NCBI GenBank assembly: GCA_033439265.1
Contig: JAVTVX010000024.1
Location: 186,001-250,000, forward strand
Reading direction: 5' to 3'
Length of the DNA: 64,000 nt
Source: Dillenia suffruticosa
Lineage: Eukaryota; Streptophyta; Magnoliopsida; Dilleniales; Dilleniaceae
Made by a program: the position numbers and the translations under genes
Notes under the pieces: generated by a model
What the model was told of the DNA's origin: nothing
The model's database searches: none
The model's input: only the letters and a program-made list of their open reading frames with translations
In this document: positions 1-64,000 of the stretch, piece by piece
Numbering within the stretch: the first letter of the stretch is position 1
Layout of the letters: each line of letters begins with the position of its first letter

Positions 1-240
1 TGACAGATAGTGGAAGGTCAGTGATGATTATTGTGATAATCAGACCGACACTGTCAACAAATGAGACCCTAAGTATTATAGTAAAGTCAAACACATTGAT
101 ACCGAAGACCACTTTGTGAGAGATATTACCGAGAAGGGTATTGTGACATCTAAGTACACCTTGACGTACAGCATGAGAGCTGATCTCTTCAGAAAACCCG
201 TTGTGAGATATTCTTTTGTGAGATAAGAAATCATTGGGTT
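1..240 (+). pseudogene. Copia RNase H C-terminal remnant
   Basis: Reading from about base 36 gives a decayed but recognisable end of a Ty1/Copia polyprotein. It begins DNQTDTVNK, then a stop, then DPKYYSKVKHIDTEDHFVR, and continues with a TEKGIV-like block. Copia RNase H ends typically read 'N P x x H S R x K H I D x x x H F I R E', so KHIDTEDHFVR is the diagnostic part. The in-frame stop and the loss of the usual 'ADIFTK' motif show it is dead. It belongs with the LTR at 1378-1851; the rest of the element lies left of the window. Confidence 0.7.
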
Positions 241-1377
241 TAGTGTACTTTAATCTCCTTATATACTGTTTTAGATGCTTATTTTAATATATGGCATGTA
301 TGCATTATTGAGTTATATATTTATTTCATGCATCATTTGTTGTCATATAGTATGATCTTGTGATAAAAGATATGTCAGGCAGGCGTGGTCGACTCTCACA
401 CACGAGTGACCACCTCCGACTCTGAGTGAGCGGAGATGAGACGGATTCTAGTTGTAAGAGGCTTTGAGAGTAGCCCTACTAGAATATAAGTCGCCCTGAT
501 ATGTGTTCAGGATGAGGTCATATGCGATATGACCGACATGGAAATACCCACATCCATGTTGCATGTAAGAAGCCAGGTTTGAGATCTCAGAAATCACCTG
601 CGATTTGTGATATTGTCTCTGAGATGCTCTCTCTGAGATCTCTAGGTAAAGTCTTATAAATGGACTGAGTCCCGTACCTATACAGTGTTAGAGAAATCTG
701 ACATATGCCCTTTGAGAGATGGGAGAATAACACTGTGGTACGTGTTTCATACCACGTGTGATGAGACGACCATGGGACAGTGGGAGCTATTATTTGAGAC
801 GATAGTTTGATCTTGATCCCCGTTCCCACTGTGTGAGACCTGAGATCCATTGGGTGGGATCTCTTATGCCCTTATTACTTTCGGCTGTCTTTAGAAGTTT
901 TGGTTCAGTGTTGTTACTTTAGTCTGTTTACCTATGACCCGGAAGATAAATTGAGGTCTAAGGGGCAGGTCTAGGAAAACAGCTAAATTGAGACCGATAG
1001 ATTCGAGTTTAGGAAAAGGAAGACCAATAAACATTATATCATTGTCATGTATTCATAGGTCGACCTATTATGTTAATTCATGTTGTGATTCAAACATAAT
1101 AATGAATACATAATCGAGCAAATTAATTGAGGATCACTTTCGATGAGGAAAGTGGCTCGATGGATGTAAATGCATTGAGTCTGGGGTATAGCGAGTTATT
1201 TTTATACTAACAGTGACTACTCGATCATCCTAATAGGTGTATCGAGAAGTTTTTGCTTGCAGGTGTACTCGCCGATCGCACGACGCCCAATCCAATATGA
1301 AAGTCTAGTAGGGTGATGCGATAGATTGCATGAGTTGCGATCTTGTGATTGATAGAAGTGAAAATGCAAGTGGGAGA
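241..1377 (+). other. Copia 3' non-coding region before the LTR
   Basis: About 1.1 kb with no coding signal lies between the RNase H remnant and the LTR. It is rich in 'gtgagat/gagatct' type words. It ends in 'gtgggaga' (1370-1377), which looks like a polypurine tract directly abutting the LTR start, as expected for a Copia element. The open frame on the other strand at 587-850 shows no family resemblance and I do not call it. Confidence 0.5.
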
Positions 1378-1851
1378 TGTTGGTTATTTATGCCCATTAT
1401 AAGCATTTTGGTAATTAAGGAATGGGGTAACTCCCATCCTTAATTACCATTAACCATTATTTGGTAACTCCCAAAAACTTAACCCTAATGGCTATGATTC
1501 TTTTGATTGAATTGAGAAATGATGATTCCTACCTTGTGGGTGAAAAGCAGCCATGGGTGGTAACCATGGAGGCTAGGGTTTTCAAAGAATTCTCTAGAGA
1601 AAGAATAGAGAGAGGGATGGAGATTTTCGCGTAGAAAAATCTCCCATCGTCAGACGATTCACCGGACACGAGGCTTGAGGCGTCGTGGATTTGAGGTGGT
1701 GGTTCGATTGCGTGATCACCATCCGACCGTGCGATCCGTTCGAGAGATATCGCGACACGGTGGATTTTGGAGACCGCCCAATAGAGGTATTTATCCCGAA
1801 AATTCCGATACTATTTAATTCACGCTTCCGCATGCGCGATTAAATCCAACA
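1378..1851 (+). mobile_element. 3' LTR of Copia element (474 bp)
   Basis: The LTR starts TGTTGG and ends CCAACA, a perfect 6-bp terminal inverted repeat with TG..CA ends. It is preceded by a purine-rich 'gtgggaga' tract and by Copia RNase H sequence on the same strand. The predicted 5-bp target duplication copy on the right is 'ctttc' (1852-1856). Its partner and the 5' LTR lie left of the window and cannot be checked here. The insertion lies directly in front of the DCL2-like exon at 1927. Confidence 0.65.
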
Positions 1852-1926
1852 CTTTCTGGCATAATCCTACTTTTCCTATCAAATAACTGAAATGAATATA
1901 TATTCATTTTTCCTTCATTTCTGTAG

Positions 1927-3330
1927 GTGTATACTTGTGTCAATGACTCAGTTTTGGTGCCGTATATTCCGTCTGCAAATACAAAGATAAGAACTTATGA
2001 ACACAAAGAAATCCCTTATTGCTTGTTTGATAGCGTAGCAAAAGCCATGGGGTGTCTGAAAATAAGGGTATGCAGCTTAAATTCCTTAATCTTTGTCCTT
2101 AGTATTATGAACTTATAATTATCTCACAATCATGACTTGTTCATTCCTGAAATAACTTCGGTTTTAAATCCTTTTCTGTCTTCTTTTAATGGGTCGTCAC
2201 CCACACCATAATTTTGGCAGTAGCAGAGGCCGCTTATTCTATATTGATCCTGTTTCCTTTCTTGCCACTTGTTTTTGTTTAGGAAACATGTTTCCATTTT
2301 TTTTCCCCTTGAATGATTCCAATCCACTAATTTTCCTTTTGAATACCACTTTGCCTAGACTACTCACCGCGCTTGCTGTATTTCAGCACAAAAACTCTTT
2401 GAAACAGATGATGTGAATAGCTCTTCTGCAGACTTGGTTGGGAGAAAATTGTCAAAGCTATGTTCAGATTTCATTTTCTGTTTGACCAAACTCGGTGTCT
2501 GGTTGGCATTAAAGGTGCATATCGGCTCCTTGAATTAGTTTGTTCATTCTTTTGGCAAAGCTGGATCGACTTGTTGCTTTGTGACAGGGCTGTTGAATCC
2601 TGTGCCTCCAATGCGCCTGTAATGTTTTCTTGGGTTAAAGTGGATGTGTAGAGCGAGCAAGCTCTAAAAGATTATAGCATAGATGTAAGCAAGATCCTAT
2701 TGGATCACATACGATCAGGTACTTGCCATTGTGTGTTGTTAAAGTGGAGCGAGCAAGCTCTAAAAGATTATAGCATAGATGCAAGCAAGATCCTATTGGA
2801 TCACATACGATCAGGTACTTGCCATTGTGTGTTGTTAAAATCAATTTTCTTTTGTTTTACTATGAGCTTCTTCTCAGTGTGTAATTTTTTTCCAATCTTT
2901 TGTAATACGCACAGGCCTAGGTTGGTCAGTTGGTGATGACCTAACAGCTGACATGGAAGCTCGATTTCTAACTTCGAAAGTGGTCTGTCTTATTGAATCT
3001 CTTCCGGAGTACAGGTTTGTCATGCTTTTTTCACATCTTTGGTACTATCCTATTGGGTGATTTTTGAGTCTAATATTTTTCGTAGGTGTTTTCCAATGTA
3101 TGACTTTTTCTTGATCAATATATGCTTGTCAATGCAGGGATCCAAGAGATTTAAGATGCATTATTTTTGTTCAGAGAATAATCACTGCCATTATTCTTCA
3201 AGCTCTACTGTGTGAGATTCTTCCGAAGCTAACTGTCTAGAAGTCTGAATATATAGCAGGCCATAGCTCTAGGGTACAGTCCCAAAGTAGGAATCTAAAA
3301 GTAATACATGAAGTCCAAATTGGATGTATC
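1927..3330 (+). pseudogene. Dicer-like 2 (DCL2) fragment
   Basis: Plant DCL2 makes 22-nt siRNAs from long dsRNA. This locus retains only the region around the linker and helicase C domain. Exon 1 (1927-2067) reads VYTCVNDSVL, then YIPSANTKIRTYEHKEIP. Exon 2 (from 2387) contains GVWLALK and later KVDV, a TAG stop, and ALKDYSIDASK. Exon 3 (2915-3014) has LTADMEARFLTSKV. Exon 4 (from 3138) has RDLRCIIFVQRIITAI and then a stop after LPKLTV. Splice signals remain at most borders. A frameshift after LALK, two in-frame stops and a 96-bp tandem duplication show it is non-functional. The N-terminal helicase part and the RNase III, PAZ and dsRBD parts are absent. Assignment to DCL2 rather than another Dicer rests on remembered family sequence. 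Confidence 0.72.
2651..2842 (+). repeat. 96-bp tandem duplication in the DCL2 fragment
   Basis: The copies at 2651-2746 and 2747-2842 are identical except for one base (gatgtaagc versus gatgcaagc). Each spans the end of a DCL2-like exon (ALKDYSIDxSKILLDHIRSG), the splice donor and the first bases of the intron. The near identity implies a recent event relative to the older stops in the same pseudogene. Confidence 0.9.
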
Positions 3331-3516
3331 GCATAAACTGGATTTCCATGTTATGTTTCTAAATTCATCTCTAATAGGGAATTAACAGAGACAAGAATGA
3401 TGCTGGTAATCTGATGTCCTGCCACAGTGTAACCGTCACATCTAAATTCTATCTTTGGTGCTTTGTTCCTCTTGTTATCTAGTTAGAGAAATCCTGATAT
3501 TCTTAAGAATGCTACC

Positions 3517-4310
3517 AGGCACTTCGTGAGGAACTAGCTTCTGCAGAGCGAAGAGCAAAAGTAGAACGTGCAGCACATAATGCAACCAAAATAGTCTTCC
3601 TTTATGGTTTATTTATTTATTTATTTTTTATTTACACTTTTGGCTTTCTGTTTGACTATTGCCTTTTGTTTTCTATCTAACCAAAATTATTTAAATAAAC
3701 AGGCTGCTATGGAGAGGGAAGTTGAGTTAGAACGCTGAGCCGTTGAGGCAACTACAGCACTTGCCAGGGTCCTTGTAAATAATTAATTATGATTGTTTTG
3801 GTAAATGGGTTTTCTCAGAAAATGCATGATTAAAATGGAGAAGGTTTCTGTAATCAATCAGAGAAAGTGAGGTCGATCCATTACCTTGTGGTAGGTTAGG
3901 CGTTCAAATCTCCCCTTGCCCCCTAAAAGAAAAAGTCTCAGAATTTTCTTTTTTATAACATATTTTGAGATGGTTTTCATTCTAACCACACCCTTTTTTG
4001 GTTTAACTGGTATATATTTTATTGTCATTGACTTATTTTCTTTATTTTAATTCTTTCTTCTTTAGAGAGTAGCTGATGAGAGGACAGCAAAGGCATCAGA
4101 ACTTGAGCAGAAGATAGCACTGCTAGAGGTAAATCTTTTCTTGAATTTTGTTACATGCACGGTTCCAACGCAATCTAGAATTCTGACGTTTTCATAGTCA
4201 TATATCCTCAGATTGAATGTGCATATCTAAATCAAGAATGGCAAGAGATGGAAGCTCATGCTCGTCATGGACAGAAAAAATCTCCTGAGGATGCAAACCA
4301 AGTAATTCAA
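3517..4310 (+). pseudogene. Golgin candidate 1-like fragment (4 exons)
   Basis: Four exons encode part of the coiled coil of a plant golgin (GC1/golgin-84 type, a Golgi tethering protein). They are about 3517-3593 (ALREELASAERRAKVERAAH), 3703-3774 (AAMEREVELER, stop, AVEATTALAR), 4066-4128 (RVADERTAKASELEQKIALL) and 4212-4310 (ECAYLNQEWQEMEA, then GQKKSPEDANQVIQ). The last three exons keep GT and AG borders and reading phase. A TGA in the second exon breaks the frame. No membrane anchor or other golgin exons are present. It follows the DCL2 fragment on the same strand with under 200 bp between them, although the two families are unrelated. Family recognition is from memory of the conserved coiled-coil text. 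Confidence 0.72.
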
Positions 4311-4494
4311 GTAAGTTTTATATGACTGCATTGACTATCTCCTGCAAGATTAAGCAGCAGCTGTTAAATTTAATAAAGAACATGCGAGGGTCAACAACTT
4401 TCTATTCTTTCAACTTACTGTGGTTTATGTGCTTTATCTCTTGTATGAAAGCAACTTTACACACTACATCGCATTGTCAACACCTATTAGGAAA

Positions 4495-4804
4495 TCTCAT
4501 ACCATATTAATGTATTTTTTACTTACTGTTTCAAATCTTTATAATTATTAATTGTACTAATATTAATGAAGTACTTGTCATTTTTCTAACAAATTCTAAT
4601 TTTTATGTTAATTTTACTTTTCATAGATTCAAAATTCAATATTATTTCTTTACACTTATTTCCAATGGGCATGTTACCCGAATATTACATACAAAATTAA
4701 ACACATAAAATTACTATTCCTAACACTAATACCGGGCACATCACCGATCTTTTATAACTAAATTTCAACTTTGTACCGCGCAACACGCGGTATACTCCAC
4801 CTAG
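4495..4804 (+). mobile_element. Short non-autonomous Helitron (candidate)
   Basis: The 3' end has the classical Helitron form: a GC-rich hairpin (accgcg/aaca/cgcggt near 4776-4793), about 8 bases, then CTAG (4801-4804) followed by T. A matching 5' start is TCTCATACCATATTAATG at 4495, preceded by A, which fits insertion between A and T without target duplication. The interior is AT-rich and non-coding. Alternatively the 3' end may belong to a longer Helitron that also includes the golgin and DCL2 fragments to the left. Confidence 0.5.
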
Positions 4805-6070
4805 TTCTCTAATTGCTCCTATTTCCTAAGTTGGACTTTCTCATCTGCCTCACCTCGGCAACTAAATTTTCTGTATAAATAAAGCGCCGAAAGGTTCTAC
4901 TGTTCATTTGTTTCCGGACACCTCTCACATGGTTGTCCTGTATTTTTTGAAATCTATTTTTTTTTTTTTTTTTCATTCAAGTTCTTGTACTCTTTTTACC
5001 TTTTTTTTCATTTAGATCTTTCATTTGAAACCACACTTTATTTTTCTCATTCAGCTCCTTCTATTTTTTTAACCCATTTTTCATTTAAATATTTCATCTT
5101 TTGGGGTCACACTTTTTTTTTCATTAAGATCTTTGCACTTTTTTAGACTTAGTTTTTCACATAAATCTTTTGTCCTTTTAGGAGACTAATTTTTTCCCTT
5201 TTAATTTCCCCCCCCCCCCCCCACCCATGATCGTTACTTTATTTTTAAATCGTTTTTTTTTCCTCTTAAAAATTTTCTTCTTTTAGAATATAGGTTTTTT
5301 CCTTTTTTTGCCTCACTTGTCCATTTAAGTCCCTACTCTTTTTTTGAACATGTTTTTTTCACTTTAGGCTTTCGTCTTTTTTTAACATAGATTTTTACTC
5401 TTTTATTTTTTTTAATCTCACGGATAATCATCCATTTATTTTTAAACCACAGTTTTTTATTTTTTTATTCAAGTCTTTGTTCTTTTTATTTTTTGACCCT
5501 CTTTTTCTCTTGAGTTCTTTGTTTTCTTTTAATATAGATTTTTTCCCTTTTATTTTTTTAGACCTCATGGATGCCATCCATTTATTTCTATTACACTTTT
5601 CCTCCACTTATTACTCAATTTTTTATCTCATTCGTTAATTTTTTTCATTCTAGTGATTAGACTTTTTTTCTGTATTTGATATATATCGTTTTTTTTATTA
5701 ATTTGGATAATACTTTAGTTTAGATATTGAATTAATCATAAATTTAATAAATGTTTATATAATGAAAAAATATAATTCCTTGTGCGCGGGGCAATAGCCG
5801 GACAATATATAACTAGGCTACCATGGATACCAGATTGTGATTGAGCCTAGGCTACGGGTTGCTCTTGACTAGATGTAGGTATCGCATCTTAAAGTAAATA
5901 TCCCCTTAATTACATTTTTCTCCGACTAATAATTATTATCAATTTTTTCTCTTCCAACTCTTTATTTAACTTATCAAATATTATATATCTTATTTCTCTT
6001 CGTAAGGACATTCTTTGACAATCTACAATGACCTAAATTTAATAATTTAATAACGATTATCAATTTATTC
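4805..6070. repeat. T-rich low-complexity tract
   Basis: From about 4950 to 5700 the + strand is a degenerate array of T-runs separated by short words such as 'cattcaagt(t/c)(c/t)ttg' and 'ttttccctttt', with one run of C near 5210-5221. Just before it (4893) is 'ttctactgttcatttg', which resembles a motif repeated in the foldback element at 34-37 kb. A weak Helitron-like end (ctag at 5813-5816) closes the tract. I see no gene. Confidence 0.55.
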
Positions 6071-6073
6071 ATT

Positions 6074-6104
<31 letters not shown>

Positions 6105-6823
6105 GTATATATCACGTGCCAAATGCTTTATATCCATTTTTTGTAAAAATAAACTCTATCGATAATAATTCAGATTTAATCATTCAATAATTAGTATTAA
6201 TTTTATTCGTATCTAACTCTCTCCTTATATATAACTTACCAAATATATTATATTCATTTTACTTTCTATAACGTCTTAAATTTAAGAATCTACAAATTCA
6301 ATATTTCGCACTCAATGAAAACTTTTCCCAATTGAACGTTTGTCAAAGGCATTCTGAATCGATCCAAAAAGATATATAAACTTAATTGGCCATGCAAGGA
6401 TCCTTGTTGAGTATTACCCCTAACGTATGCCATAAATAAGGCAAAAAACTTAACAAAAAAGGAGAAAATTGTAATTTTATGTTTTTCCGATATATATCTC
6501 TTAAAATTAGTCATATTTTATACATGTAAAGTTGAGTTTGATAATTTATGGCTCTATTGGTTTCAACATCTCTTTGAATTGATACCGCATTAGATGGGAA
6601 TGAAGTTTGCTGCTAGTACATGTGAAGCCAGTATGTGATGAGAGTGATTGTGAAGCCTGAATATCATTGGTGCACTAGCTAGGAAAGAAGCTTGCGCATA
6701 TGGTTGGATTAAAATCTATTGCTTGAATAAATAAACAGTAACAACGTATATAACAATGTGCAAGCGGTGAAAGATTGTGATTTTAAAGTTGAGATTAGTC
6801 TAAGACGAGAGAGAAAAGGAGAA

Positions 6824-6862
<39 letters not shown>

Positions 6863-7695
6863 AAATGGAAGGGAGAAAAGTGAATGGCAATCCTTTTTTT
6901 TTTTGTTATCGTAGATGAGACATAGAAAGAGGAGAAAGCAAAAAACATATAGAGAGAAAGAAGTAAAAAGAAGAAGAGAGAAAGATAGAAGTTGTTATAA
7001 AGAGATAAAACAAAGGAAAAAAATGAAGAGATCAAGAAATTCTGATAGTTTGCTCCTATTAAAAGAAGAGAACGAAGAGAAAAGTAAAGAGAAAGGGGTA
7101 AAGTAATCTTTTTCAACACCGACAAACAGCAAAATAATTGCAAACTGAAATCTAATTCAAAGGGCATTACCTCTGGTGAATGAAACCAATAAACGTGGTT
7201 TTCTTTTTTTTATTTTCCTTCAGGTTAAAATTGTTGGAGGGGAAAAAGTTTTAAATAGAAATTGTTCAATGATAGAAGTAGTTAATAATTGCAAGATTTA
7301 GGAAACAGAAATACAGTGGATTAGTGAGAGAGAGAAGAAACAATGGATGGGGCAGGAGTGACCAAGGGAACCGGCGGAGCCTAAAAAATGTGATAGACGG
7401 CGAACTTTACCATTTACGGAGAATCGGAAGCAAGAGGGAAAATTTAAAAACCAAAGCCAAATCCATTCCCAAAAAATGAATCCCTAATTGTTTCAAAACC
7501 CTCTCCTTTCCCTCTACCCATCACCAACCCCCCCCCCCCGGTCCCATCCTCACTCCCTCTCTCTATTTAACAAGTCATGATGAAATGACTCCATTCAACC
7601 CGTCACCGCAGACACTGCGCAATCCCGCCGTCTCCTAGGCTTCTACTTCTCTACGCTACTGCTATCCCTCTTTTCTCCTTTCATTCAAGTTAAAC

Positions 7696-7735
<40 letters not shown>

Positions 7736-7742
7736 TTCACAA
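6071..7742. other. AT-rich and GA-rich non-coding stretch upstream of the VIM remnant
   Basis: It holds a (CT)n run at about 6076-6102, a (GA)n run at 6825-6857, a long GA-rich purine tract to about 7100, and a (TC)n run at 7700-7732 directly in front of the VIM start codon. The 152-residue frame on the - strand over 6709-7167 is a translation of this simple sequence, not a gene. The last 150 bases are C/T-rich and may be the old promoter and leader of the VIM gene. Confidence 0.6.
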
Positions 7743-10501
7743 ATGGCACTCCAAACTCAACTTCCTTGCGACGGTGATGGCATCTGCATGATTTGCAAGA
7801 CTACCCCCTCCAACAAGGAGACCCTTTCCTGCAATACTTGCGCCACTCCCTGGCATGTTTCCTGCCTTTCTCGCCGCCCTGAAACCCTACCCGAGACTCT
7901 GCAGTGGTTTTTACTGAAAGTGAATTTTATATATTTATTTTTTAATTTTTCAAAATTGCTTTTGTTGATTTTGCCTATTTTTGCTATCTTCCATCACAAT
8001 CTGGTCTCTCTTGCCGATTATTAATGAAGGTATATGCCCTTTGCAGCTTCTTAACCTCAAGCCCACTGCATGTTACCAAGATATTATTCAATCAATTGCC
8101 CCATGACCTTTTTAACTTTCGCTTAATCGCAGACACCTCGTGGTCACAATTTCTGCCTTAAGTGCTTCCAGAGATGGACTGCACAGGGAAAACGGACTTG
8201 TGCAAACTGCCGCAAGTTAATTCCATCCCAGATGCGAACGCAGCCCAGCATCAACTCTGCCCTTGTCTTTGCCATCAGGATGGCCAAGATGTCAAAGCCA
8301 GTGTCTCCTGTGGGACCCCCGAAAGTGTACTTTGTTGATCCCAACCAGGACCGCCCTGACAAAGCCTTTACCACCGAGCGGGCAAAGAAATCTGGAAAGG
8401 CTAATGCCTGCAGCGGGAAAATCTTTGTTACAATCCCACGAGATACTTGACTCATGTTCCTAAAACTGTATATGGTGGGCCATTCATGGGAGGACCGTCT
8501 TGAATGCTGGCAATGTGGGGCTCACTTCCCTCATATTGCTGGAATTGCTGGGCAGTCTGAATATGGTGCTTAGTCTGTGGCCCTCTCTGGAGGTTATTTG
8601 GATGATGAGGATCACGGTGAATGGTTCCTATACACTGGAAGGTATATACTTGACTCATGTTCCTAAAACTGTATATTGTTTCTTTGCAATGGTAGCCTTT
8701 ATATAAAAACAAGCAAAAAATATTTATTTTCAGTTTTTTGCTCAAATGTGCTTCTTTTTGAACAATTTGCCAGTTCACTGCATGGATTCTGAGGTTTATC
8801 ACTGGATAATGAATGTAAAAGGTTCATAGCTGTAGAAAGAGTGGACACTCTGGATCAACAGCTGAAAAGTTATCCATCATTTGATGCATTCAAGAACAGA
8901 AATGTGTTCTTAACAGAACTCATCTTTGTCATGCTAACCTTGTTGTATGATGTGGCATATGATATGATGCTTTAGATTGCACCTGTAACTGCATTTAGCA
9001 AGTTCCTTTGCTCTTTGTCATCGTTGCATAATTTTGTGTGACTTGAGCTCAAATAATTCTCAACTATTGTTCATTAGGTTAGCTCCATAATCTGTGAATC
9101 TTGGTTTGGCTGATGGATGATCAAATTTCACAATTTACCAGCTCTTGAATTTGCATTTGAGGGTCAATTACATTCATGGCCTCTATTTTTTCTTTTGTTT
9201 GTTTGCTTTCTTTTTTTTTGGTTTTCTTTTTAAAGATATTTAGTGTGATTTTCTTCGGGGTAAAAGCTTGCACTTTGGTTGATTGTTCTGCCAATAGTTG
9301 TTTTAGATTTGTTTAGTTGCATAATATTATGTGAAGTTGAGATAAGGCATCAGCGTCTCACTCTGTATTTTCTTTTCCTAATCCTGTGAAGTGTTTAAAC
9401 CTTTCCTTTAATACATAAAATTTTCTGTCAGCATCATGTTTAAACATAATTTTTATGTTTTTCCTTTTCCTTCTAATTTGGTGTACAGTGGAGGGAGGGA
9501 TCTTAGTGGGAATAAAAGGACAAACAAGACTCAATCGTCTGATCAGAAGCTTGAGAAATTAAATGAAGCTCTGCGAATGAGTTGCCAAAAAGGTTCTCCC
9601 GTTCGAGTTGTAAGGTGAGCTAAAACAGAATTATCCCTTAGTTGCATTTGATAAGGGTTGGAAATTGGAGGTTGGAAAGATTATCCTATTCTTAGTTGCA
9701 TTTTATCCCCTAGGTGTTAAATATTGCTTTATTGGAAGTTGGAAAGATTCATGTCTCTACAAGTTTTTGTTTAATCAGAATTTACAAATGCTAGTAAAGT
9801 ATTTTTTCCCCCTCTTTTGCAACTTAAAATATGAGTTACCAATGAGCATTTGATAAAAGTGTTCGAAAACCAACATTATGCTTTGAAACTTCCATTTAAT
9901 ACATGCTTTGAATATTTTAGATTTTTTTTCTTTGTTAAATTACATAGATGGCCAAGCAATTTGGTTGTTATGTGCAAAATAAGTGCATTCATAATGTGTG
10001 GATTTGGATTGCATGGAACAAATTTTTGAGGAGTTTGTGATTCGGGCTTTTTTTAGTTGATAGTATTTTACTCACATTAGTTTTATAAATGTACATTAGG
10101 TGGTTATATTCAAATGCCCACAGAGCGAAATGTTACTAATCCTGAATGTTTTATTAGTGAGAGACATCTTTGTTCTAATGCTTGTTATTATAAAGGTCAA
10201 TGGTATATGAAGCATTTTTGCATCCCAACATCTTATTAGATGAAGTTTTAACGAACAAACAATTGAAAATTATATTAGTTATTTTATTGGATTAGTGTTA
10301 GAACTTGTTGTATGGGAGCTCAATTCTAGTCATCTAACAAATGTAGGTCACAAACTGCATGGTTCATTCCTCACTTTGCCTTATTATTATTATTATTATT
10401 TTTTAATCTGTTATTATTTGTTTTTTGAGAAGCTTTTTAATTGATAGGTCTCATGAGGAGAAACGTTCTTCTTATGCCCCAGTGTCAGCTGAAGCTTTTT
10501 A
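7743..10501 (+). pseudogene. ORTHRUS/VIM-type E3 ligase, broken
   Basis: VIM/ORTH proteins bind methylated CpG through an SRA domain and carry a PHD finger and two RING fingers. Exon 1 (from 7743) has the start MALQTQLPCDGDG and PHD cysteines through TLQW (about 7905). The exon for the spacer and first half of RING1 is missing. The exon at 8133-8641 resumes with TPRGHNFCLKCF, where the expected Cys is Arg, then QDRPDKAFTTERAKK and SWEDRLEC. A stop replaces Gln after QSEYGA. Exon 9489-9614 has SGGRDLSGNKRTNK; a short exon from 10448 has SHEEKRSSYAP and then departs from the family and stops at 10499-10501. About 19 residues are deleted at 8443 and replaced by a copied 31-bp filler. The rest of SRA and RING2 are absent. 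It cannot make a working ligase. Confidence 0.9.
8443..8676 (+). repeat. 31-bp direct repeat (filler and its template)
   Basis: The 31 bases at 8443-8473 recur exactly at 8646-8676. The downstream copy lies just inside an intron of the VIM remnant. The upstream copy sits exactly where conserved SRA codons are missing, between RD and the VG(E/H)SWEDR block. This is what templated repair of a double-strand break leaves behind. Confidence 0.85.
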
Positions 10502-11959
10502 ATTTATCCTCCGCCGGCAACTGCACTTAAGTTAGAGCTAATGCCTTTGTATCCTTTCCAAATGTCATTAGTTTTGGAGACTCATGGTAATTTTATCAAT
10601 CTGATGCTCAACTATTAAATGGATAATAGGATCCTGTGCCCTCCCTGCCTAGCAGTGAAAGGCCATCTTTTTCTGAAGCCACTATATCCAGGCTGTTGCT
10701 GCTTACTGACCAATTTGTCCGCCAGCATTTTCCTACATTTTGGCATTTCTATTCTGTGTATCCAAGGATGTTAAAATCATTGTTAAGTTTTAGTCCTGAT
10801 TTTGTTATTAGTGGTCGCGGTGGTTTATGGAACTTTAATCTTTTCTTGGGGATGTTTGCATGGAGGTTATGATGATTTGTGCTCTCTGGTGCAAACCTGT
10901 TCCTAATGGCATGAAAATTAAGCTGCTTAAAGATTCCAGAGTCTCATGATTCATTATCTCTTGACTAATGTGGAACTGTGTATGGGCTACCAACTGCCAT
11001 TTTCTTTCTCTTTCTTCATGTTTTTGATGAATTAGTTGGTAGTGCCGTCACTTTTTTTTTTTTTTTTTTTGTCTTCCTTTAACATTGTTAATTGCTCTGA
11101 ACTGAATGGCTTGATTATCATTCAGCACGGCACTGGGGGGCCTGGATAGTTAAAATTTGAACAAATTGGGAAATAGTGCAGTCATAAATATGTTTTTTGT
11201 ATCACCGCAGTCAGATATAGTTAAAAATTGATGGAATTGAGAGAGATATCTTTTTGGCGATTTCGAGAGGTGGAGGTGGTAATTTTGATGGAGAAAAAGA
11301 AGGAAAGGCTTGGGACAGGTGGAGTGGAGGCAATGGAAAGTGCTGTCTAAGGAGATGAAGTCTACTCCTCTGGGATGCGGTTGACGCGGCGATGGAGAAG
11401 AAAGAAGAGAAGGGAGGAGAGATGAGACAGAAAAGAAAGAAAAGAAGGAAAAAATAAAGTAAAATTATTTACAATCTGTAAATGAAAAATGAGATAAAAA
11501 TTATAGATATTATATAAAACAAGAAACCATGGGTTTTCTTCAAAATTTTACCGCTAGTAAATAGAATTTAGTGATGGCGTTAGATCAAATATATAAAGTG
11601 CAATTGACTAAACTAGACAAGCGAGGGCAAGAGATTGTAATTTCCTCATACTTTGAAAGTGGCAAAGTAATTGTTTTTATTTCTTTTGTTGGTAATATGT
11701 TCTCCTTGGCCACGTTGTTTCTCGGGGAGTAATTTGATGAAAATTAGTTGAAATTCAACGTGGATTAATAGTTTCAGAAAGGATTTGAGTAAGTGGTAAA
11801 GAAATTGAAGACTATGAGAAGCTTCAAGCGAGTCTCCAACAAAGATAAGCTGTCGCCTTTTTTGTTTATTGAAGTTCTCTTTGCAGTGAGAAAGTGATTG
11901 TGAGCCTCTGCAGCGAAACTGTTAAACTGTTAAAAGCAGACAAAGGGGAAGCTTGCTCT

Positions 11960-12006
<47 letters not shown>

Positions 12007-12887
12007 TTGTGTAGGAGTGTTGTGTTAGGGAAATGAATGGCTGCGACATCTAGAAGTAGAAAGAGGAGGAAGAGGGGAGGTAAAAAAAACCCCAGATGTT
12101 TTGTTTCTTTTCTTATTATTATTATGTTTTAACCTTTAAAAAATCCTGATGTATTTTGTTTTTAACTTCAATTTTTAATTCATGAGAAGCTCCTAGTTTT
12201 AAAACACCTCGGGAGTTTAGTTACCAAAAACACAAACCCCGAGAGGTTTTTGTTTTGCAGTTTATCCTTAAAATTATGCAGTAGCTGGAAAATTGTTTGT
12301 CGACACTGGCAGTATATGTATCATACCCAGTCGAAGTGATTACAAGTGAAAAGAGTCGTGGGACAACTGCATCTCCAGCTCAGAGTGTGAAGCAGTGTCT
12401 TTAGACAACTGCAGCTGCACCTGATGGACAACCAGGTTCCAGTTCCAATCCAAGCCTACAAACATTATTTTTGTGCGACCAATCTATAACTGATAGTTTA
12501 CTTAGAAATGAACCGTGTGTGGTAACTCTAACAGCACTTGACAAACAGAACGGAAGCAAATACATTAAACAGAACTAGCTATTTAATTATTTTCTTTTAA
12601 AATACACAACACAATGTTAAATGAAGAATCATTGCGCCAAAAAAAAATATATATAATAATAATAATAATAAATAAATAAATAAATAAAACTCGTAATAAT
12701 AAAATTTTACATATATCTCATCTATAATCCCCTTTTGTGTTTTCCACCCGATTATTTAAGCATAAAAAAGAATGCTTAGAGGGGAAAAACAAACTCCCAT
12801 ATTTGCTTTACATATGCGTGGCCTTGACTGTGTGATCTACAATTATATAGTACATAGTTACCATCTCATACAAATTACAATTTGTTT
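10502..12887. other. Intergenic region, no gene seen
   Basis: The region lies between the VIM remnant and the 3' end of the DUF2301 gene. It contains a poly-T run at about 11052-11070, a purine-rich block at 11270-11450, a (GA)n run at 11964-12002 and A/T simple repeats at 12641-12690. The open frame at 10636-10872 has no family resemblance that I recognise. The last few hundred bases should hold the 3' UTR of the - strand gene, but I cannot fix the poly(A) site. Confidence 0.5.
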
Positions 12888-15338
12888 CTAGTTGATTTCG
12901 TTTCCCAATTTTTGTTCAAGTTTCTCAATCAGAGCCTTCTTCTCATTTTCAGGTAAGGCATTAAACATGAAGACTGATTTGTCACCAATGTCATCCTGCA
13001 TAGCCAGCTCAGAAAGAGATGGATATATATATACCATCAACACCATACAGCTGAAGCTAAATAGAAATGGTACCGAAGTGTTAACTTCATTCCTACCTAA
13101 TGCATACCTTGATGGGTTGAGTGAACTTTCTGGCTGCAAATATAATGAAGAGCGCCATCCATGAACCTAGAAGGGAAAGTTTGACTCCTTCATCCATTAA
13201 ACCAGACTGTGTAGAAAATTGAGAAAGATCACAAAAAGAACACTCAAAAATCCAAACTGCATGTCAATGACTGAAGATGGAGCCTGCATCCAAAGGTTTG
13301 CCAAGACATGTACGCTTGACATAACTCAGGCATTAAAGATACATCAACAATTGCATTAAATCACTTTGGGCATTAACCTGGTCCCACTTAGACCTCAGGG
13401 CTGATTAATCTATCCCAAAACCACCTGACCTTTGAACAACTTTTTGGGGTAATGCTAGCATGGCAACACTGAGAAACTAATTCAAAGTAGGTTTCAAGTA
13501 CCATACCAAGTGCCCAAGAAGTAACGAGGGAATAATGAATGTAAGAACACCAGCTTCCAGCTTCCCATAGCAAAGACCTGCTCAGAGCATGTCATTGACA
13601 AGAAAAATAGTAAGAGAAACGACAAAGTTCTATACAAGGTATTTCCACCATGTATTTTACCATATACAAGCAAATGGAGTATGCAAATTATGACCTTAGC
13701 GACAAGTAAATCTTTGCCCCACTACAATGAAGTTAGATACACCGACAACTACAATATTCCTTGTAGCTTGATAATTGAAACAATTAGGCAACCAAAATTC
13801 TGAATGAAGCTGCACCCAAAGGGCCTTGGTCTATGGGTTTTCACTCTCACATAGGACAAAATGAAGAGATTAGGATACTTGTACCACTTCTAGTCTCTCC
13901 CATTCAGTTCTCATCTGAAAGGACCGGAAACATCTGTTCTTCCATGCAATATAGTGAAGTTGCAATTCATTTGAGCCATTCATAAATGACTCCTATCTCT
14001 AGCTATGATTAATCAATTAATAGTTAATCTGATGTTAATCAAGATTTTTATGGTTCTTCGGTCTTGGACTTGTTCATTCATCGGACAAGTTGATTTTGAT
14101 GAATGGGTTCGATCCTTTTGAGAGGAATGGCATCCGACAGATCATTTATAATCCTAAATACAGGAAGCAAAATTATGTCCAGTTCTCAAAGCCAGGTTTT
14201 TGCAAAATAAATCCCAAAGTGATCACGGTCATGGTCCCTCAAATTACCAATAAAGGAGATTAGATAGACACTAGACTCGGGAAATTATAGCTGCAGGATA
14301 CACACACGAAGCTGGAAGCAAGAGGCACTGAAATGTACCAGCTAAGAAAATCAGGCATCATGTTAAAGGACTAAAGACCTAAAAGAAAGCAAATGTCCAT
14401 GTCTTAAAGAGAGTAATAAACCAACAATATATTGATTAGTAGAACATGCTGTCTTATAACAAAATAGGGCGTGAAGGGTTTAACTTTATGAGAGAGAGAG
14501 AGAGAGATTTAAGTTACCTTCCTTGAAGACAAGCCCAGTAAGTGCAGCAAAGAGGGGACCAATAAACCAGATAGATGTTGGGTTGCGAAGGACGTAGTGA
14601 GTTAAGCTGTCACCGGAGGGATGAGCGAGGGCGACGTAAGTTGCAAGAGATCCAATTACACCAAGAGCCCAGAATGCCTGAAGAGTGCGCTTAATTTGAG
14701 CGACATAAATGTGAATAAGAAGCAAGGAAAGGCCCAACCCGGCACTCCCCAGCACGTAGAGAAGATCGAGATTGGGGTCGACAAGGTGCTTCAGAGACGA
14801 GGCGGAGGAGGCGGCGCCATCAGGTAAGAATGCGGAAGAAGCGGCAACTACAAAAGATGCAGCCGCTGTCACTAAACCTGATCTGTACAATAGCACCTGC
14901 CAACCAAAAAGAAAAAAGCCCCACCGTTGCCTCTTTTTTCTCTTCTTTGAATTGAATGAACGAATGAGTTTTGTCTTTTAATTTAGTAAAAGAGATGAAA
15001 ACATAGTAGTCCGACGTACTCGGGGTTTACTTTACCTCACGAACATCGGAGGGTTCGACGGACCAAGGACCATAGACACCTTGGTAAACGGCAGGTTCAT
15101 CTTGTTCAAAGGAGGAAGTTTCTCCCAGCGCTTTGCATTTTATTGTGAGTGTTGATGATTCCTTTCCCAATCCCACAATTGAAACCCTCCTACGACGAGA
15201 TTTATCAAGACGCAGACGAAGCCTCCTAGGGCTATAATAATTGCAATTAACAAGCTGCAGTTGCTCGATTTGGGATTGGGATACGGGACTGCGAAAGAAT
15301 GAGACCGCCGTCGCCGATGACACTAGTTGTAGGGCCAT
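12888..15338 (-). CDS. DUF2301 integral membrane protein, chloroplast
   Basis: Five exons join in frame into 319 codons: 15338-15036, 14896-14518, 13577-13507, 13206-13108 and 12995-12888 (TAG at 12890-12888). All introns have GT..AG borders, including an exon 2/3 junction that splits a Gly codon. I chose the ATG of MALQLVSSATAVSFF because no ATG lies in frame above it. The first ~80 residues are Ser/Arg-rich with a basic RRLRLRL..KSRRRR stretch, typical of a transit peptide. The body starts at VYQGVYGPWSV and has about six hydrophobic segments, among them YVLGSAGLGLSLLLIHIYV and WFIGPLFAALTGLVF. It ends with DDIGDKSVFMFNAL and a Lys/Glu-rich tail. The pattern matches plant DUF2301 (COG5413) proteins shared with cyanobacteria, whose function is not established. 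All exons look intact, so I expect a working gene. Confidence 0.92.
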
Positions 15339-16380
15339 CTCTCTATGTGCCTCATCTTCTTCTTCTTCACTCAATTAAAAAGGAAAAATAAAATAAAAAA
15401 TAAAAAATAAAAATTGAAACGATTGGAGTACCGTCCGAGGCTCACCGCAACACAAAGTTACCCCTCTCTCTGTCTAAATTTCTCTTGCCTCTGCCAGCCA
15501 ATAGGGAAAATGAAAGTTTAAAGTCATTCCTCAGATATTTTTTGGAACGTAAACAAGTAAAGTAAAATTCCAGCCATCCTACCCACACACACACACGATT
15601 CCCCCCCCCCCCCCGGGGCGGCGCAACCAAAAAAAAAAAATTCTAAAATTCTTTGATCTGATGAAGCATGCTCCAGCCCAGTTCTCGTGTTTCACTTCAC
15701 TTCAGGCCCAGCCGGATTTCCCTTAGGTTTTTTTTTTTTTTTTTGGCTACACTAGGTTTGATAACAGGATTGGGGTGGAGAATTATAACTATCAAATTAT
15801 CCTCTTGAAGACGATTTTTCTTAGTTACATGGCCACATTCACTACCCCGCCACCACCGTGAGAAAAATGTGGTCTTTTGCCAAGTTCTCAAAAATACCCC
15901 CCCCAAAAAAAAAGGGGGCTGCCAACCCTATTTTGTCCCCACCCGCAACATTATGCTTGTACTAAGCCTTTTTATGTTTGGCCCGTTTGTTCTTCAGGTT
16001 CACTTTCCTTTGAGCCCAATTGCTCTTTTCTCCCTCGGCCATTCTTTTAAGTGACACAGTGATTTTCTTTTCTTTTTTTTATAAGAATTTAAAATTAAAA
16101 TCATTATATTAAAGAAGGGATTTGTACTACTAGTTTGTATTTTTAAAAAGTACTTAAGCGATTTTCTTGGTTAGTTAAATATCGCATTACAACATGTACT
16201 ATTGGATGGCATTTGAATGCCATGGGCTCATTTGGGCCCGATCTAGCTCGGAGCCTCTTAGTTCTCAAATACACATTTGAGAAACTCCTGAAGTGGGAGA
16301 GTCCCGTACTTATAACTACGGGGTCACTATTTTATTTTATGTAGGCATGTGCGTGTGATCACTCAATCCGTCGGTTTGAA
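15339..16380. other. Upstream region of the DUF2301 gene
   Basis: This holds the likely promoter and leader of the - strand DUF2301 gene. It includes an A/T-rich block just above the start (15378-15415), a C-run followed by G at about 15601-15618, and poly-A and poly-T runs near 15630 and 15730. I see no other gene here. Confidence 0.4.
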
Positions 16381-17108
16381 ACTATGAGTAGATTATATGT
16401 TTAGTTTCTAAAGTTTGTTCCATTTTCATAAATTAGTTTTTATAGTTAGAAATGCTAATTTATAGTACTCAAACTTTCAAAAATATAACGAATTAGTCCT
16501 TTCATCAATGACGACGACATGATATCCGTTAATTGCTGGTGTGGTTGTCTACATGATTGTATGGATGCTAACATGTCACTGTCATGTCAATGACAGTAGA
16601 CATCTTATGGTGCCATGTCAACAAATTGTTAATGTGGCTGTGCCACGCTATCAAATTGCTAACGTGGCACTGTCACGTCCTAAAAAAGAGGGCATTCTGG
16701 TCTAACGGTGACTTCATGAGAGGGCATTTTGGTATTTTCAAGCCCTTAAGTTCAAACTTCTTCCGTCTTCCTTCTCTCTCTCTCTTCTCTTCTCTGTGAT
16801 TTCTCTCCCTTATATGGTAATCTTAGAGGGTTTGAAAATACCAAAATACCCTCTTATGAAGTCATAATTAGACCAGAATGGTCTCTTTATCATGACAGTA
16901 ACATATCAACATTCGTATAACTATATAGACAGTCATATTAGTTTACGTCAACAGTAACGGATATCATATCGTCGTTATTGATGGAAAGATCAACTCATTA
17001 TATTTTTAGAAATTTGAATACCACAAGATAGTATTTTTAACTATAGAAACTAATTTAGAAAAATGTGATAAAGTTTAAAAATTGAATATGTAATTTACTC
17101 TTGAAACT
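16381..17108. mobile_element. Foldback (MITE-like) element
   Basis: The two halves are inverted copies around a centre near 16770-16820. For example 'gcattttggtattttcaag' on the left pairs with 'tgaaaataccaaaataccct' on the right, and 'gacatgatatccgtta' pairs with 'taacggatatcatatcgtc'. The outer ends also pair (gagtagattatatg with the complement of catattcaa..gtaatttactc). The right arm is shorter in the GTGGCACTGTCACG-rich part. There is no coding capacity. The boundaries are approximate and I could not settle a target duplication. Confidence 0.75.
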
Positions 17109-17713
17109 ATCTTAGTATAGTTTTGACTTTCCTTTTCAAGCTCGTAAACCCCTTCCTCCAAATTCCTTTTACTTTTTCATGCATTGAAAGTTGCATGGGA
17201 AAAGCAAGAGCCCGGGCCAGGCCGGGGACAGATCCGCCGAAATATAAATGTGCATGCGATCCGTAATTCTTATCCTATCCCGCTCGCAGATCCGGGTGTA
17301 GCGTAGCGGCAGGCAGGCGTACCCCATGTTGGGCTTCAGCTTTTCATTTTATTTAATTTTTTTTATTATTATTATTTTTTTGGGATCGCAAATCAGCATC
17401 TACCGTACAAGGTTCATGCACATCCCAACTTCATACATTGCTTTTTTTAAAAGTCTCCACTAGAAGGACTTTTCTTAAATCTTAGCGTCCAAATTCCCAA
17501 TGCAAAATTGGAAAAGAAAGCCCCTTCCCCTTTCCAAGTGCGCCCCACTCCCAAACTGTATGCAAAATTCTTAAATAAAGAAAGTTGAAATTAGAAACTT
17601 TATTGTACTAAGTACAAGCCTTCTTTTCCTTTGGTTATTTTTATTTAGGTAAATTATATATAGAATTTTTGAATTTTTATCATAGTTTTTAATTAAATTC
17701 ATGAAATTTATTT
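17109..17713. other. Intergenic spacer, nothing recognised
   Basis: This spacer lies between the foldback element and the left end of the CACTA transposon. It includes a more GC-rich patch at 17190-17330. There is no open frame or RNA gene I can support. Confidence 0.4.
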
Positions 17714-17744
17714 CACTAAAATTGAGTTATGCTTTAAAGTGCAT

Positions 17745-18260
17745 AACAAATATGTTTTCAAATTAACAAATTCGTTACAAAATTTACGTTGAAATTTTAT
17801 TTATTACAAATTTGTGACGAATAACATTTTCGTCGTAAATTTTGTGACGAATAACATTTTCGTCGCAAATTTTACGACAAAAAAATATTTGTTACAAATT
17901 TTGCAACGAATAAGTTATTTGTCGCAAATTATCAACGAAAAATAATTCGTCGCAAATTTGCCACAAAATATTTTTTGTTGCATATTTGTCACGAATCTAA
18001 TTTTCGTCGTAAATTTGTGACGAATAGTTTTTTTCGTCGGAATTTTTGTAACGAAATGCAATTCGTGATAAATTAGGAACGAAAAAAAATTCGTTACAGA
18101 ATTTGTTGCAAATTTGCAATGAATATTTTTCGTTGTAAAATTTATCGCTAATCAAAATTTACAATTCAATTTTAATAACGAAATTTGCGACGTGCTTAGT
18201 TTTGAGGGACAAATTTTACGACGAATATGTATTTTGCGACAAATATAAATTTTATTGGCA
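17745..18260. repeat. CACTA subterminal repeat block, left
   Basis: This is a run of short units of the type 'gtgacgaataacattttcgtcg' and 'ttcgtcgcaaattt' in both orientations, AT-rich with regular ACGA/TCGT words. In CACTA elements such blocks bind the element-encoded transposase. The same motif family occurs at the other end (29390-30050). Confidence 0.8.
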
Positions 18261-18386
18261 TATTTGGACCATTTTTTCCTATTTAACCTATATTTATACC
18301 TGCTCATCCAACTCCATCAACAATTAATCATTCAAATCATTTTTATATCAAATTTCATCCATCTATACTCATCAATATAACTAACT

Positions 18387-21093
18387 TGTAACGACGACTC
18401 TGTGATGTCTTATTTTTGTATGAGAAATTTTATTTGTTTATATTGAATTTTGATTTTGGAGTATTTAAATTGAATTTTTGGTACATTTAAATTTATGCCG
18501 TATCCGTGAAAATTTGTGTAAAATGAATATATATATATATATATGAAATAATAATAATAATGATAAAAGTAAAAAAAAAAAGAAAAAGAAAAAGAAAAAG
18601 AAAAGAAAAGGAAAGGAAAAAGAAAAGGAAAAAGAAAAAAAAAAGAAAAAAAAAAGGAAAAAGAAAAAAAGAAAAAAAAATCGAATAAGGGCTTAAAGCC
18701 CTAATTCTTCCTCTTTTTCTCTCTCTCTTTCTCTCTTTAGCCGTCTCTTCCTCTCCCGTAGCCGTGCCCGACCACCGCCCACCGCCCACCGCCATCGTCG
18801 CCGCCCTCTCTCCGCCTCTCCTTTCTCCCGCGAGCACTACCCCTTGGCGAGCGCGACTGTAGTTCCTCCGTCGCAGCGCAATCCTCCCCGCGCAAGCCCG
18901 ACACGCGATCTCCCGTGAGCAGCGCCTTCTTCCTTTGCACAAGCGCAAGCGCTCCTGCGCGATTCTTGCACGAGCGCGAGTGTGCCCCAACACGAGCGCA
19001 AGCGCGTTCCAGCGTGAGCACAGTGCGCACAGCACGCGACCCACTGCGCGCAGCACGCGACCCACTGCGCGAGAGCGCGCGCCTCACAGCCCATGAGCGC
19101 TCCAGCTTGCGAGTGCGAGCCCTAGCCCATGAGCGCTCCAGCCCGCAAGCGCTGCAGCCCGCAAGCGCTCCAGCTCGCAAGCGCGAGCCCTAGCTCGTGA
19201 GCCACCAGCCCGCAAGCCCACCAGCCCTCGAGCCCACCAACCCGTGAGCCTGCTAGCCCGCCAACCCACGAGCCTACCAGCCCACGAGCCCGCAACCGGC
19301 TTTCTCCTTCGAGAGCTCACCTGTATCTTCACTGTAGGTTTTAGACTAATCTGACAAGCGAACGGAATCCAGAAAGGAGATTGGGTAAATTATGATTCTA
19401 TTAAATTGGGAAGAAAAATCAAAAATCCCTTATTAGGCCTTTATTTGATATTAAATTGGGATGATTTGATTAAGTTGATCTTTTTAGAAACTCGAGGAGT
19501 CAGTTGGATTATTTTGAAAATAAGGAGTGACCACCCTTCCTAAAAATATGAGTGGAACTCTAATCTCTTATATGAAATAGTAAAACTTGTTTCTGTCATG
19601 TTTTCAATAAAACATGCATTCGATATGCATTGACTCGACGTGTGATATTAAATTTCAAAACTTATTTTGTGACATTTGGAGTGTCATAAATTTTTATTTC
19701 TGATAACTATGCATCCATGTTTGAAATGAAATGATATTGTGCCATTATTCGAAAACTAGATATGTTTTTTATTCTGCCGTCGCGTTGGCTTGGATTTGAA
19801 ATGATTTGATGAATGTATTGGCACATGGATTTGAAATATTTTTTTTTAATGAACTATGTAAATTGGATGCCCACTAGTTATGGAATGATATGATTCTTAC
19901 CTGTGGGACGTTGTACCCTTGTGATACTATGATAATGACATTGATGATTCCGTAGTTACGAAGGGCGTTTGTAGAGACACGGGTTGCTCGGATACACTTC
20001 TGTAGGAGGTATTCACAAACGTCATTGATTCTAAAGGCTATAGACGCGGCCGATTGAACCCATATAGGGGGAGGACGTGTGTGACACCACCGTCTAGCAC
20101 CAGGCGGGGTCTTATACACGATGATAAATTAGCCCCAACAAACTCATGGCCAACGTCAGGGTAGAGAGCAATTTTAAAGTTTATGCATAATAAAACCCCC
20201 GATTCGTCTGTTTTTTGTCATGGTTGACATTTGCCAGGATTATTTTTGGTTTGCTCTACTGTTATTTGATTTTTAAATGGATGCATACATGCTTATTATC
20301 GTGTGATTGATTTAATGATTTCAAATTGCTAAACATATCATATTTTGCTGTGAAATGTAAATTTTTGTTTCAAATGATATTATTTGGCACTCCAATGGTT
20401 CACCCACACTATTTATACTTGATATTATCCCCCTCACTCACTGTATATCTTCCCATGATACTCACCCCTCTCTTTTCCTTCCTCAGACAGGATTTTTGTG
20501 ATAGAGCGACATTTCAGGCTCTAAAGGTTTTGACAGCATACCCTGAGATTTGGTATTTATGACGGTGAGATTTAAGTTAAATTTGAAATATGAATTTCGT
20601 ACTTTGTTTAGACCTTGTGCGGTCTTGATATTGAAATCCGTAGTTGGCCGTGTATATTATGGGATGACTATATAACTTATGGGCAGTTGTGTGCATTACT
20701 TTCGTTTTGGTTCATTTTACTTGCATTGAGACATCTGTAAGTGTTTAAACTTTCTATTTGGGAAATTTGTTGTATATTTGTAAAAACTTTAGACCCGCTC
20801 AGTGTAGCGGCTGCTCATACTCTAGTTGGGCATGACAGTAAAGGTTTGTGGCTAGAATTGCTGGTAATTTATATAGCTTGGCGTTGTTCTGGATGTTTGC
20901 GGTGGTTGGTAGGTTGTTGTGAGGTCGGGATAACCATTTTATTTTATTTACAGAATGATTTTAAATTAAACAGGTTTATTTGTACATGAGAGACCTTCGA
21001 TTCATGGGGAGATTCTGCTCGATTTTCTGTAAAAATACAACCGGCATTCAGGACAACGGGCGGTTACTCACGAACCCGATTTGGGGCATGACA
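18387..21093 (+). mobile_element. Solo-LTR-like element A (2.7 kb) inside the CACTA
   Basis: It starts TGTAACG and ends GGGGCATGACA, so it has TG..CA ends. The four bases AACT flank it on both sides (18383-18386 and 21094-21097). No gag, pol, PBS or internal domain is present. The interior holds an A-rich tract, a GC-rich block at 18720-19330 with degenerate 'agcccgcaagc' repeats, and a 3' part shared with element B at 30332-33334 in opposite orientation, for example 'gcgttgttctggat'. I read it as a solo LTR of a long-LTR retrotransposon family; a very short non-autonomous element is possible. Confidence 0.7.
18720..19330. repeat. GC-rich degenerate tandem repeat inside LTR A
   Basis: The block contrasts sharply with its AT-rich surroundings. 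It consists of imperfect units such as 'agcgctccagc', 'gcgcgagccc' and 'agcccgcaagcccacc'. The open frames in both directions here (up to 190 residues) come from this repeat and have no protein-family features. The corresponding block in LTR B is at about 32240-32960. Confidence 0.75.
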
Positions 21094-21349
21094 AACTATT
21101 CAATAAGATCAATAAATTAAAAATTAAACAAGAAATCATAATAGTAATATCAAAGATAAAAGCAACATCAAGTCTAAATGTTAAAATATCAATAATCATA
21201 CATAAAAAAAAATCAATGTAACGAGTATCAAAATATAGCAGTCAAATAACAGTACACAATTTCAAACACGACCTCCACCATCATTATCATCATATTCATC
21301 ATCGAAGAAATTATCACCTTCATCACCATCGCGAGCATTATCAGGAGGA

Positions 21350-22960
21350 GAAATAGAAGGGGGAAACTGACTTGGAGCGGAGGCTAACCAAATGTTAAAT
21401 TATCACCTCACTGACTGCCAGTGGGGTGGAAGAAGATGAACCAACGATTTTGTAAGTTCTGCTCAAAGAATCTATCTCAACTACTCTACACCCTTTTGGT
21501 CCACCAATCACCTCGAGCCATGTTTTCATGTTATCAACAGATGACTCAGATCCGCGAGCATCATCACTAGCACTCGAACTTCTGCGTGATAACTCATCAT
21601 ATTTCTCCTGTATTGTTATGAGAAAAATTAAAATAAATTTACAATAACAATATAATACAAGTACATATAATCTTGATTAGATATATATATGAAGGAAAAT
21701 AAAAAAAATTGTATCATAAATCATGAGACTATATAAGATCTAAATTATGAATATTCATATTAACATAGAATAAGTTGAAATTTATGAAAAAAAAATCTCT
21801 ATCAAGTAATTCATTAGAAATCAAAGAATCAAGTCAACAATAAAAATAAACTTGGGAGAGACTAACCTAATAAATTCATCTTTTTACGTTGTTATGATAT
21901 GTTCAACATAATATGTTCAAATTAATATTGAAAATGTTCATTAAATAATTAGAAGTTTTGAAATTACAAACCTTAATTGCTCTAACTCTCTCCCCGCTCC
22001 AAGTTTTGTCTTTTTTCTGAAACATACGCATGAAAATATCTATCAATGAAGACTCGGTCCCCGTTTCCTTGGCCTAAAAAAACACTGTTACAAATAATGA
22101 AATATTTTAAATTAGATTAAAAAATTAGTGTTTGTATAAAATTACCAATTTATTTCTATGTTCATCGATATTGATCGAGCCTTCCGCATACGTCGCAGAC
22201 AATTCCCCTGAATTATAAGCTCGGTTTTTTTTATTCTGCTCACTTCTTCGTTTGCTCTCCTCCGATTCTCAAAAATTTACAATCATATCCCAATTTTGCT
22301 CGGTGATGCAGTTTGGCTTTTTTCCGTGTCTCTTCGCATGATTGAGAACGTGTCGGATGTGATCACCATATTTTTTCTTGAAAATCCTTTTTACTTCCAA
22401 CTCTTCAGTCTCATCCCAAGTGAATAGTCGCTGCAATGAAAAAAAACCAATTGATTATAAAGCTATTAAAACTGATTGGGATAACTTATCTTGAACTCGC
22501 TCTACTATAGCTCTTTTGTTTCTTCCGGAGTATTTGTGTAAGTCATCGAAGCCTCTCCTCAATGTTTATTCACTATTCTATTAAGCTCGTGAATAACATG
22601 TACAAAATTTATCATAAAGTTTCAAACAAACAATGTTAAAGAATAATTTGTTTTATAAATAAAAGAAATAATACATCTGAAATTTTAAATTTTAGTACTT
22701 ACGAATTTCTATAAGGGGCTATCAACTCTCGATTGTCTTCCCTATCTGCATACAAGTGTTCCACCGAAGGGACTGGCGAAGGTACATTACTATCCATTTG
22801 TTGAGAATGCGAAGGGCCTGCAACAGAAGGGGGAGACAAAGGTATATTGCAGGCAAGGGAATGGGATTGCCAAGGTGCTGAAGCAGACTGCGATGGTGAA
22901 TAGCGTGATCTTCTATCAAAATTTCGTCTATGGCCACCATATCGAAACTATCAACCATAA
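21350..22960 (-). pseudogene. CACTA second transposase (Transposase_24-like)
   Basis: Read on the - strand, the pieces resemble the second open reading frame of plant En/Spm elements (Ptta/En/Spm family). A proline/serine-rich start at 22958-22700 (ASAPWQSHSLAC, then VPSPVPSVEHLYAD) is followed near 22440 by LFTWDETEELEVKRIFKKKY. Then come QNWDMIVNF, a TGA stop and RRSEQNKKNRAYN, then IDIFMRMFQKKDKTW near 22040. The C-terminal piece at 21620-21400 reads WLEVIGGPKGCRVVEIDSLS. Intron-like spacers separate the pieces. The stop indicates decay. In CACTA elements this product helps the tnp2 transposase or binds the subterminal repeats. Confidence 0.65.
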
Positions 22961-23219
22961 TATATTATTAACAAAAATAAAAAATAAAAATTGCATATTT
23001 TTCAGATACATAATGAAGAACATTAATAAACTTATCATATTTAATTTAACAAATTAAATGCGACGAAACAATATACCAATATGTCAAGAAATCTTCTCCA
23101 ATGACCTATAGAAAAAAAGATAGTACATTAACAAATCAAATATATAAATTTAAGAATGATATAGTAAATAGATAAATAACCGATTTTTATTATATTAAGA
23201 TAACAAAACTTACCCATCA

Positions 23220-26200
23220 TCAAAAATCAAAATTTTTATTGTCATCCTCATCCTCATCATGTGTCTCAAAATTAGACTCTTGAACATCATTATTATTAAC
23301 ATCTTCATTCTCATCCTCATCCTCATCATCTGTCTCAAAATTAAATTTTTCATCATTTTCTTCATGAATTTCACTTGCATCCACATCCATCACTACTCCG
23401 CTAGAATCTCGTAATGTTGGAATATTATATTTTTTGGTCTAAAATGTATTGACAATTTTCTCTTGTTGATATGCTATATCTTCACAATATTCCTCAATTT
23501 TTTTCAGTGCTTTTGTTTTATAAATAGCCCACCAATCAATTTTGTCACGTTTCAAACTAGGATATGAAGCATAAAATACTTGAATTGCTTGTTGTGCCAA
23601 CACAAATGGTTCATATTTTTTATACAATTTCTTATGATTTATTTTAACTAAATTAAATTATGGATGCACTTTCATCCCTTTCACAGGGTCAAACCAGCGA
23701 CACATAAATAAAACAACCTGTAATTCTGGACCAGGGTACTCTAACTCTACGATTTTATCCAACAAATCATAAAAATCATTTTGACCTCCACCATCATTGG
23801 ATAACTAAACACAAACCCCACTATTCATTGTCATTTTTCTCATTCCATATTCTTCAATATGAAAATTATACCCGTTTGTAAAATATGTTGGCCAAGTTCG
23901 TACCATTGATTTTGAACCCTATTACAAATGGATTAACAATACTTACTCAACTTGAGCTTGATTATCATGAATCTAAAGTCAAATAAATATGTTAATATGT
24001 TTTAAAGTAAATATTTAAATAATTTATAATCTATTTACATATTTTTTTAACTATGGTACAAATTATTTATCATAGAAACGATTAAACTCATGTGTTGAAA
24101 GTTCAAAATAAATGTTTTGGAAAATCCTACCATCAAAGAAAATAAATTTTAACACAAACAATTTACGATATAAGAAGTACATAAAATAGAAAATATATAC
24201 TAACTCGAAATATGGCGTCACTTATAGACAGTTCAGTAAAATATATGTGTGAGCTGCCCGTCATTCTTGACCAGTTAAGTATCTATGGTTATATTGTCTA
24301 CTTTGTCGACTAAAATAGTTAAAAATTGAGAATGACTTTAAATTGGGATCAATAGAACCCTCATCATTTCTTCCTGCTCTCCGCCTCTTGCACTAAACGT
24401 GAAGTTTAAAATAATATGATGTAAACGTTGTTACTTTTTCCACAATGTATGCATTAACAATAAAAGTTTCAACACGTGCCTTATTTTTCACTTTTTTCTT
24501 CAAATGATTTAGGAATCTAATTGTAATAAAACAAAATGTATTAGAAAATTATATATAATGAAATTAGTAATTTTTTATGTCTTGATAACGAAGGATAAAA
24601 GATGAAAAACTCACATTTCAAATAGATACATCCATCAAAATTGGATAGAACCTCCAACTTTCGCCTCATATGACAAGTAAACCACAAGATGTTCCATGGA
24701 ATCAAAAAATGATGATGAAAATATTCTTTCTAAATTACACAAAATGATTATAATCTCTCTCTCTCTCTAATATCTCCATATGTGAATGTTTCAACACTGT
24801 TGAGCAAATATCATGAAGGAAAATAATTAACTCCGCAATGGCATCCCAAACAAAATTTGTTAAGAGTTCCTTAAAAGCAATAGGAATTAATCTTTCCACA
24901 AATATATGACAATCATGACTTTTCAAACCAATCAACTTACATTCCTTCAAATCAACACTTTTCCAAGATTTGAGACATGACTATCAAGAAACCTCGATGA
25001 TTTTAACCATTCACAAACAATCCGTCTCTAATTCTTATTAAATGTATAAACTGCCTTCAGTTTTGGTCCCCTACTATTTTCATCGACATCAAGAGTAGGT
25101 CATTTACAAAGGAGTCGCATATCTTTTCTTGCATTCAAGTTGTCTTTCGTTTTCCCAGTGATATCCATCATTGTATTTATCAGATTATCAAAAAAAATTT
25201 TCTCGATATGCATTATATTGAAATTATGATGAACCAAATGACTCTTCTAATATGAAAAATCCCAAAATATATTCTGTTTAATCCATTTATGCAAATGACC
25301 ATAGCCATATGCTGTACGATGTGGCTCTTTAATAACAGATGGAAAATTAAGAACTCTATACCAAATTTGTTCACCGGTTAATCTCAATGGAGGAGGTGTT
25401 CTTTCAATTCTATTATTAGTGAATTCTTTTTTATTTTTTCTAAATTTATGAGTTAACGGTAAAAATTATCTATGACAATGAAAATAACTCACTTTCTCCC
25501 CATGCTTCAATCTGAATGACTTTAATCTCTCCAAACTTATTGGACATCCTAAAATTCTAGCGGTACTCCATCCCGATAGCATACCATAAGCTGAAAAGTC
25601 ATTTATGATCTAAAGAAGAGTAGCCTTCATTACAAACATCTGATTAGTATGAACATCATATGTAGAAACACCTTCATCCCATAGTTGTTTCAGCTCTGCA
25701 ATCAATGGTTCCATGTAAATATCTATTAACTTCTTAGAATTTTGCGGGCCAGACACCACCAATGTTAAAAACATATACAGTGTCTTCATACACATACCGG
25801 GTAGAAGATTATATGGAGTTAAGATAACTGGCCAACAAATATAAGTTATTCCTGATTTGCCAAATGGAGCAAACTCATCAGCACAAAGACCTAACCTAAT
25901 ATTTCGAGTCTCTCTCGTAAACTCAAGATATATTTTATTAAAATATTTCCACGTCTCTGCATCTGAATGATGACATATTAACCCATATTCTATTTCATGA
26001 TTTGCATGTCAGGTCATGTGTTCAGCAGTGGTTTCAGATACATAAAGCCTTTGTAACCTAAAAGTTAAAGGCAAATAAAATATTTGTATGTATGATGTAC
26101 GCCGCTGATTACGACCTAACCTAGTACTCTTGTATCTACATTGATTACAGAATTTATAAAATTCTTCATTTTTATCATCTCCATAATATAGCATACAAGC

Positions 26201-26959
26201 ATCTCTGCAAATATCAATTCTTTTCACCAGAAAACCTAATTCTTTCACCAGCTTTTTCATACTATAAAAATCATTGGGTATAATGTGATCACACGGTAAT
26301 ACTTCTCCAATAACTTGAACAAAATTATTAAAACAATCCTTAGACACATTATGTTCTACCTTGACATTCAACAATCTTGCAGTTAGAGATAGTTTAGTGT
26401 GACTATCACAACCAGCTCACAAAGGTTCATCTGCAACTCTTAACACTTCCTGAAATTGGAGAAATGATTCATTATTCATATTTTCATCAACTCCTGGTAC
26501 TTCTACCTCCTTTTATGGTAATGCATAACTAGTATACCCATATTCAAATGTTGAAGCAAAGCTAGAACTTGCAGCGCTTGATTTGGGAACAAAAGTCAGA
26601 ACAAAATTCGGACCCACTGTATCAATTACCATCCTCTGATATGGATTCAATTGATCATAATAACTCTGATCCCCACTAATTGAGAATTGTCTGTTTCGTC
26701 CATACTTTTCATCAGAAATGAACGGTTCACCATGACATGTCCAATTATAATAATTTGGGGTAAAATCAATTCTATAAAGATATTCCCTAACTTTATCACA
26801 CTGTAAAAATTTACCATTACGACACATTCTCCACGGTCACCTTAACTTATTCCCATCCATAAAATCAACATGATTACAAGTAAAATCTAAAAATTGTTCC
26901 AACCCAAAAATAAACTCATTAGTTAAATCCTGACAATCAGATAAATTATTTTTATGCAT
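23220..26959 (-). pseudogene. CACTA tnp2 transposase, decayed
   Basis: The likely start is at 26959 (MHKNNLSDCQDLTNEF), followed by FMDGNKLR, a stop, and the tnp2 N-terminal signature CRNGKFLQCDKVREYL and NYYNWTCHGEPF (26830-26700). Further on are LNVKVEHNVSKDCFNNF and LGFLVKRIDICRDACMLYYG (26370-26160), YLPLTFRLQRLYVSETTAEH (about 26010-26070), then MEPLIAELKQLWDEGVSTYD (25795-25610) and LIGLKSHDCHIFVERLIPIA (24950-24740). The tail at 23720-23440 has VVLFMCRWFDPVKGMKVHP and SLKRDKIDWWAIYKTKA, matching the DUF4216-type end of these proteins, and closes with an Asp/Glu-rich stretch. Several stops and frame changes rule out one intact protein. Confidence 0.88.
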
Positions 26960-27779
26960 TCAACTTCTTTCTTTCTACATTTTTCCTGTCTTCAAATTTA
27001 AAAATTTTAAAATATTAATAAAAATTACTAAAAAAACTACTAAACTATCAATAATAATATCATCATTAATCCCAAATAAGTAGATATAACAATAAATAAT
27101 AACGTTAATTGTATAAAAATTTAATATTAATTTCACAGTATAAATTAAATATTATAAAAGTAACGTTAATTTCACAAAACTCAATATCATCAATAATACT
27201 GACCTTAATTTCATAAAAATTTAATATAACAATAAATAATATTATAAACTTAATTAATATCAAACAAATTAACTAAATTATTACAATAACATTAAATATT
27301 ATCATATAATAAAAAAAAGTATAAAATATTGAACATCTAACAACATTGATCTATTAACTAATTGAAATAAGATTTACTATCAATTGCTGATTATTATTAA
27401 TATAATATTTCACCTAATAAATTATCAACACTTTCGATTCCAATTTATATAAAAAATTAAAATTAACAAATCCAGAAATATCAATAAATCAACCACTAAA
27501 TACAATAAAAATAAACTAATACAGAAATAAAAACAATACAAACATACAAATTAACATAATTGCATTAATTCCAATCATTACAATATAAATTAAAACATTT
27601 CTTACCATCAAAATAATAATTCACCGATAGACTTAGATATCAATAACAGCAACAGCTTCCAATCCAAATATTCGAGAATCGCAAATCTTAACACATAAAA
27701 AACAATTATAAATAACTAATATATTATTAAAACAATATTATAAAAATATTTTTTTAAATAATATTTCTCAAAAAATTTA

Positions 27780-28040
27780 AAAAAAATTATTCATAAAAGT
27801 GGCAATGATAGGTCGGGCCAGGCCGGGCCCAGCCCCATGGGCCACACGTGAAGGGGTAAGGGGCAGCGGTCCCTTCGTGTGGTTGGCCCGGGAAGGGCAG
27901 ATTTGGCGGCGTGCTTCCTGTGATCGAGAGACAGAGAGAGAGACAGAGAGAAAGATTACCTATCACAATCGCAGATCCGGCTAGCTTCCTGTGGCCATCC
28001 CTTCGCAAAACCACCTTCGGGGCTTTTCAAAAATGAACAA

Positions 28041-28104
<64 letters not shown>

Positions 28105-28130
28105 TGTGTGTGTGTATGTGTGAGAATGAA
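27780..28130. other. GC patch and (GA)n(GT)n microsatellite in the CACTA leader
   Basis: A short GC-rich patch (27805-27905) precedes a pure (GA)n run at 28044-28102 that passes into (GT)n to about 28125. It lies upstream of tnp2 in element orientation, between the gene and the hairpin repeat array, where promoter and leader would be expected. I see no coding sequence. Confidence 0.6.
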
Positions 28131-28139
28131 GAAGTAATA

Positions 28140-28790
28140 TATTGAAATTAGGGACAAATTTTTTGTCCCTAAATTCGTTGGAAATCAAGGACGGAATTTA
28201 ATTTTCATTCCTCAATCAGGAACGAAAAAAGTTCATCCCTGAATCCGGGAGGAAAAAGAAATTTCGTCCCTGAATCCGGGACGAAAAAGAAATTTCGTCC
28301 CTAAATCTGGGACGAAAAAAAATTCATCCCTGAATCAGAGACAAAAACAAAATTCATCCCTGAATCAGCGATGGTAAAAATTTTCGTCCCTGAATCGGGG
28401 ACAAAAAAAATAATTCGTCCCTGAATCGGGGACGAAAAAAAATTCATCCTTGAATCCGGGATGAAAAATAAATTCATCCTTGAATTAGGGATGAAAATGA
28501 CATTTTATCCCTAAATTAAGGAAGAAAAAGAAATTCGTCCCTGAATCCGGGACTAAAAAGAAATTCGTCCCTAAATTATGGACGAAAAAGAAATTCGTCC
28601 ATAAATCTCGTCCTTGAATCAGAGATGAAAATGAAATTTCATCCCTGAATCTGGGACGAATAAAAAATTCGTCCCTAAATCAGGGATGAAAAAAAAAATT
28701 CATCCATAAATCAATGACAAAAATTTTTTTCGTCACAGATTCATGGACAAAATTTAGTTTTCAACCCTGAATCAGCGATGAATGTGTTTT
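28140..28790. repeat. Array of ~30-bp palindromic units in the CACTA
   Basis: About 20 imperfect units follow each other. The typical unit is 'ttcgtccctgaatccggga' plus 'cgaa' then an A-rich spacer. TTCGTCCC and GGGACGAA within each unit are complementary, so each unit can fold as a hairpin. The array differs in sequence from the 'cgtcgcaaattt' units nearer the terminus at 29390-30050. It is probably a transposase-binding or structural region. Confidence 0.85.
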
Positions 28791-29389
28791 TCGTCGCTAA
28801 AATCTGTAATGAATATATGTTTTTCGTCGCAATTTGCAACAAATCTAACAACAAATAATTTTTTCTTTTACAATTTGTAACGAATTTAGCAATGATACTT
28901 ATAGTTTCTGACAATTAATTCATTGAATGCACTAAAATAGAAATTAAATAGACAAACTATTAACAATATTTGCATACTATGATATAATTATAAAAAATAT
29001 TCATTATATTGATTATTAATTAACAAGCATTTCTATTTTAACTCTTAGTTTAGTGAATCGAATACTTAAATAAATTTATAAGATAAAGTTATCAGTACTG
29101 GGAATGAAAAATTAAATAGATAATGAATGGAAAATGAATGTACCAATAATAATCCTTTGTAACAATTTAAAAATTTTATAAAATTATAGAAAATGAATGT
29201 ACTAATTTAAAAGATTACACTATATTATTATTCTTTTATATAAACGGATAATGAATGAATTATTTTATATAACGTTTTGTAAACATCTTAAAATTCTCTA
29301 CGCTATCAGTACATATCACCATTCACAAATCGTTTTTTAATATTAGAAAATGTAACTAATACAAGTAATTAAAAATGTGACCAAAAAAT

Positions 29390-30055
29390 GAATTTTAGCG
29401 ACGAATTTTGCCACAAATGTTATATTTATTGCTAATTTGCAACAAATTCATAAACAAATAATCGAATTTTTTACAACGAATATAAATATTTGTCGCTAAA
29501 TTTGCAACGAATTTAGACATTCGTCGCAAATTTAAGGCAAAATTCATTTTCGTTCCAAATTTAGGGATGAATTGAGAAATTCGTCGTAAAATTTTGGGAT
29601 GAATAAGCGAATTCGTCTTAAATTTATGGACGAATTTTTTATTCATCCCAAATTTATGGACGAATGGTTAAATTTATCGCAAATTTAGGGACGATTAATT
29701 TATTCGTCGCAAATTTAGAGGCAAATTTTTAATTCGTTGCAAATTTTGTGGCGAATTATAAATTCGTTACAAATTTAGCGAAAAATTTTGAAATTCGTTG
29801 CAAATTTAGCAACGATTTTTTTTTTCATCGCAAATTGGCAACGAATTTTGCGTCAAAAATTTTTCGTCAAAAATTGGCGACGACTTTTGTAATGAAAATT
29901 TTTTGTGTTGCTAAATTTGCTACGAAAATTGTTTTGTTACTAAAATTGTGGCTATTTTGTGACGATACTATTTTTGTCGTTAAATTTGTTGCAGATTTGC
30001 TATGAATATTTTTCGTTACTAAAATTTATCACTGAATTCTTGTTTTATTGTAGTG
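29390..30055. repeat. CACTA subterminal repeat block, right, with terminus
   Basis: Dense units of the type 'attcgtcgcaaatttagg' and their complements run up to the CACTA terminus at 30051-30055. The open frames on both strands in this block (75-85 residues) are artefacts of the repeat. The same motif class is found at 17745-18260. Confidence 0.85.
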
Positions 30056-30138
30056 CTTTATAAAAATTATTTTATTTTACTAAAAATTATTATAAATTAA
30101 AAATAAAATTTTTAAATAAGTTATAAGTTTGATCACTA

Positions 30139-30216
30139 TTATATTCCATATATATATATATATTATATTCCATATATATATATATTATATTCCATATATA
30201 TATATATATATATATT
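30139..30216. repeat. 'attatattcca(ta)n' tandem repeat
   Basis: Three imperfect copies of a unit made of 'attatattcca' and a TA run, just outside the CACTA right end. Confidence 0.8.
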
Positions 30217-30331
30217 ATAATTATGTATTAGATGTGCATAACAATTTACTTATTAGTTGTTTGTGACTTCCTCACCTTGGACTTGGAGGTCAATATTTTA
30301 AAATTTCAAGTGAATTGAGATTGAGACAATT

Positions 30332-33093
30332 TGTCACGCCCTGAATCGGGGTCGTGAGCAGCTGCCCGTTGCCCTGAATGCCGGTTGTATTTCGACAAAA
30401 AATCAGACAAAAGCTCCTCATAAATTGGAGGTCTTTCATGTACAAATAAACCTGTATAATTTAAAATCATCCTATAAATAAAATAAAATGACTATCCCGG
30501 TCTTACAACAACCCACCAACCATAGCAAATATCCAGAACAACGCCAAACTATGTAAATTACCAACAATCTTAATCGCAGACCTCTACTGTCATACCCAAC
30601 TAGGGTAGAGCAGTCGTCACACAGAGCGAACCTAAGTTTTATACAATTTACAATAAATTTTCCCAAGTTAACATTTAAACACTACAATTTGCCTCAATAC
30701 AAATGAAATATGAGAGTTTCGCAATTTAATGTACATAAATTATACAGTCAATCCCAAATAAATATACGGCCAACTACGGAACTCAAGGTCAAGACCTCAC
30801 AGGGTTGAAAATAAAGTACGGAGCTCATATTCAATTTAATTTAAATCTCACCGTCGAAAAACACTCAAATCCGCTAATGAGCTATCAAATCTTCTAGAGC
30901 CTAAAGTGTCACTCTAGCATAATAATCCTGTTTGAGGAGGGAAAGAAGAGGGATGAGTATAAAAAAAAAATATCCAGTGAGTGAGGAGATTAATCTCAAG
31001 TACTAATAGTGTAGGTGAACATTGGAGTGTCAAATAATATCATTCATAACTAATAATTTAAATTTTACAGTAAATCATGATATGTTCGCTAAAATGAATT
31101 TATTTAATCAGTCACACGTTAACATACATATATATATATCCATTTAAAATCAAGTAGATCATACTGCAAGTCTAAAAGATCCTGGCACATCGGGAGTTTT
31201 ATTATGCATAAGGTTCAAAAGTAGCTCTCTACCCCGACGTTGGCCTTGAGTTCGTTGGGGATAGCTCATCATCATGTATAAGACCCTGCCCAGTTCTAAA
31301 CGGTGGCGTCACACACGTCCTGCCCCTTACTTGGGTTCAACCGACCGCGCCTATAGCCATTAGAAATATGACGTTTGCGGATACTTCCTACAGAAACGTA
31401 TCTGGGTAACCCGGTGCCTCTACAAACGTTTTTCATAGTTACGGAATTTATCAAATAATGTCATATCATCATATCATCTCAAGCTAGTAGGCATCTAACC
31501 CACATAGCCAAATCATCTCATCATATCCTCAAAACAATTCAAATCCGTGAGCCAATATATTTCATCGAAATCATTTAAATTCAACAAAGCAATGCAATGG
31601 TAGAATAGAAAACATTCCATTTCTCAAATCATGGCACAATTTCATTTCATTTCAAACATGAATGCATAATCGTAGAAAATATAAGTACGATATTCCAATA
31701 ATCACAAAATAGATTTGAATTTCAATTCCATACGTCGAGACAATGTATATCAAAAGCATGTTTTATTAAAAATACGATAAAATCAAGTTTCACTATTTCA
31801 TGCAAGAGATTAGGGTTCCACTCACTTTTTTAGGGAGGGTGGTCACTCCCTATTTTCCAGAATCAGAACAAATCGACTTCTCGAATCTCTAAGAAAGTCA
31901 ACCTAATCAGACTAGCACAATTGTCATCAAATTTCTAATTATTCTTAGGGTTTATCATCTTCCCTAAGTTTATATAAATCTTAATTTTTCAATTTATAAA
32001 TATACACCAATGTTATGTTAAAGGTATTGAAACCTAAATTCGATAAAATTTATTTCAAATATTGAAGAGATCGCATTTCTCTCACCTAGAGTTTTGCAAA
32101 TCTCAGACCTAGTTTTCGTTCGCCCGTTGAATTGGTTTAAAATCTGTAATATTTTCAAATTTGAATAATATTAGCAACTAACTCAAATTCTAAATATCCA
32201 ACCTTAGGACTACAACCAACATAGCCGTTACCTGCAGTGAAGAAGCCGCGACCTAGGGTTTCTGTGGAGATGGCAGCTAAGCTCTCGAAAGAGACGGCTG
32301 GTCGTAGGCTGGCAGGCCGTCGTGGGCTAGTAGGCTCGCGGGCTGGTGGGCTAGTGGGCTGGTGGGCTCGCGGGCTGGTCTGTAGTTGCGCGCCCGCTGG
32401 AGGTAGCGTGTTGTGGTGCGTTCGCGCTCGGCCGGGGAGGGATGCGTAGGGGCACGCTTATGCTGGGGAGATCACGTAAGGGCGTGCTCGTGGGTTACGC
32501 GCTAGTGGGCTGAAGCGCGCTAGTGGGCTGAAGCACGCTCGTGCACAAGCACGCGCTCATGCGCAGGTGGGCGCTCGTGCGCAGGTGCGCTCCCGAGCAG
32601 GCCCGCGCTCGAGCTGTGGAGCGCTGGCACGGGGAAACTGGCACTATGGCGCGCTTGCTTTCATGCAGGGTGGAGCAGCGGCAGCGCTCGAGGGAGGAAG
32701 GCGAGGTGGAGGAACGACGGAGGAACGGCGAAGGGGTGGCTAGTGGTGGTGGCGTGCGTGGACGATCGCGGCGAAGTGCGATCGAGAGGGAGGGAGATTG
32801 CGAGAAATAAAGAGAGGGTAAGCAGTAGAGAGAGAGAGAAACAGTGAGAGAGAGAGAAAAGGTAGAGAGGGGGGTCGGTGGTGATGGCAGTGGGCGGTGG
32901 CGATGGCGGTAGGCGACGGCGATGGTGGAAAGGGTGCGGTGGCCACGGGAAGGGGAAGAGGCGGAGAGAGAAAGAGAGAGGAAGAGAGAGAGAGAAGGAA
33001 GAGTTAGGGCTTTAAGCCCTAATTCGATTTTGTTTTTTGTTTTTTGTTTTTTTTTTTTGTTTTTTTACTCTTATCATTATTATTATTGTTTAC

Positions 33094-33154
<61 letters not shown>

Positions 33155-33334
33155 TTTTACACAAAAACTCGTAGATACGGTAAAAATTTAAAATATACCA
33201 AAAAATAAATTTAAAGACCCTAAAATCAAAAATCAATATAAATAAAAATTTATCTATATATATAACTAAGAAATATTTTATTTAATTTCTGAACAGGAGT
33301 ACAATAGTACGGATACTGCAGTGTCGATGTTACA
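30332..33334 (-). mobile_element. Solo-LTR-like element B (3.0 kb), inverted relative to A
   Basis: On the - strand it starts TGTAACATCGAC (33334) and ends with GGCGTGACA (30332). Flanking pentamers are caatt (30327-30331) and cgatt (33335-33339), one mismatch apart, consistent with an aged 5-bp target duplication. It shares with element A the TGTAAC start, the A-rich and TA-rich tracts, the GC-rich block (here 32240-32960) and the 3' third. It has no coding domain. The open frames in the GC-rich part are not genes. Confidence 0.7.
33092..33151. repeat. (TA)n microsatellite in LTR B
   Basis: About 60 bases of nearly pure TA, at the position matching the shorter TA run in LTR A (about 18527-18543). 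Confidence 0.9.
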
Positions 33335-34098
33335 CGATTTTAGATAATTAGTTTCAAGAAATTGTTTCATGATATTACTTTTTTTTTCTGTATCTAGTTA
33401 GAACCATCGCTCAATATCCGATTCTTTGTTTCAACTAATTTGGTCCGATCCGCTGTTGAGCCCTCTTTCAGGAGATCTCTCAATATGATTTTTTTCGTTT
33501 CCATGCCGAGTGAAACTAGATATGATTAAGAGATGTCAACGCCCTTCATATGCAATAGAAGCAACTTTGCTTGAGATATGATGTCAAAAAGAATTATTTT
33601 GTATATTTGGTGCATAAAAATAAAAATTTTAAGGTAATATAATAGTGATCGAGTTTATGTTTTATTTGGAATTTTTTTATTAATTTATGTTATTTAATAT
33701 TTTTAATTAATATAATTTTTTATGAAATCTTCGTGAGTATAAACCGATTTGTTTAATTTTAGAGGGTAATGAATAATTGTTTAAGGATTATCTATACTTA
33801 TCATGAGTTATGATTTGATGATGGTGGTAACAAAGAGATTGAGAAAAAAAATTTAATCCAAAATTCAATTAAATCTTTAACTTCATCCGATTATGATTGA
33901 ATTTTTAAATTTCAAAATACGTACCAATTGAATGATTGAACTAACTTGATAGATGATGTAAATATCATACATTGAGTTAAATTTTTTTTTGTTAATATAT
34001 TATGTGGCACATCAACACCTTATGTCCATACTACCGCTTACCTTAACAACTAGATATATCGAATCAAATGAAATCAGCTTCTCAATCCATTTATTATA
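33335..34098. other. AT-rich spacer, nothing recognised
   Basis: This spacer lies between LTR B and the foldback element. No open frame, repeat or RNA signal stands out. Confidence 0.4.
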
Positions 34099-37000
34099 CT
34101 GGGAGGGTTCTGACCACACAAGGTGAAAAAAGGAAATGAGGAAACCAAAAAAAAAGTAGAAAAAAATAGTAGGAAACGAGTAACGGGAGAATAAAAAAAA
34201 AAGAGTAAAAAAAAAAACGGGTGTAAAGTGAAAAAAAAAAGTAAAAAAAAAAATAAAAAAGAAGAAGAAGAAACAAAAAAAAAGTAAAAAAAAAAAAAAA
34301 GAAAAAAAGAAAAAAAGAAGGAAGGGTAAAAGGTGAAAAAAAAAGAAGTAAAAAAAAAACTGAAGGGTAAATGATAAAAAAAAAGAAATAAAAAAAAAAA
34401 GAAGTAACTCAAAAAAAGGAACGGTAGCAAACTATTCCCATCCATGGTGTCAATTCCTCCCACATCCCTCTCCCCACTTGTTTTTTTAAAAAAAAACATT
34501 CGATGGTGTGTACCTGTATATGCACACAGTCTTTTTATTGGAGGGTGTTTTACTAAATTAGACAATCAAAAAGGCCCAAAAAAAGGAAATGACTCGAAAA
34601 AAATCAAATTCCACCAAGAGGCATCAATAGGAGGGGGACTTCCAAAGAGAGTTACAAAAACAGTGAAATCTACAAAAAAAAAAAGTGAAAAAAAAGCGGA
34701 AAGAGGAGAAGAGATAGATTAATAAGGCAAAAAGGGTGAAGAAAAAAAAAACAAAAGTAAAAAATAAAAATTAAAAAATTAAAAAAAGGGAGTAATAGCA
34801 AACCGATAACAGTGGAATAAAAAAATGCGTAGAGAGAAAGAGAGATGAAGAGAGAGAGAGAAGAAAGAATTAGGAAAAAAAATACAAAAGAAAAAGAAGA
34901 AATCCAAAAAAAAAGAAGTGATAAAAAAGAACTGTGGCAAACTAGTAACATGAAAGCCAAAAAAATGGAGTGAAAAAAAGAAGGGTGACAGGTGAAAAAA
35001 AATAAAAAAAATAAAAACCTAAAAAAAGTAAAAAAAAAAAGGAAGAGTGAATGATGAAAAAAAAAAGGAAAAAGGGTAAATTTGTGAAAAAAAAAAGAAG
35101 TAAAAATAGGAACAGTAGCAAATCCGTAATAATGGAACCCAAAAAAAAAGAAAGGTGAAGGTTGAAAAAAAAGAAGAAGAAACCCAAAAAAAGTAAAAAA
35201 AAAAAAAAAGAAAAAAGGGAAAGGTGAAGAATGATCCAAAAACGAATCAAAAAAAGGGACATGCTACATCGGATGGGACACTTGCTACTATTCTCTCTTT
35301 TTTTTCCCCCATTTTTTTGGATTTCTTTTTCTTTTTTTATTTTTTTATTTTTTTATTTTCATCCATTTACCATTTTTTTGCTTTTTTTATTTTTTTTACC
35401 CTTCATCATTCCTTTTTTTTTTTTTTTTACTTTTTTGGGTTTTTTCTTCTTAATTTTTTTTCTACTTTTTTTTTTCACCATTCACCTTTCTTTTTTTTTA
35501 CTTTTTTTTTTTTTTTGGATTCTACTGTTACATTATTGTTCTTTTTTTTTTCGGCCTTCATCATTCCTTTTTTTTTTTTACTTTTTTTTGAGTTTCTTCT
35601 TCTTCTTTTTTTCACCGTTCACCCTTCTTTTTTTTTTCGCTCTTTTTTTTTATTATTTTACTGTTACCAGTTTGCTACTGTCCCTATTTTTTTACTTCTT
35701 TTTTTTCACTAATTTACCCTTTTTTCCTTCTTTTTTTTCATCCTTCAAACTTCCTTCTTTTTTTTTTTTTTTTTTTTTACTTTTTTTGGGTTTCTTTTTC
35801 TTCTTCTTCTTTTTTTTTACTTTTTTTTCATCATTCACCTTTCTTTTTTTTCACTCATTTTTTTTTATTTCTCTATTATCGGTTTGCTGCTATTTATTTT
35901 TTTACTACTTTTTTTGGGTTTCTTCCTTTTTTTTTTACTTTTTTTTCCACCACTCATGGGGAGGGGAGTGGGAGAGAATATCACCTCGGATGGGAACAGT
36001 TGGATACTGTTCCCTCTTTTTTTTTTTTCTTTTTTTTGGGGTTTCTTCTTTTTTTTTGTTACTTTTTTTGGATTTCTTCTTTTTTTTTTCACTATTCAAG
36101 CTTCTTTTTTTTCCCTCATTTTTTTTGAATTCTACTTTTACCAGTTTGTTACTATTTTTTGGTTTTTTCTTTTCTTTTTTACTTTTTTTTCCACCATTTA
36201 CTATATATATATATATCTTATCTTAATTTTAATTTTTCTTAATTTTCTTAATTAAAAATAATGATAATAATAATAATAGGGGGAGTGGAAGGGACTACCA
36301 TTTCGAATGGATCCGTTTGCTACCGTTCCTTTTTTTTTTTTCTTTTTTTGGGGTTTCTTTTCTTTTTTTTTTTTGCTTTTTTTTCACCCTCTATCCTTTT
36401 TTTCACTCTTTTTCTTTTGGGTTCTACAATTACCGATTTGCTATTATTCTTTTTTTTTACTTCTTTTTTTTTGTTTCTTCTTTTTCTTTTTTACTTCTTT
36501 TTTTTTTCCACCCTTTGCCTTTTTTTTTTTTTGCTTCGTTTTTTTTTTACTTCTTTTTTTTCCCACCCTTTTTCCCTTTTTTTTATTACCTTTTTTTTTG
36601 AGTCTCTTCTTCTTCTTCTTTTTCTTTTTTTTTTAAAATAATTTACTTCTTTTTTTTTCCCATTCTTCATCCTTCTTTTTTTTACTATTTTTTTGGGTTC
36701 TATTGCTACCGATTTGCTACTATTCCTTCTTTTTTTATTTCTTCTTTTTCTTCTTACTACTTTTTTAACACTTCACATTTTTTTCCTTATTAATCTATCT
36801 TTTCTCCTCTCTCCGCTTTTTTTCACTTATTTTTTGTGAATTTTATTATTTTCACAACTTTCTTTGGAAGTACTTCCTCTTCTTGATGCCATTTAGTACA
36901 ACTTGGTTTTTTCAAATCATTTCCTTTTTTTTGGACTATTTTTTGTTGTCTAATTTACTAAAATATTATTCGATAAAAAAAAAACTCTGCGCACATACCG

Positions 37001-37432
37001 TTACACACCATATTTTTTTAAAAAAAACACCAAGTGGGGAAGGGGAGGGGTAGGTGGAAGGAATAGCTAACTTGGAGGGAAACAGTTTGATACTGTTCTA
37101 TTTTTTGGAGATTTTTCTTTTTACTTCTTTTTTTTCACCCTTTATCCTTCATTTTTTTACTTCTTTTTTTTTCATCTTTCACTCTTTTTTTTAAAAAATT
37201 TTTTTGAGTTTATTCTTCTTTTTTATTTCTTTTTTTTACCCTTCACCTTTTTTTCACTCTTTATTTTTTGGGTTTCCCTGTTACTGGTTCCTACTATTCT
37301 TTTTTTTTACTATTTTTTATTATTTATTATTTTTTTATCCATCATTATTTTTTTAATAATTATAGCACGCTTAAAAAAAAAAAAAAAAAATCTGAACCAA
37401 CGTCGCAGCTTGTGCGGTGAGAACTCTCCTAG
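34099..37432. mobile_element. Giant foldback element, homopurine/homopyrimidine arms
   Basis: The terminal inverted repeats are CTGGGAGGGTTCTGACC at 34099 and, from the right end on the - strand, CTAGGAGAGTTCTCACC at 37432; they match at 20 of 24 positions. Both ends abut TA (34097-34098 and 37433-37434). The left third of the + strand is A/G with long A-runs; from about 35290 it is T/C with long T-runs. The block 34430-34725 is the inverted counterpart of 36790-37090, including 'attaatctatctcttctcc' and a segment ending 'acaagtggggagaggg'. No transposase is visible. The frames of up to 331 Phe/Leu-rich residues are translated T-runs. I do not recognise a named family. Confidence 0.7.
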
Positions 37433-39416
37433 TAATAGGAAAAAAGAAAGATGGAGGAGACCGTAGACGCAAACGTGTCACTTGTGCAATTTAATGCTTT
37501 TGGAGCTCCGAAGTTATCCTGGTCACTTGCCTCCCCTGGCCCTGCCTAACAAAACCAAAAACGAAGTCAAAAAGTTAAACGCAATGCCAGGTAACGTACT
37601 TGCTCATCAAAACCAGGCCTGCACAGCAGTCCTACGTAGAGGTGTTATGACACCCGGATCGAGCTCGGGTATCATTAACATCCCTGGTCCTATGTGGTTT
37701 CATTTTATTTATTTATATATTTATAATTTTCTTAAATAATACCCCAAAAAAAATGTAAACAAAGGTTCCAGAGTTTGGCGGGGCATCAAATGCCGTTGAA
37801 ATGATCCAATGCTATATTAGTTAAAAGTGTTGCCTAAAAATCTTGATTCAATTTCTTAATTTAATTTTATTTTATTAGTAATTGTTATTTATTAAAAAAA
37901 TATAGAATTATGAGTATAAATCAAAAAAAATTTTTAAAATTTAAATTTATTTTAACTTTTAAATTTTAAAAATTTTTTATTATTTAGTTTAGGTTGAATG
38001 AACCCAAAATATGGTGGAAATCTCGATCCGAGTACATGTTGATATTGGGAAAGGACAAAAAGGGATCGACTTCGATTTCCGTCGCGCATTATAAGATTGG
38101 GCGAGCAATAATATTCACCGACAGCGACGATGATAAATAAATAAATAAATAATAATTGGTCATGCTCTCATGGGCCAATTACTATGCTTTGCTCCCCGAG
38201 TAGTGCTGTTGCTGCCCTTTTAAATAAACGCTTTGGAAATGAGGGTCTTGAAATCCCTCTCTCTCTCTCTCTGCAAAGCAAAAGCATAAGCAAGCATGAT
38301 GATTTTCCCACTTCAATCACCGTGGGACCTAATTGCCATTAGAACAAAAAAAAAAAAAATTATATATAGTTACAAACATGTCAATTGTAGGCGCATATAT
38401 ATAGAAATTATACTGGAAAATAGAAATGGTGATGACTGGTGAGGGATCATGACAGTGTCACTTCCACATGGGGTTCGGGCTTAGTTGTAATTTACACCAA
38501 CACCATCCTCTTATTTATTTATTTATAACTCTGACCGGACAGGACTGGACTGGACTGGACTGGACGTGCTTCGGGACTCCCAAGTTGTGAACGCCGTGTG
38601 CGTACGTGTCTACTTCGATTCAAAATTTGGCATTATTTATTAATAAAAAAAAATTAAATACAAATTAACATATGGTATAACGCCAGGTCAGCGGCCCTAC
38701 TAGAAGCTGCGTGGAGGTCAATCCTTGTGGACCTTGAAATGAAAAGTAATATTTTATCACATAGAAATTGAGAATCACGCAGGGGTGTGTTTGGACGAAT
38801 AAATAAAGCTGTTAATATGGATATCTAACAACATTTAGTTGAAACACCCACCAAATAATTTTGTGTCCAGGCAGCACATGCAAGAGCATTTGAACTTATT
38901 TGAAACATATTCCTGAATATTTATTTAACTAAAATAATATATAATACACATGTTATAAGTATGATCAATGATGTCAAATCTGAAGATCAACTAGATATTT
39001 GTAGAGGAATATAATGACTTTTTATTCATAGAGGTCTATCTCTTAATCTCGCAGAAAATACCAAATTGTCTAAACGGAAGTTTCTTTCTTTCTTTTTTCC
39101 TTTTTTTTTTTTGGGGGGGGGGGGGGTTGGATACAGAAGGAGCTTCCAAATCCTTGGAAAAAAAAAAATTTTCGGAAACTCATGTTTCAACAAACAAATA
39201 TTGGATGCTGCCGGTCACTGAAATGTGTAGCAGCAGCAGTCTAATAATAAAAACTTAATCAACAATCTTGACAAACCTGGGATAATAATCACATCACTGT
39301 TCACACACCCACCCCCCCACACACACCCCCACCTGTACCTTGGAATGAATTCAGGGGACCACATAATAGCCACCCAAATTATCCACTACGTAGGTACCTT
39401 AATGAAGCGAATTATA
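37433..39416. other. Intergenic region downstream of the ERF gene
   Basis: No gene is supported. It contains AT-rich DNA, a short (CTGGA)n run at about 38545-38563, a (TC)n run near 38259-38272 and a run of 14 G at 39113-39126. The last few hundred bases should include the ERF 3' UTR. The 85-residue frame at 37482 has no recognisable features. Confidence 0.45.
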
Positions 39417-40984
39417 TTACTCCCTTGCGCCCTTCCCATGCTTCGGATGAGTACGATTGTTCGAAGAGGAACTCCCAAACTGTGAGGGAAACCTTACAAG
39501 CTCTTGTTGTTGTGGTTGTTGCTGAGACTCCGACGACATGGATGGTGAGGACTGTGAGCCAAAAGATTCTTGACGATAAAGATTTGGAGCGAAATAGGAA
39601 AAATCAGGATCACTGCTGGAGAGAAGTTGTGCGTATTGCATGTAGTCATTGTAGGACGCAGTGTAATCCTGTGATTGCAAGAACTGTTGATAGCTCGAAG
39701 GATGGGCAATTGACTGATGATCCGCTGCTGGAAAGACTTGTTGGGACGGGGCAATATTATTGCTCGCGTATGTGTTTGTGTACTCATGTGAATAATTAGA
39801 ACTTGGCAAGTAGCTCAACTCAGTGGTCTTCCCTTGAACCCGTTCCGGGAAATTAAGCTTGGCTTTGGTGCCTTTGAACTTGAGAGCGGCTTCATCATAA
39901 GCAATGGCTGCATCCTCGGCAGTCTCAAACGTGCCGAGCCAGACTCTAGCAGCTTTCCTAGGGTCCCGTATTTCAGCGGCCCATTTCCCCCATGGCCTTT
40001 GTCTAACTCCTCTATAGTGTCTTCTCCTTCCATTCCCTTCAAAACAATGAACACAATCATTCCAATTGCTGCCAACAAATCTTTTAAAATGCATGCCCTT
40101 CCTACAGTGATAGTTTCCCATTCCTCATAACATTTATGGCTTGCAAGATTTTTTGTTGTTTTATATAAATGTACTATCTAAATTTTTCATACTGTTGGTG
40201 TTCCAGATTCGGGTTGCATGGGCATCCCACTTCTTGACATGTGCCCAAGGGTGTGGTTTGCACATCTAGCAGCTCCATGAATTTATGAGCTAAAATAAGC
40301 ATAATAAAAGGTCTTTTCAATGCCCAATTATCTGATTTTCTTAAGACTAAATGCTATCTATGAGGGCCATGTGCTCTCATTGTACATGAGAAGTCATTGG
40401 GTCAACCCATTCTTGCTCTCTTCAATTAATTAAAAAAAATGATTAAATAACCCTTTCTGGCTCTCATTGTACATTTACGCTCCCCCCCAAACAAATAGTT
40501 TTTTCTTTGTTAAAAATGATACAAGAATGTTAATATGCACAATGTGCGTGTGCGTGGGGACAGAAGGGAGAAAGAAAGAAGTTCATACGCCATGTGGCTG
40601 TATGGATTTAATCACATGAGCTAAATGCGACATTGCTGAAGCAAATATGAGTTCCCTAGTCTTTTAACAACTGGTAAGAGGAATGGGGAAGTTTTCTCCC
40701 AGAGCTAACAGGAATAACAAATTTGAGAGCAAATACCACACCGTAGAGTGGATTTGACAGTGTAAAAAATGCTAAAGTAGGCTGAAAGAGAATTGGTTCC
40801 CAAAAGACAAGAAGAATAAATGATTGAAGGAATCGTATTGAGATGGTGACTCTTAAATAAACTACACCTTTGTACAATAATATTATTGAGTAACATACTC
40901 AATTACAAAGAAAAAAGCAAAAATTTGATGCTTTTAAGTTTTGTTGAAGGTAATTAAGGAGCCAGATTTTTTACATTCAATAGA

Positions 40985-41020
<36 letters not shown>

Positions 41021-41731
41021 AAAGTGACAATCTGTACTCATCCCCCCCCCGGTCAAAAAAAAGAAAAGGTTAAAATAAAAACATGTAATGTTTGGTCGAG
41101 TTAGTGAGTTGTATACGGAAAGGTCACATACAATGAACTTATGAGGTGGTAAGTGAAGAAAACATGCGGTTCAAGGCTTTCCTTTTTTATCGATCGTGAT
41201 CCTTATCCCCTAAAATAAAATCCCCTTTCACATCTTAGTAAGTCTAGTCTCTCTCTCTCTCTTGCGAATGGAAACACCATAAGCTTAATAACCCAAGCAA
41301 CGTTAATCCATTTCTGTCCCATCCCGTCCCATCCTTCTTTAACTGAAGCAATAATATTTAGATCATATTATTTGACATTTTAGACTCTAGTGGTGCACCA
41401 AACAAACAAAACCTGGACGTCGCCAGAACACGCGCGCACACACAGTCGACGGTAAGTAGAAAACCCGGCATCAACAGGGCCCTATTAATTAAGACTTAGA
41501 AAATTCTTGGGAATTTAATTAAATAATAAAAATAGTGTATCATATTTTTTGGGGTGGGGACTGGGGTGTACCTTGATCTTGAACGGTTGTGTCAGACGGG
41601 TCGGGTTCATCCCCGGAGGAAGAGTGCACAGGATGTTGATGTGGTGCAGAGGCGGTAGTGCTAGTACCACTAGGACTAGTGGTCGTAGGGTTGCTTATGG
41701 TTCCCATAACTTGGGTGAGAACGGAAACCAT
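39417..41731 (-). CDS. AP2/ERF transcription factor, group X (ERF113/RAP2.6L type)
   Basis: Two exons join in frame: 41731-41572 and 40036-39417 (TAA at 39419-39417), giving 259 codons. The intron (41571-40037, GT..AG) lies just before the DNA-binding domain, as in group X ERFs. The first in-frame ATG begins [10 protein letters not shown], close to the start of Arabidopsis RAP2.6L. The AP2 domain spans about residues 60-118: [39 protein letters not shown], then [12 protein letters not shown]. It has the Ala and Asp of the ERF subgroup that reads GCC-box DNA. The tail is rich in Ser, Gln and Tyr, with [19 protein letters not shown] as the conserved C-terminal motif, and ends ARE. The frame stays open upstream to a GTG at 41857 that would add DRRHGKRPLPPW and about 30 more residues. 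It acts in the nucleus, and relatives respond to wounding and stress hormones. Confidence 0.88.
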
Positions 41732-41893
41732 GGCGTTGAAGTCCTTTCCGGCCCGCGCCGATGAGTAATCCCCACTTGCACCTCCACCCCCATCTTCCCC
41801 CTCCTTCGGCGGTGCTTCCCAAGGAGGAAGTGGCCTCTTTCCATGCCTTCGATCCACCTTCTCTCTCTCTCTCTCTCCCCCCCCCCCCCTTCA
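41732..41893 (-). other. Possible N-terminal extension of the ERF, lacking ATG
   Basis: This continues the ERF exon 1 frame: GTG at 41857, then DRRHGKRPLPPWEAPPKEGE, a Gly-rich stretch, and DYSSARAGKDFNA before MVSVL. A TGA in frame lies at 41893-41891, and a (GA)n run and 13 G separate it from the GTG. As I recall, related ERF110/ERF113-like proteins begin M-(D/K)-(K/R)-R-H-G-K-R-P-L, so the coding bias and match suggest translated sequence whose ATG became GTG. Confidence 0.5.
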
Positions 41894-44800
41894 ATAATAA
41901 TTAGGAGAAGAGTATTTCTTTACCTACTTTTACGAGTGCTCTCGGACAAGAGAATTCTTGAGATCTTTTTTAGTTTTGTCTATGAAGAAGATCTGATGGG
42001 AGAACTGGTGCGATCGTGGTCTGTGGGCTTGGGGAGGGCGTCTCGATTTTCTTTCGATAACACCAAAAGAGCGCATAGGGTTTCTTCTATTGATTGGTTT
42101 TGCTTTGCTTTGCTGTTTTTATTTTATCTTTCCTTTTCCAAATTCTTTTCCTTTTTTTTTTTTCCTTGGGTTATTGCGTTTGATAATAATCTATGGGCTT
42201 TTTTATATAAAAAACCTAAATATGCTTAATATTTTATATTTAAGAATTTAATAAATTATATTAGAGATGTGAGGAATCTATAATATATATTAACAAAGAA
42301 AAACGCAGGATCAATTCTCAATTTTTGTGGGGCTTTTTTTTCAGAACAAAATTATTGTTGTTATTTTAAAGCTAAAATAAACTAAAGAGGAAGACATTTT
42401 GACATCCTCTCTCTCTCTCAATGGTATCTATTTGGAACCCCAATTTGAAAGACTAATAATATTTATATTTTTTTTACATGAAATTACATGTTCACACATC
42501 GCGTGTGGCATGATCCACGGTGATTGAGAACGTGAATTGTGAGGATTTTGGTGTCCTTCGGCCGGTGCTTATTGAATGAATAAGAATCAAATTAACTTCA
42601 TTTAAGAATTTTTTTTAATAAAAATTAAAATAATTTTGGATATTTAGAATATTTTATTCGATCCTATCAAAAGGGTCATTGATTCCTCGTGAGAACTAAT
42701 GATTCTCTGTGTAATCTCGGGAATATTAGAAAGACGTCAGTAAATTGTGAATCTTGATTATTAATTATAATTGATCACAAATGGAAATATTTAATTTATT
42801 GCAATCAAGATAATTACAGAATTTTATTTAAAAGGTAATAAGGATAATTTTTTCCATAAAAACTTAACAAAAGTTGAGAATTTAGAAAGGGTGAAAATTG
42901 ATAATAAATTAATTATTAGATAATATCCTTTAAGAAAGAAAGCTTCTTCAACTGGTTGAATGGTCTCCATATATAATATTGTTGAAATCATGCTGCCTTC
43001 TCTTGGATGCGGACTACAACAACACACGGTGAGTTCAAAATTGTTTAGAAAAATGCTGCCAAAGAGAATTTTGGTAATGGTGGGTCGATCATTTTTGTAT
43101 AGGGTTGGGGTCAAAACTATTGATCCTTTCACCAAAGCTGAAACTACTTTTTAACAAATTCTGTCTGTGCGGAAACCCCATGAAAATGAATGTTAATTTG
43201 TTCCCCTATTTTCAAACTAATGCATTCCACCGATAAACAATTACGATATATATATATATATATATATATATGCATCAAATTATTTTAAATTGAATAATCA
43301 GATATTTTATTTTTTTAATTAAAATTTTTAAATTTGACTTTTAGAAATGACAAAAAAAATTTAAAAGAGTCAATTCCTAAAATGTATTCATAATACTAAA
43401 ATCAAATTAATCAGATAAAATTTAGATACCGATAATAAAAATAAAAAAATAAAAAAATTACTACACATGCATCCGCATGCCATAACAAAATTGTTTCCAA
43501 TTCCCTTTTTTTTTTAATTTCCAAAAATTCTCATGAAACTAATTGTTATGAGCTTGTTTTATGTATTGGATAATAACTTCTACATATAATAAATTGATAT
43601 TTAAACTAAAAAAACAGTAAAATAAATTCTCCTGTCCTAACCAAAACTCTTTCTCTATTTCCACTCTTTTTTTAATAAGCTGAAAAAATTGGTTTCTTGC
43701 CGGTCGCACATTCAACAAAGTCTCCTCCTTTGACTATTTCTTTATTTTAAAATCATCATTTTGATTTTTTTTTTAATTTCTTTGAGTCAATTATATCCAC
43801 ATCTGGCCGATTTCATTCGATTAAATTACAATATTTTTGTCCCCAGAAAATATTGTATTTTACAAGTTTCTCTTTCGAATTCCTATCAAAAATAATTTCA
43901 TGTATATTTCAAATATTAATTTTGTTTATAACTTTTTTAATTCGTATGTTTATATCTACTAATAAAGAGAATAGGGTTTAATAATAATATAAAATATATC
44001 AGCATTTTAATTTGTATAATGCTCTTAAAAAATAATTTTTTTTTAATAAAATAAAAGGGTAAAATAAATTTTAAATATCTGAATGACAATTAACAACTTG
44101 AAAAAAAAAACAGAAAACAAACAATAATTTCTCCATAACTACCCATATTTTCTGTATTTCATATTTTTCTCTCAAACTTTTTTTAATTCTCTTTTCTTTC
44201 TCATAAACTATTTTTCATTAAAATTATTTTAATGTTTTACCCAATAATTCACATCTATGATACGCCGTGTGGAAATAATAATCTCCTACGGGAAAAACGT
44301 CTTATGTGGAGACCGTCCCTAATGCTTGCCTACGATACAACCCGAAATCATGTGCAGCCTTGTCGCCTAGTCTGTCTAGGTCTAAAAGATGGTGTGTGTG
44401 TGTGTGTGTGTGTGTGTATAATGACTAGGTCCGAATAGCGGGTCATTATTCGAAGTGAAGTGGTCATAAATTCTAGGAACAAAACAAATAGGGCTAAATG
44501 ATCAAGGCTCGGGTCGATCAAATATTCGTTTCTTTTTCACATTTTTACCTAGGATATTTCCTCACAAATACCCTTTTGTGTTGGGGATAGAAGGATTTTT
44601 GTTGATCCACATGCGGAAAGACAGATGCATGAATGTCCGCGTGAAATGAATTTGTGGAGCCTGCCGAACCCGCTGAAAAAAAAAAAAGAATAAGAATATA
44701 TTCATGCGTGTGAGTGTGTAGGAGGATGTAATGATGGAGACGGTAGAGGAAAGGATTGGTACAGTACAAATACAAATCACATCCACACCGTCAATCTTCT

Positions 44801-46477
44801 TCAGTGAATTGTCTGCATCCAAATTTTATTATTATATAGAAATAGGAATCCATGTGATGGTATCATGGCAAATTTCGTAGTTGCACATGCATGCCAACTT
44901 CAGCTTTAACTTCGGCTTGTAGTTTTAAGTGCCTATTGCAAGTATGGAGGGAGCCAACCCCCGGAATAGTTTGTATATAAATTAATTCTAATGAATACAA
45001 TCCCAAAAAGAAATTCAAGCAATATAATTCAGAGATAATAAAGAGAAACTGCTCCATCCTAAGAGTTACTTTAATTTTTCTTCTTTATAATGTAAAATTT
45101 TTAATTATTATTTTTTAAAAATTCATATCTATATATACACTTCATTATATATATATATTTGAAAATCAAATTATAAGCCAAGGAGGACTATGGTCACCGC
45201 AACAACACAAGATAGTGATCCTTTGACCCATAACTCTTTTTTTGTTTTCGTTTTGAATTAATTTAATTTGAATATTATAACGTTCATTTTTAAGTGTTAA
45301 TTTTTTAAAATTTTTTTTATCATTTTTAAATCTTTTAACTTAAAACCTTTGATCGGAAAGATATAATACTTTTAACTACTTGATTTGAAAAAAATTAGTT
45401 TGGACCCGATAACGTTTTGTCTTCATTCAATGTTTCAAAATTTCAACTTAAAGAATCTTGAGGGTGGTTCACCATCGCCGACATCAGATCAGACATCACA
45501 TGCAAAAGTCTTCGCGGTGATGTGTGAAAGTCGGATGCATAGCCATACAATACAAATTGTCCCCTAGTCAAAGTCAAAGCTCTCGCCGTTTACAATCAGA
45601 TCATTTGACTCAGCATCTTGTCCATTTTAACTCTCCGCCCCACCATTTTCCTCTTCATTAAAATAATTTATACATTTGTGCTCTCTCTCTCTCTCTCCAA
45701 TTTAGATGATCTTTATCTGTATGGTAGACACTCGGTCAAATACAAAGCAGTTTCATAGAGGCAAAAGACGGGGGCAATTAACCAAAACCATGATCAAGCT
45801 TGAGCAAACCCCCAACCTTGTCGAGCCTTCTTGGTCGGAAATGATAGCATATGAAATTTAGAAAGGAATGTTATTTAGGGAGAGCTAGACTAGAAGAACT
45901 TGAATAAGGGAAAAGGGGACACCATTTGAAGCTTTTTATTTCTTGTTGTTGCTTGTACACATACGAACCACCTCAAGCTATATATAGCCTTCATTGGAGG
46001 TGGAGGAAGGTTCTGGACTTTCATTACATGTGGTCTTAATTCATCATTCTAGATTCTTCTACTAGACTTACATTACATGTGGTTTAATTTACCTTACTAG
46101 ATTCTTTTACAAATATTATCTACAATATTTATTTTTTAGAATTTTTTACGATACATCATATTTTTATCAATTTTTAAAATATTTTAGAAAACTATATTCT
46201 ATTATTTTCTAAAAGTTTCTAGAAAAATGCGTCATTTTCTAATAGTAAGAAATTCTCGAAATTCCAACACTGGGCACCTAAAAGCAATAACAAATACACC
46301 TAATTCAAGTTCAGGTTCACTTGGACAGAAGAACAAAGAAGGTTAAATGATGGCATTCATCCTATAAAATTTCAAAATGAGCAGCACAGCATTGGGTAGC
46401 ATCTAGAAGTAGGACAGACGCATAAAAAGGAAAGACAACAAGATCCACCAACCGAACAGATCTGCGGATAGTAGTAC
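41894..46477. other. Upstream and intergenic region of the ERF gene
   Basis: About 4.6 kb without a supported gene. The first 300 bases should include the ERF leader and promoter, with TC-rich DNA at 41860-41876. Simple repeats are (TA)n at 43246-43272 and (GT)n at 44392-44418. A stretch at about 45880-46269 looks like a decayed LTR on the - strand (TGTTGG start at 46269, followed by purine-poor AT-rich DNA and 'agctatatatagc'), but its other end cannot be placed. The small frames in this stretch look random. Confidence 0.4.
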
Positions 46478-46994
46478 TGTTAGAATGCATGATAAATCTG
46501 ATATATATTACTAATAGAAAAATTAAATCAAAATAAATTGAAAACGAAAAATAAAATTTAAAATTATCTCTAAACATACTTTTCTTCTTTACCACCGACA
46601 ATTGCAAAACCATCAAAATAATCATTAAGACTTATATAATTCTTCTAAACCTACGATTTCACTTAATAGATAACGTAGAGTCATAAAATTTGGATTTAAA
46701 AACTCAATATATTAGGAAAGACTTTATATAGGTATTCAACCATAAAAAAACATTAAAACCATATAATTATCATTTTAAATTATTACCGGATATTATAGAA
46801 AAACAAATAAATATTCAAAACATAAAACAAGATTAATTGTGTGGAGTTTTGAATCGACTAACAAAATCTGGTCAAATGAAACCCAATTCAAAATCCTTCT
46901 ATTTTTTATCACATTTGAATTTTTTCGGTTATATTTTTTTTATTAATTTGATTTTTGAATGAATTGATTCATTTGAATTTAAAAATTCCCAACA
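46478..46994 (-). repeat. Copia 3' LTR
   Basis: A direct copy of 51949-52465. Shared blocks include 'aaattgaaaacgaaaa'-like and 'gaattgattcatttgaatt' text. The two LTRs differ by many substitutions, so the insertion is old. A purine-rich 'gggtcaaatgagagaa' on the - strand just outside it is the likely polypurine tract. Confidence 0.88.
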
Positions 46995-47815
46995 TTCTCT
47001 CATTTGACCCAACAAACCGACTTGAAGTTAGAATCAAGTTAATTCCATATGAAAATACAGTACATAAGTTATAGCGATAAATTCTCTAAAAGTGAGTATT
47101 ATTTTTCACATACTACAATATATTTTATTTTCTAACTTTATGATAATATTTATTTTATGATGACATTTAACTTATGAATAAATTTTACATTTATTTAGAA
47201 TTCAAATTTGATAAATTTATCTCAAGAAAAAATGTGTATATAACTTTATTAAGAAAATTCAATTCTGAATTTCATTTAAATAAGACAATCTGCCCATATC
47301 TATAATATGATATCTAAACTTATTGGTGGCATGCCTATGCTTAAGAGACGAGCTAATATATAATCAGTGTTAATATATTGGATTATTATTTTATTTTCTA
47401 ACACTTTTTTCTTAACGGCTAAATATTTGATGTCGAAATGTTTATCTCGACTACTATTCTTATTATTCTTAACAAAAAATATAATAAATGAATTATTACA
47501 AAATATACATAAAAATACAGAATCTAAAACTTTAAATTCGGATATGAAACTCTTGGCTTACACCTGTAATCTTAAAATACGCCATAAACTCAATTTTCAT
47601 GGTAGTGGTTGTAGTCAGTATTTTCTTAACACGTTTTCACGATACAACTCAATCGGTCTTCATGAAAATGTAACTCGATATTGATTTTTTAGAATCAATA
47701 TAGTCAGAAAAGTTCGAATCTGATACCCGACTATTTCTAGATTATCGGTTATTCTGTATATAAATATGTGCTTCTTGATGCCTTGTAAATATCTCAATAT
47801 CTTCTTTATATCTTT

Positions 47816-48510
47816 TCAATATTCCAAACCCGGTTTATTTTGATATATACTTAATATCTTCACGGCATGCACTATATCAAATCTTATATAGATTTGTGTA
47901 TACATAAAGCTTCCAACAATTGAAGCATATGAGATGTTAACTATTTGTTCCATTTTCAAATCTATCTTAGAGTATTGGTCCAAATGAAATCTATCCCCTT
48001 TGACAATTGGAATTATATTTGATGAATAGTCCTCTATCCTGTATTTCTTAAATACTTTGTTAAATACTTTGTTAATGTAAATCTCTTGAAATAGTTTTAG
48101 GACCTTATAAGATTTATCTTTATATATCTCTATACCGATGACATAAGATCTATCATTTAAATCTTTCATTTCAAAATTCTTAAAAAAGAACTGTTTCGCC
48201 TTATTCAACATTCCCTTATCATTAGTAGCAAATAATATATCATCCACATACAGAATAAGAAAACAAAATTTGCTCTCACTAATTTTGAGATATATATTGA
48301 TCCACAATATTCTCTTAAAAAAAATGAAATGACTACATTGTGAAATTTGAAATACCACAGGCAAGAAGTTTGTTTCAACCAATATATAGATTTTTTGAAT
48401 TTGCATATCGAGTTCTCACTACCATTAGAGGAGAATCTTTTAAATTGATATATATATATATATATTTGCTCTAATTCTCCATTAAAAAAAACTGTTTTCA
48501 CATCCATTTA
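47816..48510 (-). pseudogene. Copia reverse transcriptase remnant
   Basis: Read on the - strand, MDVKTVFFNGELEQ opens the RT domain, followed by ENSICKFKKSIYWLKQTSCL and WYFKFHNVV. After a frame change comes FCFLILYVDDILFATNDK with the catalytic YVDD box. MKDLNDRSYVIGIEI and later ISYASIVGSFMYTQIY follow. This order and spacing is the standard Copia RT. At least one frameshift separates the two halves. Confidence 0.92.
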
Positions 48511-49229
48511 TTATAATTCTAGATCAAAATATGCAACAAGTGACAGAATGATGCGGAAGAATTTTTTTTTGATATTAGACCCATTTATATTTGATAGGTT
48601 TTATCCAATCTAACAACTCTACAAGATCCCAGATTCCGTTGTCCTTATGGAGTCCATCTCATTTTTCATGGTGTTTAGCCATAAGTTTGAGTTCTTAGAA
48701 ATCATGGCTTGTGAAAATGTTTTCGGATCCTTTATGGCTCCGAGTTATAGTCAAACTCTTAAAAACATATCACATAGTTATCATGTATAGATGATTTTTT
48801 TTCGAGTAGATGTCCTTAATGTTAGTTCAACATTCTTCGTAGGAAAAGATTAACTAACTTGATCTGGGTCAACTATTTGTGAAATTTCTTAGTTGTCATC
48901 TGTACCTTGATTCATGTCCATAGGGATTTGAGAGTTATTTTGGATGACAACTAATTTGGTACTTAAACTTGATAGAATACCTAATGAATTCCTTTCAGAA
49001 GTTAAGTTTCAAAAGTAAACTATCCTATTGACCAACTTATTTTTTAGAAATCTAGTGTTTCTAAATTCTACAAACTTCGAGTGGTAAGATGAATAAAAAA
49101 ATTGGTATCTCTAGAACTTATCAACATAATTGATAAAGTATCTACTCACGATTCTTGGATTTAGTTTTTTTTTTTTTTTGTGGATTGTAGATTTTATCTC
49201 TGCAAGACAACTTAAAATGCGTACATGTA

Positions 49230-49860
49230 TTTAACTTAAAATGCGTACATATATTAAATTAGGTTTCAAACTCTTAAATAATTTGAAAGAAGTTTTGGCT
49301 ACGGTTTTTGTTAGAACTCTATTTAGAATGTATACTACCGTTTTGATAGTTTCAATCCACAAAAATTTAATCAGTTTGGAGTTAATCATCATATTCCTAA
49401 ATATATCAAGTAAGGTTTTATTCCTTTTTTTAGTTTCCACATTCTGGTTAGATAAATCAACTACGGTGTATTGGTTAACAATTCTATTTTTTTTCAAAGA
49501 ATTTTACAAATAGATTTAATGGTTGTCCATCCTTTATATACCTTATATAGAATTCTCCATCTCTATTTGATCTTACGACTTTTATTCGCTTACCGCATTA
49601 TTTATATAAATGAGATAAAATAACTATAAGCTTATGAGTTTGTAATTGGAGTACAAATGTCTGTATGTATGATCTGAAACAATTCTAAACTCTTCCAATA
49701 CCTTTTTGAGTTTTGTTACTCTGTTTTCCCTTAATACAATCCACACAACTATCAAAGTCATTAAAGTCTAAAATATCAAGTGTCTCATCCTTTACCAACT
49801 TTTCTATCATCTTTTTTGGAAATTTGTCATAATCTCAATTGTCACAATGTGAAAAAGTTT
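49230..49860 (-). pseudogene. Copia integrase remnant
   Basis: On the - strand, an upstream piece near 49840-49690 (MIEKLVKDETLDILDFNDF, then CVDCIKGKQ) matches the end of the GAG-pre-integrase and zinc-binding part. The piece at 49497-49231 (VVDLSNQNVETKKRNKTLLD, then NSKLIKFLWIETIKTVVYIL) matches the integrase core end, with NRVLTKTVAKTSFKLF corresponding to the usual 'N R V P T K A V x K T P Y E L W'. The frame is broken between them. Confidence 0.85.
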
Positions 49861-50329
49861 TTCTCAATAACAATCTTTTAACTCTTGTATATGTTACATT
49901 CATGTAAATATTATGTTGTAAAGTAATACTATACAATTTATTTAACAATGGACTATAATCAATGATATTTAAATAAAAAATAATGTCATTTTTTTATTAA
50001 ATTGGAAAGAGTAACCGAATTGTATAAATTTTGAAATAGAAATTAATTTCCTAAAAAAATTTAGGAACAAAGCTCACTCTCCAATTTCAAGACATGTTTG
50101 CTGGCCATAATGATCTCGCAATTTCCAATGCCCTTTACCCGTGAGCTCATCTTGAGTTGTTCATGATCCACTGGTTTTCTTCGATTTTGCAAGTTTTGCA
50201 ACATATTCGTAATGTGAATGATATAACCATAATCAATTTACTATGTGTTATAAAAAATTTTAATCATGCATGATTGATAACATACAAGTGAGATTTCTGT
50301 ACCTTTTGTCTCAAGCCACCAATGATATT

Positions 50330-51060
50330 TGACACAATTCTTCTTTACATGTCTTTTTTTTTTTTTTTTTTTACAAAAGAAACACTTGAACTCTTTCTTC
50401 ATATCTAGATTCGGTTTCGTGCCCTTTTATGCCGGCTTGGATTTGTCTTTTCTCTTTCGTTTGATTGTCATATGTGCGCTTGCATATTCTTTGTTTATTT
50501 TCATAAACAACCTTCCTTTCTTTTGTACATACATGGTCATCAATTTATTGATACACTATTTCTCTTTACGTATATTGTAGGAGATTTTAAATGGACCATG
50601 GAGTTACGAGAGAGTGTTCAAAATGAAATGTACAAGAAAAGACTTTGACATCTCAATCTCCAAATTCTTTAGTTGCGCTACAATGTTCCACATTTGCATA
50701 ATGTGTTCACGTACACCATGGATAATAGTGAGTCTCTTGAAGGAGAACTGTATAATGAGAATATCGGCAAAAAACTTATCTGATACCACAAATTGCTTAT
50801 CTATATAGTTCTAAGAAGAGTACGGATATTTGTATGATAGTTGATTGAGTCATGGATATCAACCGAAATTTTGTTAATAAATATGGTACTTAGACAATGA
50901 GATCGCTCCTACTGTTCATAAAAAATCTTTTCTATCATAAATCTAGTATCGGTCACAGGATGTGACTTGTCTTTTCAGATAGCATAATCAATATCCAAAC
51001 GTCTTAGATGGAGAAGGACTATTTCCCTCTACTTCTTATAGTTCCCTTCGGTTAACACAG
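50330..51060 (-). pseudogene. Copia gag remnant with zinc knuckle
   Basis: The frame at 50789-50604 reads FKRLTIIHGVREHIMQMWNI, then LKNLEIEMSKSFLVHFILNT, the conserved core of plant Copia gag (UBN2 family). Downstream at about 50400-50330 is a zinc-knuckle-like CFFCKK..RHVKKNC, interrupted by an A-run. It is the 5'-most coding part of the element. Confidence 0.85.
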
Positions 51061-51948
51061 AAAAATTTAATTTTAAATATATGGTTTGAAATACTATAGA
51101 ATAAATAAATATATTTACTAACTATATATGAGACATTTATTATATATCCGATGCAAACATATGAAAATAATTGTATGATATAGAAATTGTTTATAACCTA
51201 AATTTCTAATTTTATTAGATTTATTTGATCTTATGATAAGATTTACCAAAAATAGTTTATTTTCAATACATATGGCCTAATTAGGAAACTACTAACAGTT
51301 AGTTTTTTTTATCACTTTATTCTTTTCTACCTAACCCTATAAGATGATTTTTTTTAGTACATCAGTTTGGTTTCTACGTAGGTGATAGATCATATGAAAT
51401 CGCTTAAAAATCAGTTAATCTTAGATTTATCCTCATTCTTAAAAAATATTATAAGGATCGGATTGCAACATTTTAAAGTAACCATTCAACTGGGCAGAAT
51501 CTTCAAAATCTGGGTGATAATGTTTGGGCCCCTTTGTTTTTGTTTTGGGGAAATTGGACCTATCATGGTGGATTGTTAAAAGCATCGGGCCTTTTGCTTT
51601 AAACTTGGCCCACGTATCCATGTCAAGCTCATTAAAAAAAAATGATCATTAATGTGCGCTGTTGATTCGTTAACGCACAGCGCGCCTTCTCCTTTTCCCC
51701 GAAGAGGCCCAAGGGGTCCCGACCCGATGGGTCTCCAACCCCGGAGACTTGCTGAAAACTCCAAAAATGATCAAAATTGAGTTTTGAAAACACCAGACTG
51801 TACAAAAGTTCATGCCCAATTCATTTTCGGTCTCCATTTTTTTAAGAAACAATTATTTTGTGCTAATTTGATAAAAATCTGAGAGGAGAAATTTTAAAAA
51901 TTCGTAAAAAAAAATACAGATAAAGGTGAAATTAATTTTGATACAAAA

Positions 51949-52465
51949 TGTTAGAATGGATAATAAATTTAATGCATGCTTTTAGTGTAAAAATTGAGTC
52001 AAAATAAAATGAAAGTGAAAATTGGATTTAAGATTACCTCTTGCCATATTTTTCTCATTTACTTTCGACAACCGCAAAACCATTAAAATGATTCTTGAAA
52101 AGTGCACAAGTATTTTAAACCTTTAATTTCACTCGATAGATGATGTGGAATCACGAAATTTGAAATTAAGGACCCAATGTATTAGGAGAAGATTTATTTA
52201 GGCTCTCTTTTATAAAAAAAATCATTAAATTCATATAATTGTCATTCTAAATTATTATTGGACGTTATTGGAAAAGAATTAAACATTTAAAATGGATAAA
52301 TAAGATTATTTGTGTGAGAATTTGAATGGAACATCAAAATTAGACCAAATATAACCCAATTTAAAATGTTTTCATTTTGTATCATATTTAGTTTCTTTTT
52401 ATTATATTTTTTTATTAATTTAATTTTGAATGTATTGATTCATTTGAATTAAAAAATTCCTAACA
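51949..52465 (-). repeat. Copia 5' LTR
   Basis: The partner of the LTR at 46478-46994, of the same length. In element orientation it is the 5' LTR. Confidence 0.88.
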
Positions 52466-52810
52466 ATTACTTCTTAAAATCTAATTTTCACTCCAATTGT
52501 TTTCAAATCCCAATTTGGCTTTGCCTCTTAAATGTAAGAAATAGAGAGCTATACTACACCCACTACTCAACAGTTTTGCGTAAAACAATGTCACATTGCG
52601 AGTCTGGAAAAGTGATAGTAGCAGACAATTGGAAAAACTATCCAGCCAGCAATAAGTTGGGGCTCTTCCGGCAAATGAATCGGATGAAACTGGAGCATAA
52701 TCCAGGCGCTGGTGTGGTGGGATCAATCCTAGATGAGAATAGGCAAATAGCTGGCTTGAAGCCTCGTGAGATTGCACAGCATAATCTAGTGGTTGGAAGG
52801 AGGGTGATGA
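52466..52810. other. Short island between two retrotransposons
   Basis: These 345 bp lie between the Copia 5' LTR and the Gypsy LTR. They are more GC-rich than the neighbours and open in two frames (+ 52576-52821 with GVVGSILDENRQIAGLKPRE; - 52825-52481). I recognise neither. The island could be an exon remnant of a disrupted gene or part of an older element. Confidence 0.35.
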
Positions 52811-54648
52811 TGTGTCGTTAAACAATCAAAAATAAATTATCTATTTTGAAAAGACGAGTTTAGGGCAAGTAGGGTCGAATCCACAGGGAATGGCGGATTT
52901 ATATCTTTTAAGAAAAACAAAAATACGGGGGTTTGAGAAATTATCTAAAACTAACAAAACAAATAAAATTAACTAAAATAAAAAAATTAAATACTATCAA
53001 TTAAAAGAGAAAATATCAATGAAAAAAATTATAGCCAAATGAATTATTTCCACATTGATTTCATACGATTGGTCATTGACCTATCTAAAGATTTCCATAA
53101 CCATAAATAAATTGGTTATAGTCGCCAACAATCGCCAAACGACCAATCTCTCCTTATTTCGTCGATAATTAAGAGAAACTCATTAATTATTTCCCTAATT
53201 GAGAGTCAACCCTAGAGAAACTCTTAGCATTGAAGGTCTCAACAACATTAAGATTTAGAGAGATCAAATTCTAATTAACAAACACATATCGGGTTCATTT
53301 AAATTAGATCATTTAATCCCATAACACGAATGTCATTCCCATGATACGAATGCCAATTACCACTTTATTAAAATCAACAAACAATTACGGATTTACAGTT
53401 TTAATTAGTTGTAGATTATTCTAGATCTATTAAATATTGGCAACTATTCAGTAAACCCTAGAAAATCATGATCCATGAAGTGCAGAAATTAAATAAATAC
53501 CTATGATTGTTGAAAGAATAAACACATTTAGATTTCACAATTATTGAAAATCAAGATTTTAATAACTCTTTGATTAGAAAAGAAATTAAAACAAAATCAT
53601 TTAAAAAGAAAAACTCACAAATTAAATTAAAAATTAAAAATGGGTAAAGGGTATGATAAGGGGATATTTAAGGGTTAAAAACGTATCAAAAGAAATATAT
53701 AATTAACTACATAATTCTCATAATATCGATTGATCTTTGTCTCAAATAATCAACAAACAAAATTTGACTTCTTGCTCTTCAAATATATAGCCAACAGCAA
53801 ACAATATACAAGATGTCAAATGATTTCTCAATTTTTCATAATTGAAGTATAAATAAATTTTCAATCAAAATACAATATTTCTCTTTTTCATCCATTTTTT
53901 TTCTTTTCTTTTTGTTTTTTCTTTTTTTCAGCATTTTCTTTTTTTTTTTTGATTTTTTTTCGAACATATATCATTTTCATGAAAATGTCAACATCAAAAT
54001 TCCAATCATCATCTTTCTATTGAAACGAACATAAAACCAAAATCATGCAATTAAATATATATACCTTTGGTACAAGGGTTTGAAATGAAGGCTAAAATCA
54101 AAGGTTAGGTGTTGTATTGAGTGAGTTTTAAAGAAAAAAAAGGTAAATGCTCAAATTGGGTAGTTAAGGGTTTATGAAATCAGGGTATAGATTTTAAGAA
54201 AGCCAAAAATGGGGTAAAACCTAAGTGCCTTTATCATTTCAATGCATAAAATCCTATATGTGGTCTCGAAATGCATAACAATGTAAGTTCTAGAATGTGC
54301 AATCCAAGTGTGATAAGCACTCATCAAGAAAAAATAATCTCGAGCACAAAAAATGAATTTGCTCGTTTATGGCTCAAAACCTTACTTTTTAAGTAGAGTT
54401 CGTGTCAAATCTTACATGCTCATCATTCAAAGAAAACTATTAAAGACATGAGAAGCCATTTCAAGTACCAAGGCCATTGATACAAGCCATTTTTCATATA
54501 TCTCTAGCCAACCAAATAGCATACATCAACAAAGAAAGCTCGGAATTTTTTTTTTCTTTTCAATTTTTTTTTTCATTTTTGAAGAAACAAAATTTAAACT
54601 AAAAAAATATAGTGTCAAAAATCAAAACAAAAAGAAAAACACCTAACA
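52811..54648 (-). repeat. Gypsy 3' LTR (~1.84 kb)
   Basis: In element orientation it starts TGTTAGGTG at 54648, directly after a G-rich polypurine tract, and ends ACGACACA at 52811. The interior is AT-rich without coding frames. Its terminal 540 bp match 56511-57050. Confidence 0.75.
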
Positions 54649-54864
54649 TCCCCCATACCTAAATCATACATTGTTCCCGATGTATGCTAAATGAGAGAGA
54701 AGAAGAAAAAAAAAATAAAAATAAATAACCATCATCTCAAATTAAAGCAAAAATAAAATAAAATATAAAAAATAAAAAAAAAATAAAGTAAGAACAAGAC
54801 TTCCCTAGGGTGGAGTGATGAATGGAGGGTTAAATCCAATAAGTTTTGCAGAAAAAGTTATGGT

Positions 54865-55012
54865 GGCAGCAATGGACCCCTTCTTAGGACGTGGGCACGC
54901 CCTAACTCATGTGTAATTCCGGTCATTTGAGAACATCAACAAAATTGGGCAGCAATAAAGGCTTGTTAAGGCGTGGGCACGCCTTACTGGCAGAGCACTT
55001 CTGGTCATCAAA
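54865..55012. repeat. Two ~84-bp imperfect tandem units
   Basis: Both units start ggcagcaat, carry the palindrome-like word cgtgggcacgcc in the middle and end with ggtcat. They lie between the pol remnant and the polypurine tract of the Gypsy derivative. Confidence 0.7.
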
Positions 55013-55153
55013 TTTTTCCACTTTTTATTTACCTAAAAAATCAAAATCAAAACTAAATCAAATCAAATAAATATAAAATAAAATAAAAATATTGGGTTGC
55101 CTCCCAACAAGTGCCGTTGTTTAATGTCTTTGGCTCGACATTAGCTCCTCGTT

Positions 55154-55915
55154 TTAATCTCGTTCAAAGATCGGTTCGGTCCATTTTGACTTTAACTTAC
55201 TGGGAATGAATTTCAATCTTAAATTGAAATGAAGGACTTTATGGCCTACCAATGATTGTGTCCAACGTGGGAGTTTGTCATCAAAAAATTTGTCCCATTG
55301 TGCAACCTTATTTGTCACATTTTCCTTAAACACAAAATCCAATTCATCTTGCACAAAATTATCATGAACAATGAAATCCACCATACTATCATGAAAAATA
55401 GATTTAAAATCATTTGGATATTTCATGATATCAAAAATATTAAAAGTAATAACTTTACCATTAAACTCAAGAGTTAAAATACCCAAATCCATATCAATTA
55501 TTGTCTCAACTGTTTTCATGGATGGTATTGACACTTGCTTTGTTGCCTCTAAGAGAGAAATGTTGAATCCTTCTTTCGGAGAAGTTTTCAAAATCTCATT
55601 CTCTTCCTCTTTTTTTGGTTGTGCCAACCAGCTGGGAACATGTGGTAAGATCAAAATTTTTGTTTGGAAAGTGTTGGACTCTTTACTTACCTCCTCGGTG
55701 GATTCATTCGCTATTGATGATTTCTCTATTTGCTCGTTCGTCGTATCTTCTTCGGCTTTTGATGAATTGTCTTCCACTTCTTTTGATGATTTTTCTAATC
55801 GACTTACTGTTGCCATCAATTGTGACATTTGATTTTCTAAATTTTGGATGTTGGCTCTTGTCTCCTGTTGAAATCGTTGGCTTTCCTGTTGAATTAACAA
55901 AGTGCTGTTAGCCAA
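55154..55915 (-). pseudogene. Gypsy gag tail fused to protease junction and integrase tail
   Basis: This is a single open frame of 253 codons. Residues 1-60 (QQESQRFQQETRANIQNLEN, then QMSQLMATVSRLEK) are the coiled end of plant Gypsy gag. An acidic Ser/Glu-rich linker follows. Around residues 130-165, IIDMDLGILTLEFNGKVITF and NIFDIMKYPNDF match the segment after the aspartic protease. It then ends with LVGHKVLHFNLRLKFIPSK and LKSKWTEPIFERD, which matches the last part of Gypsy integrase ('R L x L F P G K L x S R W x G P F'). Reverse transcriptase, RNase H and the integrase core are skipped without breaking the frame. It was probably made by an internal deletion. Confidence 0.75.
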
Positions 55916-56014
55916 ACTTTTAACAATCTCTTCTAGAGACGTATCTCGGGTCGAAAAAGTTTGTTAAGGTTGAAATTGAGATTGGACTTGTGGTTGTTGT
56001 TGGAATCCTTGTTG

Positions 56015-56414
56015 TCAATTTCCATAATTGAAATATGGTTCATTACACCATTTTTGGTTATAGATGTTCGAATATAGGTCATCATAAAAAATGGGATACT
56101 TAACGGTTGGATGATCTATCTCTGAACAAATTCCACAAGTTTGCATCGGTTGTGTTTTTCCTACAATAAAATCACGCATAAGAGAAGTTAGTTCTTTCAA
56201 TTCTCGACGAAAGGAAAAATCACTTACCTCATTGACCGTTTTTGGAACATCTTGCCACATTCCAAATTGTTTGAAAAATCTCAATATTAGAAAATTCACT
56301 GCAAAAGGTATGTTCATTAAAATCCGAAAATAACAACTCCCTTAAAGTCTTTTGTGTGGCCATATTCTCGTGGTTGATGTCCTTCTCTTTGAAGCCCTTG
56401 ACAACTTTTGGCAA
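56015..56414 (-). pseudogene. Gypsy gag 5' part
   Basis: Two overlapping frames on the - strand give LVKGFKEKDINHENMATQKT-like and MQTCGICSEIDHPTVKYPIF text, then NQKWCNEPYFNYGN. The Cys-x-x-Cys..His group is the region where Gypsy gag carries its zinc knuckle. A stop follows YGN before the frame resumes as QQGFQQQPQVQSQ. It sits between the primer site and the longer frame at 55154-55915. Confidence 0.65.
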
Positions 56415-56485
56415 GTTCCCTACAAAGGGTTAGTCTTGCAAACAAGGAAAAAAAAATTAAAAGAAATAAATCACTTAACACCGTT

Positions 56486-56510
56486 CCCCGGTAACGGCGT
56501 CAAAATTTGG
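56486..56510 (-). other. Gypsy primer binding site region
   Basis: Immediately inside the 5' LTR, the - strand reads CCAAATTTTGACGCCGTTAC then CGGGGAACGG. This resembles the 'tttggcgccgttgccgggga' text common next to the 5' LTR of plant Gypsy elements. It fixes the element orientation and the LTR border at 56511. Confidence 0.7.
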
Positions 56511-57050
56511 TGTGTCATTAAACAACCAAAAATAAATTACCTACTTTGAAAAGACGAGTCTAGGGCAAGTAGGGTCGAATCCACAGGGAATGACGGATTT
56601 ATCTCTTTTAAGAAAAAATAAAAATACGGGGGCTTGAAAAATTATCTAAAACTAACAAAACAAATAAAATTAACTAAAATAAAAAAATTAAATACTATCA
56701 ATTAAAAGAGAAAATATCAATGAAAATAAATTCTAGTCAAATGAATTATTTCCACATTGATTTCATACGATTGATCATTGACCTATTTAAAGATTTCCAG
56801 AACCATAAATAAATTGGTTATAGTCGCCGACAATCGCCCAACGACCAATCTCTCCTTATTTCGTCGATAATTAAGAGAAACTCATTAATTATTTCCCTAA
56901 TCGAGAGTCAACCTTAGAGAAACTCTTAGGATTGAAGGTCTCAACAGCATTAAGATTTAGAGAAATCCAATTCTAATTAATAAACACATATCGGGTTCAT
57001 TTAAATTAGATCATTTAATCCCATGACACGAACGTCATTCCCATGACACG
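56511..57050 (-). repeat. Gypsy 5' LTR, truncated
   Basis: It matches 52811-53350 base for base with scattered substitutions and then diverges abruptly near 57050. The remaining ~1.3 kb of the LTR is missing, so no target duplication can be seen on this side. Confidence 0.8.
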
Positions 57051-58122
57051 AACAACTCTCTTGGTACTTACCAATAAGAACCTTCTCACTAATCGGTTTC
57101 AATACCTTCTCGATATTCGGTATTATTATTCAATCCACTTAAGTAATATTTATTTATTTTTAATCACAGAAACGACTTCTCATAATTAGAAATGAGATCT
57201 TTAACTATTATCAATAAGGAATGAAATATTTTGATAATTTAAACTTTTTTAACTAATAGAATTTTAAATCTTTTAAAAATCTTTTATAGCAAATTTTACA
57301 ATTTCGGAATATTTTCATAAGAAAATTAAGATTTCATTACTCATATACACACAAAACTCACACACAGAGACTATATATATATATATCATAAGGCTATCGG
57401 CCAGATTTGTTCTCCTAATCCAACACTTAATATACAAAAAACAATGCAGAACTTTTTCAATATGTTTCTATTTTTTTTTTTTTGTTATATAACAATTTAA
57501 ACCAGTGATCATCAAATTGGGGAGAGAAGTTTGTACACTATGTTGTCTTTTTGAAAACTTTTTCAATATGTTTTTCTTTCTAAAAAATGACTATCTGACT
57601 TAAGTATCAAAATCTTTTTTATCGGAATGCCCTGGGATGGGATGATATTTTATAGGTTCCATCAATCAGAACACCCTTCAACCGTCCATTCTGTCCAAGT
57701 CACCGGAGTTATTATTTATGGAATGAGATCCACCTCCGACACAAGGATAAGTGTGGAGGAGTATAGGAGCTGATTTTAACACCAAGGTAAGCGGACAAGA
57801 TAAAAGGAGGTTAAAGAAAAAAGGTTATCGGTATTTAAGTTGACGTTTTTCCCAAAAACAAATATCAGATCCATGATTTGCACAAGTATAACTTGGTACA
57901 GGGCAAATTACAAAGAAACAATGCACATATTACAATCTTCCTTCGTTGACACTTTATGCACGGACTTTCCGTACCAAAATATATTATGTTAAAAAAGAAA
58001 ATGAAATTACACAACTGCCTGCCTTAAATATACAACCAGGCTCTAATCTAGCACTTATATAGTATTCAACTATTCATATGATGAACAAACAATAGAGCAC
58101 CCTATTATGCTAGTCGTAGGTT

Positions 58123-58155
<33 letters not shown>

Positions 58156-59715
58156 CAGTTATTTAAGTGTTGGTTTGTTTCCTCCAAAGAATATCTTACT
58201 TTTCTTATAAACTTTCATCTTCCCTTAATACCGCCACAAAAAGAACATAACTACAACTTAACAAGTTCTTGGTTTTCACCGAACAATTTCCTATGTCATT
58301 CATGAAAAAAAAAAAAAAAAAAAAAAAGCGCACAGAGGTTTCCTCGTATCTCTGATTCCATCTCCCTTGACCTAAATTCCTTTGTATAGACCTTTACTGG
58401 ATCATGATTCTAACCTTTCCGCTCTTCTTCTTCATTTAGTGGCTCACACCTGTGTCTTGTGCAAGCATTGTGCCATTTGGGATTGGGACCGGGACCTTCA
58501 CATGACATCCCATGCCATGCCATGCCACGAACAGCAGAATCTCGCAGGCCTCTATGGAAAGCAAAATTATGTTTTAAGACGAAATATATAAATTTTAATT
58601 ATAATAAAATAAATAAATTGATATAAGATCAAATAATAAAATAGGTCATATTTGTTGGATAAAAACATGAATGATATCCCGTGTGTCTTTTTTACCAAAT
58701 AATTACTCCTATGCAAAAAAAAAAAAAAAATGATATTTCAAAAACTATGTCATATCAATTGAATGAACTACATTAAAATAATTAATTATTGTGATACTAT
58801 ATACATAAAATGCTAAATTGGATAAAATATAAAAAAACATATATACACATACCGGTCAAACAGAAATTAAATTTAACTATTTTTTCTCTTTAGTTTAGTT
58901 TTTAATTTATCAAATTTTAAGAATAAAAAAAATGAGTACAAAATAACAAAGCTTTCAATCTCATTTCCCTCAATTAATTAACTTTTATTTAGAAGTCTTT
59001 TTATTTTCCATTTTACTTTCTAATTTATCTTTTCCTTTCTAATATATTCTTAAACTATTTTATTTTTGTTTTAAATATTTTAATTTTCATCAACGTTAAC
59101 ACATATTAAAATGGTTACATCGTTTTTGCTTTTTATTATTTATAATAATTGAAGTTATATTCATGAAAAAATAATATCTTTTTTTTATTATTTTTATAAT
59201 TATTAAAAAATTGTTTCATATATGTATGAATGTTATCCAATTAAACTGCATAATATTAACTTTAGGATTGGTAAGATATTTAAAACACTTTTCATCACAA
59301 TTAAAATTTCTATGGATGTATTATTTAAATTGTAATGGATAACTAACGCTCTTCTCTTCTCGAGGACAGCAGGAATCATATTGAATCATTTATTTATAAT
59401 GAATCCCCTAATTATGAGTTTCGAATTTAAGTCTGAAAATGAAGAAATATGATTTAGAAAAATCAATCATTTAATGGAATTGATATTGTTTAAAACGAAT
59501 AAATCGAATAAAATCTGAATGATAAGTAAAAATCAAAAAAAATAAATTTTATAATGAAGAAAAATATTGGTTGCAGTGCACTGATTGGGTAGGGAAGCAA
59601 TTGGAATGGGAATTGGAATTGGTTGCCAAGTGCAAGTGAGGTCCACAACCCAAATTTTGGTACTACTACGTTTGACTAACCCAAAAGTTTGTATTGTAAG
59701 GGAAGAACCTCCTCC

Positions 59716-59751
<36 letters not shown>

Positions 59752-60022
59752 AAAATCTAGTTTTTATTGAAAATAATAGATTATTCGTATTTCAATAGTT
59801 ATAAATTAAGAATTTTGCTTTTCTATATAATATATTATTTTTATTGGAAAAAAATCTATTTATATACATTTGTGTATTTTTGTGAAATAAAAATATATAT
59901 ATTTTTTATTTATACGTATCGAAATCAATCTTTTTATTATTTTTTTCTCCATTACACTTAATAAATGGAATAGAGTGATCGAAGATAAATCGGCATTTTA
60001 TTTTCCATACTCAAATGTTTGA

Positions 60023-60057
<35 letters not shown>

Positions 60058-60210
60058 TCTCTCGACTGCCCCGGAGTGTCTCCGTCGGGATGGTACCTGG
60101 CGGTAGCAAATACCCCCAATACAAAAGCCACCCAAAGTGCAGGCGAGGAGAGGTGTGAGAGAAATCGAAGCGAGTGGGAGTGGAATTGGAAGTGGAAGAG
60201 GAAGAGAAGG
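57051..60210. other. Intergenic region upstream of the OTU gene
   Basis: AT-rich DNA with (AAT)n at about 58125-58155, an A-run at 58303-58327, (ATT)n at about 59715-59748 and a T-run at 60019-60048. No gene is supported. The last ~150 bases, GA-rich, are the likely leader of the OTU gene. Confidence 0.45.
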
Positions 60211-60920
60211 ATGCAGAATCAGGAGGGGGAGGAAGAATTCGCAGTCAAAATTACTGATGCGGGGGATGGAGTGATGGAGGCGACGTCGTCAATTCCATCT
60301 TCGGATTGGGCCAATTTCAGAGACGACGACATCATTCAGCAACATTCTGCTATTCGCGCTTACGAAGCCGACAAGATTCCCTTCGTCGGCGACAAGGCAA
60401 ACATTCCCCTTCTCTCTTCCTTTTTCCTCCTAACCCTAGTCTCTGGGGATTGGCTGACATTCTTCTTGTTGTGTTGTGTTATGTATTGCGTGCAGGAACC
60501 CCTTTCTTCTTTATCAGCCGAATATGAATCCGGAAGTCCGATCCTGCTGGAGAAAATCAAGGTTTCCGTGTCTTTGTTTTCCTCTTTTCTTTTATATCCA
60601 CAAACCACACACTCACAACTGTTTGACCATTACAGCTTATTGGGGAAAAGTATGCTGCCATCCGCCGAACGCGCGGAGATGGGAATTGCTTCTTTCGAAG
60701 CTTCATGTTCTCATACCTTGTATGTTTCAAACCCCTCTCCTTGATATTTTTTATTTCCTTTACTATTCTACTTTCTAATCTCAAGCTACTGGTAAAGGAA
60801 CATATTCTGGAAACGCAAGATCGAGCAGAAGTTGATCGCGTCAAAGCCAATGTTGAACAGTGCAGAACCACATTGCAGAATTTGGGCTATGCCGACTTCA
60901 CCTTTGAAGATTTTTTTGCT
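60211..60920 (+). CDS. OTUB1-like deubiquitinase, 5' exons
   Basis: Ubiquitin thioesterase of the otubain family, like Arabidopsis OTU1 (At1g28120). Exons are 60211-60396, 60496-60561, 60636-60719 and 60798-60920, all in phase. They give 153 codons starting MQNQEGEEEFAVKITDAG. Conserved parts are VGDKEPLSSLSAEYESGSPI, then LLEKIK, then AIRRTRGDGNCFFRSFMFSY with predicted Asp99 and nucleophile Cys102, then EHILETQDRAEVDRVKANVE and NLGYADFTFEDFFA. Intron 1 must start GC (AAG|GCAAAC) and end AG for the frame to match the family. After FFA a GTAAGC donor opens an intron with no matching acceptor exon before base 64000. The exons with the catalytic His are therefore outside the window or lost. The exons seen carry no stop or frameshift. 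Confidence 0.88.
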
Positions 60921-63900
60921 GTAAGCCCCTCTTATTTTTACCCAAATCCCTCCATAAACATGGCGTCGCCGTGTAGCTTAATACAGTCTCATTTTGCTCG
61001 AGGTTCTATCAGATTATATACTTTCTCTCTTGGTAGCAATCTATAAGTTGTTCTTCGGAAATAATTGGCAATTAGTATTTGGAAAGCTTCTAAGTTCCTT
61101 ATATCTCTTCTATGAGATATTCCACCATTCGTTATGATTTTGGGTTTCTCAGATCACTGTTGCTGGTGGTTTAGAAACTTTAAAATGTACAAAGGCATGG
61201 TTTTCCCCGTCTTGTATGTACTTTGTCCAACGCATTTGATTTGTCACTGGCTGTAACCAATAAGCCTAGAGATGAATAATCTGGGACTTGCAAGTGATAT
61301 CCGGGGCATGCTGTTGTAACTACCTCATTAGTAGGCAGCCACTAAAAAACAACTTGGATTTCCCTTGTGTAATAGTCTGATATGATGCATCAGCAAACAC
61401 AGAGCATAGTGCTAGGCTCAGGTCATTGTCAGGTGTTGTTGGCCTTTTAATCCCTCTTATTCACTTTCTTGAGGAATTAAACGAAATCACTGAACATGAT
61501 CCCTGAATAATTTGAATCTTCACTTGCTTTGTTAAAGTAATGATACCCATCAATTGTTCAGTAAGGTTTACTTGTTCAAAAGGGGAAAACTACACTCAAG
61601 CTACTCAAAATTGTTCTATCAGATTATATTTCTGATCTTAAGTCCATTGGTTGTGAAAGAGTCACAAGGAGATTAAACACACAAGCTACTCAATTTTCTT
61701 TCTCTTTAATTAAACACACAAACTATTGATTCCTTTAATTTGGTCGATGGCAGTGATATTGACGACTTTGCCGAGTTTGTTCTAGTGAATGAGTCATGTT
61801 TGATTTCACTTTTCTCTCTTTCATTTGTGATTCTTTCCCATCAGATCTCAATAACTATAGTGCCATTAATTGAATTCTTATCAGGATTAGCAATGAGAGA
61901 AAGAGAGGGCAGGGTTTTATTCCAGAATGCAGAGTTTGTTGAGACTTTCATTCTGGATTTGTCAGGGATTGAGTTGGAATTTGGTAAGATGGTGAGATTT
62001 AAGAGGACTACCCTTTGGGTGTCATTACAAGTGTACAGGTTTTGTGCTTTCAAGTCCCATTTGGATTTCACTCAAAATTGAACTGCAGGGAATGAGGGAT
62101 TTAGATTTGGAGTAATGCTCAAAATAATGTTGCCAAATGGACTGTGAGTTTGTTTATTGTCTTTCTTCCAACTGAAGACCACATTGGTAGTTCACACCAA
62201 TAGTAAAGAAGAGTAAATTTGGGGGGGAGGGAGGGAGAGAGAGAGAGAGAGAGAGGAGCGCCAAGAGGATGCCCAATAATGATTCACAAATGCAAACGGG
62301 AAAACAAAAGATAATTGTTCTGTCTGTGGAACCAAAAAGAACCCTCTTAAATCTCCCGCTCTGTATCACCTAAAAAGGGGCAAGAGAGGTCAACATCAAC
62401 CTAACAAGTTTCCACTTTGCTATACAAGACCAGGTTTCTACCTTTATTTCTCAGGGAAAAGAACCCTCTCCAAGGCAACAGGATAGGCACGGGGCGGTCT
62501 TCTCACTTCCATACCCGCCTGGCCGCCCCCTTATGAGGGGAACTCCCCCCCCTCAAACCCCACCCTATCCCCATCGCCACTCCCCGTGGTATCCATGGTA
62601 TTCATGGATCCCTGCACTATTGAAAAATTTAAAAACTAGAAGGCAAAAAATTAATTTTCATCACAAATTCATAAATATGAGTTCAGTTTCGCTTAATTCA
62701 ACATAATAAATATAATAATTATTTAACCATTCATAAATTAATAAGAAAATTAGTTGAACGTGAATTAAAATTTAAACATTATGTAATCATCAAATTTTCT
62801 TGTATCTTTTCTAAACAACCACTTGATCAAATCACTGAATCATCCCTCTATAATACTTAATTATTAGTGGAATCAAATTAAAATCATAACGAATGCTTTT
62901 TGATATAAAATTAAAAAAGTAAAACATATATTAAATTATTAACTATACTTCCATCACCAACGTCAATATTTTCTTTTATTGTGCAACACGGAGGTTTTGA
63001 ATTAAAACCACCTGAAATATAAGTGAAATCTGTTAGTGAGGAGATTCAAAGGTAGAATACAGGAGTGGTAGCGGTAGAACATTGTTGAGTGTTACAGACT
63101 CGAGTGAGAAAGACAAGATGGATCGGATTAGATGAAGGGGAATCAGGAATTAGATTAAGGTTTCTATTTTAATTTTTTTGAAATATAAATCAAATTACTA
63201 AATTAGCTTTTATATTTAACATATACTATGCAATATAATAAGGCTATACATGTAGTTTTCTATATTTTGGGGATCCCAAAAGGGTGTGGAGAGGAGAGCA
63301 CTTCTTGCTCCTGATACCTGAACCTGTGTGAGGGGAACTCTTCCCCACCCCATGCCCGACAGAGCAAAAGTCTTCTAAACTCTCCCCCAATACGGCTGGA
63401 TCCCCACGCTTAACCCCCTCTGCAGGGAGGGGTTATTACCATCCCTCGATACTAGGGTTTGCAATCTTAGGAACTTTCTCTTGTAAGTCTTTATCTCACA
63501 TCTTCTTTGTGTTTTCCAACTCCTCTCTTTTGCCTTAAGGCTACACTTGGATTGGAACGAAATGAGCTCCATAAATATTGTGGAGTTTATTTCTAATTCT
63601 AGTTTTATTAGCTGGAGCAAAACGTGGAGAGTATTATTAAATTCACAAAAAGTATGGATTTCCAAATTAACCAGAAAAAAAAGAGAAAACCATATTATTT
63701 TGTATGTCCACAAAGCCCCACAATAGTGTGTATGTCCATGTATATTTACTTTCTAATTACCATATTATTTTAATTTAATAAACTATATAGGAAGAGAAAA
63801 CCCCAAATAAATTTCACATTTTACTTTTTAGTTCCAAGTGTAAGATTTCCATTTACAAATGAACTCCACAACACCATTCATTTTGCATGAATTGAATTTA

Positions 63901-64000
63901 TTTTGTGGTTTCAAATACATGATTAAGCAATTTCATTTGGAAGAAGTTTTTTGGCAAAGTTTTTTCGCCAAATTTATGGCATTTACTTGGTTTATGGTGT
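60921..64000 (+). other. Downstream of OTU exon 4: long intron or intergenic
   Basis: I looked for the next otubain exon (family text F-L-E-Q-L-x-D-I-L) and did not find it. The region holds a G/GA-rich run at 62220-62252 and two C-rich patches with 'gaggggaactc' (62460-62620 and 63260-63460) that look like parts of repeats. Otherwise it is AT-rich DNA. The 113-residue frame at 61740-62081 resembles nothing I know. Confidence 0.4.

Follow-up and report, generated by a model that had tools for sequence, protein, structure and literature searches.

Two facing copies of a pyrimidine-rich Helitron family very probably account for a foldback-like locus in Dillenia suffruticosa

Helitrons are moved by RepHel, which starts at the 5' TC of the element, halts at the 3' hairpin and CTAG, and inserts the copied strand between an A and a T without duplicating the target. 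Elements of this kind are defined, in the portions of two papers drawn on here, by a TC start, a CTAG or CTRR end, a hairpin of 16–20 bp located 10–15 bp before the 3' end, and a flanking A and T (PMC2267711, PMC4683698). A non-autonomous example is Mothra of rice, about 2 kb in length (1252–2741 bp), whose repeat blocks were proposed by its authors, in the sections that treat them, to aid transposition and to change in number through slippage or unequal crossing-over (PMC4683698). Helitrons may also lie side by side. A maize pair is discussed beside head-to-tail junctions in a paper whose abstract mentions head-to-head dissimilar Helitrons, and which cites head-to-tail Helitrons of the bat Myotis (PMC2267711, in the parts concerned with adjacent elements). 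Among foldback transposons, MuTAnT is described in the relevant part of its report as sitting in TA microsatellites (PMC4486113).

The locus considered here occupies positions 34099–37432 of a 64,000-nucleotide stretch of Dillenia suffruticosa DNA, referred to below as the window. A preliminary description took it for a single foldback element with a purine left arm and a pyrimidine right arm. Its repeat geometry, its strand switch and its nature as mobile DNA have held up, but the single element has given way to two facing copies: the locus very probably consists of two independent copies of one non-autonomous Helitron family, arranged head-to-head with their 3' ends outward.

The locus and its two arms

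The window corresponds to C24:186001–250000 of a 596-Mb assembly in 37 contigs and lies within a contig of 21 Mb. It contains no N bases anywhere and resembles plant nuclear DNA, with an AP2-domain reading frame at 39417–40124 and a copia-type reverse-transcriptase fragment at 47816–48415. Rfam and tRNA searches of the window gave no matches. When 34099–37432 was compared by BLAST with the rest of the window, there were no matches with the low-complexity filter on and, among the 25 best unfiltered ones, only simple-sequence tracts (e.g., 18565–18680 and 53896–53977).

Several other repeats are present in the window. An old large inverted repeat takes up 18405–21104 and 30320–33274, where 19454–21104 pairs with 30320–31922 (74.8%) and 18405–18809 with 32889–33274 (70%); both of its arms carry GC-rich minisatellites, and it perhaps represents two inverted copies of another element. 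At 52808–57052, direct repeats of ~545 bp, 94.5% identical and 3.7 kb apart, enclose an open frame (55154–55963), an arrangement that looks like an LTR retrotransposon. Arrays of a ~30-bp unit with GACGAA/TTCGTC at 17761–18160, 28162–28782 and 29429–30033 are mutually related and partly self-complementary, and a 96-bp unit is duplicated in tandem, near-perfectly, at 2651–2839.

The features of the pair, with the two copies designated A and B, are as follows.

34099..35253, minus strand: copy A, read as a non-autonomous Helitron with its 3' end at 34099, from alignment with 13 full-length copies
~35253, minus strand: inner boundary of copy A, approximate (± 15 bp)
34099..34143, minus strand: 3' terminus of copy A, ending CCAG, a decayed CTAG
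34410..34750, minus strand: unique anchor block of copy A, with at least 40 scored genome matches, the window included
34097..34098, no strand: TA beside the 3' end of copy A; the minus strand reads T A after CCAG
35254..37432, plus strand: copy B, read as a non-autonomous Helitron with its 3' CTAG at 37429–37432, from alignment along the family consensus
35257..35297, plus strand: remnant of a 5'-end module at the start of copy B, sitting at the purine/pyrimidine switch
35952..36014, plus strand: 5'-end module repeated inside copy B, containing a GGGAACAGT...ACTGTTCCC palindrome; limits set by eye
36770..37110, plus strand: unique anchor block of copy B, from end and arm alignments, 83.3% identical to the consensus
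37388..37432, plus strand: 3' terminus of copy B, ending CTAG
37433..37434, no strand: TA after the 3' end of copy B, made up of the T of the target between A and T plus one A

Copy A spans approximately the last 1.2 kb of the family consensus, the 5' half being missing, and its 3' hairpin is reduced to three contiguous pairs plus two G-U pairs in an alignment read by eye. Copy B is nearly full length but lacks about 45 bp at its start, the TC among them; its identity to the consensus is low in the first ~100 columns, a few gaps occur, and its hairpin at 37401–37419 keeps 7 of 8 pairs, again in an alignment read by eye. The module remnant at 35257..35297 aligns over 43 columns with the 5' region of one relative (L042) at a score of 25, a raw value without a significance estimate, and the internal module at 35952..36014 includes a box match of 21/23 at 35992.

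The ends of the locus are inverted relative to each other, as had been claimed, and align over 29 bp with 5 mismatches; a TA adjoins each of them (34097–34098 and 37433–37434). A degenerate 27-bp pattern built from both ends, which matches these by construction, has no third site in the window at 3 or fewer mismatches and none in 100 shuffles. The switch from purine to pyrimidine near 35.26 kb is likewise evident from the purine fraction per 100 bp, mostly 0.7–0.9 up to ~35.2 kb and mostly 0.1–0.2 beyond 35.3 kb. To call the arms almost pure, however, was an overstatement, since copy A is 77.8% purine and copy B 75.4% pyrimidine; stretches of mixed composition occur at 34.4–34.6, 35.9–36.0, 36.2–36.3 and 36.9–37.1 kb.

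The pairing of the anchor blocks (~340 bp) is strong: 34420–34750 against 36770–37100 scores 254, compared with 24.3 ± 3.3 in 200 shuffles (z 69). Outside the anchor, pairing of the arms reaches z values of 6.7, 7.0 and 13.0, where two control flanks from beyond the element give 4.2; the excess is much smaller here because low-complexity purine DNA self-pairs anyway. The arms are not mirror images. The right one (2178 bp) is nearly double the left (1156 bp), and the inner left arm scores 277 against 35262–36290 and 188 against its mirror position, the former stretch being twice as long. On the purine strand, boxes resembling GGAACAGTAGCAAACTGGTAACAGTAGAACCC run along both arms, the first three being spaced by 255 and 371 bp in the left arm and by 201 and 373 bp in the right. 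An RNA fold of 35100–36000 has a z of −8.3 (20 shuffles), which only restates the inverted purine and pyrimidine arms. No transposase frame was seen inside 34099–37432, in agreement with the preliminary description.

The family across the genome

That other copies should exist was borne out by a genome search with the anchor, which gave at least 40 matches (40 of 298 candidates were scored, the window's own included). The relatives are 83–87% identical, the window itself excepted, and are spread over many contigs. When loci of 3.3 kb were read, the supposed terminal inverted repeat was present in 18 of the 29 other anchor loci and absent within 1.5 kb in 11, but loci of this length are too short to show a partner end 3 kb away, and the window's own locus (L001) also shows only one end there. 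Reading was extended to 10 kb for the 18 loci with the 3' end. Not one of the 18 has a second end of this type on either strand, at a threshold of 8 mismatches in 30 that both ends of the pair would pass and at which the own 3' end was recovered in 17/18 loci as a positive control. The notion of one transposon with terminal inverted repeats thus fails among the relatives.

The opposite end of the copies is a different one. In 13 of the 18 relatives it is TCTTACTATAATAG-like and lies 2.1–2.75 kb away, and the inner ends of the copies share the distinct terminus A/TCTTACTATAATAGAAAAGAACAAG, where the slash marks the boundary. The layout of the family on the pyrimidine strand is A/TC ... GGCCGCAC-CTT-GTGCGGCC-AGAACCCTC-CTAG/T. 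Thirteen of the 18 loci were used as full length, with L031, L032, L033, L040 and L045 excluded for having no single clear 5' end, and these copies measure 2069–2752 bp. The 5' TC is found in 12/13 of them and the 3' CTRR also in 12/13, both counts being partly selected because the copies were picked by end matches. Not selected for are the A that precedes the 5' end in 10/13 full-length copies and the T that comes after the 3' end in 17/18 ten-kb loci. The GC-rich 3' hairpin has a stem of 8 bp and a loop of 3 nt and stops 13 nt before the 3' end. Pairing is kept in 81.9% of 160 cells (20 sequences), compared with at most 48.8% in slid versions; there is no covariation beyond that of shuffles.

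Across the genome, the 3'-end pattern has 92 matches against 0 for the reversed control, and the 5'-end pattern 146 against 4. Among 100 of the 146 5' matches, a 5' end was found within 9 kb upstream, on the same strand, for 37 of the 92 3' ends, and the largest cluster of distances (12/37) is at 2.3–2.55 kb. An exact head-to-tail junction, CTAG/TCTTAC, is located at C12:25190244–25190298. One copy (L037) is nested in the 5' end of another, and joining its flanks restores TCA/TACTATAATAGAAAAGAAC with no duplicated base.

Two further arrangements were observed. In L033 and L040, TCTTACTATA follows the 3' end directly or after 2 bp, and these loci are probably tandem head-to-tail copies of the family. 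Twelve of the 92 3'-end matches fall within G000:C5:6113892–6557995, all on the minus strand and mostly spaced by 19–52 kb; 8 of the 12 read CCGCAACTTGTGCGGCCAGAGCCCACCTAGT, and the region constitutes a large local amplification with a variant Helitron end.

The TC start, the CTRR followed by T, the hairpin, and the lack of terminal inverted repeats and of target duplication, all assessed at the level of the family, mark it on sequence grounds as a non-autonomous Helitron. The window copies alone would fail a strict Helitron test because both TC 5' ends are missing and copy A ends in CCAG (copy B reads CTAG/T and copy A CCAG/T at the 3' terminus), and their membership comes by way of the relatives.

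Where would the RepHel come from? The genome has 149 PF14214 (Helitron_like_N) matches, a count that includes separate pieces of single copies. For the match at C5:7496507–7497049, a family 3' end is found 9.1–9.2 kb downstream on the same strand; about 0.1–0.2 such neighbours would be expected by chance, by arithmetic from the match counts, and one locus was observed. Parts of this element resemble Helitron_like_N, PIF1 and Pif1_2B, and copia pieces are nested ahead of its 3' end. Its likeness to the family is confined to the final 82 columns (88%; 29 of the last 30 bp); its body is not rich in pyrimidine, and no 5' end was found in the 12 kb read. This decayed RepHel element is a candidate for the mother of the family.

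Origin of the inverted arrangement

How does a family without inverted ends come to resemble a foldback transposon? The supposed terminal repeat is seen twice because two Helitron 3' ends face opposite ways, and the strand switch is simply the meeting point of two pyrimidine-strand elements in opposite orientation. The TA at either end of the pair consists of the T found after a Helitron 3' end and one further A, which leaves room for a TA duplication at this locus: TA is found on both sides of the pair, and the relatives have their A before the 5' end (10/13), their T after the 3' end (17/18) and, in L037, an insertion without duplication. The family is thought to move by rolling-circle (peel-and-paste) transposition, presumably in dependence on RepHel made elsewhere. 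The second copy would have landed, in reverse orientation, at or close to the 5' end of its predecessor, if the order of events is read correctly, and the long inverted centre would then have lost DNA, namely the 5' half of A and the first ~45 bp of B. As it stands, the pair should be immobile, because both 5' ends are gone.

A single foldback or long-TIR DNA transposon, with a TA target duplication and a DDE transposase binding the 27-bp ends, would explain why these ends are inverted with TA on both sides, why boxes and anchor are collinear in both arms, and why the flanks, when joined with the TA kept once, resemble a Helitron 5' end, as would fit a TA duplication. It is nevertheless highly improbable, given that the inverted pair occurs in 0/18 ten-kb relatives, that the copies have at their other end a different conserved sequence starting with TC, and that the nested L037 was inserted between A and T without duplication. 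There is also no other outward-facing pair of 3' ends within 8 kb among the 92 matches, a list that does not include decayed ends like those of the pair. Membership in a foldback or long-TIR family was rejected on the 0/18 count, and a Mutator-like foldback element (FARE, MuTAnT) was rejected as well, since no 9-bp match between flanks was seen by eye at the few boundaries inspected.

Inverted duplication of one Helitron, for example by a template switch that produced a palindrome which then decayed, would account for the TA adjoining both 3' ends, and is compatible with an AU test in which A and B were held as sisters (p 0.316). The relationships of the copies make it very unlikely all the same. 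The anchors of A and B are 78.3% identical, compared with 77.1 ± 2.4 simulated for independent copies, and a recent inverted duplication was rejected on this divergence. The rows nearest to A are L014 (90.6%), L008 (88.5%) and L026 (88.3%), whereas B is the least similar to A among 30 rows; just 2 of the 22 departures of A from the consensus are common to B, where other copies share 15% on average. Decay is unequal, too, with anchor identities to the consensus of 92.0% for A and 83.3% for B, although the halves of one event should match. The tree is star-like and places A, weakly, near L002, L007 and L014. As for an assembly artefact, in the form of misjoined copies or of a foldback chimera, inverted DNA of low complexity is prone to errors, but a chimera would have nearly identical arms, while the anchor arms are 78% identical, and the window has no N and lies within a 21-Mb contig; hardly any credence is given to this explanation. 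Most likely, the head-to-head layout came about where two insertions met, and does not represent a new type of element. The locus is real and mostly ordinary, the Helitron kind being already known and the family a further member of it.

When the flanks of the pair are joined with the TA kept once, they read ...TTATTATAATAGGAAAAAAG... and resemble the family 5' end, with a score of 34 against a maximum of 33 in 2012 other window stretches, a thin margin obtained with the TA removed by hand. A third, decayed Helitron may surround the pair, which would then lie within its start. Empty sites had been proposed as a check, and a genome search with the joined flanks yielded no clean one, returning only the flanks themselves and, at C26:20151930–20152063, a sequence related to the right flank (77%). 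There the similarity begins 7–8 bp outside copy B, past its 3' end, as would suit this end being a boundary. C26 is not a clean empty site, because the left flank has only two short matches there (49 and 79 bp), both inside a Helitron copy. In this region (L051/L052, C26:20151500–20155300), ~230 bp separate the right-flank relative from the 5' end of a further copy of the family; that copy is ~2.5 kb long, has a decayed 3' end (19/30) and shares the orientation of copy A. This proximity may be due to chance or to an old shared locus.

Strand bias and relation to known systems

The odd purine and pyrimidine strands are a trait of the repeat family. All 13 full-length copies are 71–75% pyrimidine on the strand that ends in CTAG. 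In the family consensus, the 5'-end module recurs internally five more times, with scores of 59–92 against at most 35 in 14 control stretches; two of these repeats have the exact AACAGT...ACTGTT palindrome and three an altered version. One narrow search of the open-access literature found no description of strand bias in Helitrons, none of this family was found in the open-access literature on foldback elements, boxes and Helitron layout, and the box pattern had no matches in viral contigs. It is conceivable, though unlikely, that the strand-biased body evolved with the bias helping rolling-circle transfer, in that it could keep the moved strand single-stranded and free of hairpins. Alternatively, the repeated modules could offer several start sites, and copy length would then vary with the module used. 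With its pyrimidine strand and its repeats of the start module, the family could serve to test whether internal sequence affects Helitron copying. The locus also illustrates that two one-sided elements can mimic a foldback transposon, and that annotation guided by inverted ends can assign them wrongly.

Inverted arms that contain internal repeats or modules, as seen here, are also described, in the relevant parts of the reports, for the foldback transposon Tetris of Drosophila virilis (PMC4079207) and for the MULE foldback MuTAnT of Medicago (PMC4486113). Both are presented as families of TIR elements, however (PMC4079207, PMC4486113), whereas inverted ends are found here in 0/18 ten-kb relatives. 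MuTAnT makes 9-bp duplications (PMC4486113); the few boundaries inspected at the Dillenia locus showed none.

The closest published analogue seen, likened by description and not by sequence, would be Mothra, as portrayed in the part of its report used here (PMC4683698). Mothra and the present family have in common the TC start, the CTAG end, the hairpin 13 bp before the end and the target between A and T. Mothra likewise has direct-repeat blocks, one with 20% GC, in numbers that vary between copies (PMC4683698). The present family differs in its 71–75% pyrimidine body and in the repeats of its own 5'-end module, no strand bias being reported for Mothra in that part of the paper (PMC4683698). 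The proposed mother of Mothra has an RPA gene and no RepHel, while the candidate found here has decayed RepHel pieces (PMC4683698). For the arrangement at the locus, the adjacent maize Helitrons are the nearest parallel described in the sections cited: the two abut and were judged to be independent insertions by their sequence difference, as here (PMC2267711). Unlike in maize, the two copies at the Dillenia locus belong to one family, and their head-to-head meeting has produced a long imperfect palindrome (PMC2267711).
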